Below, one piece after another: positions 1-64,000 of a DNA stretch of 64,000 nt (the stretch's first letter is position 1; each line of letters opens with the position of its first letter). The position numbers and the translations under genes are program-made. This stretch comes from Cadophora sp. MPI-SDFR-AT-0126. Its lineage: Eukaryota > Ascomycota > Leotiomycetes > Helotiales > Ploettnerulaceae. Under the pieces are notes generated by a model. The model searched no databases. It saw nothing but the letters and a program-made list of their open reading frames with translations, and had not been told where the DNA came from. The DNA is taken from assembly GCA_020747065.1 (NCBI GenBank), contig JAGMVK010000008.1, positions 558,001 through 622,000 of the forward strand. Direction: 5' to 3'.

Positions 1-139
1 GCGGGTTGTAGAGTGGAGTCTTCGTGGTGCTGTCCCAGGGTACCTCAGTTAAGAGCTCGAATGGTATGCCCTTCTCAGCGAGGATGATGCGGACCTTCCT
101 TGCGTAAGGAGAGGGTGTCGCGCTGATGAGTTGGAGCAT
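1..139 (-). CDS. Glutathione S-transferase, N-terminal fragment (cut by window edge)
   Basis: The minus strand from an ATG at 139 reads open to the window edge, giving 46 residues. The text SPYARKVRIILAEKGIPFE followed by a Pro-Trp is the classic start of a thioredoxin-fold GST N-terminal domain, where SPYARKV holds the first strand and the start of helix 1. Proteins of this family conjugate glutathione to electrophiles or reduce dehydroascorbate or peroxides in the cytosol. Subtype cannot be judged from this fragment. The C-terminal helical domain lies outside the window. The gene is divergent from the MBOAT gene starting at 1046. Confidence 0.85.
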   Translation of the reverse strand, partial: MLQLISATPSPYARKVRIILAEKGIPFELLTEVPWDSTTKTPLYNP

Positions 140-1045
140 GTTGTGTCAATTGGAAGAGTATGAGATGAGGTGGGCATAGGAGACTTGACGATGTTTTGAA
201 CATGGACATAGAGCATCGATGACGACAAAAGAACAAGGCTAAGAAGCCTAGCACTCAGCCTTGTGCATGTGCTGTGGAAACTATAATAGGAATGATTGTC
301 CTGGCTCAAACAAACGCAGGTAATAAAGAAGTTCCAGCAGATCCAAAGCGAATAAGTCCATTCTCATATGTTTGACATCTCTATGGAGGTCATGGGAGCA
401 GATTCCCAATTGAACAAGGACGAGACAAACGGCACGCCAAGCCATAAAACGAGCAACGGAATGGCGGCTCACATGCCAGAAGAGACAGGAAAAAAAAAGA
501 GTGAGTGCTCTATACTTAATCCCAAGATCTTGTAGCGAAGCTCGAGCAATGGAATCTTCCCATTAGAATGTAAAATTGATGCCTGTAAAGAGGCAAGAGA
601 GTGTTCTATAGCATTGCCGTACTACACACTCGTGGAGGTAGCCGTGGAGTAGCAAAGAGCCACTAAACATAAGGTTCCCATACCTTTGGCGGTTTATTGT
701 GCTGTTACCTGCTGATATTTCTCTGATCATAAGGAGAAGGAAAAAAAGCTCTCAGCCAGGAGGATGAGGTCCAAATAAGCCTCGGTTGATTGGCTCGGGA
801 ACGCGCCGAGCTATTATTAGGGATACTCCACGCTAAGGAAATGTCAGGGGAACATCTGGAGAAAACGATATTTGGATTTCGTACTCAAATACGAAGCAAC
901 ACGACGACCTGCAAATAAAGGAGACTCGGCCTGCAAGTTCTCCTCCACACTCCTTACCTTCTTTTCTAAATCACCGACGTCTGCGAATAATTCGGCCCTT
1001 TCCTCCGTCATCTTCCGCAGCTTCAACAGACTAGATGTCCCCGCG
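140..1045. other. Divergent intergenic region (GST / GUP1)
   Basis: Both flanking genes point outward, so the 0.9 kb holds two promoters. Small ORFs here have no coding character. An open frame runs upstream of the GUP1 ATG from 872, but the conserved protein start lies at 1046. No further element was recognised. Confidence 0.5.
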
Positions 1046-3219
1046 ATGACCATCTTCTCCTACATAAGGAGCATCTATGCTCTGGACACGATCGATACTC
1101 GATTCACGAGCTCCTCCGCCACTCCCTACCAGACTGTCGTCGACGCCCGCTCGGATCCGTCCTCGAAAATAAAACGAGATGATTCTGTGCCAGGAGTAGG
1201 AGTGAGGACAGATCACAGTGGCAGACCGATTGCCCAACCTTCAAAATGGAACACCCCGGAATTCTACTTCTATTATTTTGTATTCATAACAGTTGTACCA
1301 TATATGTTCTGGGTGGCATACGATGTGTCTCGGCGTGCGTACAATGAAGTCTCCTCCAAGAGCTACAACCTGACTTGCTGCAGCATCCCACCCTAATTAC
1401 CACAAGTTCGAACCGTATTTGAGTAAAGGCTGGATCCCTGGGCGCAAGATCGTACGTTGGAACCCTGCAGAAGAGATTTGTGCCATTCTAACGCAGTACA
1501 GGACATCTCTGATGCCCAATACTGGTCCTTCCGTAAAAATGTACCATATCTTGCGATCCTCCTGGCATTCCACCCTATCCTTCGAAAAGTCTATAATGCA
1601 GTTCGACCAGTTCCCGTTCGAAACGGCTCTCCTAAGTTCAATGGAGCTCCGTCATATATGTCGGTGGCAGATGGAGAGGCTCGTAAGGAGCAGCGGGCCT
1701 CGTTTGATTTCGGATTCGCGATATTGTTTTTGGCAGCTATACATGGCTTCTCAGGCTTGAAAGTCATGGCTATTTTGTACGCCAACTATTTTCTGGCGAC
1801 CGGACTGCCTCGTCAATATGTTCCGGCTGCCACTTGGATCTTTAACATTGGCATTTTGTTTGCAAACGAATTGTCAGATGGGTACAAGTTCTCAGGAATG
1901 GCAGCATATCTCTCGCCTCTAGATGCTACAGGACAGGGAAACTCCCTCAACAATTGGGGAGTGTGGCTTGATAACCACAGTGGAATCATTCCCAGATGGG
2001 AAATTCTGTTCAACTTGACGGTATTGCGATTAATCAGTTTCAACCTGGATTACTATTGGAGTTTGGACAGAAGAGGCGGAAGTCCAATTGAGGTCGGTAG
2101 CCAAACCCTTCAAGATGCTGGACATTGCTAATGCTCATAAGAAGAAGCAACTCGACCCCGCCAATCTTCCCGAAAGAGACCGCATCAGGACCCCCGCCAA
2201 TGCCAAGGACTACTCTTTCCGCAATTACGTCGCCTATGCCATCTACGCCCCTCTCTACCTCACGGGTCCAATCATAACATTCAACGACTTCATCTCCCAG
2301 CTCAAATACCCCCCAGCAAGTATCGAGACAGCCCGTACCATCAAGTACGGCATCCGTTTCCTGCTCTGTCTCCTCACCATGGAAGTGCTCCTGCACTTCG
2401 ACTACTGCGTCGCTATCTCCAAAGCCCACCCTGTCTGGTCAGACTACACACCGGTCCAGCTCTCTCTTCTCTCATACTTCAATCTCCACGTGCTTTGGCT
2501 CAAGCTCCTCCTCCCATGGCGGTTCTTCCGTCTCTGGTCACTGATAGACGGCATCGACCCACCGGAGAATATGCTCCGCTGCCTATCAGACAACCCCTCC
2601 ACCGTCGCTTTCTGGCGCGGCTGGCATAGGAGTTACAACCGCTGGATCGTGCGCTACATCTACGTACCCATGGGCGGCGCGTCTTCCAAGGACTTGAAAT
2701 CAACACTCATGTCCGTAGTCAACTACGTGCTAGTCTTCACATTCGTCGCGTTATGGCACGACATCAGTCTGAATCTGCTTGTTTGGGGTTGGCTGGTGGT
2801 ATTCTTCATGATGCCGGAAGTCATCGCGGGGATGTTGTTCCCGCGGAAGAGATGGGAGAATAACCTCACGGCGTATAGGGTGCTATGTGGTGTTGGGACA
2901 GTGGGCAATTTGATCATGATGATGATGGCCAATCTGGTGGGCTTTGCGGTTGGAGTGGAGGGATTGAAGAGCATTATTTCGGGGATCTTCAAAGATGCTT
3001 CTGGTATGTTTTGATTCTTTCGCTGTTCTGTCTCTCGCAAAGCACTTTTCCATTCACAAATCAAAGTGAAGAATTGCAGATCTTCAATAAGCATCGCTAA
3101 CTCATACCACAGGCATCGGATTCCTCCTCTTCGCCTCCGCCGTCCTCTTCGTAGGCATCCAGATCATGTTCGAAGTCCGGGAGAGCGAGATGCGAAAAGG
3201 CATCTTTTTGAAGTGCTAA
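1046..3219 (+). CDS. GUP1: GUP1-type membrane-bound O-acyltransferase
   Basis: Five exons, 1046-1334, 1384-1451, 1502-2092, 2142-3003 and 3113-3219, join in frame to 638 aa. All introns are GT-AG; the first is GTGCGT to CTGCAG with a CTGAC branch point. The start MTIFSYIRSIYALDT, the segment EFYFYYFVF, the segment ATWIFNIGILFANEL and the histidine in FVALWHDI are signatures of the fungal Gup1 branch of the MBOAT family. Many hydrophobic segments fit a multi-pass ER protein. In yeast, Gup1 remodels GPI-anchor lipids by adding a long acyl chain, and affects wall and membrane order. ATG 1046 is preferred over the upstream in-frame ATG because the conserved protein begins there. The protein ends in MRKGIFLKC. 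No damage is seen. Confidence 0.92.
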
Positions 3220-3938
3220 AAGATATGTATAGTGTGTATGTACGAGCGAGCAGAAATACAATAAGCTGTTTGATCGAGAAACCGGCTGATGTAGTCATTT
3301 TCTGGGTTTGCCCCCGATATCGCTGTTGTGATTTGACATACTTATTTTGTGATCAACGTGGCGGAGTTCTACGCTGTGTCCAAAGTGCGCAGTCGCACCA
3401 TGGAGCTGATTCCTCGACCCAAAGCCTGGTATTGTCAAAAGAACATCAACGTACCCAAGAAGCCTGGTCTCTTCTATCTTCAACATCAAAACAATCTCCC
3501 TACAGTCACTATCACCAAAGCAGGAGAACCTTTGTATTTTTGCAGTGGCGGAAGCCCCCACAATTTTTTTTTTATATTTTTTCTATCGTTGACTGTTATA
3601 ATTCATAAACCCTGTAGCAGAAATATCATCACGCCAGCCGAAGACCGAAGGAGAAATGGGGGCAAAGAAATAATAGCAGACGCCAAAAGAAAACCATCCA
3701 CAAAGAAAAACAAAACCAAGGAAAACCAAAACCAAGCAAAATTTCAACTCAAGGAAAAGAAATCTAAGCATAAATCCAACTCAAACTCTCCTCTACTGAC
3801 AAGGAAATTACATTTTCATGTGACGAAAAGAGTGCGAAAAAGACCAGGAGAAATACGTCGCAAACAATGCTCCAGAGAATACCCATTTTGTAAGGAAATC
3901 GTGTTGGCCAAGCTCGGATGACGGTCAAGGAATCCAAC
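3220..3938. other. Convergent 3' intergenic region
   Basis: This lies between the stop of the MBOAT gene and the stop of the minus-strand zinc-finger gene. It contains a T-rich tract near 3563-3590 and an A-rich tract near 3660-3790, as expected of two facing 3' UTRs. A 190-codon open frame here is Lys/Thr/Asn low complexity and is not taken as a gene. Confidence 0.5.
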
Positions 3939-5396
3939 TTAGAACCACAATACCGAGCAAGCGCTTCTCCACTCTTCAGCCTTGGTTAGCAAACCAGCTT
4001 CTTCTAGCTCTGCCGTTATCATGGCACCAAAACTATCCCGGCAACAGGAGCTCCATTCAACTTTTCCGGCAAGACATGGTCTGAACATCTCAGCTAGATC
4101 CGTGGCTTTAGAGATTCGTTCTTCCTTGGAATGCTGTTCCAGGTGACTACAGAACTTTCCAGCTGAGAAAGATATTTCGGATTGCAGTCTACATATGGGA
4201 CATATTGCAAGACCCGATATCCAGGTCCAGCTGTACCTGAGGTAAGCGATGGCCTCGTATCCTCTTGCGCGATCGATGAGCTCGTGAGACTCGAGGTGCT
4301 TCGATTCTTCTATGTGCCACGCCTTGAAAGCTGTGTCATTGCTAACATAATTACAACCGAGGAAGGTAAGAGGGCAATTACGTTCACTCTCGAAGAGCAA
4401 TGTTCCATCACTGAGTGGTGTTTGTCTCCACTCAAAGTAAGCCAAACAAGCCTTCTCGGTTGCTGTGCAGCATTCGTCGTGGCTGTGTTGTGAATTGAGG
4501 TGGTCCAGAAGCTCTTGCTGGGTGAATGGGCTTAAGCGGCAATGATTGAAGATACAGACAAAAAGGTGCGCGGTCTGGTGCTTCTTCATGTGTGATTGGA
4601 AATGGTCTATGCGAGGAAGTGGTTTATTCGCGATCCTGTTGCATCCATACACGGAGCAAAACAAGGCTGTGCTGCGATCGTGAACGCTTTTTTCGTGGCG
4701 TTGGAGCTCGTACTTTCGACGAAAAGTGAGCTTACAACCAGGACGTGAACATCGAATTCTAGTTTTGAGGGCTGGGGCACGGTTTGTTGAAGTTATGACC
4801 GAGGAGACCTCAAGGGTTCCAGCCTCGGACACCGTCTGGCAATCTGGGCTGGAGCTGTTGGGCAACAGTTCTTCAACGCGTGCCGCAGCACTGAGCTGAC
4901 TCAGATGTGCCATAGGAGATACCGACCATGGCGCAACCTGTTCCCCATCCAGGCTCAAGGAAGGTAGGGTTGGATCAGCTGAAAATGAGTCACGGTCTAT
5001 GGAGCTGCCGTTAAGGTCGACATTAATTGTGAAGTCGTGACTGTCAATGGCAGAGGCGTCTTGATGCTTGATTGGAGCCAGCATCTTGAAAGAACTTTGC
5101 CCAAAAATTAGCGCGTCTTTTTTTTTTACTCACCTCTCCGAAGCCCAATAAGCCAACACTTCTGGGCCTGTGCCCATGTCCATGGCGTCCAGATTCATCC
5201 ATTGCGACCAATCGACAGTATCGTCAGGCACCATTGGTGGCATCACGAGATTGGTACCACCCCAAATGTCCTGTTCGAGTCCTTGGAAGTCGCCCTGAAA
5301 ATCGGCCTGAAAGTCGCCCTGCATATTGCCCTGGAAGCTGAAGTTCGGATCCATGATGTTGATTGGAAGGCGACGGTCGTTGAGAAAGTGAGGCAT
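3939..5396 (-). CDS. C2H2 zinc-finger protein
   Basis: Two exons, 5134-5396 and 3939-5094, are joined by a very short 39-bp intron (GTGAGT donor, GCAAAG acceptor) to give 472 aa. The N-terminus is acidic and Gln/Phe-rich with a repeated GDFQ unit, like an activation region. The middle holds at least two C2H2-like fingers: C-x4-C in CSRPGCKLTF with RHEKSVH, then FCSVYGCNR with HFQSHMKKH, and a third looser one. Later Cys and His pairs may form degenerate fingers. Function is unknown; nuclear DNA binding is inferred from the fingers. An alternative start is the internal methionine at 5354. The non-standard acceptor is the only one that keeps frame, so the splice is the weakest part of the model. 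Confidence 0.75.
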
Positions 5397-5995
5397 GCTA
5401 GTGAGGATGTGGCTTGTGGTGCGGTGAGTTTTCGAACGAGGAGTGTTGGTGATGTTAGGTGTGATTTTGCGTGCGAGTGTGTGTTCTTTGGGGTGTGAAA
5501 AGTGCGAGAGGGTGGAAAGTTGGACTTGGGAGGATGGGCTTCTCTTATGCTTGGTGTGCGTTGCTGAGAGGGAGAGGGTGACGGGAAGAGAAGGGCGACG
5601 CTACGGGATGAGGCTGGCTCAGGGATATTTCACACTTGCCTTCTCAGGCCTAGGATTGCCGGACAATTGGGCAACACATGGAAGAAGGCATGAGGTTATC
5701 ATTTTCACTATCATTTCTCTTCATCTTGAGGAAAGAGCAGTCTCGGATGTGCATTGTTGGCTTCGCGCGAGAGGAAGAAGGTACAGCCCTCTCAGCCTCT
5801 TAGCCAACGTGACTTGACCGCCGACGAGGACCTCCCTCTTCAGCCGCACTGATCATCAGTCCAGCCCCCTACCTTCGTATTCATATTCTTGACTGTCCAA
5901 GACATACTGTCAATTATTGAGGTCGCCATCAAGTCTCGTTTTTCTTAGGTCCATCTCAGCATCGCCCCGCAACGGTTGAAACATCAGCCTTAATC
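5397..5995. other. Divergent promoter region (C2H2 / HET-GTPase)
   Basis: This 0.6 kb lies between two divergent starts. It holds CT-rich stretches before the HET gene ATG at 5996. No protein-coding signal or named site was recognised. Confidence 0.45.
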
Positions 5996-8215
5996 ATGCG
6001 TCTCTTGAAGCAGGACCGCGATGGGGCGCTTGTCATGAAGGAGTTCTTCGAAAGTAACATCCCTGCTTATGTGGTACTCTCGCATACCTGGGGAGCGAAG
6101 AACGACGAAGTCACGTTCACAGATTTTATAGGGGGTATATGGAGGACCAAGCCCGGCGCTGCTAAGCTCCTTTTCTGCGCCAAACAGGCGGCGAGAGATG
6201 GCTACCTTTACTTCTGGATCGACTCGTGTTGTATCAACAAAGCGAACCATACGGAGCTTTCCGAAGCTATCAATTCAATGTTCCGATGGTATAGAGACGC
6301 AAAGAGATGCTACGTCTATCTCTCTGATGTCCCCCCACCGTCCGAGAATCCTCTTTGGCAATCAGCGTTTGATCGGAGTCTATGGTTCACTCGAGGCTGG
6401 ACACTACAGGAACTTCTCGCGCCGCAAGATGTGGTTTTCTTCTCTACAGAAAATGGGACAGAAGACAGCGAGATTCTTGGTTGTAAAGATACTCTGCGGG
6501 ATGATATACACGACATAACGGGGATTCCGGTTGAAGCTCTCCAGAGCAACGATTTTTCTGAGTTCAGCCTTCATGAACGCATGTCATGGGCAGAAAGGAG
6601 AAACACCACCCGACCGGAAGACAGAGCATATTGTTTAATTGGTATCCTTGGTATATCTATGGGGCTGCGGTATGGGGAAAGAGATAAGGAATGGGAACGG
6701 TTGACACACAAAGTCAATGAACTCAGTACTAATCCACAGTCTGCAAGGCGCCTATCATCAAATTGTAAGTGAAGCAGCCCTGCTCTACATTCTGAGTATC
6801 ACTCACGGTGTAAAGCCTCGCCAAAAGTCTACATGCGAAGATTTATTGTGATCACTGCGATATTTGCTCTTCTCGTGGCATGGATTTCGAATCACTTTAG
6901 TCTTCCTATTCCTTCACCCCTCTCGTCAACACCTCCGCCATTACCGTCATCATCAGCAATTTTTGCGATCATCGGAAGGACTGGTGCTGGCAAAAGTACA
7001 TTTATCAAAGCTCTAGGGGCTCGAGATTCCAAAGGTCGCTATCCACAAGCTAGTGACCAATTGGAGCCATGTAAGTCATCCGATGATACACAGTGTGGCT
7101 TTTCTGAAAACTAATTATCATTCGCAGGCACCGGCGACATCACATTCTACAAGTTTAGTATACACGATACTGAAGCCTATATCATCGATACCCCTGGCTT
7201 TGGCGACGGAAATATGTCTGACACGCGTGTGATGATGGACATCTTCGACGAACTGAACAAGCTATCCTTAGAGGGCAACAAGATCAGATTGATATATTTA
7301 TACGATATTTCTCTCTCAAAATTTGACATAGAAGCTCACAAGGTTTGGTCAAACCCCCTTGCATGATTGACCTAGCTTACCCCTATCTACTATTAGAATC
7401 TTGCTTACTTCGAATCTCTTGTTGGTCTGGACAATGCTGAGTCGGTTGCCTTAGTGACAGGGAAGTGGCGTAGCAACCCGACCGAAGAAGATACACGCCT
7501 ACAACTGTTGCGAGAAGATGCACTGAAGGAGACTTACTGGAAGGGCATGCTTGAAGTTGGGACCAAGTATGAGAGACACGATGGATCCAGTGATTCCGCT
7601 CGGCTGATTATTCAGAGACTACTTCAGAAGCCAGTCATGCTGAATCGTGAGCCTGGCTGGGTTCGAGAACAGCTCACGCTCATTGAAGAGCGGGAGAAAT
7701 TAAAGAGGGTGGCTGATGAAAAGATGTCGCAGAGCAGGAGTCAACAGATATCTTCCAGTGCTTGGAACTGGGAGACTTGGCGAGTTCGGGAGCTAATGTG
7801 GGCAGTGATTAAATTTTGGACGACGGCCTCCATGGGGCTCATAAGCTGCAGTATCACCTCAAGTTATAGGGAAACTCACTCTGAGAGACGCACCAGCAGC
7901 AGTAGCAGCTTCAGGACACTGTATTGGAGTCCATCTTTTGTATATGATCGGAAAGGGTTATTTACACATTTGGAGTCGTGGGTTTCCTTTACTATACTGA
8001 TCCTGGCTCTCTTTAATGAAGGGCTTTACTTGTCTTTCTTGGCACTCTTGGTGCTTAATAGTGTCTCTTTCCATATTGGTTATACTCTCGTTAAACATTT
8101 TGTAACTTATGGTCTCACATATTTCCTACAATCAGAGTTTGTGGTGTTTCTGGCGTGCTATTTTCCAGTCTGTGCATTTACAATCGTTTTGGACGTTGGA
8201 CTGTACTATCGCTAG
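5996..8215 (+). CDS. HET domain - TM - P-loop GTPase - TM fusion protein
   Basis: Four exons, 5996-6764, 6816-7070, 7128-7342 and 7397-8215, give 685 aa with consistent phases. Residues 1-230 are a HET domain with its hallmarks AYVVLSHTWG, FWIDSCCINK and RGWTLQELLAP. A hydrophobic segment (about 266-286) and a Pro/Ser linker follow. A P-loop GRTGAGKST sits at 310-318, then DTPGF at 362-366 and a TGKW motif where the G4 box is expected, as in fungal AIG1/septin-like GTPases. A charged helical stretch precedes several hydrophobic segments in the last 85 residues. HET domains trigger cell death on non-self recognition, and NTPase partners act as switches; the combined role here is inference. The intron 6765-6815 has a weak AAAG acceptor, so two separate genes remain possible, but only 51 bp separate the parts and there is no room for a promoter. 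Confidence 0.8.
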
Positions 8216-9009
8216 TTTCACTAATACTTCTATATACATTTCTTAGCTGAACAGTAGTCTCAAGACAGTCTCTCAACAATTCAGCAAAAGTATACCCTAC
8301 TTCTTATCCTCTCCGCCCAATTTCAAAAAACGTCACATAAAACACGTGAATTATTACTTACTTCACAGGATAACATACATCGGGGTTCGAAAACACATCT
8401 TAGCTTCTTTTAGACCAAAAGCCGGCAAGTGCAACGAAAGAAAAGAAGAGCTGAATAGAGCAGGATTGAATGAAGCATAGGGATGAATCGGCCGTTGGGA
8501 ATCAAAAAGGAAAGGATTTGCCAGACTGTGTGTAGGAAGAGAAGAGGGAGATGTGTTCTTCATGGAGGGGAATCATGAGGCGGTTATAAGGTGGAAGAGA
8601 GAGGACTTTGAGGGGTGGAGAAGGGAAAGGGAAGAGGCAAAGTCATGGTAAAGGAGAGTTGAGATCGGGAGTGGGGGTGAGGCTGGGAGAATTTCTCTGA
8701 GAGGGAGTTGGTGCAGATGATAATAATGGTATCGGATGGGACGCGGGATTTGTGTTTGTATTAAGAAGATATGGGGGCCGGATATAGTGGTGGAGTCAGA
8801 CGGAGTGAGAGATCGTAGGGGCATGGATGGTTGTGGGATATATTTTCAGATTATGGAATTGATAAACGCTGAAAATGAAATCAGGATATGCTTTTATTGC
8901 TTAAGTGACCTGATTATTACCTTATCACTTTCTCGGAGCTGTTGAGAGTGTATTTAATGTGTGTCCCCTAAACTGCCTTACAGAAACACTTTATAGTGAG
9001 GCGGCCCTG

Positions 9010-9093
9010 TACAGTCGCTTACAGAATCGGTTTCGCCCTGTCGCGCCGAAAAACAATTCTGAGCACAGACCACGTCAGCCATTTTTGGCGCTG
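9010..9093 (-). repeat. Diverged inverted repeat, left copy
   Basis: The reverse complement of this 84-bp segment aligns with 11957-12039. Shared blocks include GTGGTCTGTGCTCA and CGAAACCGATT. Many of the differences are transitions (C/T or A/G), as repeat-induced point mutation would leave. The copies are 2.9 kb apart and flank two membrane-protein ORFs. They could be relics of a transposon's ends or two copies of a dispersed element. Confidence 0.75.
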
Positions 9094-9739
9094 ACACTGA
9101 AAACAGGCTTCTGACCAACGTGACCACATGAGTAGATTGATCCACCTGAATTGAATCTGGAAAGATACCTAACGACGATATTAAGTATTACGAGAACACA
9201 GCGAGACTAGGCTCCACTTTCCTGGACGGAAGTCCATGGGAAACATACGAGCTTGACAAGTTCGCGGCTGGGCACGCCGCTGACAGTCTTGGGTGTCTTC
9301 CCTCTTCAGCATTGGATGTAATTACGTGCAAGATCCCTCGCGCCATAAAATCGATATAGACGCTGTTCCTTACCAGCGCGACTTTTACGACCTGTCTTAT
9401 CACCGTAAGAGAATAACGCTGCCACGGAAACTCATTTAGGGACGGCTAGTAGAGATCTCAATGAACAGCGAGACCGTCTCAGGAACCGACAGTTTTGCGT
9501 TCTCGAGATCGAAGATTAACGAAATCGACAGTACCCACAGGACAAAATAAACAGCCTCCACCATATCCATCAAATCACTTGTCAATTTGATGATTAGCCA
9601 GCCTTGCGCTCAATTAGGGAGCAATCCCAAGCCATGGCGCAGACGGTAGGTCACATGTGACAATCTTGCAGGAGCTGAGAGGGGGTTTCCTGCAGTGATT
9701 TCTAGCTTTCTTCTGTGCCACAGCTCTCAGCCGCACCTC

Positions 9740-9746
9740 TATAAAT
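9740..9746 (+). promoter_or_regulatory. TATA-like box
   Basis: TATAAAT lies 85 bp upstream of the ATG at 9831, a usual spacing for a core promoter. The call rests only on sequence and position. Confidence 0.4.
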
Positions 9747-9830
9747 CAGGTGGCATCAACATCCTTTTCCCATTGCAGTCTTCCTCTCAAATTAAACAAA
9801 TTCTTCAATGATTACACTGATCACGATACC

Positions 9831-10179
9831 ATGTCACTTTCTCTGTCTGCTTCTCTGTTCGATACCATACCTACAATATTAGGTGAGAGTTCCTACGTAC
9901 GCAGGGATTGTAACAAAATCTTTTCAACTGACTGGACCAGCTTCTCCTTCTTTGCCCCCGGACAACCTCAATTCGACGACTAGCTCGATTAGCTCGGTCA
10001 GTTCTGATCCGGAAACTGCTCCGCCCACTGCTGCGCCCACGACTCCTGGTTCTTTGATTGGAGGCGTAGTCGGAGGTATCGTGGTCCTGATAGGTACAAT
10101 CGTGGTAGGAACTTATATTTACAAGAGACGAGCGGCAATAAAGAGGAAAGAAACGGCACGGATAAAGGAAAAGCCATAG
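9831..10179 (+). CDS. Small single-pass membrane protein, Ser/Thr-rich
   Basis: Two exons, 9831-9882 and 9941-10179, give 96 aa. The intron has a GTGAGA donor, a CTGAC branch point and a CCAG acceptor. The protein has a short start, a Ser/Thr/Pro-rich stretch, one hydrophobic helix (IGGVVGGIVVLIGTIVVG) and a basic KRR tail, the layout of a type I surface protein stalk. No ligand domain is visible, so it may be a truncated sensor-like gene. An overlapping short upstream ORF starts at 9808. A clear intron at 10192-10253 follows the stop, so the 3' end may be modelled wrongly. One other frame after the helix reads in coding style into that intron, which would require a 1-bp shift. Confidence 0.45.
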
Positions 10180-10263
10180 TCATCAAGACTTGTAAGACTC
10201 TTAGTACCTTAAGACGTTGCTTCTCGGGTTCGTACTAACTTTCGTTTCTTTAGCTTCGTGAGG

Positions 10264-11511
10264 ATGGTCGAGTTTGTTGCGTATCAAGATGTCGAATGCG
10301 TATACCCCATGAGCGGACAATATGGCCGAGCACCAAGAGCATTATACTACGCTCTTCTTCTCTTTGTAATTCTAATGCGAAGACAAGACTGGCTGGCAGC
10401 CGGGGCAGCTGCAGCCTGCCTCACTTTCGGTGGAGCGGCAGCCATTCATTCGATAATACTGGCTTCAGTTCTCTCTCTGGGCCGGACATCCGTCCCAGAT
10501 GGAACGGTAGTTCTTCCCAACTCGACAACTATCAGTGTCGCAGCTCTCGCTACAGACCTTGACTCTGATGCAACCCTGGCAATTGTTGGTACCGGGTTCC
10601 TCATCGTCGTTCCCATGGCGATCTGGTCAGCCCATTTCAAGCATTCTGGAGCGGCACCTATTCTCGTTCTTTGGACCTTGCTGATGTTTATCGGTATGAT
10701 ATGCTGCATGGTAAATCTGTATGCGATCAATGGCTCATCAACGGGACCTTTAAGGCAGTTCCGATTCTGTAATTTGGGCTACAACGATTCATTGCCTTTC
10801 AATGGCAGTCCGGCAACGATCATCAATCAATCCTGGAATAATACAGTGTGGACTTACTTTGAGAACCAGAATCCTGCATTCCCGGGCTGCATCTACCCCT
10901 GCCTAAATGCCAACAAACTCCTTCGACAATCAGGCGACCTGATTGTAGTTCGTTTCCTCAACCTTCACCCTTCAAATCCTCTATACTGGGGTATGAATGT
11001 CATCTCAGCTATCATCTACGGCTGCGTCCCCCTAAGCATCCTTGTTAGCTTCGTTATTATGATACTGCGTCTCCGTGGGCGTAAGTCTGGCGAGTGGGAC
11101 TTCGACTCGACACACGGAACCCGATGGAGAACCCGGCTTCGAAACTTCAGCATAGGGGCCGTCAATATTTATGGCAAGATCTTGTCACCATTTGTTTTCG
11201 TCGTTTTTCTGGTATGGATTGAGTGGATTATCTCGTATGACTTACAATTTGAATCGATGCAGGAGGTGGGTCAGTGGGCGCCGTTGGTTGGTGTCGCATT
11301 GGCTATGATCGCAGCTGTGGTGGGGAAGTATTGGCCTAAATTATCAAGAGCATGGGATGATCATCGACAAAGAAGCGGTGTGTGTGATTTGGAAATGCCT
11401 GAAAGGATTCAGTCCGAGAATCTCGTTGGGAAAGGGGGAGAAGAGACGATTCCGAGAAGTGCTTGGGGTCGTGCAGGGTCAACTTATCTTCAAGGTTGTG
11501 GTAACGACTGA
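10264..11511 (+). CDS. Multi-pass membrane protein of unknown function
   Basis: A single open frame of 415 aa starts at ATG 10264, ten bases after the acceptor of an intron at 10192-10253, so that intron could lie in its 5' UTR. About seven hydrophobic segments are visible: near residues 20-35, 42-64, about 100-118, 122-147, about 240-265, about 300-322 and about 335-355. NNTVW and NGS sequons lie between segments four and five, suggesting a large extracellular loop with several cysteines. The tail is charged and cytosolic in style. I do not recognise a named family; it resembles uncharacterised fungal membrane proteins. A later start (ATG 10375) would remove the first hydrophobic segment. 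Confidence 0.7.
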   Translation: MVEFVAYQDVECVYPMSGQYGRAPRALYYALLLFVILMRRQDWLAAGAAAACLTFGGAAAIHSIILASVLSLGRTSVPDGTVVLPNSTTISVAALATDLDSDATLAIVGTGFLIVVPMAIWSAHFKHSGAAPILVLWTLLMFIGMICCMVNLYAINGSSTGPLRQFRFCNLGYNDSLPFNGSPATIINQSWNNTVWTYFENQNPAFPGCIYPCLNANKLLRQSGDLIVVRFLNLHPSNPLYWGMNVISAIIYGCVPLSILVSFVIMILRLRGRKSGEWDFDSTHGTRWRTRLRNFSIGAVNIYGKILSPFVFVVFLVWIEWIISYDLQFESMQEVGQWAPLVGVALAMIAAVVGKYWPKLSRAWDDHRQRSGVCDLEMPERIQSENLVGKGGEETIPRSAWGRAGSTYLQGCGND

Positions 11512-11956
11512 AAAGAAACTTGCGCGGCTTTCTGTAACTCAACTGTGTAGTTTATGGATGTTTGGAGGATTTCTATGACGATGGTTTAGTTGTTAGGGAG
11601 TCATCCTCTTCTAATGCCGGGTTTGTCGTGGGGGTTGAGACGAATGAATAGCATTCAACTTTAAGAGGACGTTTGGAGTAGTGCCGAGACTGCTCGGCGT
11701 CGAAATATCTCAACTGCTACAGCGGTGGTTAGCGAACGAATCAGCTATATTGCTCTTTAATGTCGAGAAGTGCAATAATCAGTCGACCTAATATGCCGGA
11801 GGTTAGTGCATCGGATCGAGCCATTCAGTACAGTGTGATTGCGGATCGTTGATTTTGGCGGCGATAGCCAGCTCGACTTTGGACGTCTATCGTGCATGCG
11901 GTATTGAGAAGATCCGATTTCTGGAATTCCTACAGGACAAGGGGTAACAGAGGAGC

Positions 11957-12039
11957 CAGCGCCAGAAACGGCTGAGGTGGTCTGTGCTCACACTTTCTTT
12001 TGTCGAAATAGGACGAAACCGATTTTGCAAGTGACTGTA
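11957..12039 (+). repeat. Diverged inverted repeat, right copy
   Basis: This 83-bp segment is the partner of 9010-9093 in inverted orientation. Similarity starts at CAGCGCCA and ends at GACTGTA, and fades on both sides. The AT-rich stretch starts just beyond it. Confidence 0.75.
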
Positions 12040-12059
12040 ATCAAGCGAAAAACGCTGAA

Positions 12060-12250
12060 ATTTGCTCGATATGTCGAGAAAGTTAATATTATATACGGTG
12101 GATTAAATTGCGCTTTATTCTTTCCTAAAGTCCTATAAGTAATGGTAAATTACTTATATTAAAAAGATTTTGTACCTTAATCTTGGGTATAATATAGTAT
12201 ATTGACATAAAGCATTTTAAATTAGAAAAGAGGGATTTTAATATTCTTCG
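12060..12250. other. AT-rich island
   Basis: About 190 bp are strongly AT-rich compared with flanking DNA, with many TA steps (for example TATTATATA and TAATATAGTATATT). This can arise from repeat-induced point mutation of an old repeat or be a structural element. No ORF or named motif is present. Confidence 0.5.
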
Positions 12251-13134
12251 TTCATCCAGTCTGAAAGCGTCTGTGCCCTGTAGGACATATAACCTTAGCG
12301 CCCAGCTTCAGCTCTGAACTCTAAAAAGTGTGTTTTCGGTATTGAAGGGGATGGTCGAAGCTGCGGGTTCTCAAATGACAGGACAGGGTGAACGCGTACA
12401 TGAAGTTTAAGCAGGAGTACACGGGTACAGATCTTTGTTGTCAGCATTAGCCAAAGTTGCTTGCGAATCAAGATGCGACATGCAGCTGACGTGAAGCGTT
12501 TTCTGAGCCTCTCACGATTGTTATTATTTCTGGTCTCATTATCGACATCTTTTATGAGGTTGATGTCTCATTTGATCCTTTTGTTAACGTGCGGCGGAGA
12601 ATGAACTTGGGTATTTTGTTTTCGATGCGGGAAATTTGCTAACACACTGAAGATGAAATTAAGCGGATGGTGTCTTTTGAAGGTGGAAGCAAAAATGAAC
12701 TGTTCTTTCATGCCAGTTCCAAGCATACAAGACAATGCAAAAAACACAAAAGAAAAAAATTGAAAAGCAAGCAAGAACTGAAACTGATCATAAAATGGCT
12801 CTGATCCTTTTTCAAATTCATCGATTGTCTTAGCTAACACGGTGTCTAACGCCTCTTGTAAACATCGCAAAATCAACGCGCTTTTTCTAGATAGTACAAA
12901 AGCCAATGCCAAAATCAGCATCCCTCACTCGCTGGCAACCGGTAGACACAATTATCTCTATCGTAGAGAACCTTTCCCTCTTCCATCAAAGACTCCCCAA
13001 CAATGTCCCCCATCAATCGACTACGATGTGCAACCACCAATGCGAACACCACCAACTCAACGCCTGCTACCAGATCCTTCACCCCTCTCTTCCTTGAACA
13101 CCTTATGCTCCTTACTGTCCTTCTTCCCCTCACT

Positions 13135-13178
13135 CTTCGCAGGCTTCGCAGGTTTTGCAGGTTTTGCAGGCTTTCAGG
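13135..13178 (+). repeat. 9-bp tandem repeat
   Basis: Five units of the pattern YTTYGCAGG stand in a row; the last is 8 bp. It lies just past the 3' end of the broken gene at 13218-14052. In one frame it would read as Phe-Ala-Gly repeats, but no ORF containing it is convincing. Confidence 0.7.
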
Positions 13179-13217
13179 CTTTGCATCCTTCGCGACCCTC
13201 ATAGCGTCCCCTTCCCT

Positions 13218-14052
13218 TTAAGCATCTGCTGCCCTCTTATCCTTATCCCTCTTCGCTTTCTCCATCGTCGCATCACTCTCTGCCTCTCTCTTCCTTTTAT
13301 CCTCAAGGAACCTCTTCTGGGCTTCAGCCTTACTCTGCGAAGTTAATCTATCCTTTCTCTTGTCTGCTCTAGGCGGAGCTTGGAGAAGATTTGGGTTCGG
13401 AGGAGACGGTGTCTTGCTGCCATATTCTGACGAAGAAGACGCAGCGGTCTGAGTGATGCTCCAAGCTGGCGCCCCCGCCTGTCCTTGTCCCTGGTCCAGA
13501 GTTTTTGTGTTCTTCTTCTTTTTGAAATCTTCGAGAGAATTAGGATCATAATATTCTCCTTGGCCATGTTTGGTCATTCCAGAAGTATCTGCTGTTGACT
13601 CCTCGGCTTTCTTTCCTGGCGGATCTCGAACCTCCTCTGGGAAGAACTCGTACTTTCAAAGCTTCGAACGCTCTGTGGTCGCTGACCAGCTGGGTAAGAC
13701 CCTTGTCTGTCTACTCCCTTGCCTTTTCCATGTCCCTCGCCATGTCCAGCAACGTGTTTCTTTAGATCATTTCTGCCAGTCACTCGAGGCTGAGAAAACT
13801 CTGCCTTTGAATGGGAAGACGTGCCTTTGTTTGTCGATTCCTCTACAGATGGCGATGACTTTCCGGGTTTTCCTAGAATGGAAAGAGACTTTTGACTTTC
13901 ATGCTTTTTGCTCCCCCTGTCTTTGGTGTGGCTTTTGCTACTGCTACCCTCCTTCTTGGCATCTTTTTTACTGCCATCTCCCTGTTGTCCTTCTTGTCGC
14001 CATCCTTGCTGCTCTTGCTTGTGGAACTGCTTTTCTTCTTGAATACGTTCAT
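13218..14052 (-). pseudogene. Lys/Ser-rich protein gene with two apparent frameshifts
   Basis: Coding-style text runs on the minus strand from ATG 14052 to a stop at 13218, but in three successive frames. MNVFKKKSSSTSKSS opens in frame one. After a run of six A near 13970 the text continues as KKDAKKEGSSSKSHTKD in frame two. Near 13655 it changes to EFFPEEVRDPPGKKAEE in frame three and ends as KRDKDKRAADA. Each change is repaired by one extra base in or beside an A run, so these may be pseudogene lesions or assembly homopolymer errors. No consensus intron explains them. The product would be about 278 aa, hydrophilic and low complexity. I do not recognise a family. Confidence 0.5.
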
Positions 14053-14869
14053 CGTAGCAGTATCTTCTAGAAAATGCTCTTCTTGTAGTTCGCTTCCGTT
14101 GAAAAATTAGTAATCGGATTCGACGATCTGGACTTGCTTGTAAACTGTGTTGTTGTACTTCTGGAATGAGGTTCTTCGTAAATCAAAGCAAACTGTCTGT
14201 GTATTATGGGAAGAAGAGAGTATCAAACTCTTGAGAAGCAGCTTTTTATACATCCTCAAACACTGTGATTGAACAGGCAAAGTCACAAGGACTAGAAGCC
14301 GTGATTGTTCTGTTTGCCTACCAGTGCTATGAATGGTATCCATTACTTCTTCGATCTTTGTGATTCTTTCGCAGTGCATGCTTTTGAATTGCCGCAGGGA
14401 CCGTGAATCACAGGCCAGGAATAGAAATTGAGAAGCATGACTTCATTATGCCATTCTTACAATGGGCAAAGCAGCGTAAGGATTGAGCGTGTGAAGTGCG
14501 TCCTAGAATCAGCAAATCTTGACTTGTCTTTATGATATAAATTCAACATAGCCCTCTCACCAATGTCACAAATATTTCGTCTCGCCACGTTAGCTACTTT
14601 TAACCCCTCTGTAATTTAGTGTCACGCCTTGCGGAAATATTTCGGTGCTGCTCTTGTTTAGAATCTGCCTAGATATGATCCTGAGCATTTTCAACAAATC
14701 ATTGATAGTAACTGGCTGGCTGAGAACATTCAAACACGTCCATTTTATTGAGTAGAGACTGTATGGAGCGACAAGATTATAGCAAAATGTTAATAAGTGA
14801 ATGCAGTGTGCCAAACGAGTCATGTTTGCATGCCCCGAAATAGGATCGTCCTCGAAGCGAGATACATCC
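14053..14869. other. Intergenic region upstream of the broken gene
   Basis: A minus-strand ORF at 14107-14379 begins with ATG and ends just upstream of the broken gene. It could be an additional 5' exon, but a TAA separates the two frames. Nothing else was recognised. Confidence 0.4.
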
Positions 14870-17129
14870 TCATGTTGCAATAGCTTTCGCAAAGGCGTCC
14901 CCATTCGGCTGCCGTCCCAAATATTCCTCCAAGAGTTCCATCTCAGCGCGGCTTCCTCCTCTGCCAAGGACCAGCTTTCTGTATCGCCGACCTTCCTCCC
15001 CATTCATTGGATCTTCCGCAAATCGTGTCTGGTACAGGTCACTCGAATACACCGATGCTCTGTACGCCAGTCAGCCTGCTGCCTTTCAGTCGATCGGAAA
15101 TGTGGGGAAAAAAACTTACATGACATAGGTATAGTATCCAGCATCGTAACCCCCAAACATGTGTGAGAATCTGCTGTGTCCAGAACCCCATCCAAAGTCA
15201 CCGCTTTCAATCTCAAGGCCCAAAAGACCCGTGCATTCGTTACGAATGCGGTTGTACATTTCGCCCGCATTCATGTATTTCGCTTCTTCACTCGACACAG
15301 AATGAATGGCCATGTCGAACTTGGCGAATGCGATTTGTCTTTGTGTCAAAGGTGCAAGTGTCACTCTGCGACTTGCCCCCAGCTTCTCTAAGAGCTCAAT
15401 TGGTGCTTTCTCAGGCGGTTCCAATTCTCCAGGATTCTCACCCTTCCACGATGCCATGTATTCCGGGGATAAATGTGTGTAATGCTTCGATAAATTTTGG
15501 AGGATGACGGGATCCCAGCAAAAGTTCTCGAGCATGCGACTGGGAATTTCCACAAAGTCTCTGGATGTCTTGGTGCCGTAAGTTTCTGCATATCGGGTGC
15601 GTCCAACCAAACAATGAATACCATGGCCGAGTTCGTGGAACATAGTCACGACGTTACGGTGTCTGAGTAGTGTGGGCTTGGTCGGGGTTGGTCGTTGAAC
15701 GGACATCACGAGGACCGCACTTGGATATTGTCGCCCTCCGTCGATGGTATCAAATCCCTACAGTGTGTCAGATAAGCTTCGATGATGAGCAAAAAGAACA
15801 TACCGGCTGGAAGGTAATGCAGCAAGCATGATCTCTCTTGCCCTGTCGCTTTAGGATATCAAGATATAAATATCCCAAGAATCCACCACCCAATGCCTCT
15901 TCATCCCACACAGCATATACCGCGACGTCTTCATGCCAAGTTATAGCAGTCACATCTTCTCCCTGTTTCTCCATGAGATTTTTTCTTGATTCTGTCGAAA
16001 TCTCAATGAACACCACTCCAAATAGAGTCTCGAAGTTCTTCAACAAACCGTTAACAACTTCCTGAAGAGGAAAGAATTCCGCCATTTTATTCTGATTCAA
16101 ATCATTATCCTGCTCTTCCGCTAACTTCATGTAGAACAGCTGGTCCCAAAGAAACAAGCGATCGTCGATGTCAGTCTCTGCGACACCTTGTGAAAGTAGA
16201 TGCTCTTTCTTGAGCTTTCGTAGCTTGTCCCTGCTTGATTCTGAAGCCGATGCTGTCTTTTGCTGAAGATCTGCCAGCAGAGACGTCACCCCGTCCACTG
16301 TCATCAATCGGTTTTGAATCATCAAATCAGCATGAGACTGATATTCCAGCAGGTTGGCATGCCCAGCTCTCAGCTCTATCATCTCTTGAAATGGAGGCAC
16401 ATTGTCAACACACTTGTTCTCGTTGCCCAAGAACATCCGCTTCCTTGTGTCTGGATTCGTACAATTCTTCAAAACCAGGTCCAGATCCACTGTTCCAAAG
16501 GTCACCTTGTGCTTCCCCTTGTTCTCCCCTTCCCCGCTTTTCAAACCCTCAAGAGTATCGCGAGGGAGTCCGTCTAGCTCATCAGTTGTGAACCAAATCC
16601 CACCATTCTCTTGGCGAATTCTTTTTGACCCTTCCGCCTCGATATCATCGATCCTCTTCGTGACAATTTGGAATCTCTCTTTGATCGGTCCCTCCGGAAG
16701 TGCTGCACCACTCCTCACCAATTGGGATAATTTCCTGTCCAGATAATACTGCTCCTCGGAATCCAACACCTCACCCTTTTCCTTCACCGCCTGAAACAGC
16801 ACGTAAATCTCTGGCCTAGCCACGACCTCCTGACTAAACTCAGCCCACATTTTGACGCACTCGACCGAAGCATCCCTCAGTTCTTCGGAAGGAGAGACGG
16901 ATTTGAAGAGGGCCGTGAGAGAGCTGGTCTTCATGCGGGTGTTGCGGTCGTGGATCCATGGGAGCACGAAATTTGCAAAAGTTGCTTCCGAGGGCAGAAT
17001 CTTGACGAAGGCATCGAGTCTTGCTCGCGAGGTTGCAATGGCCGCCTTTGTTATATCTAAGAGACCCGGGCCAGTGTGATTAAAGGCCACAGGGAGCTGA
17101 GGAGGCTGGCGGAATTTGGAGGATCGCAT
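14870..17129 (-). CDS. M3 family zinc metallopeptidase (thimet oligopeptidase / saccharolysin type)
   Basis: Three exons, 15804-17129, 15120-15757 and 14870-15059, join to 717 aa, close to the usual length of about 700 for cytosolic oligopeptidases such as yeast Prd1. The zinc site HELGH is at residues 483-487, and the third ligand Glu about 29 residues later (VEIPSRMLEN). The C-terminus contains FGGYDAGYYTYV then SVYSSDLYQTRF, also typical. Such enzymes cut short peptides, finishing protein turnover in cytosol or organelles. The start is the ATG at 17129; upstream in-frame codons lack an ATG. There is no clear signal peptide. Introns are 46 and 60 bp with GTATGT and GTAAGT donors. The gene is intact. 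Confidence 0.93.
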
Positions 17130-17668
17130 TCTCTGGCAGGGTCGTGAGGCGAGGTGCAAATGTTCTTGGGCAGTGTTGGAATGACTGAGATTTATATATG
17201 AACACAGCCATATGTTTGTACGCGTCAAGACACCTTTTTATGAGGGCACTTCAGCATAGAATAAAGGTCGTTTGCTTGTTGGAGGATGGAAACGCTGGGT
17301 CATGAAGGATGACTGGGTCGTGAAGGAACGCCCTGCTCGCTTGTGCTGTGGGGCACGACTTGTAGCCCTTATTCATTGCTACCTTCTTAAAGTATATCGT
17401 CACATCAGCTATCTAGAAATGTTTGATCTGAAATTCTGGTTTCTACAAAAAGGACACTAGACATAATATCGGCGAACGAAACTGAAATGGCAGTAAGCTT
17501 TTGTTCAACGCTATTCTTTGAAGAGTTAGTTCGAGTGCCTTTCGCTTGAATTAGTGGCCGCAACCCATCTCAATATTGACTTTTGCTGTTCTGTTTGTTT
17601 CTCTTCTCGAAAAACTCATCCTTTCGAGTGTCTCCCAGCACGTTCCCGACGTGGCACCAAAACCCAAG
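17130..17668. other. Divergent promoter region (M3 peptidase / F-box-LRR A)
   Basis: Both neighbours start outward. A TATATAAAT-like sequence lies on the minus strand about 65 bp upstream of the peptidase ATG. No other signal was seen. Confidence 0.45.
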
Positions 17669-19782
17669 ATGCTATCAACGGAAATCTCAACACGGCCCCA
17701 AGGAAAAGGTGATGACCGAAGTAACCATGTCGTAGGCCTGCCACCAGAGCTTTGGAGAATGGTGGGAGCTGAGGTAAGTTCACCTTTCGAGTCTCGCAGA
17801 GCAGGTAGAGAGACAGTCATCACAGCTGTGTGATACTTAGTACAGTCTGAGAACAAATAAGGACGAAGAATGGTCTAAGAGCTGCTACATAAGCCCCAGG
17901 ACCTTTGGCATACACGATCTTGTGGACGCTCCTAGAGAGAACGCGCCACCAATAGCATACTCGAAGTCTTTACGAATGACAGCTTGCTATCTTCAACAGC
18001 CACTTTGAAAACTCACTGACATACTATTAGCTCCAGAGCGATATCGCACTCCGAGCCCTTAGATCGATGAGCCACAGCTTTCGAGACATATTCACACCAT
18101 TTGCCTTTGATGCCTACACCCTCAGACTAAAGTCAGCATCACAACTGGAGAATCTGAAGCTCCCGGAAATCACATGCCACGTCAAAAGTCTTTGCATTTA
18201 TGTGAATCCAAACCCATGGGAAATGACAATTGGAGACGAGATCGACAAGGTTGCCGAGCTACTTGTACGCATTCTGCGGAAGATGTCAAATATTCGATCG
18301 CTTCAGTAAGCAGTCTCAAAAGAATTCTTGAAGCACAATAAACCTGATACACTTAGATGGATAGACGATGGTAGCGACCGACATCAATGCATCCTCCTAC
18401 TTCGAAACACGGATCTCCTTGATTACTTCAAGTCCTTGGAGAACCTGCAAAACCTTGCTATCCAATTCGGAGCTGGAGATTGGGCATACGGAGATTTTGG
18501 GAGTAATAACTGTTCAACAGAATTGAGAGGCTTCAAGAATCTCATATCTCTCGAGTTGTACAGCTTCTATGGAGATTTTCAAGTCATTCTCAAGGACATT
18601 GCGGGTACCTTGGCAGAGTGCCCCCACCTCAAGAAGCTAGGGCTCGGCGTGGGAAACAAGTCTGCCTGGGGCGAAGAACAAGAAGAGGAAGAAACTGCGG
18701 CTCGTGATGAGATAATCATCCTGGAAGAAATGAATATGCTCGAGTCTCTATGCTTACAATACGGGTCGCAAACCAAGGCACAGCCGTTGAAGATTCACAC
18801 CCTACGACTCGGCTTCTCGATGTTTCTTACCGAACCAACTTCTCCCGCTTCTGGGAACTACCTCACAAAACTTCTCGACATTCGTACCCTGAAGTGTCTG
18901 GAAATGTACAACGGTTATGTGGTGGATGATCTAGAGAAGGCACAGGATATTAGTGAATGGCTACATTTAGCAAATCCAGCTTGGGAATTGCTCGATGATT
19001 GTCGACTCCGGCAGCTAGGTGTAACAACAATCGATGCCCGAGTCACAAATTATCTGTACGGTGCAGGTAATTGCGTTGAGGAGCTCTCTATTTCCGGCGC
19101 CAACTTTAGGGACCTCCCTGCTATTCAGAGATTCGACTTCAACCGTTTGTCGAATCTAAAATCGTTTTGGATGCATGAGAAGTTCAGTCACAGAGACTTG
19201 GAGGACGAAGAAACAGAGCTCGGAGCTGATCTTGAGGAAACCGAGCAGAAGTTCATTTTGAACCGCCTTTACGACGGCGGCTCCAAGCTTGTCACCCTTG
19301 CCATCAACATTGACTTTAACACCGATTTCGTAAGTAGCTAGACTTTGAGGCTGTATACGTCAATTTGCTAACATTCTTAGACTCACTTGATCGCTCTTCT
19401 GCCACGAATGACGCATCTGGTCCAATTGAGCCTCTCAAAACAGGAAGACGGGTGGTTAAAAAATAAATATCCTGCTCCCAAGACCTTGTGGCCATCCATC
19501 CGGACGCAAGAAGATATTAACTATCGGTATGCCCAGATTATGTCATTGTTGTGCACATCTCTACAATACATCGAGATTGGCTCATTCTCTTGGGAGGTGA
19601 TGACCCCATCCCACTTGCGTCCGCCTGCACCGAACTCATTAGACCGAAAAATCAAGGGCAAGCTTGTTCTTCGGAGATTGGAGCATAGAGAGATCCTTTC
19701 CATCGAGTTTTTTTGCCGTCATATACTTGTCAACCAGTCAGGCTTGCCTGTTTCTGGACAGGCAAATAGCTTCGAAGAGTAA
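17669..19782 (+). CDS. F-box/LRR-like protein A (tandem paralogue)
   Basis: Four exons, 17669-17773, 18031-18305, 18357-19329 and 19381-19782, give 584 aa. The N-terminus GLPPELWRMVG followed by RALRSMSHSFRDIFTPF is F-box-like. The rest shows leucine-rich repeats such as NLISLELYSFYG and CPHLKKLGLGVG. F-box proteins recruit targets to SCF ubiquitin ligases; the target is unknown. The first intron is long (257 bp), and the next two are 51 bp. The gene shares exon layout, junction positions and motifs with the next gene at 20604, so the two arose by tandem duplication. There is no acidic Ser/Glu insert like that of copy B. An ORF that stops at 18309 is only exon 2 reading into its intron. Confidence 0.8.
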
Positions 19783-20603
19783 ACGGGCGAAGGATGGTTG
19801 GGGGTCGAAGATGTAAACGAGAACGAAAACAATCAAAACATGGTCATCAGGTGGATGATCGCAGGACATATGATGCCGAGGACCAAGATATCGCGAAAGA
19901 AATCATTGAATCATTGTCCTGCAGCTTTGGGATGATGAGGGCTTTGGCAGCGCTGGATCTTCTGTGTTCAAGATTGCAAAGTCGAAAATTCTGTCAGGGC
20001 TTGCTACTTCACGTTGGGGACAAGGGGTTACCTCGAGTCACCCAACCGATATTCTGCATTTTCCGAGCAAGACTATCACTGTGTACGATTAGATAAATAG
20101 CATTTTTTCGAGCAGCGGAACTTGTTCACGACAAAAAATGCAGAGAATTCAATTGAAAAAACGCGAGCTGGGATCTGAAGGAGTGCAATGGATGTGATAA
20201 ATTTCTCTCCTCTGTGACTAAGAGTCTCCTTCGCCATCATCATACCCTTGATAATTATAGGCTAGGAGATCCTGATTGCATGTTCGTGTACTGACCAAGC
20301 CTGTTTATGCCTCAAGGAAAATCGTTCAATAAATACACGAAATTAAACACCAAGCAGTAGAGCAATATTTTTCGGTTGTAGATATTTCATCTTGATTATC
20401 ACCTACTGAAATGCTCTGGCCCTGAAAAAACAGATGATGTTTGACCATGAAGAGATCTGAGCTGCTGACTAAGCCTCCGACTACAAAGCTAGTGAAGCGG
20501 GAGAATCGCGCTAGAACCCCGCAACGCGTTTCCCAAGACATCAAGCTTCTCAATTTTCAATACGCAACTCAACTTACACAAAAGCAGCACGGGTATTATT
20601 AAA
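19783..20603. other. Intergenic region between tandem paralogues
   Basis: No gene was recognised. Minus-strand open frames at 20326-20806 overlap the start of copy B and have no motif. Confidence 0.45.
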
Positions 20604-22732
20604 ATGGCATCTGAGGCAGCGGCATCGCGTGGAAATGTACTGGGCTCAGTTTCTGGTCTTCCGCCCGAGATTTGGACCATGATTGGAGACGAGGTACGTG
20701 CTGTCGTTGAAGCTTGATCCTGGAGGTCGTCGATGTCGACGCATATAAACGGGAGGGCATCGGAGCCTGTTAATAAGATAATAGCTAAGATTACAATTAG
20801 ATCCAAGGACCAAAGAATCTATCGGCCTTGGTTGCTGTTTGCCGTGCCTTTTGCGACATTTTCACACCTTTCTTGTTCGCCCGCAAAGTTCTGAAATTGA
20901 ACTCTTTTCGACCAGAAGAAATAAATTCCCAGGGGCTTGAACCAACTCTGGTTCATACTAAAGACTTTGAAGTTCGTGTCGAAGAATTCATGTTCAAAGA
21001 TTTCACCTACGATGTCTCGATGAACGATGAGTATGTTAAGTTCGTGGTGAAGGTGTTGAAACAGATGCCCAATTTGAGAAGTTTTAGGTACGTTCAATTT
21101 GAAGTGCAATAACACGATAAATTCCTGACTGAGTAGCTGGCACGATTCGCCGCATGAAGATCACATCCCGTCAACGATGCTGAGAGACAAGACTCTCATC
21201 ACGACGCTCCAGTCTTGCAAGTCGCTCGCACATCTCTATGTGTCCTTCGAATTCCAATCAACAAATGATGAAGAGCATGCCCTTAACTGCTCTTTTCCAG
21301 TCTCCGGGTTCGGCAATCTTACATCGCTAGAGCTTTACAACATTGGTGGAAGAGAGGCTGATGAAATCAATGGCATCACTGCAGCTCTGAGCTCCTCTCC
21401 ACATCTGAAAAAGCTCGGTCTTGGACTGGGCTGGAACGTTGATTGCGAAGGCATCCCAGAAATATTACTCATTCGAGGTGAAGGCGACTTCCTGCTTGAC
21501 CTTTGCACACGTTACCATGCTTTAGAAAAGTTGCCCTTGAAGCTCGAGACGTTGAGACTCGGCCATGGAGTCTTCCCAAGCACAGATAAACCCGACAGCG
21601 GCAACTTCCTCGCGAAGCTTGTCAACATGAATGGACTCAAAACTCTTCATTTGTTCAATGGACTGATCAGAGGCGATGATGACGAGGATGCGTATCTGAT
21701 GGTTGACTGGGCTCTTTTTGATGAATGCGTGCAACTTCGGCAACTAGTCGTCTCAAGGCTCGGTCCTGATCTGAGGATTTGGCTCAATACTATTCGACAG
21801 TCTGTGGAAGAGCTGATTGTGACTGATCACTACGCATTTTACGAATCTGGGCTGAAGCAATTTGATCTGTTGAGGCTTCCGAACCTTTCGTATATCTTTA
21901 CTCGGGAAGTCACTGCTAAGAAGGAACCCAGCACGTGGTCCGATACAGACTCCGACTCTGGCTTTGAAACAGTATCAGACTCGGACTCGTTTTCAGAGGC
22001 TGAATCGGAAGCCGAATCAGGCTCGGGCCCAGGTTCGGGCTCTGGCTCACATACAGATGAGTTGGATACTGGTGAAGATCCAGAGTCGGAGCCTGAAATA
22101 ATACTCGGACAACCACTTCGTGGCTCTCAGACCATCACCGTTCTCGACAGGCTCCATGATCACGGTGTGAATCTGAAGCGTCTTGGTATCTGTCTAGACC
22201 TCGAAAATTCATGGGTACATCACCGTCCTGCAATGCACCGATAATTTGCTAAACTTTACAGTCTCACTTTGCTTGTCGCCTGGATGATCTCAAGCGACTA
22301 ACCCAGCTCCGCCTAGACAGTAAGAGTGTCCACGGTGGCGGCTACCCCACCAAACAGTCATCTCTGTGGCCCGGTGTCAAACGACCACGAGACATAGCAG
22401 AGCGCTTCGCCAAGCTCTTCAAGCGTCGATGTCCCTCACTCCAGTATATTCAGATCGGACGATGGGCATGGCAATTCAGCGATCCCATCGGCCAGTGTCG
22501 TGAAAATGTGGACGAGATCCAGATGCGACAACTAGAGTTTGATGAGATGATGACCTTTGAGTTGTTCGCCTCGAATACTTTTGCAGCTGAGGCAGGATTG
22601 CCACAACCGGAGGCTTATTATAAAGAGTGGTCGGAAGAAGAAGAGGATCGCATGGAACGCATGATGGCGGAAGTTCAACTGGCTTATGACGAGGGGAGAA
22701 ATGTGGACCCAAGTCGCTTCGACGCCTGGTAG
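20604..22732 (+). CDS. F-box/LRR-like protein B (tandem paralogue)
   Basis: Four exons, 20604-20693, 20801-21087, 21137-22214 and 22262-22732, give 641 aa. SGLPPEIWTMIGDE and AVCRAFCDIFTPFLFARK match the F-box-like start of copy A, followed by LRR text (NLTSLELYNIGG, SPHLKKLGLGLG). All three introns fall at the same places as in copy A. Between about residues 385 and 435 there is an acidic Ser/Asp/Glu/Gly low-complexity linker (SDSDSGFETVSDSDS) that copy A lacks. The C-terminus is acidic and ends at FDAW. The role is probably as a substrate adaptor for ubiquitin ligation, inferred from the F-box alone. Confidence 0.8.
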
Positions 22733-23192
22733 TACTAAAAGCACATCTACGTCCACAACCAGTCCTTGCGTTGCTTTTGTCTATCTTGTTAACAAACATA
22801 TAGCTGAAAGGATAATTTCAGCCTAGGCATGAATACTATCAGAGTCGCAAGTCCACTCTATATGTCGCAACGTTTCCAAGATGACAATGTGCCACGTGAC
22901 ACTCTGCCACCCATGGCAATTCCTCCTTGCTTTTGGAACCTTCATCTTCAATTCATTTTCGCGACAACAAATTCTCACAAATCCTGTCTCAATTTCTACA
23001 AATCTCCTCACTACCAAGTACCCAGCACTCACTTCTCGGATCTAAGTCACCTATCACCGAAACTCGGCCCTGTCTTCTGTCTCCACATGTCACACCAACC
23101 CCACATCTATTATCCCACAACCACCAATTCACAAAATCACAATCCGGTACAGATAACCAAATAAGAACAGCCAATCATATCAACAGAAAACA
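22733..23192. other. Intergenic region upstream of tRNA gene
   Basis: C- and A-rich on the plus strand, with no gene. It leads directly into the tRNA gene at 23193. Confidence 0.5.
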
Positions 23193-23334
23193 TCCCTCGT
23201 GGCGCAATTGGCTAGCGCGTAAGTTATCACTAACACTTTGAAATAATCAACATCTAATAATCATCCAGGTTCGACTGTTAAGTTAAATCAGCAGATCAAT
23301 CGAGAGGTTGGTGGTTCGAGCCCACCCGAGGGAG
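23193..23334 (+). tRNA. tRNA-Asn(GTT) with anticodon-loop intron and a second spliceosomal-type insertion
   Basis: The acceptor stem TCCCTCG (23193-23199) pairs with CGAGGGA (23327-23333). The D stem GCGC/GCGC is 23202-23205 and 23215-23218. The anticodon stem TTCGA (23270-23274) pairs with TCGAG (23300-23304). The anticodon GTT is 23277-23279 in the loop CTGTTAA. The T arm is GGTGG-TTCGAGC-CCACC. The loop is split by an 18-nt intron (23281-23298) at the canonical 37/38 position. In addition, 50 nt (23219-23268) separate the D stem from base 26. That insert starts GTAAGT, has CTAAT 11 nt before its end and closes with CCAG, exactly like a fungal mRNA intron. Removing both pieces gives a complete tRNA-Asn closely like other eukaryotic ones. 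The A-box TGGCGCAATTGG and B-box GGTTCGAGCCC are intact. Confidence 0.85.
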
Positions 23335-23346
23335 CAAGCTCGATGC

Positions 23347-23355
23347 TTTTTTTTT
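23347..23355 (+). terminator. Pol III terminator (T9)
   Basis: Nine T in a row lie 13 bases after the tRNA 3' end, followed by further T-rich DNA. This is the expected RNA polymerase III stop and supports a transcribed tRNA gene. Confidence 0.8.
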
Positions 23356-23676
23356 CTTTTTCTTCTTTTGCTCTTTTTCTTTTTCCTCTAAAATCCTCAA
23401 TTTATTCAAGCTTTCTATTCTAAGAGAGGGGGTTTTCTGTCTCCATTGATGTGGAGATACCCACTTCAATTTTTCACCTTGCATCCAAGCGAGCCGAGCT
23501 ATGGAGAAAGTAAACAAGCTCAAGCGAAATGCGCCGATAACTCTCACTGCCGAAACAGGTCGGGTTCAAGTTTCAACAAGGTATGTCTCAGACTATGCAA
23601 CATAGTATAAGTAGTCATTGAAGCAAGTCAGCTCCTTCGAATCATTGAACGTTCTCGACATCTCATTAATCTCTAC

Positions 23677-25329
23677 TCAATTCAACCCAACTCGATGTCC
23701 TCCCATCCACGCATACAAGCGAAAGAGAAAGTAGATTGTACCAATGATCACTACAGTGGTAAACAACACAATCAAATAAGTCCCCCATCTCGCTTCTCCA
23801 GATGCATATTTCGTCTGCAGCCCAACAATCGTAGCAATCGTAGCAATCGTAGCAATCGTAGCAATCGTATTGAACGGCAAAGCCGCTGTCGCGAGAATCG
23901 TCAAAAAAAACCCAATGTTTGATTCTGCACCATTGAAGTCTCCCCTTCGCGAACCGACATGATCGACGTGATCAGCTCCAGAGCCTGCGAGATCCGGTTG
24001 GCATTCCTTCCGATTGCATTTTGAACTTGAACCAAGTCATCTTTCATCCCTTCAAACACGTGTTCTTCTCTGTAGGTGGCCCAGGAAACGGGCATCTGTG
24101 TTGAAACAGGAGCAATTGGTCGTCGACTAATGTTTGGTACTTCCTGATGCGGCGGCGCAAGATGAAGAGATGTTTTATGAAACTCTCGAAGATTTCGAGT
24201 GTCACATTTTCGGTCTCCAAAGTCCACTCGATATTATTCAACATAGGTGTTGACCACAAGCCATTCGGACGCGATGATACGAGCGATTCCTTGCAATACA
24301 AGCATTGGGTGGGGAAACCCGGCTCCCGGTGCCTGCTTGTGCACTAAATAATGTACGAGTGAGTCCCTGTAGGAATCTCTGGAGTCTATATCTCTTTGCT
24401 CTAGCTCAAAAGGTTGAGGTCTGGATACAAATGATCTATATATTGATTCCTTCCTTGTCCCATACAGTGCACTTCCGGGATCGTCGACTTCGAATGCGGG
24501 GTCAAGTAGTACAACTCCTAAACAGTGGATCAGCCCATGCTCCACAAAGTTTTTCGTCATCACTAGGCGACGTACCTCTCGTCCACAAGGGCTGTCGTTT
24601 CTTTGCTGGCCTGACTGTATTCAACCAAACGGAAGTGCAATGCCGCGTCAGGGCAATGTTCTCAAAGGACCTGTGATTCCTCTGGATCGGCACATGCAGC
24701 CCAGCCGTCCTCTCAACATTCATTTTCGTAAGATCTGGATCGATCCTCTCCTTCAACCGTGTGTGCTTCAGCCCGCCTTCATACTCCCTAGCTCCAACAA
24801 AGCGAATCATAATATGGCTGCTCTCTGATTTCAGCGAAGCGAGCATTGGGATACTTGGCTCGACCTGCTCGATATTGTACCATGGAACTGGAATAATTTC
24901 TGGTCGCTTCCCAACTGGAGTCTTGGTGACGTCAAACATGGATGGCATTGCATCAATGTAGCCCGAGAAGAATAGAGGATCAATTTTCAGCTGGCCTCCC
25001 AGCATTCTGATGGCCTTCGGTGAAAGATTCTCGACAATGATCAATTTGGGATCGATGCCGGTTTCTACCTCTTCTGGCAGATCATTCATCCACGTTGTAA
25101 GTTCACGGGTTTTGCAATTGCCGTCGTTCTGGAAAGTGACGGTCGTAATTCTCGACTCGCTGTGGGAGTGTCCATTGGGAAGGTCACCGATTCTCAAAAA
25201 GGCGTCCAAGGACTTGAACCTGTCGAGACCTCTAGCTATCTGATGCTTTAATTGATCAGATCCATGCGCGATTTCTGAAATGAACTGGGCGTATTCGATT
25301 TCAAGCTGTGCGCCTTTGGGAGTGGCCAT
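23677..25329 (-). pseudogene. CorA-like membrane protein gene with three frameshifts
   Basis: ATG 25329 starts exon 1 (24576-25329). A normal intron (24518-24575) joins it in frame to exon 2. Coding text then changes frame three times. First, NTYVE meets a stop at 24234 while NIEWTLETENVTLE continues in the next frame. Second, near 24100 the text moves to PVSWATYREEHVFEG. Third, at about 23905 a run of seven T replaces the six needed to read TLGFLTILATAALPF. The end holds two hydrophobic helices, TILATAALPFNTIATI and TYLIVLFTTVVIIGT, arranged like the C-terminus of fungal CorA-like Mg2+ transporter relatives; no GMN motif is seen. Either a decaying gene or an assembly with small indels. The first helix also carries an expanded 9-bp repeat. 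Confidence 0.72.
23826..23869. repeat. 9-bp tandem repeat inside the CorA-like gene
   Basis: The unit CAATCGTAG occurs almost five times on the plus strand. On the minus strand it codes Ile-Ala-Thr again and again inside the first transmembrane helix. Being a multiple of three, it keeps frame but lengthens the helix. Confidence 0.9.
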
Positions 25330-25960
25330 GGCTTCATTCTTAACCGTGTCACAGTTGCGCGGACTGCCGACTCAAATACATGGCGATTGAGGGATATATA
25401 TGTTAATGTTAAGCATAAAAAAAAGTAATTTTACTAGGCAGCAAGCAGGGCGTAGCTCGGCTCATGCAGCCACAGTTTCAAGCATGGTGAAGCGGATTGG
25501 TGCTTTCGCGGCAGGGTATCCCACAATTGACAGCAACGTGTCTAAGCCAGAGTGTTTGCTCTTACCAATAAAACTCTATAACGGTGAACATGAACGATGC
25601 TTTCCATCCAGTTCAATTCAATCTCGCAAGAAATTACATTTCACCATTGATATGTGTTGTGCAAATGGGTTGCTCGTTTAGATAAGCGGGATTCCAACCT
25701 CTCACCCGGCCCTTTTCGTCTCCCTCTTTCCCGTCAATACTGCGCGAGGCAGATTTGAGTCGAAATGTACCTCCAAATTATGTCTGGCCGTGCAAGGCTC
25801 AAGGCTGCCGAGAGTTTTCTGAGACCTGCAGGTCTGCCGGTTCGCCCCAGCCCCAACCACAGCCTTGCCCACCCAACTCCCACATCTCGAGGCTTGAGTC
25901 TCATCAACCATCTCTTTTGTTTCTATCCCAACCCGCGATTAACAGCTCGGATCGATAGCC
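25330..25960. other. Divergent region (CorA-like / NACHT)
   Basis: The flanking genes start outward. ATATATAT sequences at about 25392-25402 could serve as a TATA element for the minus-strand gene. No gene was recognised. Confidence 0.45.
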
Positions 25961-28900
25961 ATGGCAGAAGCATTTGCGGCCTTCAGTGTGGCCGCCAATG
26001 TCGTTACGTTTGTCGAATTTGGCACCAAGATCTTCTCAGCCGGCTACCGCCTCCACAAGTCAGCTCGCGGCGACCTGGATGGCAACGAGGCCGACGGAAA
26101 TATTACAGCAGATCTCTCAAAAGTCATTGATGATCTCGAGAGATCTATCACGTTTTCGAGTACTCATCGTCAACTGACTTCAAACGAGCAAGGGCTGCTG
26201 GAACTCGCCAAGCAGTGCAAGACTGCCGCTGCGAAGCTCCTTGTTGCTTTGGGAACCTTGAAGTTCCAAGGCAAACATGGCAAATGGAACACTATCCGAG
26301 CTGCGTTGAAGGCTGTTTGGAAAGAGACTGAAATTGAGGAGATGCAGATGAGCATCGATAGGTTCAGACAGCAACTCATTGTTCGCATATTGGCGTCGTT
26401 GCGGTAAAATGCATACCCAGCCCGTATCTTCAAACATACTTACTTGCTCAGGGACCAGATAGATGGTTTGAAAAGCACTCAAGCCTCGGTTTCAGAATGC
26501 GTCGAAAGGATTGACGACAAAATGCAGGGCGTTGGCGAGGAGTTCCTTGGTCTCATTCAAGAAGCAGCGAGAACGTGGAAGGCCGATATTATTCACGCTA
26601 TTCATCAAGATAAAGCGAATGCTGAGGAAAGAGGGCTTATGAAAGGCGCCACTCAACAGCCAGAAAGGGAAGTCTACCTACAGACGCTGCTGCTTCGCCG
26701 ACTGCACTTTGACGACATGGAAGATCGTCACAATCGTATCTCCAAGGCCCACGAGACCACGTTTCAGTGGCTATACCAAGATCGCGAAGAGGGCATTCCC
26801 CCGTGGTCTAGCTTCACCAAATGGCTAACCAGCGACTCTAACCTTTACTGGATTACGGGTAAAGCAGGATCCGGAAAATCGACTCTGATGAAATATATCT
26901 ACAGCAACCAGCGAACCTTTGACGGTCTGGAGGAATGGTGCGGTGGAAAAGCCCTTCATACGGCAGCGTTCTTCTTCTGGAATTCTGGCTCTGAAATGCA
27001 AATGTCACAGCTTGGTCTCCTAAGATCTATTTTCCATCAGATTCTCAAAAATTGCCCAGGCCTCATCCCGATAGTACTTCCTGCGCGCTGGGAGTCGTCC
27101 GTTCTTTTCGGCGATGATCCACAACCTTGGACTTTGGCCGAACTTCGCAATGGATTCAAGCTCCTGGCAGCAGACAATCTCGATGACAAGAGGATTTGTC
27201 TTTTTATTGATGGCCTAGACGAATTCGACGGTGATCCTATGAACCTGATCAGTCTTCTTAAAGACATTGACTCGTCACCGAACATAAAAATCTGCGTATC
27301 CAGCCGCCCTTGGGTAGAATTTGAGGATGCTTTTAGGGATCGATCCAGTCTGAGAGTCCAAGACCTCACATATCGAGATATACAGGCTTATGTCAGCTCA
27401 CACTTCCTCGCTCATTCTGGTTTTGCTGAGCTAGAGCGACAAGAGCCGGAATACGCAAGTCAATTAATCGAAGAAATTACACAGAAAGCATCCGGAGTTT
27501 TTCTCTGGGTCAACTTGGTTGTTCACTCCTTGTTGGCTGGCTTCGGGAACGCAGACCGGGTTTTGGACCTGAAAAGACGGTTAGATTTCTTACCCCCGGA
27601 TCTTGAGAACTTATACCAGAAGATGCTCAAAAGCCTGGACCCGTTTTATCTTGAGCACGCCTCCCAGCTATTTCAGCTGGTTAGGTCGTCTACTTCGCCA
27701 CCAACCATCTTATGCCTATCATTTGCTGATGAAGACGAAGAATACCTTTTCAAGAGCAAGGTCCAGCCACTAACACGCGAACAACGACTTCTCAGGGCGG
27801 ATTTGATGAAACGGAGGTTGAACAGCAGATGTAAAGGCCTCCTTGAAGTCGCACCTGGGCCCAGTCCAGTCAAATCTTTGGCGACCAGTCTCAACGCTAT
27901 GAGCATGCTGTCAGAGACCCCAGACCGTCGTGCCATCAAAGAGCCTGAAATTACCCTCGCTGATCACACAGTGCAATATCTTCATCGGACAGTCAAAGAC
28001 TATCTGGAAAGTCCGAAAGTGTGGGAAATGCTGCTTGATTCTTGCCACACTCAGTTCGATCCACAGCTGGCCCTTCTTCGCTCTTCTGTCCTACAATTGA
28101 AGATTTTGCATCCCCGTTCACTCGATCACGAGGTCTTCTGGTCAGCAGTCAGCCTCTGCATCTCGTACGCTTCTTTCTTGGAGGAACACCGCCCGAGTGG
28201 TGAGCTTGTGACAATACTTGATGAACTTGATGCGTCGGCAACTCAGCTGGCGAGCCAACCCGGTTTGGACGGCATGAACTTTACAAGATACTATAAGAGA
28301 GCAGAACCACCAATATATGCTGAAAATAATCGCGAGATATTACGAACGACCGTGAACATCAAATCAACAGGTAGTGACACATCGAAGGAAGGACAGCTTG
28401 ATATTTCTCTGCACCCTGGGCTTGTCGGGAACATCTGGCAACCACATTGGACGTGCACATTACTGGAATGGACGGATATCAATGGGTTTTCCTTCTTATC
28501 TCTGGCTGTCAAATTGAACCTCCGCTTTTACGTCAATGCCAAACTTACTAAGGGCTGCCTAATGGCTCAAGGTTTTGGCCTTCGCCCAGCTCTTCTCGAC
28601 GCAGTCGTTCACTGTCCGGAAGCGGACATAGTTTTCCCTTTTCAATCTTTCCCGAATCTCGATACGATCAATCTACTCTTTGAAAAAGGAGCCGATCCAA
28701 ATTGGAGCTATTGTGGCACCACAGTCTGGAAGTTCATTCTTAAAGATGGATTTTACCATGACTCGAAGTTTCACATTGAATATCGGAGGTCGGAGAAGCC
28801 AGAGTTGACCACTTGGTTGCCCACTATATGTGCTTTTCTCCAGCACGGTGCTGATCCTGCTGCGATCGATTCCAGACTTTTCGGTCAGATCAAGGGTGCT

Positions 28901-28987
28901 AGCAAGAGAGGAGATCATATGGAGATCGCGATCCGTGTCTTAGAGTTCCTTCAAAAACCGCCACGCCGGACTTGGCCCTGGCGCTGA
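25961..28987 (+). CDS. NACHT-domain STAND protein (NLR-like)
   Basis: Two exons, 25961-26403 and 26452-28987 (48-bp intron), give 992 aa. The N-terminal 150 residues, beginning MAEAFAAFSVAANVVTFV, look like the alpha-helical SesA/HeLo-like effector region found before fungal NACHT domains. Walker A GKAGSGKST lies at about 284-292 and Walker B LFIDGLDEFDGD near 398-409, followed by VSSRPW, the usual sensor region. The motif HRTVKDYLE is a common marker of this fungal group. The C-terminus has weak ankyrin-like pieces (LFEKGADPNW, FLQHGADPAA) rather than WD40 or TPR arrays. STAND proteins switch on cell death or defence after sensing a ligand; the ligand here is unknown. No damage is visible. 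Confidence 0.88.
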
Positions 28988-31080
28988 TTTTGGATATCGG
29001 GAAAAGACTCTGTAGCTCTCCAACTGTACTCACTCGATCTCGACGTGCTAGAATGGTATTGGTAATTGGATGGCTGCTGGTCAGGCCAGCGGGATACGAG
29101 CGTTGGCCGCGAGCAGCCGAATAATACAATTGCTCAGAGCCTCCACAAACATCTGTGAGTTTGTAACGTATGCCGCCTTTTAAGAGAAGTCTGAGGTTCG
29201 GAGCTGACTAGTACAGAGGTGTTCATATATTGCTCGAGGCGGAGATATTCTAAAACAGCCTGGATGTGTCTTCCGGGCTGTACGAAGGTTTCTCTGCTGT
29301 GTTAGGGGGAAGCAAGGGGGAGAGTCTTTGCTAGCGGATAAGTGAACATGAAAACTGTAAACACGCCATCGGGATCATACAAAGTATTTCGGCGACAGAA
29401 TGTATCCTCTGATAATACAAAAATCATTAGAGCAGATCATGTCATGTCTCTTCTTTCTCAGCTGTGAGAGGAGCAAGACCTGGTCTATTAGGTGTCGATT
29501 TAGATCTGCTGGGGGAACGAGCCTAGTGAACACAGCTGTATAGTCAGGATGGTCTATTCGTGCATGTTGACTCGTCGGATAGTGATGAGAGGGATGATCC
29601 TACTACTCTCGGGCAGAATATATTAAAGGAAAGTGTACACAGCTCGCTGTATTTTGAAAAATTTGCATCGGCGTCTGACTAAATGTCCTGTGTCAACTCT
29701 GCGGAGTGAAGAGTCCAAAACCTGACGGAAACCAAGATCCGAAAGTGAATTCAATACTTGGGTTCAATCCTGATGACTCCGAAGATGAACCTTATCTTTG
29801 GAGTATATAATTTAGGTCAGATACATTCTATGGCATGGCATATAGGCAGAGCATTGGGCAAGGCTGAGGGGCACAATTGGCTTGTTGGCTGTGAAGATGT
29901 TAGAATCCAGATGTGTAGAGCCTACGGAACATCTCCATTGAGGCGACTGACGCTGGCAACTGTTATCCAGTTCTAATGTGTACTCGCGAAGGTGAAAAAA
30001 GCAGCCTTTCGCGACTTGAGTTTTTGGCGTAGTCAGGCGGGGAAAATCGTTACCAGAGGTGGGCGGGCGAGCGTGCAAATGGTTAGGCTGCAGTCAGTAA
30101 AATGGTTCGAGCAAAGTTGAAAAATGTTGTTAGAAGAGAATCAACGCTTGAGATGTTGTTCTTTCTGTGACACGATTTTTTTGAATGTCTTGAACATGGT
30201 TCCTTCTTTTTATCAAAGTCAACGAATGTCCCCGAAAGCCAGCCACCTCTTGAGCAACACATCAAGCGCCTTCTCACAATCCACACATACGCACATCCTA
30301 TGTGATGGAGTAAAAGAGATGTTGTAAAGAGGAAGAAGAAGATAAAGAATAGTGATCGAAAGGGAAAGTCTTCTCCCAACAAAACTGACCTAAGCAGTGC
30401 CTACCCGGCCCACGCAGATTCCAAAATAAGGAGGACCAGTTCTGTGCGGACCTTCTTCCTTCCAGAAACTGCACTTCAGAAACATTAGCGAGCTTGTAGA
30501 TGCTGCTGCTCACAGCGGTGTTTGAACAAGAGTAGATAAGATGGTTTCATGATATTTTCAATCACACACAACTACATTGACCGATTCATTCACACGGCGC
30601 CGTGTCATGCTATTTATCTACTATACTTTCGCTCTCTCCCATATCTCCCGCAGTCCTCCTCTCCCACCTAAAGCCATGCAACACCACGCCCATTCGATTC
30701 ATTCAACTCAACGAGTTGTCTCTGCTACACACAAAAATCCATCTGAAAGCAAGGGTATCGATCATACAGCACTTGCTTGCCTCATCTCCTGACCTGTCCA
30801 CCTTACTCTCACCAAAAGCCAAGCTCTTCGCACCGTGCATGATAAAACTCTCGCAAGCAATATCACGCTTGCAAACGTTGTCTCATACCTATATAGAAGC
30901 AGAAAACGCCAGGAGCAAAAGTAAGAAGAAATCAAACACCGCCCAATGCAGAGGGGAAAGACAAAATATAGCCACATCACACAGAGAAATGAAGCCCAAA
31001 CCAGGAGGGAGAAGACTCGTATAAAGGTATGTGATATCCATAAACAGAAGATTGAGAAGTGAAGATGTCAAATAGATTGA
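28988..31080. other. Intergenic region, 2.1 kb
   Basis: Only short open frames without motifs. No gene was recognised. The last part should hold the 3' UTR of the minus-strand rlm1 gene. Confidence 0.5.
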
Positions 31081-33004
31081 TCAGGAATCAAGTTTTGGTC
31101 TTTTAGCGTCGCCGCTCTCTCCTTCTATCTCGGGAGTTTTGCGCTTGCTGTTATTCCCGCCATCTCGACTGCCACTGTCTTCTCTCAAGAAACTCGGACC
31201 AGTCCCCACAACTGGAGTTGCGAAGTTGAGAGGACTGGGCAAGGTGTTCGAGTCGCTGCCACGATAGTTCCAATCAGGATAGAAACTGCTTGGACTCGGG
31301 AGGAAGTCATTGTTCATGAATCTTGAGGGCAAGGCGGAGACAGGAGTATCTATCAGATTTCCGTTGTTCGAATTTGCTTGAGAATTCTGAGAAACGGGGT
31401 GCGGACGAGCAAATGGATTTGGAGGACCAGAAGCACCAGCCGATAGAAGAGCGGAAGCCGAGGGCGATGGAGGCGGCAAGACAACACCGGAGGAGTGTGA
31501 ATCCGAGTTGGTATGCCCATTCCGCCGAGCATTAGATCCAGTAGCGTTGGTGCTTGACCGTGGACTCGATGCTGAATCGGCAGTTGCACTTCCACCATCT
31601 GGTGAAGGCTCGTCTGGAATTTGAACTTTTAGGACTGGACGCTTGCCACCACCAAGTTGAGCTGAATTCGTCCGTGATGGCGGTGTGAATCCATCAGGCA
31701 TGGAAGACATCGAGGACATAGAAACATTACGATTCTTATTGTGAGTTTGAGCACGAACAGGTGGAGGAGAATTGTTGGTCTTGACGCGGGTAACAGCCCC
31801 AACATCAACAGATTGAGCTCGGTTATTCGACGTAGGCGGTTCACGGGCTGGCTCGGTATTGGAGGTAGAAGAAGCCCAATGTTGCGAGAGAATAGACCGA
31901 GATTCATCGATTGGCGTGAAAATGCTTCGAGACTTGACCGACATCCTCTTTACAGGCTCAAGCATTTGCTGGGCAGGCTGTTGCTCCTCTTGCTCTTGCT
32001 GAGGTGGCTGCTGTTGAGGAGGCTGTTGCTGTTGTGGTTGCGGTGGGGATCTCGATTGTGGCCGCTCTTGTTGAGGGAAAGCTGGAGGAATAGAAGCCCT
32101 TCTTTGCTCCTCAGCATACAGTTGCTGAACTTGCTGCGGGTGGGGATGTTGCTGAGGTGGCGCACCGTAATTCGGATACTGCGGTCCTCCCTGCTGTGGA
32201 ACTCCTTGCGGAGGAACTTGCATCTGTGGGCCTTGCTGCATGTGTTGTGGCATACCGTGAGGATGTTGAGGTGGGATATTTGGGCCATTGTGAGGATTGT
32301 ATATAGCTGGATTTGGCATAAATGCATATCCATTGGGAGGTGTAGGATGAGGATGTTGTTGAGGAACAAGGTTGGAGCTTGTTCTCCGAGGACCGTTTCT
32401 CGAGGACGGACGAGAATCATGCTGTGGTTGTGGAGTATGTTGACGCTGTTGAGGATGATGTGGGAAAACGCCATTAGGGATAGGAGGGGAGGCAGATGGT
32501 GTTTGATGTCTGATATGTTGGAATGGGGCTTGGTTCTGGAATTGAGGAGGCATCATTTGAGGCTCGACTGAACCATGGTGGGATGGTCCAGATCCGTCAT
32601 CGTCGTCATCATCATCATCCATCTTCCCCTTCCCACTGAAGTCCGCGGGACCTTTGTGTTCACTGGCTCCTCCATACTGGTAGCTGTCAGTTCCCATCCG
32701 TAAACCTTAGGAGGGTAACGTACGTATTGGTATCTCGTCAAGATCTCTCCAATGTCACTACTCGAGTACTCGTACAGCTTCTTATTGTTCCCAAATATTA
32801 TGACTGCGACATCGACGGAGCAGAGGACGGAAAGCTCATGCGCCTTCTTGAACAAACCACCTTTGCGCTTGAGGAAGGTTCTGCGAGAACTCTAATCAGC
32901 ACATGTCTCGAAAGCAGAGCGAAGAGGAGCAGTAGCCGATGAACTTACACTGAGCGATTCCGATCGTCCTTGATGGCCTTGATCTCAATCTTTCTTCTTC
33001 CCAT
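31081..33004 (-). CDS. rlm1: MADS-box transcription factor, Rlm1/MEF2 type
   Basis: Three exons, 32949-33004, 32724-32880 and 31081-32676, give 602 aa. The MADS box runs from residue 1 ([19 protein letters not shown], then [19 protein letters not shown]) through the MEF2-like extension ending [11 protein letters not shown]. The remainder is low complexity: a run of eight Asp, then Gln/Pro/His-rich and Ser-rich segments of activator type, and a basic PKRPKLDS-like end (actual text AKRPKLDS). In yeasts and filamentous fungi Rlm1 acts downstream of the cell-wall-integrity MAP kinase and binds CTA(A/T)4TAG. Introns of 68 and 47 bp interrupt the MADS region. An antisense frame of 276 codons is a shadow of the Gln/Pro repeats. 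Confidence 0.93.
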
Positions 33005-36000
33005 CGCGGCGACGCGCCGATCTTGCGGAAGATATGAAGATTCTGTGAATTGATCCAGCTCCTCGGACGGTGGTAGATGCGCAGGTGGGTGGTGGAAAAG
33101 GAATGAAACAGCCTGATGTGACTATCGGCTGGTCGTTGGCTCAATGCTGGCGCACGATCGCACACATGAAAGCGAGGCAGAGTTTGCGACAACTAGGAAA
33201 CTAGAATATAGGCGCCCGTCGATGTGCGCGTGTAGTGTTGATAAATTCGAGGACAAGAGAGCTTGCTGCTGAAGGAGAGACTGGATGCGCCCGAGGTAAG
33301 ACTTCTCGAGACTTCACGGATGCAGATACGATGCAGTAGTAATGAAATGGATGGAAAGGGCCTGAAACAGTTCGAATCGTGATACAGCGGGGATGGCGTC
33401 GGATCTGGATCTCCTGGACGGGGCGCGCTCGTTGGTGTTATAGAGAGTAGGTGCTGTACGCGGGACGGTACCTGGATGCAGCTCCTGGGACTTTTTCTTG
33501 GTGTTGATATTGACTTGTGCCGGGCTGATAGACGATAGAGGATCGCGATGCTAAATATAGAGATTGGTGGTGGTCGGAGAGTTGGAGGGGAGAGATGGGA
33601 GCGAGGGGGTGGGAAGTGTGGGAGAGAAAGACAACTGGCTGGGCAAAAGGCTTGGAAGGGCGGACTTGGCGGGAGAAACAGCAGTGCTGGCAGATCCAGG
33701 TGGCCGTATTTCGAGCAGCCAGGACCGGACAGGACTGACAGCTGCAGGCTGAGCCTGGCACCTTGACTGTCGTGCAACTATCTATGTATTATGTATGACG
33801 TTACATGGAGTGAAAGGTAGCTGGGAATGAAGTGAGGTTTTTGTAGGTACCCAGGTGCAAGGTTGAGGATAATTCGGTCGAAGGTTGAAAGAGAAATATA
33901 TATGGAAAGCAGAGAGAGAGGATAGATACATCATACCTAGTAATAGCCGTGAATCATCAAAGCCGTATATCAGATTCAAAGAGGAGGACCCAGAAGTCGG
34001 GTTACAAGTCACTCATGCAACCATTCACGAAGCATAGTCCGAGATAGTCCCGCCATATCTCCCCTCTCCAACCAGTCATACCACTCACATCAGACCAAAT
34101 GGCCGTTCGAAGCTTTAGCGGCGTATCATCTGTCAAAACGGCATCTCCATAATTTGCGGCTGCTTTTAGGGCGACCTATGGTAGCTCGGTAAACATTCTT
34201 CATTCCCCTCGATTCATCCAATGAAATGTTGTAAACGAACTGCTTATTCTATTCTGGATTCTGCTCTTATATCTTCATTTCCGCTGGCGGACGCGAGGAA
34301 AGGAAAAAACGCTAGCATAGCATCGCCCATTCTTCTTCCCTATGGGCATTCAGCCCTCTTTCGCAGAAGGTATCTCAAGGTCTGTTTCCTCCCATCAAGC
34401 TTCTGTGTGATCGTCCTCTCTCCATTTTTTCCATCACTAAAAAACTACGGTAGACCAAACTAACCTCACATCCCAAAAGTCCCTTCGCTTCCCAGCACCC
34501 ATCTTTCACACATCTCCCTAAGCGCCCAGCGCTGCAAGCCCTCTCCTTCTCACTGGCTGCACAAGCCATACCCGACGTCCGGCGCTGTCAGCAGTGAGTC
34601 TGCCATTGGATCGACGAGCGACCCCCTGCCTCTTTCTGCATCAGAAAGGTCCCAAAATAGCCCTCTTCAAGCTCTATTTGTCCATATTACCGACAAGGGG
34701 TCCGAGGCAGCAAATTAGCTGCAGATATTCTCTCATCTCCTTCAACTCGCACACATTCCGTGCCTCTTCTGTGTCACACACAAATTGAGGAATCGAGATG
34801 CGTTTCCTGGTCCTGGCAAATCACACGCTCTTAATCCAAACCCCGTGCTCTTCCAGAAGATGTTTTGTCATGTTCGCTTGCAGTGTTACCGAATTGACAG
34901 CCCTGTATACTTGCGCTGCATGGGCATGCCAGAGGTATGTTCCGTTTTCAGGGACTGAAGTTCAAAGAGAAGTTGCTATTCTTGTCGATTCGTACAGGAA
35001 AGATATGCAGGTACTGTCGCTTGCAGCACATGGAGACCATACAGAACCAGGGTACAAGATTGTTTCGTTTCATTGACTTGATACCGAGTACCGACCCTGT
35101 CCCTTCATCCCATCACCACAATCACATTGGAACATACGCTTTACGGAATTCTCGGCCGGGAGAAAACACTTGAAGGTGAGATTTGGAATACTTTTTCCAG
35201 AATGGGCAGACTTCTATCTTTGCAATCCTCATCTATACAATGAGAATGTTAACCATGAGGGGCGTCTGCCTCGGGACTTCTCCCAGAAGACTTGAAACAC
35301 AGCCGTTGTGAGTAACACCAAGGGATGTTTCTTTCAGCTCGCTTCAACAGCCTGCCCTGGTTTTCTTGTCCAACAGGGCCATAAATCTGCGACCATATCA
35401 CATTATTCTTCAACGTGGAAACTGGCCATCTCAAAGGCCCGGCTTCCATCCTTCCGACCATCGTCGTCATTGCGGCAGGATGTCTTTGCAACGAATATTT
35501 CCAAGGTTGACGTTTGACAGGCGAGGCTCTCCTAGCAGCGTGTGTAAGCGATTGACAACTTCATTCGCGCAAGGCAGACCATACAATCCGGAGAATACAG
35601 ATACCGAAAAACAGTAAGAAGTTTATTATTCCTCTACAATTTTCCGCTCTTCCCAGCGGGTAAACAAAACTCTGTTTCTGAGTCCATCACCGAATCCCAA
35701 GACAATTTGGACCTCTCTCATCCATCTCATGGTTGTTCTCCGCCAAGCCAGCGATGATCTTCTGCAGCAACATCAAAACAATCACAATTCCCCTCTCAAC
35801 CAACCAAATCCAAAACCCCACAAAATTCCTCTCAAGACAACAAATCTATCCCGTCTTACATCCTCTCTCCAAACACTCTCCTCCCATGTCCCTCCAACCA
35901 CAACCCACATCCAGACTCCACATCCCTGCACCCACACAAATGAGGCTCCAGCCACCCGCACGCTAGCGACGCATGTCCGTTCTGCGTTTCTAAAAATAGT

Positions 36001-38260
36001 TCTATTTTTAACAACATCCTCACATCACCGCTCAAACGTGCCCCGCCCCCACCATGCGACACATCGAGATGCAACAACGCTCTTCCCTGCAGTCATTGTA
36101 TGCAAAGACATGACGGGCATACGTTTGCATTCAGACGCAGATGTTGAGATCGATGTCATCGCGGTTGCAGAGCGGTAGTGGGTAGCAAAGAGGCTGGCGG
36201 AGGAATGAACATGACCGACTGCATCGAGCACTAAGGAAAAACAAGGTCTTTGTTCACCGTCACAATCACCAACATAACAAACCAGAAGTAAGGCTCAAGA
36301 ACCCAACATCTCATTAACAACACATGGAATACGAAGGCATGTTCTCTGTACGTAGATCAAAAGTAAGGTTACCTTGATCTCTTTTCAGAGTAGCGCATTT
36401 CAACATTTCCGTACATCATTCTCTCTGCTTTTGATATGATATTGTTTCTCTAGACGTATCACAAGAATCCTTCTATGGTACAAGCAGGCTTCGATTACAC
36501 AACCGCAACACAACACTACCCCATCACTTTCCTTGTCTCCCTCTTTTCCCCTCTCCCTTGGCTGTCACGTCACCACACCATCCCCTCCATCCCGCAATTT
36601 ATTTCCCCTCCCAAGAAATGCATGCACAGCGGCAGCGGCAGTACCTGTCATCCACGCATACACGCGCTACAATTAGCTACACCTTTCACTCTTCCTTGTA
36701 TCCCCGCCTGATCTCCCTCGGCATACAAGTCAACAATTCCTCTACGCACAATTCTACCGAGTACCTGATCTGCATTTCGGTTGCTTCTGCATCTGCAAAT
36801 GCAAGTGCAGTACTGGACATGGCTTTCAATATGGTGAGATCCATAAATTGGTACCGAGGAAGGCATCCGTGTTGCAGGTTGGCGCTTAAATTTACCCTTG
36901 GAAGTGCATCTGCGTCTTGACTAAAGTGCGGCTGTGATAGTATGGTCGGCCCGGATGCGATGCTTAGATCGCTAGGTGACATGCATGTAGGTACGATCCG
37001 TCCGTTCTCTCAGGAGCAGGGTTGGCTACCAGATTTTCTAAAAGGAGGATAGGAAACCTACTGTACAGCCATATCAAACTCTACTGCAGGACACAAACCC
37101 AGGGACCAAAGTGCACACCACAACTCGAATCGGGCGTTCCCTGTTCTAGCTTCCAGCATCGAAGCACCCATCCATACCATTTGCCCAGCAAAGACACCAC
37201 AGCGCTGCAGGTACAATCGCATGGCTATGCATGTCCGTCATCGCCTGATACATCCCGTCGAATAGCCAGGATGAGGATGGCAATCTCAGCCTCGCGTACG
37301 TGCATCAAGCTCAAGCACAACATATTTCATCTGCGCCTCCATCTCCATACACTCACACCCATCCACGTATGTCAACCAGCCCTAGAATCGCCCAAGCCGA
37401 TCACGGCATTCACTTCACAGCAGAAACCTACATTCATAACACAGCACAGCACAGCCGGAGACCACAACATCTCCTCACCTCCGAGACTGCAGTACCACAA
37501 AACGCCCGATCTCCCTCTCCAGCCCCGCTCAAAAGCTCCGCCAAATCTTCTACGGCCCTTCTACAAACCTTCTGTACCACAAGATCGATACCCGTGTCAT
37601 GCCCGGCCAGGTGATACGATACACAGCATGAGTCTCCCATCTTCTATCGCGCATCCTTCCCAGCAAGCGCTTCGAACCACAGACGCAGCATCACAACATC
37701 ACAGCCTCCTAACCATCTCATTTCAGCACAGGACCTCCTTTCATGGGAGAGACCTCTTGACTGCTGTCGCTGCAGATTGCGAAAGTACTGACTGCACTGA
37801 GCTTTATCTGCTGCACTGCCCTACCTACGCCATCTAGCTTAAAGCTTACACAACATCCAGGTACAATTTATGGTTCAACGGCCCCATTCTCGGTGATGAC
37901 AAACATCGCATCGCACTGCATGACGCCACAGCAACCAGCAGTACAGCTGAGTATGGACGAACGATTGAGTAGCCCCGGACAGTTGGTACGAACCTGCGAT
38001 CTTGAGATTCAAGTCAGGCTGAAGCAGGCTGTATTGGCTAAGCCTCGAACGTATCTCTGCAGAGAGTCTACAGCGCAATTTACAACCATTACACTTCCAT
38101 TTTAATCCATTGATTATGCAGTAATACATTGACAAGTTTTCTTTACGTGATGGAAGAATATTACGGTAGCAGAATATCCAATATCTTACTAGGAATAGTC
38201 TCAGGTTTCCATTACCTACTACCCTCACTTGATTTCAAACATCTACTCCTTCATTAGCAA
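33005..38260. other. Gene-poor region upstream of rlm1, 5.2 kb
   Basis: No credible ORF. From about 34.2 to 37.9 kb the plus strand is C-, T- and A-rich with little G, and open frames here (for example 37022-37837) have non-ATG starts and low-complexity text. It may hold long regulatory DNA, a long 5' UTR or non-coding transcripts. It includes the double Rlm1-type motif at 35990-36011. Confidence 0.55.
35990..36011. promoter_or_regulatory. Double Rlm1/MEF2-type site, palindromic
   Basis: CTAAAAATAG at 35990-35999 fits the Rlm1/MEF2 consensus exactly. The segment CTATTTTTAA at 36002-36011 is nearly its mirror copy, two bases away. Together they form a 22-bp near-palindrome. The site is about 3 kb upstream of the rlm1 start. 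Autoregulation would be in keeping with the family, but is inference. Confidence 0.5.
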
Positions 38261-38785
38261 ATGCGCCATCTTCCGTATAATGTTAGAGATCTTATTTTCA
38301 ATCATTTTGCTGTTCTCAAGTTTGACTACAATAAGCTGTACCAAGATCTACAAGTCACTCATCCCCAATCCATCACTAGAGTGAGTGTCTACTACCAGAT
38401 CTTGCAGTCAGCGTCAACACCGTTTACACGTTCATGTGTCGAAATCCTCCTCAATCTCTCTAATTCTTCCCGTCTAGAAGCGATGACCGTTCGCGCTGAC
38501 TCTCGCTCGCACAACGGAGACGTGATGGTTAAGTGCGCTCATCAAGAATATGTTGTCCTCTACTTTACTCACGGATCTCAACCGAGTTACTTACATTTGC
38601 TCCTAGTTTTCCCATCTCACTTCTTAAGACCAGACCCGTTCAGGTTGCAATTTAATGAAGAGGACGACGGTGATGATTCCCCTTATTCAAAAACGGAAGC
38701 TAGGCTCCCTAGATGGAACTTTCGGCGTGAAATAAGTGGCATTGCTGAGGTCAATATACTTAGGCGAGGCGAGTTGACGAGGTGA
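38261..38785 (+). CDS. Small hypothetical protein, F-box-like start
   Basis: An intron-free ATG frame of 174 aa. The start MRHLPYNVRDLIFNHF resembles the beginning of fungal F-box or 2EXR-type proteins (LP..vRd.If). Mid-protein text YVVLYFTHGSQPSYLHLLLVF is hydrophobic. The C-terminus is acidic, then basic. It is shorter than usual for such families and may be a remnant. The coding call rests on length and start alone. Confidence 0.45.
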   Translation: MRHLPYNVRDLIFNHFAVLKFDYNKLYQDLQVTHPQSITRVSVYYQILQSASTPFTRSCVEILLNLSNSSRLEAMTVRADSRSHNGDVMVKCAHQEYVVLYFTHGSQPSYLHLLLVFPSHFLRPDPFRLQFNEEDDGDDSPYSKTEARLPRWNFRREISGIAEVNILRRGELTR

Positions 38786-39273
38786 TTGGCTACTTCAACA
38801 ACCTTTTGTTGTAATTTCTGCACTAGCTTAGGGTAGGAGATCGGGAGGTCTGACCAGTTAATGTGTTTCGGCTGGGAATAACGAAAGTGGAGTGGTCATT
38901 GTGCTAGAGTTTAGGGAAATGCTTCATATTAAGGTGGTACGGCTTTTTGTATATAGTAGGCAAGAGGTTTACTGCTGGAATGGGTTGAGGTGACGACCGA
39001 GGACTCGACATGTGTTTCGCATGGGAGAAGTAAGTAGCGTGGACCCATATGAAAGGTATAGCAATCAACTTTTTGTATAATTGAATGTTGAATTAGAACT
39101 TCACAAGGGATTTGAATGGGTAATGGGTCTAAATGGGGTTCGGGTATATTCTTGCTAGATGATTTCAAGGCTCTCAGAACAGAGCACAAAGTTTTAGCAA
39201 ATCAGGGCAATATCCAATACCTAAGGTAAGGCATCTTGTACATATAGCAAAGAAAACTATATAGCAGAGAACA
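38786..39273. other. Convergent 3' region
   Basis: Between the small ORF and the dioxygenase stop; no gene was recognised. It should hold the 3' UTRs. Confidence 0.45.
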
Positions 39274-40538
39274 CTAAAAAAGCCCAAACAAGCCCAAAAG
39301 CAAAACCAACGCGACAGATAAAACTCCCACCAAAGAAGTTGCGGCAGAAGGTACAAAAGTTGAAACCACTCCATTTGAATCGCCGCTTCCTCCAGTACCA
39401 GCACCAGTACTAGTCGGTGTCCCAGAAGGCGTAGATCCGCCTGTTCCACTACCGCCATTACCGTTCGCATCACCACCATTCTCACCAAGTGTAGCTGCAC
39501 CCGTGAGGATTTGCTGGGAACTAAGATCGACGCCGAAAGAGATCCAAGCGAAGATTCCATCCTCCACGGTATCACCGAGGAAGCTGTACTCCACAATCGG
39601 ATCATGACCGTTCGCCATTCCTGCAGACAAGATGCGATCGTCTGCGTTGGACGTTAGGCCTTGAGCGTTGGTCGCGTAGACGCCCGTCGCTTCCACTTCT
39701 GCAATGAGAGATTGGTCGAAGTACAGCTGGCCGACGTGGGAGACGTACCCACCGGCGTAGGTCCCGTTGTCGAAAGTACTGCCGTTGAAATGAACCAAGG
39801 CGTGAATGTGCGTTGCTCGGCCAGAGTAATGGCCCGGGAAGAGCGTAGTGAAGCTCGCGACTCCATCACCATCCGTCGGCTGCAAACCTCGCATGAAAGT
39901 ATTGTTGATATTTGAGGGATCAGCAGTCCCGACTCCGTTTCCTCTAGCTACTATACCGGAGTACACGCCAGTGGAATTGCAGCTCCAGATTTCGAGGACG
40001 GCGTTGCTGACGGGGTCGCATGTTGAGATATCTACTATTTGGGCGTCGAGGATGAGAGATACGCCGGCTTGGTTGTCGGTCACGTCTTCTCGCATGTATT
40101 CACGCTCAACCCAGTAAGGGCCTAGAGTAACTTCTGGAGCGAGGATACATGAGCTGTTGGAGGCGAATAAGGTGGATGCAGCGGTTTCGGAAGTGTAATC
40201 CACAGGTGAGTGGTGATCGGTGTCGAGAGGTGCTTGACGGGCACGGAGAAATGGAGCAGCTAGATCGTCAGATTGGGATATGGTCAGACCAGCATCGACT
40301 TACTAGTGGAGAGGCCGCGTTTCTGGCGGGCTTTCTGAGCAGTGGCCGCACGACGAGCAGTAGCTCTTTGCTCAATTCCGCGAGCTTTCAGCTTCTTAGC
40401 ACAATGACTGAGATCCTTCTTGCTCAACTTGGTGAAAGCAGCTATCTCAGCTATCTCGTGAGAGTGGTCATCGCCGGGATGAGCGAGGACGTCGGCGACT
40501 AGAATAAGAGCAGCTACAGCAAGAGAGCGAAAAAGCAT
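39274..40538 (-). CDS. Secreted intradiol dioxygenase, probably GPI-anchored
   Basis: Two exons, 40304-40538 and 39274-40259, are separated by a 44-bp intron (GTAAGT donor, ATCTAG acceptor) and give 406 aa. A signal peptide (LFRSLAVAALILVADVLA) is followed by a His/Asp-rich segment. The catalytic part has EVTLGPYWVERE, DAQIVDIST, LEIWSCNSTGVYSG and PGHYSGRATHIHALVH, matching the Tyr/Tyr/His/His iron centre of intradiol ring-cleavage dioxygenases. The last 80 residues are Gly/Ser/Thr-rich and end in a hydrophobic helix, fitting a GPI signal. The enzyme would open catechol-type aromatic rings outside the cell, useful on plant phenolics or wood. Substrate is unknown. No lesion seen. Confidence 0.88.
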
Positions 40539-42065
40539 GTCGAAGAGAACGATGCTTGAGAGCTTTGAAGAAGTGGATGATTATGACCGCGGATTTGAGG
40601 GTGGTGATGGGGGTGAGTGGATAAGTTAAGGAGCCGATATAATGATCGGTTAGATATCTACAGTGTTAATAAAGTTTCACCGACGCCACCGACTCAGCCA
40701 CGCCGGTTTCTCCAAGGTATGTTAACACGCTGCCAAGCCAAGACTTGACGTTTCAATCTTCTTTTTTTCATGGATTATTGACGGAATGAACAGCGATTTG
40801 GTGATTATGTCGGGAATGTAATCACTCTTCAAGCCGTTAGTCGATCTGGTAGTTGACTAAGTGAGGAAAGAAAGGGAAGTGGTAAGACATACGGAACACC
40901 TCGGAACCGGAAAAGAGAAGGTACGGAAGAAACCTAAATATCGGCAATCTGTTCGGAGAATAATGCAGGTGCTTAAACTCTCCAAGGATATAGACCTTGT
41001 CTAGCTGTGGAAAGTAATGTTGACCATTTGGCATGCATTCTGCTGACTCGGTACAGTACCCCTCATACTCAGCAATGATCAAGAGATTCGCTCTGGGTTT
41101 GTGACAAAGCGCCAAGTGTTTATCGGACTTGATTCCGCACCGTACGGCATAGAAGACTGATGCAGCCCATGGGCCGCGCGTCAATCTACGAAATGCTTGG
41201 TACTCTACTACTTTCTCCAGGGAGTTGACGAACCCTGGCGGAGGTAGTGATTGTACATAAGTACTGAGAGAAGAGCGGTGACAATTTCAGCCGCACAGTC
41301 AACGTCGGGACTGACGACTGATTTTTATCCAGGATCACCCTGCTGACAAACTCAGCTACCGAGGAGACGTCACGGTGCCAAACAATAACTAATACGGCTA
41401 CCCCGTCTGCTACAGCTTGTGGCAGCAAGGCAGAATCACGGATCTAGCCTTTCTTGCTCTCGCCCAGTTTGTCGCCGTACCCAATAGTAGCTTCAACAAC
41501 ACCACCTGCATTCAGCATATGGGACGCCACCCTTCTCGAACCTATTCACCACGATGCACGATGCACGATTGATAGAGCTGCTGGCCTCTTGATGGTTTCC
41601 GTCTCATCAGTGCTGCCACACCTAGGATACCACTGTTGCCTATGTACTTTTGATTACCAGTATGCGAGATTCCTGATGTTCCATCCGGATTGGCTTCGGA
41701 ACAAAATGCGAGAAATAGACAATGTGTTGCTTTAATTCATTTAAAGGTGAAACAATGCTAATTCCATTCAATATAACTACATCTGTAACGAGTCACCCTC
41801 GGCCGATATTCCCCACAGTCACCCAAGGGGGCTCATGTTCTGGCATATTACGGAGAACTGCCGGTGAAGTATGACGCCAACTTCACCGTATCGCACCACA
41901 GAGAAAGAAAGTGCAATTGGTTGTCTGTCTATATATAAGTTGATTGCCTCTCGTTGACGTGATCTCATCACGCCTTTGTTCGCAATTACTATTCGTTCTC
42001 CAAGCACTATTTTCGAGATCATTAGACCCAACAACCGAACACAATACCTCGTACCATCTTTCACA
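40539..42065. other. Intergenic region with a coding-like remnant
   Basis: On the minus strand about 40837-41226 reads in protein-like style (GFVNSLEKVVEYQAFRRL, then RGPWAASVFYAVRCG) but has no ATG start or recognised motif. It may be a relic exon of an old gene. The rest shows nothing definite except the TATA box at 41932. Confidence 0.4.
41932..41938 (+). promoter_or_regulatory. TATA box of small secreted protein gene
   Basis: TATATAA lies 134 bp upstream of ATG 42066, consistent with a core promoter and a 5' leader of about 100 bases. Confidence 0.5.
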
Positions 42066-42514
42066 ATGAAAGTCCTCGCATCTCTCATTACCCTTGTCAC
42101 CGTTGCCGTTGCTGCCCCAGGTGCAGTCCCAGGAGTATTCAATCGTGCATGTGCTGCCAATGGCGGTGAGTCGAACCTCTGACATAGTGCTTTAGGGCAC
42201 TACCTGGGCACTTGCATACCGAGAATAACGTTTCATTCTTATTCTTTCATAGCATCGTGTCAATATGGCGATGACTGTTGTACCGGTTACTGCCACTACA
42301 GTGACGTTTTGACTTGCGGCCCGGCACCGGCTGATTCTTGCTTTTCTGATGGAAGTAAGTCTTGTGTTTTGCATCTTTAACGTTAAGATGAAGCCAGAAC
42401 GAGCTGAATACGTCGCTAATGAACCTACTAGCTGCGTGCCTCTCTGGAAACAGTTGTTGCAGTGGATATTGCGGTACTGCTAGTGGGGAACTCGCTTGCG
42501 GCCCAAAGCCCTGA
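42066..42514 (+). CDS. Small secreted cysteine-rich protein, two-module
   Basis: Three exons, 42066-42165, 42253-42354 and 42432-42514, give 94 aa. Exon 1 encodes a signal peptide (MKVLASLITLVTVAVAAPG). Exons 2 and 3 each encode one cysteine module: SCQYGDDCCTGYCHY...TCGP and ACLSGNSCCSGYCG...ACGP. The pattern C-x5/6-CC-x2-YC-xn-C repeats, and both introns are phase 1, as in modular exon duplication. Mature length is about 75 aa with ten Cys. Such knottin-like folds occur in fungal effectors, inhibitors and antimicrobial peptides; which of these applies is not shown. There is no C-terminal anchor. Confidence 0.85.
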
Positions 42515-42968
42515 GATGAAAGAGAATCAAAAATGACTTCTCCTCTACTCTCTGGATAGGGTTTAATGTAACAATAGCTACGTTCAAAGTCATTATTGAT
42601 TTCGACGAGGAGGACGTCGAGATACGAATGGCACAAATAGATCGAACATGTTCCCCACGCCGTTGATTCCCATCAATATCATTGGCTCCGAGCTTCCAGG
42701 GCTTGAAGCCTGCAGTAAGCTACTACAGTCTTACTTCTTCTCTGTCCATGGATTCTCGTTTGTGGTTTATGATCTGAGAAAATGAGTGACGTCGAACTCT
42801 GAAGGGTTTCTCGCTCCCTGAGAATACCCAGTCCCAGTTCACTTATTTGATTTAATAGATCACATCCGTTCAAATCGGATATTCTCCGATATTATTCTTT
42901 CAAAGATACATAAACGGAATTAGAGTCAGGTCATGGTACAACCATTGGAAACTCGCCATGGAGAATAA
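42515..42968. other. Convergent 3' region
   Basis: Between two facing stops; no gene or strong motif was seen. Confidence 0.45.
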
Positions 42969-44360
42969 TCAATTCGAGTAATGGAGTAATCTACCATAAG
43001 AATCAAGAGGCTGAACTGCAAGTCTCTTGGTCTCTGTTATGACATAACTTTCAAACTCGTCTACTCCATGCTGAGCTTTCCAACCAGTACACTTCGCTCT
43101 GTCGCCCCTGACGTGGACGCTTGCACCCCAGAAATCAATCTGTGGGCTTATTAGCAGAATATATATAAGCAATGAATGATCTATTGATACCTTGTATTTT
43201 TTCAGTTCTTCCTCTGTATGGATCGTCGGGGATGATTCCTCAGAGAGCCCCATTGAATACAAAGTCTCTGCCATGGCCATAAACACTTTGGCGGCCGCAA
43301 CCGAGTCCCCATCTGCAAAGTAGAACCCATCCTTTCCATGTCCTCTCGTAGTATCTTCGAACAAAGCCATGAATAGGCCTGCAACTGAAAATAGCTTCAG
43401 GAAAAGATTCATATAACGTTGTCCTAGTACAACAATTGATGTGGGGTGTAACAAACCGTCATCGACGTGTGATACCATCCATGGATTCTCCCCAGGTCCA
43501 ATTTGGCCCACAGCCCCTTTCTCCACAGATACGTGAACTAGTCTTGGGACAGGCATTGATGTTTGATTGCCAAAAATTTGCTCGTGGAGTAGACCTGTGC
43601 CAGTACCATATACGGCGAACGGGACAATGATGAAAGAATTTATGTCACCAGCGTCATCAGCTTGAACAATGCTGTTGTCGACATCGCGATCTTGACATTT
43701 CAGTTATTTATGCCATGATCTATTGGAGGTTTGACTTACGAGGCTTGCTTAAGGGGATGGCGTTGATAAACTCGGAATCAAGATCCGAAACAACTGTCCC
43801 ATTTTGGTAGCCATTCCTCTCTTCACTAAAAAGAAATGCTACCAGATTATTAGTTCTATTGCTAAAAGGTAGTCAGCGAACCTTACCTCCGCCTGACTTG
43901 ATAATACTCGACAATTAGCAACGAGAATTTCGACTGCAAAGCTAGCACAACTTACTGCATGATAAAGACGAGGAGGTTGTCCTGTTTTGTCTTTTCTTGC
44001 CTTCATGCCCTTCAAGATCGACTGCGTACCATCGAAGGCATCACAATCAGCCTTTAACAGAATTAGTGCGACGAAAACCTTCTCCGAAAACGACTTAGAA
44101 GTATTAATACTCACTAGCTGGACTATAATATCACATTTCTCGACCTCATGTTCAAGCTTGATACCATCGCCCAGGGCAATGCCCGTCGTCTCGACATTTG
44201 GCAGTAAATCTTTTAGCCTTCTGGCTTTCTCAGGACTCCGTATTGATGCGGTGACTTTATACTGTGGGCTTGCACCGACAAGATGTACGTTGTTGAAGCG
44301 CGACAGAAACGCCGCTCCAATATAACCCGTGGCTCCAAATAGAAGCACGGATTTAGCCAT
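42969..44360 (-). CDS. NAD(P)-binding Rossmann protein (atypical SDR / epimerase-like)
   Basis: Six exons, 44115-44360, 43956-44051, 43887-43896, 43740-43820, 43191-43690 and 42969-43139, give 367 aa. The start MAKSVLLFGATGYIG carries the G-x2-G-x2-G dinucleotide motif of atypical SDRs. Later text (YHA-SGG and KPHRDVDNSIV) fits NAD-dependent epimerase relatives in fungi. Exon 3 is only 10 nt. Exon 4 keeps frame only if the AAG at 43821-43823 is used instead of a TAG five bases earlier, so this junction is uncertain. The last intron (43140-43190) is 51 bp without a stop, so retention would add 17 residues. Substrate is unknown. Confidence 0.8.
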
Positions 44361-45413
44361 TCTTAAAATGTTTGCCACCCTGTTTGTCAGTCTGTTTTTT
44401 GGTTTATGTGTCACGAGCCGAGTGCGAGTGGTTCTGGCAGCTGGACAAACGACGTGGAGTAGTTCAAAGAGAATGAAGTCAAAGTGAAAAGAAGAAGAAG
44501 GGTTCTCCTCGGTTCCACGATACGTATCAGATAAGTGTGCATCCAGTTTCCCTAGTTACCAAGTGGCCTGTGGTTATCGCTGATGACCGTCCAATATGTT
44601 ACTTATGCCAAAATCAGAGTCTAATGGATCTCGAATCTAAGTCAAGATGAGTTTAAACCTCCTTGAATGACGTGTGTTAGATGCTTGGCCTCGCTAACGC
44701 ACTCTGCTTACCCGCCAAGATCGTCCGTAAATGAAGTAACCTGTGGTAGAGTATGTATCCACAATATAATCATGATAATTTACGGAGAATGCTTTACACC
44801 GCCCTCGCTCTCGTGGCGTAATATGGAATAGGCAGAAACACACTATCGCTAGTAGGAAAAGGAAATATACCATTCGTAGCCAGCAAAGTCGCACTCCCAT
44901 TAGTAAGTTTCGTGGTACTGGTTACAACCTTATGAGGCTTAATTCTTTACTGTATGAATAAGTGCACCTTTATGAAGCCAATAAGAAGCGCGAGAAGTAG
45001 AATACACAATACCACTAGATCTACGATACAATAGGAGTATAAAATTAGTTTTCTAGAGATGCGCCGTTCGGAGTGATAGGATTAGGGATTGAGATGCCAT
45101 CGCTTGAGAAATTTTCAATTGCAGAGGAGGCAATTGAGGCCTGCAGATTCTATGGGCCCTTTTTGCTGGTGAGGGGATTGGTAATGGGGGAAGGATGGAA
45201 GATGGATTTCCCTGAGGACTTAGTGGTGATGTCGAACTCGGTGACGAAATGTTCCTGATTCTCCCGAAATGGTTCGCACCTTGCAGGGCCGAGTGGTTCA
45301 AGACTTTGACTATTTTCTTCTATTCTATGAATTAATTACACAGTCACCCCAGAATACTACATCCTCCACCAGACATCGTCACGCCTATCTTTACCATACC
45401 CGATCTGACTCAA
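44361..45413. other. Intergenic region, 1 kb
   Basis: No gene was recognised. Short open frames at 45053-45301 overlap on both strands and lack motifs. Confidence 0.45.
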
Positions 45414-46487
45414 CTAACACCCGAATTCCATACCAGGAGCCAGATTCTGCTCAAAGAAACTCGCAAATTTCGCAAACGGAATCAGCTCAACGCGATCATA
45501 CAGATCCACGTGGTCTGCCCCCTCTATCCAAACCAACTCCTTCGGCCACCCAGCCCTCGAGTAAGCATCCTCGCTAAACTCTCGTGAATGTGCTCTGGTA
45601 CCATGAACAAAAAGCATAGGCCTTGGCGAGATAAAATCAATATCATTAAATGGGTAGAAATTCAAAAACCTCATTTGACTTGCGACAGTCGGGTGGGTAG
45701 TCAAGTTAGGAGTTGTAGTCGGCGCAGTAAACTCTCCACGCAAGGTGCGATAGAAGTCGAAGAATTCGCGGCCAATGGCGTCGGTCTCATTGGTGAGGAA
45801 ATCAGGGGTCCCACCCGTAACCTCGATCCTGCCGCCGTCGACTTCACTCCATCGCTGCCGCGACGCGACTGCTACGGCAGCCTGACGCTGCTCAACAGTA
45901 ATCACACGCTGCAAACCATAGCGGGTGACGGCGCCCATGTCGTACATGCTTGTTGTCGCCACAGCCTTGATGCGGCAATCGGTCTTTGCAGCGCTTATAA
46001 CAAAGGAGCCGCTGCCACAGATACCTAGGGCGCCAATACGAGAGCGGTCAACGAGAGGGTGAGCGCCGAGGAAGTCAACTGCAGCACTGAAGGCTTCGGC
46101 ATAGAATTCAGGAGCGACAGTGTTCATGGGTGTGCCTTCGGAGGAGCCCCAAAAGGGGAGGTCAAGGGAGAGGGTGATGAACCCGGACTCGGCGAGGACG
46201 GTGGCATGGAGGTTGGCAGACTGCTCTTTGGTGGCGCCCATAGGGTGGCCGACAATGATCGCAGGGTAGGAGGACGATGTTGAGTTTGTGGTGTTGGAGA
46301 TTGAAGAGGGGACAAAGAGGTTGCCGGCTACGGAAGTTCGAAATTGAGTGAGGAAGGTTATGGGCCGGACCGTGACGATAGGGCTGCGGTACCAGTTGTC
46401 GGCCCCGAAGGAGAGATTCTGTGCAAGAGCAGATGATACATAGCTGCCTGCAAGGAGGACACTAGTGATGCTACTGGTGATCTTCAT
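45414..46487 (-). CDS. Secreted alpha/beta hydrolase
   Basis: An intron-free frame of 357 aa from ATG 46487. A signal peptide (VLLAGSYVSSALAQ) is followed by an alpha/beta-hydrolase fold: the oxyanion region VGHPMGATKEQ, the strand LSLDLPFWGSSEG, a nucleophile elbow G-I-C-G-S (Cys near 157) and a late GADHVDLYD that gives the catalytic His. A cysteine at the elbow, as in dienelactone-hydrolase relatives, differs from the serine of most esterases. Several N-x-T/S sequons support secretion. Related proteins include the YcjY-like and polyketide-transferase-like group. Substrate is not predicted. Confidence 0.88.
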   Translation of the reverse strand: MKITSSITSVLLAGSYVSSALAQNLSFGADNWYRSPIVTVRPITFLTQFRTSVAGNLFVPSSISNTTNSTSSSYPAIIVGHPMGATKEQSANLHATVLAESGFITLSLDLPFWGSSEGTPMNTVAPEFYAEAFSAAVDFLGAHPLVDRSRIGALGICGSGSFVISAAKTDCRIKAVATTSMYDMGAVTRYGLQRVITVEQRQAAVAVASRQRWSEVDGGRIEVTGGTPDFLTNETDAIGREFFDFYRTLRGEFTAPTTTPNLTTHPTVASQMRFLNFYPFNDIDFISPRPMLFVHGTRAHSREFSEDAYSRAGWPKELVWIEGADHVDLYDRVELIPFAKFASFFEQNLAPGMEFGC

Positions 46488-49141
46488 GGTGATTTGGTGA
46501 AAGAGATAGCCGATGATCTGGATGAGAAGTCGTATTTTCCAAAGGGCCTTCTGTTGGTCTTATAGCAAATGGAATCAGGAATGGAGACAACCTGCACTGC
46601 CATTGCGTACGTCACCAAGCTTGACAAATAATTTAACAGACTTTATCCAAGAACTTGAAAGTTCATCTCTTTGCCTGTAACTTCTGTGGAGATACATCTG
46701 CCGAGTGTCGACGGACCGATACTGACATGAATGACAAACTCCATAATGACAGAGGATCTCTTGGCAAGAGCGTTCAACATCTGGGACCAACAGTCCTTCT
46801 TCGAGAGCTACAAGATGATGGTCAGCGGTATCTAGCAGATTTTGAGTAGGTTAGAGTAAAATCCTTCCTTTGCTTATGGTGGCCACTTCTCGATGATGTG
46901 TCTGGCGCACGCGCAACCAGAGAGAAAATGGCCATCACCTGTATTGCCACACAAAATTTCTATTCTAGATATTTCCATGACGCGAATTATTGCCTTTCAT
47001 CACAATACAACAATTCCAAGACACCAAGTCGCCAGGAAAGGATTGGAAAAAGCTCATCCATGCCTTGGCGGCCTCGCTAGTCATGCGCTTTGCTTACGCT
47101 CTTGGCAAACCCAGTTTTTAAGCGAAAAGAGCTTTTCTCCGCATTGAATTACCAGATGAATGTTATCAATGCAGCCTTTTCTGGAAGGTCGAGAGTGGCG
47201 GAGTATTACACAGTGCAGTCTTTAATGACAATCGGTAGTGTTGCAATTGCGACTCCGTCCAATGACCACCAGAAGTGACGAGGATACAGTACACTGAGTG
47301 CGACACAAGATAAGCATCAGAGGAATGTCTAGTTTAGAAGTCTCTGCATCTACAGACTCGGTAAGTTCATCCACTCAACATCATCTTACAACATTCTTTT
47401 GGCATTTTAATCCTTGGAGCAGATTTAACATTTGTTTCAAGGGATCATCCATGCAATCCACAACGTGAGAACTTGAGACGAATTTTAATTATTGAACTTC
47501 TTTTCGTTGAATTTGCATTCCATTTCGTCACATTCAGAAGCCCGCGTTTGGACGAGAAACAAGAAGTTTGGCATTGCTTCTTGTAATGGTACGACACAGC
47601 CACTACCAGCTAGAGGCATACTGGAATGTGTATGAGTGGGATAACGTGATGTATGCTTAGGCCTGGTAGTTTCCGTGAAAGGGTGTCAGACATTAACATA
47701 TGATGAGAAGAGCAGACGAGGAATATGAATGGGAGAGAGGTCCCCAACCAGTGACCAAAATAAAGGGGCGTTCCGATAAACGAGCATTACCCCAGTCGGA
47801 ATATCACGTGCTATCCGAGGGATGAATGTCCGTTTGAGGTACATCACAAATCACACGTACATGCATCCTATTCAGTTATTTTGTGACTTTGATATTGTCC
47901 CATTAGTCCTATAATTACTACAATCTACGCCAGACTCCTTTCCAAATCAGTCAATATGTCATATTACGCCAAAGCAGACGTTCATAAATTCTCAGCGGAA
48001 AATTGGAAGGTGTGCAACAACGCAGAATTCTTCGCTTTATACTCTCACACCTTTATCACTCAACTTATCACCGCACGTCGTAGAGATGAGAGGGAGAATA
48101 TGGCGAGCCTTGGGGAAACTTTTCCCTTTGAAGACCCTCACCTCTCCACTAAAACACAAACAACCATTGAAAAACCATTTCCGTCGCCACAGATACACGC
48201 AGACAGTACACTGAATGCCCACCATGGGCTTTGACATCTCTTAGACATGTAGACGGAGGATCGACTCGAATTAGCCTCGACGGAAAGATAGCAGAATACA
48301 TGCCACCACTCATTACAACGAGGAACTTATCTTGACTTACATCATTTTACAATGCGTAGAGGAAGTTCCAAATCCGAAAATTCGTATTGCGAGCGCTTAT
48401 GCCTTCTTTGATTACTATGTAGTAGCGTTCATAGTGGAGCAGTATGTAAGTGCGACTTCTTTCAACAAACATATTAGACTATTGCTGAGAAAATCGACAT
48501 CATATGTTTAAATATAGTGACGCTGAATTAGTGTTGTACGGTGAATTGTGAGGCTGAATCTTTATATACGTACTGTACTCACGAGAGGGATCTAAAATCT
48601 GGTTTGGCAGGAAACTTTGCAAGAGAGCAGAAACCGATTGCCGTGCAAAGTTCGGTAAAGGAGCTGTAGCCGGGGCACACAACAGGCCAAAATGTGTGTG
48701 TTCTAAGCTATGTTTACAGGCTAGCTCTGAGCATGCTCAAGATACTCAGGCTCTGCTCTGGCATGCTCATCCTCGGCTCAGGCACGCTCATCATTGACTC
48801 AGGAATGCCCGCCGCTCGACCTAGCAGCAGTTGCTCACATCCAAAGACTAAAATGGAACCAGTGAAAGAGAAATTCAATCCTCAGTCCTGGGGTATTATC
48901 AATTAAGTCTCCCATTCTTCTCAATCACATTCAGTTAGTAAGCTTGCTGCTCTTGCTCAGGCGCTAATCACCCTCGGCTCACCCTCAGCTTAGTCAACTC
49001 ACCTGAGCTGCATGAGCAACCTGAGCAACTCACCTGAGCTGGTTGCATTCCGAGCCGACATTTGAAACCCCTACGAAAGCAACTCCACATATGTCTTTGT
49101 AACTAAATTCTCCAACTCCCTTCAGCGCCACTTGTGTCCTC
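46488..49141. other. Intergenic region, 2.7 kb, with repeat copy
   Basis: No convincing gene. An ATG frame at 47956-48234 (92 aa) has no motif. The region contains the first copy of the GCTCAGG-rich repeat (48683-48900) and an inverted relative at about 48955-49050 (CACCTGAGC words). Confidence 0.5.
48683..48900 (+). repeat. GCTCAGG-rich dispersed repeat, copy 1
   Basis: Starts with CAGGCCAAAATG, continues through repeated CTCAGG/GCTCA words and ends in a block matching copy 2 (AGCAGCAGTTGCTCACAT... against AGCAGTAGTTTCTCACGT...). Same orientation as copy 2, about 2.07 kb apart. Confidence 0.75.
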
Positions 49142-49851
49142 TTAACCTCTATGACGAATACACATCCAGAGCGTAGCTAGCGTGGCGGGCAAGCCGATCC
49201 CTATCCCACAACCGAGTGCGATCTTGTCGCCTGTAGAGAAGCCGCTAGAACTATTGTTATTGGTCGCTTGAGTGTTCGCCTGAGTGTTCTGGGAGGAAGA
49301 GGTAGTAGATGAGCTTTTCGCGTTGCCAGTCTGGCTAGGAAACTCGTTGCTGACAGACGTGGAAGCGGGTGAGTCTACGGTGGTTGCTACTATTGCCATA
49401 CGTCAGACCCTTGACCTCCCTCAGAGATTATGTCAAACACACCAGGCACAGTAGTTGGAGTAGCAGCAGCGACAGCGGCAATCCCACAGTAAGAATTGTA
49501 GATGCTTTCCGCAGTGCTGATATCATACGTTAAGATATTCGCCTCAGCATTACCACAATATGCCTTCCAGCAAGACGTAATGAGGGATGACGCGGCGGAT
49601 TGGTATTGGGTACCGCAATAGCACCCGTTCCACGTACAGCCAAGGCCTTTCAGAATGTCGACACCGCTGTCGTAGTCGTTTTGGAGGCAACCTATGCCAC
49701 AGTGTCGTTGTTGGGACCAGGCTGGGAGCTGGTTGATTGATACTGATGCGCTGGGGTCGAGACACAGGGAGATCTGCGTAAAAGAGGCAAGGAGAAGGAG
49801 GTGTAAGCGACTGGAAAGCCGAGAACTCGAGAATTGGGATGAGCGCAGCAT
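49142..49851 (-). CDS. CFEM-like cysteine-rich surface protein with C-terminal TM
   Basis: Two exons, 49443-49851 and 49142-49389 (53-bp intron with a CTGAC branch point), give 218 aa. A signal peptide (SRLHLLLLASFTQISLC) is followed by eight cysteines in the order typical of the CFEM-like group: HCGIGC, LGCTWNGCYCG, SCWKAYC and SYCG. A Ser/Thr/Asn-rich linker then leads to a hydrophobic helix (IALGCGIGIGLPATLATLW) and a short basic tail. Such proteins sit at the cell surface and bind ligands, sometimes haem or host factors; no ligand is indicated here. It is flanked by the two GCTCAGG-rich repeats. Confidence 0.82.
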
Positions 49852-51711
49852 GCTGATCCAGACGTTTGGTTTTTTTGCAGGTAACGCAGGTATGTTACTG
49901 AATTTGGTGTGCCGATTGGAACACTGTCTGCGTAAGTCCTGAGTGCATGTCGAGATTTAAGTTCTGTGGTGACGCCGCGCTTACCAGCTGAATACTTGAG
50001 TTGATGTGCAGAGACGGTGGTGTAGGAAAACTAAGTAGGGGGAAATGACTCGATAGGCTCTCTCCTCTCTCCAGCCCACAGGAGTAGTTAGGAGGTATCA
50101 GTTGAAAGTTTCGTCGTTATTTGGACTGATATGGTTTCATAGAGGGGAGCTCTAAGGAGAAGAGAAAAGACAAGAAATGGGAGATTTGGAAAAGGAGTCA
50201 AACCTACAGAGCCTCGATAAATGAGGCTGGCAATGGATTCGCTGAATTCTGCAAGGCGCGTCACATGTGGCTTTCGTTTGATAGAGCTGAGTCCAATGAA
50301 AAAGACGGTCAAAGCGCCTCCATTTACTAGTCAATGCTTTTTCTAACTCCTCGTGGGTTGAAATTAAAATGATTCATGTTCCAGTTTGGCAAGATTGTGG
50401 CTTCAATTGCATATAGGCGGCGGCACCTGCCACGGCGTCAATGTGGCGCGCCCCAAATAGAAATGTACCGTTGCATCAAAACAAATATTGGTACAATGAA
50501 ACAGTCCAAATATGTTCGGCGCTGGTTGGTGGCACGCAGAACCTGCCTCGACCATAATTGACTCCGACTCTGGCTCTCAGGTCCATTTACGAGCAACATC
50601 ACGAGCACTTCTGCGGACAAGCTCTGGCGTCAACACACCACCTCCGACGGAGTTTGAAATTACCCGCTCAGTAACGACAATGAAGACACGACAGTAAGTC
50701 CATCGTAATCCATCCTGTCGAACCACCGTTCGTCAGGAGCCTTTGTTAGGGTATACAGGAGGCCAAAATGGGTTCTACATTATGGTGTACAGGCTCTCTC
50801 AGGGCGTGCTCAGGATGCTCAGGCTTGCTCAGGCTCTGATCAGGTATGCTTACTCTCGGCTCAGGTATGCTCACTCTCAGCTCAGGTCTGCTCACTCTCA
50901 GCTCAGGTTAAAGCAGTAGTTTCTCACGTCCGCAGACTAAACCGGAATCAACGAAAGGGAGAATTAATACTGAGTCTATAGGTATCCGGATCATCTGATA
51001 TGATCATGTTATTCACAGTGTCTAATGATGAAATTGAGCTCATGACACTATAACAGATTTGCGACAATCAAAGCATCAAAAGTGGTCAAACATTTGTACT
51101 CAAATGACAGTGTAGATCTATAACACGGGATTTATTGTGCAGAGAGCAAGATCGTGTTTCACTTCCAGGGAGCTTGTTCTTGAGACTTGCGGTTTCAGGG
51201 CTCTTTGCAGGAACTTGATGTTCAAACATGTCCTAAAAGCGAAGCTATAGAAGCAAAGGATTGAACTAATCAATGTGTCTAGCTCGTATATAGTCCTAGT
51301 CACTCATAAACGTCAAGTGTCGAGCCAGTCAGGTCCGGCGACCAGATCAGATACTAGCGTGACAATGGAGACAATCTACATCCCACATTTGGGTATAAGT
51401 TTGTTCACTGAGCGGATTATTCACAGCTATCCCTTCACGCGACGCTATGCGACATACCCCCACGTTTCCAGTATAAGACTGGCATGGCTTGGTCTCTTTA
51501 TCTCCTAGCTTCGTCGACACGACTTTCTTGGATATTTATATAGATATCGACGTTCTGTAACAAAACACAAAAAGAATCTCCTCCTACACGCCCGAGAAAG
51601 ATCTAGTACTGTACAAGTATCCAAGTAAGTAAATCCTACTGCTTAGTTCTTACTCCCTTGTAACTAATTTTTTCTCAAGCTTTAGAGTCAATACCTAACT
51701 TAAGCATCAAA
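49852..51711. other. Intergenic region with repeat copy 2
   Basis: No gene was recognised. It holds the second copy of the GCTCAGG-rich repeat at 50756-50990. The last part is the promoter and leader of the BTB gene. Confidence 0.5.
50756..50990 (+). repeat. GCTCAGG-rich dispersed repeat, copy 2
   Basis: Starts with CAGGAGGCCAAAATG and includes internal tandem units of about 18 bp (GCTCACTCTCAGCTCAGGT). Its flanking blocks match copy 1 despite many base changes. Function unknown. Confidence 0.75.
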
Positions 51712-53029
51712 ATGGCGGCCCCTCTCAGCCAAGTCTTCGTTACTGAAGTTACCACGAGTATTTCTCCGACATTCCTCCTTTCCAACTTTAATACGGAAAA
51801 ATGCTCTGACAGAAAAGCAACAGGAAGAAGCAGCTGTTCTGCAAATTCTCCAACTGCTCTCACTCGAGAGCAGCTTGCAGCTGGTGACCACCCCAGGGAC
51901 GACGAGCTGGCTCGGTGTGTGATGGGTTCTCCAGCAGGACCTCCTTCTGTAAATGAAAGAGATGTCGCTGTTAATGGGTAAGTGGATGTCAACTTGCCGT
52001 TCCTCTTGTCTCTAGAAGACTGGAAGTCAATCAATAATGCATTATATTATTTACATGCAGACGGGTTTTGGCTGACACCTCCAATAGCAACCACGACTCT
52101 CATACCAATAGCACTTCTACAAGCACCCGTCAGAATGCCATAAAGTTATATGAAGTCTCGACTCAGAAGCTCCGGCATCTATCAAGAGTGCCATCGATAT
52201 TCATGTCGAAATTTCGCAGACCGAGGTATGTCCTAATGCGAACAAGAACAAATCATTTCTAACCACACATCCCGACAGAGACACGAGCACAACAACAATC
52301 ATTGCCAGTTCCGGCAAAAGATTCCACATCCAGACGTCCCTCCTCACACAACATTCCGTGTACTTCTCCAGCGTGCTTCGGCCCTCTAGTCCCTGGACTG
52401 AACCTCAAACCGGAGTCGTCCACATGACCGAGGCAGGGAAGAAAGCACTCAGCATCTACAGCATCTGGCTAGCGACTAGCGAGATTAAAGTTGATACCGT
52501 TGTGGGACTGTCTGCTCTCCTGTCGACTTCAATTTACGCCGGAAATCAAGCGGTTATCAAAGAAGAGCGGAGCAAGATGGCTAAAGTTAATCTCCTACTT
52601 GAAAGTTACATCTTGGGAGATTACATCCAAGCTTCCTTCGGCTTCCTGGATCGGCTTATGAGCCATCTCATTGAGTGTTACGGCGTCATGCACACTTCAA
52701 GCGGGGACAAGCTACCTCTAGGGAATATGCGGGACATTTGGGGAAAATCGTATCCTGGCACGCCTTTGCGATGCCTCATCGTGGATATGTTGTCGAGCTG
52801 TTTGTCAAATCGCACCATTCTCGATGCTCGCGAGCTTGGTGTCCTGACTGACGAGATGGTGACAGCTGTCAGGGAGAATATCGCCACTCATATTGCAGAT
52901 GGAACGGATCCTTTACCTCCGTGGAAGACGTACAAATCTAGGTACTTCATGTATGCTCGATCTGCTGTCGCTGCCTATTGGGATGTTGCGGGCACAGAAC
53001 TCCAGCTTCCGGAAGGCATGGAATGGTAG
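51712..53029 (+). CDS. BTB/POZ-domain protein
   Basis: Three exons, 51712-51977, 52061-52225 and 52279-53029, give 393 aa. The first 145 residues are Ser/Thr-rich and poorly structured. Exon 3 opens with TTTIIASSGKRFHIQTSLLTQHSVYFSSVL, a BTB fold start as found in many fungal BTB proteins (shown here in shortened form: the core is SGKRFHIQTSLLTQHSVYF). The middle has EVYLLGDYIQASFGFLD-like text (actual LLESYILGDYIQASFGF), typical of the helix after BTB. BTB domains dimerise and often link targets to Cul3 ligases; here this is inference. Junctions use GTAAGT and GTATGT donors. Confidence 0.82.
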
Positions 53030-54406
53030 AACCTGTGGATCTGATGGATGAGATTGGAGTTCCGGTAACTTTGTGGTGGGTAATTTTTTTCTTTACAACT
53101 GCTTGAGAGTGGCTTGGCGTTTGGTTTTGGGCATTTGATGGACTTTCGGAAAGGAGCCAGGGCAATGGGATAATGAAGCATGTCCAGTGAAGAAATTGAG
53201 GATTCTCAGTAAAAGGTAGTTAGTATGCCTTAAATTGTATGAGATATTCGTCACTAATTGTCACTACTGGCATCTCTACTTTCATGAAGTGGCATGCATA
53301 CAGTGTTTCTCACGGCCCGCTCAGAAGGTCTTTGAAGAAGCGCACAAACAGCTGCATATAGTGTATCGTATCTAAGATTAGGAAAACATAGACGTTATCA
53401 CTCAACGATATTTCATTATGCTTTTATCCACTTGATCTTCGGAGACTTCCAAGTGTTTGGATATCAGTTCCAAGTGGCGAGAGAATAGCTCCTACTACCG
53501 GGGACCCCGACGCCCCAGATGAAGAATTCTGTCCCGGCCTACCTACCACATGTCCCTGCTGCAAAACTCTTACCCGCTCCGTAGAGAAGTCAGGAGCTTT
53601 TTATGGTTGACATGGATTTCTTGTCAGGCGTCAAGTGCTGAGTTCATGGCCAAGAAGAATTGGCACAGAATGGGCTCATGTAAATAGGAAGCTTTGCTAA
53701 TTACTGTCGCAGCATGAAAGAACACCACAAATTTCGATATGGCACGCTGAAGTGTGTCTGGCACTTGATATGAGCTTGATGGGTTTAGAAAAACATTAAA
53801 GTGACTTACACCTCTCTCTTCACGTGTCGCAACACAAAAAATGACAATGTAGTGAGCCGAATTTGATTTATGAAGAATGTTGATGAATAGGTGAATGTAT
53901 GAAAGCGATAGGTTCATTAAAGAATATTGGAAACCTGTTCAATTTTGCATGTGGAAGATGACAATGTCAAGCGGAATTCGAGACGAAGTCAACTTGCAGG
54001 TTCAACCAGCTTGGCATCAGGTATAGATACTGCGCATGTCTCTCAGTACATACCACATGCTTGGAAATTGTTCTTGCAATGCCCTGCATTCAATAAGGAA
54101 GCACTCTGTCCTTGACTCCAAAGGCAGAGGATAAGGGCACATTATTATTGTCCGTTGAGGATCTCTATTCCTTGTCTTCCGGAGCCGTGGTTTCCACTCG
54201 AGCTGAGCAGCTGTACTCCAGAGTGATTGTTGTGGGGCATTTAAACTCGACTGTTCATTTGACGGCGAGAATGAAGTAAAGACTTGAAGAAGGAAGACAA
54301 CGACCTAAAAAGAACTCAGAGTACATCTGTATCAAAATTGAATGGAGCCATCTCGACAATCTCATTCGAAAAAGTATGTCAGGAGCAGAAACCTTGCTCA
54401 ACGCGT
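53030..54406. other. Intergenic region, 1.4 kb
   Basis: No gene was recognised; only short frames lacking motifs. Confidence 0.45.
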
Positions 54407-55291
54407 TCATGCAAAGACCGCAACGCTCTTACTCAACCTTCCACCACCATGCATCAAAATGGCATCTAGCCAGACCTGATCACTCTCCTTGTCCCAACCG
54501 CGCTCCTCGCCCCAAGCCACGATCTTCTCATACTTCGATACCACGGCACCTAGTCCAGACATCATATCCCCAGTCCTTGAAACCGAGGTATACGCATCGA
54601 ACTCCACGACCTTAACGCTGGGCACTTCCTTCAGCACCGCTGCTAGCAGATTCGCGGAAAAGCGCTCGTAGAACCCCTCACTCTTCCGAAACCCAGCAAA
54701 GATGGCATCACTAGGGTCGCACTCCACGAAAACCTTGAGTGTTCTAACACTCGTGCAGTCCTTCAATCCCAGCGCATCGTTGACGACCCATCCTTGAGGC
54801 GGATTATTCCAACCCGGACCAACGCGCAACTGGAGTGATGTGATGGACTCGCGCGAGTGGGCTGGCAGACGCGCAAGCAGGGGCCTCTTGGTCTTGAAGT
54901 ATTTGCCTGGGTAGGTAGGGAAGATACGGAAGGTGTGCGTGCTGAAGAAGTGGTGTTTGGTTTCGCGGTAGATCTGCTTGGAGACCCTGAAGAGCGCAAA
55001 AAGCTGCATGCGGTGGTAAATTCTGTGGGTGGAGGGATCGAGGTCGATCACGACTGGTGCGGCAGAGAAGACCATGTAGTATATCCTGTTTCGTAGCTCG
55101 GAGGGTAGGGAGAGAAATGGGAAGGGCTTTGTCTTTGAGGTGGCGTCTTCATCTTCGGCTTCGGAAGGATATGCAGAGTTGACCGCGGAAGTGAGGGTAG
55201 AGGATGCTGGAGTTGTAAATCGAGAGGATTCTGGTGTTGGAAAGGCAATTTTTGGCCGTAGAGCAAGTCTGTTGTTTGCGCGTCCTTTCAT
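54407..55291 (-). CDS. F-box-like/2EXR-type protein
   Basis: An intron-free ATG frame of 294 aa. FLSLPSELRNRIYYMVF is the standard start of a large fungal family with F-box or 2EXR character, followed by RVSKQIYRETKHHFFSTHTF, also typical. No leucine-rich repeats follow. Role as a protein-protein adaptor is inferred from the family. The gene is divergent from TIM50. Confidence 0.82.
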   Translation of the reverse strand: MKGRANNRLALRPKIAFPTPESSRFTTPASSTLTSAVNSAYPSEAEDEDATSKTKPFPFLSLPSELRNRIYYMVFSAAPVVIDLDPSTHRIYHRMQLFALFRVSKQIYRETKHHFFSTHTFRIFPTYPGKYFKTKRPLLARLPAHSRESITSLQLRVGPGWNNPPQGWVVNDALGLKDCTSVRTLKVFVECDPSDAIFAGFRKSEGFYERFSANLLAAVLKEVPSVKVVEFDAYTSVSRTGDMMSGLGAVVSKYEKIVAWGEERGWDKESDQVWLDAILMHGGGRLSKSVAVFA

Positions 55292-55895
55292 CTTGGTTGA
55301 GGGTGGTTGGAGGCAAGGTCGGAAGAGTTCTCGAGCGGGGTAGAGTGGAGGTATAAGTAAATCAAAGATTTTCAGACAGGCACGGGTGATTCGGAATCGT
55401 AGTACACAGTCTGAATATATGTATGTATGATTGCTTGATTGACTGTTGTAACTATTTTGGAGGAAGACCTTCTAGGTAGAAGAGGTTTCGAGATTTGTGT
55501 AAGTGTAGAGGTGCAACGGGATCGAATTGCTATGGACGACCAGTGCGGTGAAGCACTGGTCGTCTAACATCCAATTCTTGAGCATGCCATTTGATCTCGC
55601 ACGACGTTCAGCTCTTGTCCATGGAAGAAATGGGGAGTCCGAGTCAAATTTATTCGCGCTGCAACTTTATTGAGAGAAGAAGGTTCAAGGAGGAATCGCA
55701 GATTTATACTCTTTTCACGAGCTCGGTGCTAGTATCTTGATCTAACCTTATCCGCTCTAGTCACAACTGCTCAGAAAGATTTCTGAACCGGATGGCCTCA
55801 CCCAGCTCTAGTATCTCATTGTCAACGACACATTCAGCCAGCCTATCTTCTTAATTGAAAATAGCTGTGTATTATAATTTTGTTTCTCTTTCAAT
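55292..55895. other. Divergent promoter region (F-box-like / TIM50) with hairpin
   Basis: Contains a perfect inverted repeat at 55535-55564. No gene was recognised. Confidence 0.5.
55535..55564. repeat. Perfect 12-bp hairpin
   Basis: GACGACCAGTGC and its exact reverse complement GCACTGGTCGTC flank a 6-base loop (GGTGAA). It lies about 330 bp upstream of the TIM50 ATG and 240 bp upstream of the opposite gene. It could be a protein-binding palindrome or a short insertion relic. Confidence 0.85.
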
Positions 55896-57680
55896 ATGTT
55901 GGCCAGAGCAGCTATTCGTGCGTTACGAACCCCCGGGTTAAGGACGACGCCAGCAACATGCAGGATAGCCTCATCAACAGTATGGATTCGGTCGATGGCT
56001 CGCAATAATCGTCCACCTAATTCCGCACCAAAGAAGCCAGCAGAATCTTCGAATACTGTGAATGCCCCCATAGGGAAGCCTGGCGGTTCAGCTCCAAATT
56101 CGAATCAACAGCCACCCAAGAGTATTGATCGGAGACCTGATTTTCCAAAGAACTCTGAAATTGGCAAAGGCGCCGCTGGAGCAGTCGGAGGAGCGGGAGC
56201 GGGAGCTTTCAATGCTGCCTCGAGGAAAGGAGAAGAGAAGGAATTCTCTGAGAAGCAAACGGAATTCAAGACTGGAGCTTCGTCATCAGAAAACACAGCT
56301 CCTCAAGCAACCTCCCAATCTGCCACTGACCCGGCAGAAGCTCACGCCCCAAGCCAGCCCTTGCCCGATCTCACGAGAGGAATTCCTTCTACTTTAGAAT
56401 ACGAAACTACTGGCAGCACATCGAAATCGCCACTGAAATTGAACTTGACCGAAGCGGAGGAGCCAGAAGCTCCAGGTGGAGGCGGACGAGGCCGTGGAGA
56501 GCTCCCAGCCTCAGCATATGTCTCTTCATCCGAGAAGAAGCGGTTACGATTCGCAAACTATATGTATGCCATGTTCGCTGTCTTGTCAGTGACGGGAACC
56601 GTTTTCCTGGGACGAAATTGGGAGACGGAAGAAGAGGAGAAGGCACACCCGGATGCGCCGTCAGGTTGGGCTTTAGGATTGATGTGGAATCGTGCAAAAG
56701 CTCGATTGGGAGACCAGTTGAATTACTACAACGAGCCAGCTTTCCGAAAGCTTCTGCCAGATCCAGACCCAATCTTCGAGCGCCCATATACCTTGGTGTT
56801 GAGCATGGAGGATCTTCTCATTCACAGCGAATGGACAAGAGAACACGGATGGAGGATGGCGAAACGACCTGGAGTTGATTATTTCTTGCGATACTTGAGT
56901 CAATACTACGAGCTGGTCATTTTCACCAGTCAACCTTGGGCAGTTGCGGAACCTATTATTCGGAAGTTAGATCCATACCATATTGTAACTTGGCCACTTT
57001 TCCGCGAAGCGACTCGCTATGAGAATGGAGAATATATCAAGGTATTTTATTTAGTATCAGAGTAAGCTGGGCTTTACTAATGTGTGCAGGATCTCGAGTA
57101 TCTTAATCGCGACCTCTCGAAAGTAATTATACTTGACACCAAAGCCTCCCACGTCCAAAAACAACCCGAGAACGCCATCGTTCTCAAGCCATGGGAAGGA
57201 AATGTCCAAGACAAGGAACTCGTCTCTCTAATCCCCTTCCTAGAATACATCCACACGATGGCCTACTCCGACGTACGGAAAGCCATCGCCTCTTTCGCCG
57301 GACAACACATCCCCACCGAATTCGCACGCCGTGAAGCCATTGCCCGTAAAAAGTTCCAGGAACAAGTAGAAGAGGAAAAGAAGAAACGCCCCAAGCACTC
57401 CGGCATAGGATTTCTGGGTAACGCGCTAGGCATTAAGCATCAGAGCATGATGATGGACCCCGCGGACCAGACACCGGCCGAGGCCTTCGCACAGGGTAAG
57501 ATGCTGCAAGATCAAGCTCGGGAGAGAGGACAACGGAACTACGAGGCGCTAGAGAAGGAGATCCGCGAGAACGGCGAGAAATGGTTGAAGGAAGAGGCGG
57601 CGCTCGAAGAGAGAGCTAAGGAGGAAGCGACCAAGGCCATGAAATCGGGCTTTTCGGGATGGTTTGGCGGCTCAAAATAG
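55896..57680 (+). CDS. TIM50: Mitochondrial import receptor subunit TIM50
   Basis: Two exons, 55896-57041 and 57090-57680, give 578 aa. The basic, Arg/Ala-rich start (MLARAAIRALRTPGLR) fits a mitochondrial presequence. A long Pro/Ser/Ala-rich segment precedes one TM helix (ANYMYAMFAVLSVTGTVFL). The FCP1-like domain follows with LVLSMEDLLIHSEW, HGWRMAKRPGVDYFLRYL and VIFTSQPWAVAEPI; the phosphatase DxDxT motif is altered as usual for TIM50. The tail is a long charged helix ending FSGWFGGSK. TIM50 in the inner membrane hands presequence proteins from TOM to TIM23. The intron is 48 bp with CTAAT branch and TGCAG acceptor. Confidence 0.95.
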
Positions 57681-58603
57681 GATGCTGAAGCCGAATGAGC
57701 GGTCTGGAGGAAAGATGGGGTTGGTGTTAGTGTAATGGAGTAGGGAGTGCAAACGAGGGATGGAGATGCACTTGTGTATGATTTTTCGACGGACGATGCT
57801 GGTCTCATGAGCACCGGCTCGCATCTCTTCTCTCGAAACAGTCTGGTTCCGCATAGCGAGCGTGAGCATATGTATGTGTCGGACGCATATTTGGCGATGA
57901 GGTCGGCATTAGGTTTCGGTTTATTACGGGGTTGATATCCTATCCACCTAATCGTCCGCCTATCTATCTGTCTGCTGTTCGTTGTCAGGCAGCTTAGTTG
58001 TACAATAGTGTCATGAATAAAGTCGAACGAACAAACGAGAGACGAAAGCAGGTTTACTCCTGACTTCCGTATGTCCTAGTTCCATTTCCCATCAGGGTGA
58101 AGCACAACCACAACCACATGACAGAGAAGTGATGATGTGGCTCAGGAACATTGTTCAACACCCGATGAGGGGTCGTTACATATCGATGCGGCTCCTTGCA
58201 GAATGATGACTTCGTGGCTGTAATCCGCTCTGGCCCATTCTCAGCTACGGCACAGACGTGCGAGAACAAGACGCGTCTCTTGTGTATTCGAGCCCATCAT
58301 TTGAACCTTTTATTTTGGTAATTCAGATCCATCAAATGACCACTGTTGTCGTCGTGCTTCTGTTCTGCGTCTATTCGAGTATGCGTTGTCAATTCCAAAC
58401 CTTACTCCTCCGAGTATAGAGCATGGACGTCACAAACCGTATATTAGCGAAGCCGTTTTCTTGTTTTGTTTTAAGTGCCGTAGCGAGGAGCCGAGAACAC
58501 TCCCAAAAACATCACTCTTTCAGCACAACTTCTTCTCTCGCAGTATTTCCAACTGTACCTCAGCTCTATTTCACGACCTAATTTCCAATAAACAACAAAC
58601 AAA
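57681..58603. other. Intergenic region, 0.9 kb
   Basis: Holds the 3' UTR of TIM50 and the promoter of the secreted peptide gene. No gene was recognised. Confidence 0.45.
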
Positions 58604-58978
58604 ATGCAAATCCTCACCCCCTTCCTCACCCTATCTCTTCTCCACACCACAGCCCTCACGTCCCCCACCCCAGCTCCAGCCGATCTCAACATGGACATCA
58701 TCGCCATCGAAGACGGTACCGCAACTACTTGTCGCTGCGTGAGATCCTGTTATTTCAACATGCAGGCGTACTGTGATAGTTGTCCGTCTATCACGGATCC
58801 GTTCCAGTGAGTTGTTACTCTATCTACTCTGAATGCCCGTATTGGACTCTTTTTGAGGGGATGCGGATGGTATAAGGAGAAGGAGGGATTCGGAGATAGA
58901 TGACTGATACTGAGGTGTGAGAACAGACAGTTCCAATGTGTCACGAATCCTTGCTGCGAGTGTGTTGCTTGTCCTTAG
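58604..58978 (+). CDS. Small secreted cysteine-rich protein 1 (paralogue pair)
   Basis: Two exons, 58604-58806 and 58927-58978 (120-bp intron, GTGAGT donor, AACAG acceptor), give 84 aa. The signal peptide is MQILTPFLTLSLLHTTALT. The mature part has ten Cys: C-x-C-x3-C-x7-C-x2-C in exon 1 and C-x4-CC-x-C-x2-C in exon 2 (text QCVTNPCCECVACP). The same two-exon layout and the CC-E-C ending recur in the gene at 60155. An effector or antimicrobial role is possible but not shown. If the short exon 2 is missed, half the cysteines are lost. Confidence 0.75.
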
Positions 58979-60154
58979 AGACCACGACAAGCCTCTCCTG
59001 CTTTCCGAGGCGAGCTTTTCTCGTTGCGAAATTACTGGGATGAGCACGATGATAAGAGGGGATTGCAAATGGCTTTTCTCAAATGTAAAAGGAAAGACAA
59101 ACGAGAGAATGACGGATTAAGATACACATGGAGTTCAGTGGAAATGCAATTTGCTGTTTGGTTTTGGTTTGGAGTTGGACTGGGTTTGGGAATTGGGCCT
59201 GGCGTAAGAAAACATAAAACACCGTTTCGGATAGGAAAATACAGAATATGGTCAACGCACGTAATGATAATGATATGAAAGTATAATGAGTAGCGAAAAT
59301 GACTTCCTGATACTCAGCTACCAAAGATTCTCTGCTCCTGCTATCCGCAAGCAGTCCAGTATCACTACTTGCTCGCGTCCCTGACTCACGCCACTCACCA
59401 ACTTCTTCACCTGTAAGCCAGAGCACATTGTCCTCCAAATACACGGAGCACGTAAAGACACCAAGTGCAGTATAGCAAATGTAAGTTCGATCTGAACCAA
59501 AAAATCATCATGCAGCTCTCCGCTTCCACGAGTAGTAATCAAGATCTGTATCTCCAAGCACAGCATGCTCAGCAGCCCCACGAAACCCCTCTTCCCCTCA
59601 CCTCCTCTGCACATCTCGAAGACCATTCTCAGTGAAGACTTCATCGTCGCTCACCTTGCCTTGTCTGCAATAGACGGCATTCCTCCTACTTGACTCTCTT
59701 CCGCTGAAGCCCACGCTATTCCCTCCAGAATACCGATATGTTGAAGCACACTTCGCTTGCTAGTGTTGTGTACCTTGCTGAGTTGCTCCGTGGCATACGT
59801 TCGTCAACTGATCGATCTCGCTCGGATACTCTTTACCCGTCCGTGTGAGCCAGCCACTGAAGCTGCAGACCATTTACCGTAGATACGAGACCACATCACC
59901 TCCACATCACTTCCAAGGCAAAGTCAGGGTACAAGTGCAAGTACAAACATGTCTTACTGAGTAACCTGCTCTGCTCATCTGACATGCACGATTTGGTACA
60001 ATACATATACCGCCTCCTTCCACTTTCCCACATTCCTCATTCTTTCCCTCGAGAATCCCCCTCCAAACCTCGCCACCCAGCTCCAAAATCTCTCGTCACT
60101 CATTTCGAAAGCCATCCTCACCCCCACCCTCAAACCATCACCTCCGCTCCCACC
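58979..60154. other. Intergenic region between peptide paralogues
   Basis: No gene was recognised. Minus-strand frames at 59079-59644 have no motif. The plus strand is C-rich just before the second paralogue. Confidence 0.45.
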
Positions 60155-60819
60155 ATGTCCTCCAAGCTCCTCTCCTTCATCACCCTCCTCCTCACCATAC
60201 CCTTCTTCCTCTCCCTACCCCAAACATCCGCCCTTGCATTCCCAACCAGAGACCTCACCAACAACAACAACAACAACGACGCCAGCCTCTCACCACCACC
60301 TCCCTCCGTCTCAGAAACCGGCAGCTACGTCTGCCAAGAAGGATGTCGACGGCCTTGTTTCGACTATGGGTATTGTAGTAGTTGTGATCGCTTGACCGGT
60401 TATGAGTGAGTGTCCTTTTCTTAGTTTTTTGGCTTTGTGCTTTGCTTGTGGGGTGTGGAGGTGTGTTTGGGGTCTAGAGTCCGGAGGAGATGAGATGGGA
60501 GGACAGGCAAACGAAACGGGTAGGGAGGTGAGGAGGTGGGTGGAATGACGAGGAAGATTCTTTTATGGATAAGAAGGTTTGGCAGATGGGAGGGAGGCAG
60601 GGGTGGTGTTCAAGATGGAGAGGGAATGAAAAGTTGATGAACTTGAGACGGAAATGATATTTGGATTGACGTTGAGGTTGGGATTGAGATTGGGGAATTT
60701 AGGGTCACTTTCTCAGACACATGAGTTCAGAGGTCTACTTGGGACAAGATGTGCTGATACTCTTGTACCACAGGCAATTGAAATGCGACACAAATTGGTG
60801 TTGCGAGTGTTTGTGTTAA
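60155..60819 (+). CDS. Small secreted cysteine-rich protein 2 (paralogue pair)
   Basis: Two exons, 60155-60405 and 60774-60819, give 98 aa. The 368-bp intron (GTGAGT donor, ACCACAG acceptor) is long for this genome. A signal peptide (LLSFITLLLTIPFFLSLP) is followed by an Asn run and Pro/Ser, then VCQEGCRRPCFDYGYCSSC and, from exon 2, KCDTNWCCECLC. The spacing C-x4-CC-x-C-x-C mirrors the paralogue at 58604, and the intron has the same phase. Function is unknown. Confidence in exon 2 comes from its match to the paralogue. Confidence 0.75.
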
Positions 60820-61311
60820 GACCTCATACTCCTCCGATCGATGGAAGAGGATGCAGTGGTGGATGAGCGGTGATGTGGCGCTTTCCAAGCAAGGAGTAAT
60901 GGCTTTCTATGTATACGGGAGGGAATAGAGCCGCCTGAGTGTGTTGGGCTGGGAGTTGAGAACAGTGAATTGCCATGTAGGAGACGAGAAACATGTGAAG
61001 ATTTGGATGGAGTGAGGAAGTTGAGGGAGATTCGACTACCTCTATGCAGACAGAATAATAAGACCACAACACCGAGTCTATAATAACGAAGAACAAGTAA
61101 TGACAAGAAAGCAAAAGAAAACATTCCGCTCATATACACTTCAACACCATGGTATCATTTCCCGACATCAAGTCCCATGCTCCCTACTATACAAAGCGCT
61201 CCTCTCAACGCCGATCCCAGATTATATCCATCGCTAAATCCAATTGAACAGAGCAAAGAAATCGAACGGAATATGAAACACAAAAGAACTTTTCCGACCC
61301 GTCTAATGGAT
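60820..61311. other. Convergent 3' region
   Basis: Between the secreted peptide gene and the Clr5 gene stop; no gene was recognised. Confidence 0.45.
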
Positions 61312-62146
61312 TCATGACTCGTGGCTCATGTCCCGTTCGCTCGTCTCGTTAGACGTGCTTCTCTGGCGTTCTGTTTCTCTTTCTCTTTCTCTCCCTTCAT
61401 CTCTTTTATCTTTACCGGTCTTGTTCGTTCTTCTCGCGATTCTGAGGGTACTGTGATGCCGAGGCAATCCCTCTTTGTGATGTCCTGCCCTTGCAAAGGC
61501 AACTGCCATGCTTGTGAGGCCCTGAGCTACGCGTTCGTAGTCTTGATCATCATCGACGTATAGCTCTATCTGACTTGGCCCATCTGGAATTGAGCTCAAG
61601 TTCGTCTCAATCTCATGCGAGTCGAACGCTCCAGCACCGTGGTGGCAGATACCTCTGACCCTGTCGGTATTCGGAGCTTGTCTTTTGCGAACTCTGGATT
61701 TGGAATCCATTTTCGTATTGGATTTTGGGGCTGGGAGGGATGGAAGTGGACGTTTAGTGTAGTGTGACATGAGCTTGGGGTCGCTAGGCGTGTATGAGTT
61801 TGTTGTGAGTGCTGGAGGGGCTGTCATGGAAGGGATGACAACCCAGCTGTCGTCTGAGGGAGAATCTGGCGCCTTTGATTCCTCTGGCTTGAGCTCTGGT
61901 GATATAGGGAGCTCCAATTTCCAGTCTTTGATGCATTTTTGAATTTGTGTGAGTCTGTGCTGGATTAGTGAGAGCCTCCAGCATCATTGGTGTAGTGACC
62001 CACGTGACTTGAAACTTGTATTCTTCATAGAGATGCTGAACGATCTCTACATCCGTTTTCTTGTCTTGGAGATAAAGGCAGGTGATGTAATATCGATGAA
62101 AATCCAGGAGATCTTCACTTGTCAACTCGATTGTTGGTATCTCCAT
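61312..62146 (-). CDS. Clr5-domain protein
   Basis: Two exons, 62004-62146 and 61312-61954 (49-bp intron), give 261 aa. Splicing restores a Clr5-like unit: LYLQDKKTDVEIVQHLYEE, then FQVTLTQIQKCIKDWKLEL across the junction. This helical domain is common in fungal proteins and resembles a DNA-binding helix-turn-helix. After it come an acidic Ser/Pro-rich part, a basic RVRKRQAP stretch and a highly charged Arg/Glu tail. Nuclear function is plausible but not shown. Confidence 0.8.
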
Positions 62147-64000
62147 GCTGGACGTTGGGAGAAGGCCAAATAGTAAGCTTGTTTTGTGCTGGAAAGTTAA
62201 ACCGGGGGAAGAGACAAATTGGTGGCGATTTAGGTTTGATATATGTGGCTACCGGTGGTCCCAGCGTCTTGAATAGTAAGGATCAGTAGCGGAGCATTGT
62301 AGCGCCTCGGAAACGATCCAGATCTTGGGCTGATGTCGGGGAGAAGAGACTTGACCAGATGCAAAAGGACGTGCATAACAAGAGACTTAAGCGGCAAGGA
62401 ATCTGTCAAGGAAAGGATGGGAAACAGACGAAACATGAGGCTGCTTGATAATTACGAGTAACCTGGTTGGATGGCTTTACGAAAGATAAACCTTCGAGGT
62501 AGGACTCGGCTACATGTGGAATGGTCTCCAACAAATAAAGATACCGACCCAGCGACGTGGGATTCCTGCCGCAACCAAAAGGCAACCCGAGGGATTGGGT
62601 GTCCCACCCTCACAGTACTCGACGCCGGCATATAAGTTTCAAGCAATAGTCTGAATTATTTGAGAAGTGATCGAATCCCCACAAATGAAAGCGGTGAACT
62701 TTCTACAGGCTTCATTGCAAGCTTCGATATTTCAGCATGTCCAACCCTGAGTGGATCGGCGATGTACCTCTGAACCTCAGAAGCACAGGTCAGGCTGTAG
62801 CATCCATGGACGAGGGAGATGCAAGGCTTGGAACAGACGGAGCAGAAGCCCCTATCTGATGTCGTCCCAGATTTTAAACCTCGAGACGGGGACAACTAGA
62901 GGCCGTTTGCCATGGTTGTTCTGCCCGTGCCCTCAGTCAGATCGCAAGCACTGCTAGCTGAAGGGGATCATCAATATGCAGGGGCATGATTATGTGTGAT
63001 AAAGACCCACCAGGAACGCCGAAGTGTTGGATGGTGGCTTATGAATTAATTAGGGTCATTCCCAAAGGCCGCATTGCAAGCTGTCAAGTGAACATGTGCG
63101 GTATTATATACGACGAACCGACGCAGCCGCTGCAGAAAAAAAAGACAAGCCCGTGCCATTCGGACGGGACGAGGATCTCTGGAGCCGGAAGCCAGGAGAC
63201 ATCGCGCGGAGACAAGAGAAAAAGCAAATACACTCGGTGTTGACTCCCAACAAGGGCTTTGCCCGCACCTCCGACATGGCTGCATATGTTCCTTGATCGC
63301 GGTAAGTGATCGGTACAGCTGCTTTACAAATAAACAATCAATATGATAACGTGCAGAGATGAGGAGACTTGCCTCCAAAATAACTTAGTTTTACCCCTGT
63401 CTGGCACCACTTATCTCGCTAGAGATCTGCACGAGGCGAGAAAGAACGACACATAGAATGTGATTCGCCATATGAGCGAAAGGCGTTCATATCCCTGAGG
63501 ATCAACCCCGAGTGCTTTCTGAAGTCGGTTCGGTAGCCTGCCAAAAGTTCGGGATATGTAGGGACTCCGGTTTCCGACTTGCGAACAGTGTTCGGCTGGT
63601 TTGTCAACATGTACTGACTGTGCTATGGGCTTGAAGTATCAGGTTGTGCCAACCGATAGATTCTCCCTCAGTTGTTCATATCGATTGATACAGAAGCCTC
63701 GAGGAGAACAGAGCCGTATGCGTCCCGGCTCGTGTTACACTGCGTGATGGTGCGTTGAAGAGGGCTGTTCAATGCAGAAGCCAATGCCACGTGGGGAACA
63801 ACAATTACCATACGATTGGATCTCTTGGAAAAAGAAATCCATGAAGTTGACATGGAGGTGGCTGGGGCGTCAACACCGATGAGACCGCATGCTACGCTGC
63901 AAGTCGTATCGATGCGAATTGAATCCTTCCCGCCTTCCGCTCCGAGCTGTTACGACGCAGTTGATAGGAGTTTCGTCGAATACACGAGACCAGGTCAAGT
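62147..64000. other. Right-end region without a firm gene
   Basis: No complete gene was recognised in 1.85 kb. On the minus strand, 63870-64000 is open to the window edge and could be the end of a gene (text WSRVFDETPINCV), but it has no motif and is not called. Other short frames are Cys- or Ser-rich by chance. Confidence 0.4.

Follow-up and report, generated by a model that had tools for sequence, protein, structure and literature searches.

Transfer RNA introns and mRNA introns are taught as the work of separate machines. A tRNA-Asn gene of the fungus Cadophora sp. MPI-SDFR-AT-0126 raises the question of which machine would remove a 50-nt piece that lies far from the usual tRNA intron position and carries the borders of an mRNA intron. 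The gene lies in a 64,000-nt stretch of contig JAGMVK010000008.1 (positions 558,001 to 622,000), the whole of which we refer to as the window.

RESULTS

Anatomy of the window tRNA-Asn gene

With both introns listed in Table 1 taken out, the window gene becomes a 74-nt tRNA-Asn(GUU) cloverleaf. Using a cloverleaf scorer that is blind to splice sites and trying all deletions of 35-120 nt, we found that the top-scoring deletion was exactly the 50-nt piece (73.64, compared with 59.0 for the undeleted gene), in three slip-equivalent registers. The original prediction had held that the tRNA folds well only if two pieces are lost, and that the larger one, after the D stem, begins GTAAGT, carries CTAAT, and ends CCAG; both statements were borne out. 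The smaller piece had been described as a normal 18-nt intron, and the cloverleaf parse does place it between positions 37 and 38, the position in the folded tRNA that marks a tRNA-endonuclease intron. ARAGORN places this 18-nt intron elsewhere and, once the 50 nt are removed, types the window gene as Asp, while both of its paralogues are typed as Asn. In the window as it stands, no tRNA was reported by ARAGORN (bacterial code, default) or by Rfam at the gathering score.

Table 1. Features of the tRNA-Asn gene and its flanks, in window coordinates
Feature	Coordinates	Strand	Basis or remark
tRNA-Asn(GUU) gene, 3 exons and 2 introns of two different kinds	23193..23334	+	Sequence and cloverleaf parse
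TATA-like upstream element TAACCAAATAAGA, common to most tRNA genes examined in the genome	23154..23166	+	
Exon 1, positions 1-25	23193..23218	+	Mature sequence identical in three paralogues
A box TGGCGCAATTGG, intact	23200..23211	+	Consensus match 8/8
Putative spliceosomal-type intron, 50 nt, at 25/26	23219..23268	+	
5' splice site GTAAGT	23219..23224	+	
Branch motif CTAAT	23254..23258	+	A at 23257, 11 nt from intron end
3' splice site CCAG	23265..23268	+	
Exon 2, positions 26-37	23269..23280	+	Anticodon GTT at 23277-23279
Ordinary tRNA intron, 18 nt, at 37/38	23281..23298	+	
Exon 3, positions 38-73	23299..23334	+	
B box GGTTCGAGCCC, intact	23313..23323	+	Consensus match 9/9
T9, Pol III terminator-like	23347..23355	+	Starts 12 nt past the gene

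Elsewhere in the window, the ORF at 26444-28987 encodes a protein whose relatives carry NACHT-type domains, and the ORF at 15771-17228 on the minus strand has a Peptidase_M3 match.

Interruption of the tRNA-Asn paralogues

The genome assembly (54 Mb, 38 contigs) was searched with the window gene as query, which returned three places; the mature tRNA as query returned the same three. All three tRNA-Asn genes found carry an insert at 25/26, of 50, 52, and 51 nt. These inserts begin with GTAAGT, GTAAGC, and GTAAGT, respectively, and all end with CCAG; their branch motifs are CTAAT, CTGAC, and CTAAC, with the A located 11 nt from the end in each. The 74-nt mature sequences of the three genes are identical, whereas the insert bodies are pairwise 71, 56, and 52% identical, against 53-55% for shuffled sequences. 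Because the exons are identical while the insert bodies diverge, a dead insert does not explain these paralogues. The pattern is, judging from the sequences, explained by purifying selection on a spliced product together with free drift of the intron.

A count of further tRNA-Asn(GTT) genes, named in advance as a check, thus gave two, both with the 25/26 insert, and no intact tRNA-Asn gene was found with either query, which a strongly diverged copy could escape. Probes made from yeast and human tRNAs returned only Phe or nothing. As the human tRNA-Asn probe missed even the three known Asn genes, empty answers from these probes show nothing about absent isoacceptors.

Census of interrupted tRNA genes

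Across 73 tRNA loci, we observed at least 26 mRNA-type inserts in at least 22 tRNA genes on 14 contigs, at about 14 sites. The census combined the RF00005 profile (62 of 1988 candidates scored, 52 matches) with tRNA probes, and its totals of split genes are lower bounds. The 73 loci comprise 22 split genes, 49 genes that are unsplit apart from 37/38 introns, and two that were set aside before counting: L084, a tRNA-Ser copy with apparent indels, and L092, a tRNA-Gly fragment. L084, on the 33-kb contig C27, is a near copy of a tRNA-Ser gene in which the apparent indels are of single bases, and the contig is perhaps a low-quality duplicate. An ordinary 37/38 intron is present in 35 of the 49 unsplit genes by cloverleaf parse. 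No Asp, Glu, His, or Tyr tRNA genes were recognised among the 73 loci.

The split genes represent nine amino acids and 12 anticodons: Asn, Ile, Arg (three anticodons), Met, Ala, Thr (two), Gly, Pro, and Ser. Inserts lie at 5/6, 6/7, 8/9, in the D loop, at 25/26, 28/29, 42/43, in the variable loop, and at 50/51, 53/54, 55/56, 58/59, 59/60, and 61/62. Two inserts each are found in tRNA-Thr L083 and tRNA-Gly L088. The tRNA-Ser(GCT) gene L090 (with L103, contig C33:1593330-1593820) has three introns of putative spliceosomal type in addition to a 37/38 intron, making a 253-nt gene for an 81-nt tRNA body. What had been presented as a single odd tRNA-Asn gene therefore stands as a case but not as unique, as the genome holds many split tRNA genes. 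An assembly artefact, one of the outcomes that had been expected to overturn the prediction, is at odds with 26 introns spread over 22 genes and 14 contigs.

Empty sites can be seen in uninterrupted paralogues: tRNA-Met L020 for L044, tRNA-Ser L040 for all three introns of L090, and tRNA-Ile L011 for L042 and L051. The insert of L044 is a clean 53-nt insertion at its site, with the flanks adjoining in L020. Of the 12 anticodons of split genes, 11 also have an uninterrupted copy among the loci found, which makes tRNA-Asn the clearest case of probable dependence on splicing.

Several split genes had individual features. The intron of tRNA-Pro L086 (contig C3:320000-320350) reaches 116 nt through a long GA repeat, with splice signals kept. 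In tRNA-Arg L055 (TCG) and L095 (ACG), the B box is split by an intron that lies at 55/56 of the T loop in both genes; the two bodies are no more alike than shuffled sequences. The D-loop introns of tRNA-Thr L056 and L083 begin with the rarer GTGCGT, keeping most of the A box (7/8), and this start possibly reflects selection on both signals at once.

Splice signals and tests blind to them

All 26 inserts start with GTNNG and end with AG, borders of the GTRNGT-like GT...AG kind; the third base is A or G in 25 and the sixth base is T in 22. Every insert has CTRAY; its branch A lies 9-12 nt before the end in 25 inserts and 17 nt before it in the remaining one. Of the inserts, 24 measure 49-60 nt; two are longer, at 96 and 116 nt, and the GA repeat is in the 116-nt one. 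A similarly full consensus occurs a mean of 14.4 times in Markov sequence of 230-kb size (both strands) and 28 times in 230 kb of real sequence outside the tRNA introns. Recurrence of the same signals in 26 inserts of 22 tRNA genes is, on the evidence of sequence, what excludes a chance origin for those of the window insert.

Insert borders were set partly by splice signals and are independent of them in 17 loci. This independence comes from a structure-only test, in which every 35-120 nt deletion was tried with the cloverleaf scorer ignoring splice sites, and a gain of more than 8 with no more than four tied registers was required. Twenty-two loci, L084 included, gained more than 8; 19 had four ties or fewer, and one of the ties was GT...AG in 17 of these 19. 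From the dinucleotide frequencies (GT 5.3%, AG 6.7%), the chance of GT...AG in a given register is about 0.004. The two misses were L090, with its three introns (0/4 ties), and the damaged copy L084 (0/3 ties). L056, L082, and L083 gave 49-66 tied registers in a flexible loop, a few of them GT...AG, and L020, L044, L050, and L092 gained 3-8 with no GT...AG. For L044, L056, L082, L083, L090, and the second intron of L088, borders were taken from paralogues and signals and so are not independent.

After insert removal, ARAGORN with introns allowed found a tRNA in 22/22 split genes and the expected amino acid in 20, the mistyped ones being the window gene, as above, and L044 (Leu); before removal, it found a tRNA in eight and the expected amino acid in four. 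Cloverleaf scores after intron removal were 64.0-73.8 in all 22, with the conserved bases of a tRNA, and the 49 unsplit genes score at least 58, the cut-off used. The three Asn genes (59.0-63.8) and L044 (64.4) also pass this cut-off unspliced because the scorer allows long anticodon-loop introns.

The inserts could instead be unusual tRNA-endonuclease introns, cut at a bulge-helix-bulge as in archaea and Cyanidioschyzon. Such introns may occur several to a gene, and the review PMC4090602 places archaeal tRNA introns at 25/26, 45/46, 53/54, and 59/60, the same as or near several of the sites above. Yet GT, branch motif, and AG accompany every insert, and none of the 26 lies at 37/38 or has bulge-helix-bulge-like pairing, though the latter count is weak alone given the low expectation from shuffled sequences (mean 0.4, maximum 2). 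We regard endonuclease cutting of these inserts as extremely improbable.

Promoter-like elements, boxes, and terminators

We then compared the flanks of split and unsplit genes. A 13-nt upstream motif, TAACCAAATAAGC, matches at 9/13 or better in 17 of 21 split genes (L083 was left out, as its upstream sequence is too short) and 41 of 49 unsplit genes, compared with 4.8% of random window segments. As the motif was derived from these same genes, the fair comparison is confined to how closely split and unsplit genes agree. L042, L048, L049, L051, and L088 have their intron within the acceptor stem or directly behind it; in these genes the motif still starts 40-54 nt before exon 1, although the A box is displaced by a full intron length. 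Pol III initiation directed by the TATA-like element would fit such introns, because initiation positioned by the A box only would begin inside the intron. A run of five or more T residues begins within 38 nt downstream in 22/22 split and 39/49 unsplit genes, against a background of 3.3% of 43-nt segments; the 38-nt limit was chosen after the split genes had been seen.

The intact A and B boxes and the T9 run, which the original prediction had taken to argue for a live gene, are all in place in the window gene. Of the 22 split genes, four have a B box broken by the intron (L055, L095, L086, and L087, with 5-6/9 matches), in L080 the intron cuts it at 7/9, and the A box is down to 6/8 in L082, L088, and L090. 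Split copies with a broken B box or weakened A box may be poorly transcribed, and the four with a broken B box may be silent. No run of five or more T residues occurs inside any of the 26 introns, where shuffles expect only 1.7 and give none in 17% of trials. Compared with mRNA-like introns, the P value for such runs is 0.049 (two-sided) for the window alone, a set that includes the tRNA-Asn intron itself, and 0.13 for a larger but poor set, so that the absence of T runs is no evidence for Pol III.

These observations bear on two further explanations. Split genes might be carried in Pol II transcripts that are capped and spliced like mRNA, which would explain easy access to the spliceosome as well as the four broken B boxes. 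We consider this distinctly improbable: the terminator and upstream element are common to unsplit tRNA genes, and the U6 RNA of fission yeast is a Pol III transcript that is spliced. The split genes might also be pseudogenes, spare and disused tRNA copies into which short pieces of DNA were inserted. Such a reading is in keeping with the broken B boxes and with the uninterrupted copies found for 11 of 12 anticodons, and short insertions in the arms of eukaryotic tRNAs are usually so interpreted according to PMC4090602. Disuse is very unlikely, however, to leave exons tRNA-perfect while inserts diverge, GT, branch motif, and AG kept in 26/26, and promoter-like element and terminator as in unsplit genes; nor did queries with the tRNA-Asn gene's own sequence find an intact copy to take its place, although a diverged one could escape them.

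Introns of U6, other Pol III RNAs, and mRNAs in the same genome

The original prediction had pointed to mRNA-type introns in U6 snRNA, and these can be seen in this genome. The U6 gene L099 (contig C38:2221000-2221300) has an intron of about 51 nt, GTAAGC...CACTAAC...TTTCAG, before the TTGAAACG segment, with borders judged by eye. U6-like gene L096 (contig C11:486450-486900), below the Rfam cut-off, has an intron of the same type at another site, also by eye, and the U6-like matches L097 and L098 were judged by eye to have none. With 47 of 2664 candidates scored, the 26 5S rRNA matches of 119-121 nt had no intron; neither had the one SRP RNA match spanning the whole model (27 of 300 candidates scored).

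For mRNA introns, tubulin genes were used as the reference. Codon bias is weak here, and mRNA introns could not be identified from codon usage; the consensus search of 230 kb (28 against 14.4 expected) yields a poor set. A GT-AG candidate was found at 11 of 12 tubulin junctions tried, one of them probably composite, with lengths of 50-271 nt; CTRAY lies near the end in 10 by eye, and one candidate starts with GTAAAC. The signals are mostly the same as those of the tRNA introns, which are shorter and more uniform, and the 50 nt of the window insert agree with the fungal mRNA intron length that had been claimed for it.

Introners are mobile introns that can populate a single fungal genome with numerous introns of similar length. 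When 11 of the 26 introns were used as genome queries, each matched only its own locus, so that many near-identical copies were not found for these 11. In comparisons of 25 of the 26 introns (L086 left out), three of 300 pairs had z >4, two of them being same-site paralogues; the bodies were otherwise unrelated, and an introner origin was rejected on this result and on the search with 11 introns.

DISCUSSION

We put at roughly 0.9 the probability that a Pol III tRNA-Asn gene here contains a U2-type spliceosomal intron with GT-AG borders, namely the 50-nt insert, and that this intron belongs to a set of at least 26 in 22 Cadophora tRNA genes. The claim of a spliceosomal-type intron in a live tRNA gene is supported by splice signals kept while bodies diverge, identical exons, a promoter-like element, a terminator, the lack of bulge-helix-bulge pairing, and the U6 intron. 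It is also likely that Cadophora has a nucleus in which spliceosomal introns have spread through the tRNA genes, at about 14 sites and with as many as three beside a 37/38 intron in one tRNA-Ser, and that every tRNA-Asn gene found needs the spliceosome and then the tRNA endonuclease.

From the observed gene anatomy, signals, paralogues, promoter-like elements, and terminators, we infer transcription by Pol III, removal by the spliceosome, and an order of events. Pol III would transcribe the tRNA-Asn gene from the TATA-like element and the A and B boxes, ending at the T run. The spliceosome would then excise GTAAGT...CCAG, just as it splices U6 in other fungi, and this step would precede folding because the insert divides the D arm from the anticodon arm. 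Folding into a tRNA and trimming would become possible only afterward, as would removal of the 18-nt anticodon-loop intron by the tRNA endonuclease and ligase. The tRNA endonuclease needs a folded tRNA body, so the 37/38 intron should go second. Both splicing machines would then be needed for the supply of tRNA-Asn, and hence for AAC and AAU to be decoded.

If this is true, translation is tied to mRNA splicing through tRNA supply and not just through mRNAs, and tRNA transcripts of Pol III are within reach of the spliceosome, even with only 5-6 nt of mature tRNA before the intron. The split genes would also let intron gain be tested in a natural setting where structure is strictly constrained and accuracy to the single base is demanded. 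As ARAGORN and Rfam missed the window gene, and ARAGORN was right in only 4/22 split genes before intron removal, split tRNA genes may sit unnoticed in other fungal genomes.

Comparison with known systems

The original prediction knew of no established tRNA case, and the titles and abstracts listed from the literature searched, which included few subscription papers and no preprints, likewise contained no spliceosomal intron in a tRNA. Introns outside 37/38, several to a gene and some at the same positions as here, are described for tRNAs of archaea, Cyanidioschyzon, and nucleomorphs in the parts of PMC4090602 and PMC9602550 consulted. In those texts, unlike here, the archaeal and Cyanidioschyzon introns are linked to bulge-helix-bulge cutting by the tRNA endonuclease, those of the Guillardia theta nucleomorph are 3-24 nt long with an unknown removal route, and no GT, branch site, or AG is described for any of the three. 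Introners resemble the tRNA introns in being many and of similar size in one fungal genome but differ in that the bodies of the latter are unrelated except in some same-site paralogues.

Further likenesses come from other non-coding genes. Nuclear rRNA genes of ascomycetes carry spliceosomal introns according to the title of a paper cited in PMC11782384; there too an mRNA-type intron lies in a non-coding gene, though in rRNA made by Pol I rather than tRNA made by Pol III. Fungal U3 snoRNA likewise has a spliceosomal intron in a small structured RNA, its presence varying between paralogues, according to the part of PMC5832005 (2017) consulted. According to that part, frequent interruption by an intron was known to date in no small structured RNAs other than U3 and U6; it does not name tRNA there, and it cites papers on the fission yeast U6 intron.

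The fungal U6 snRNA, as noted for the genes above, offers another parallel to the tRNA inserts: a short RNA made by Pol III that holds a GT-AG intron of about 50 nt. In fission yeast and other fungi, U6 carries an mRNA-type intron in a Pol III transcript. It differs in its host RNA, which is not a tRNA; in Cadophora, the tRNA introns occupy about 14 sites, with as many as three in one gene.
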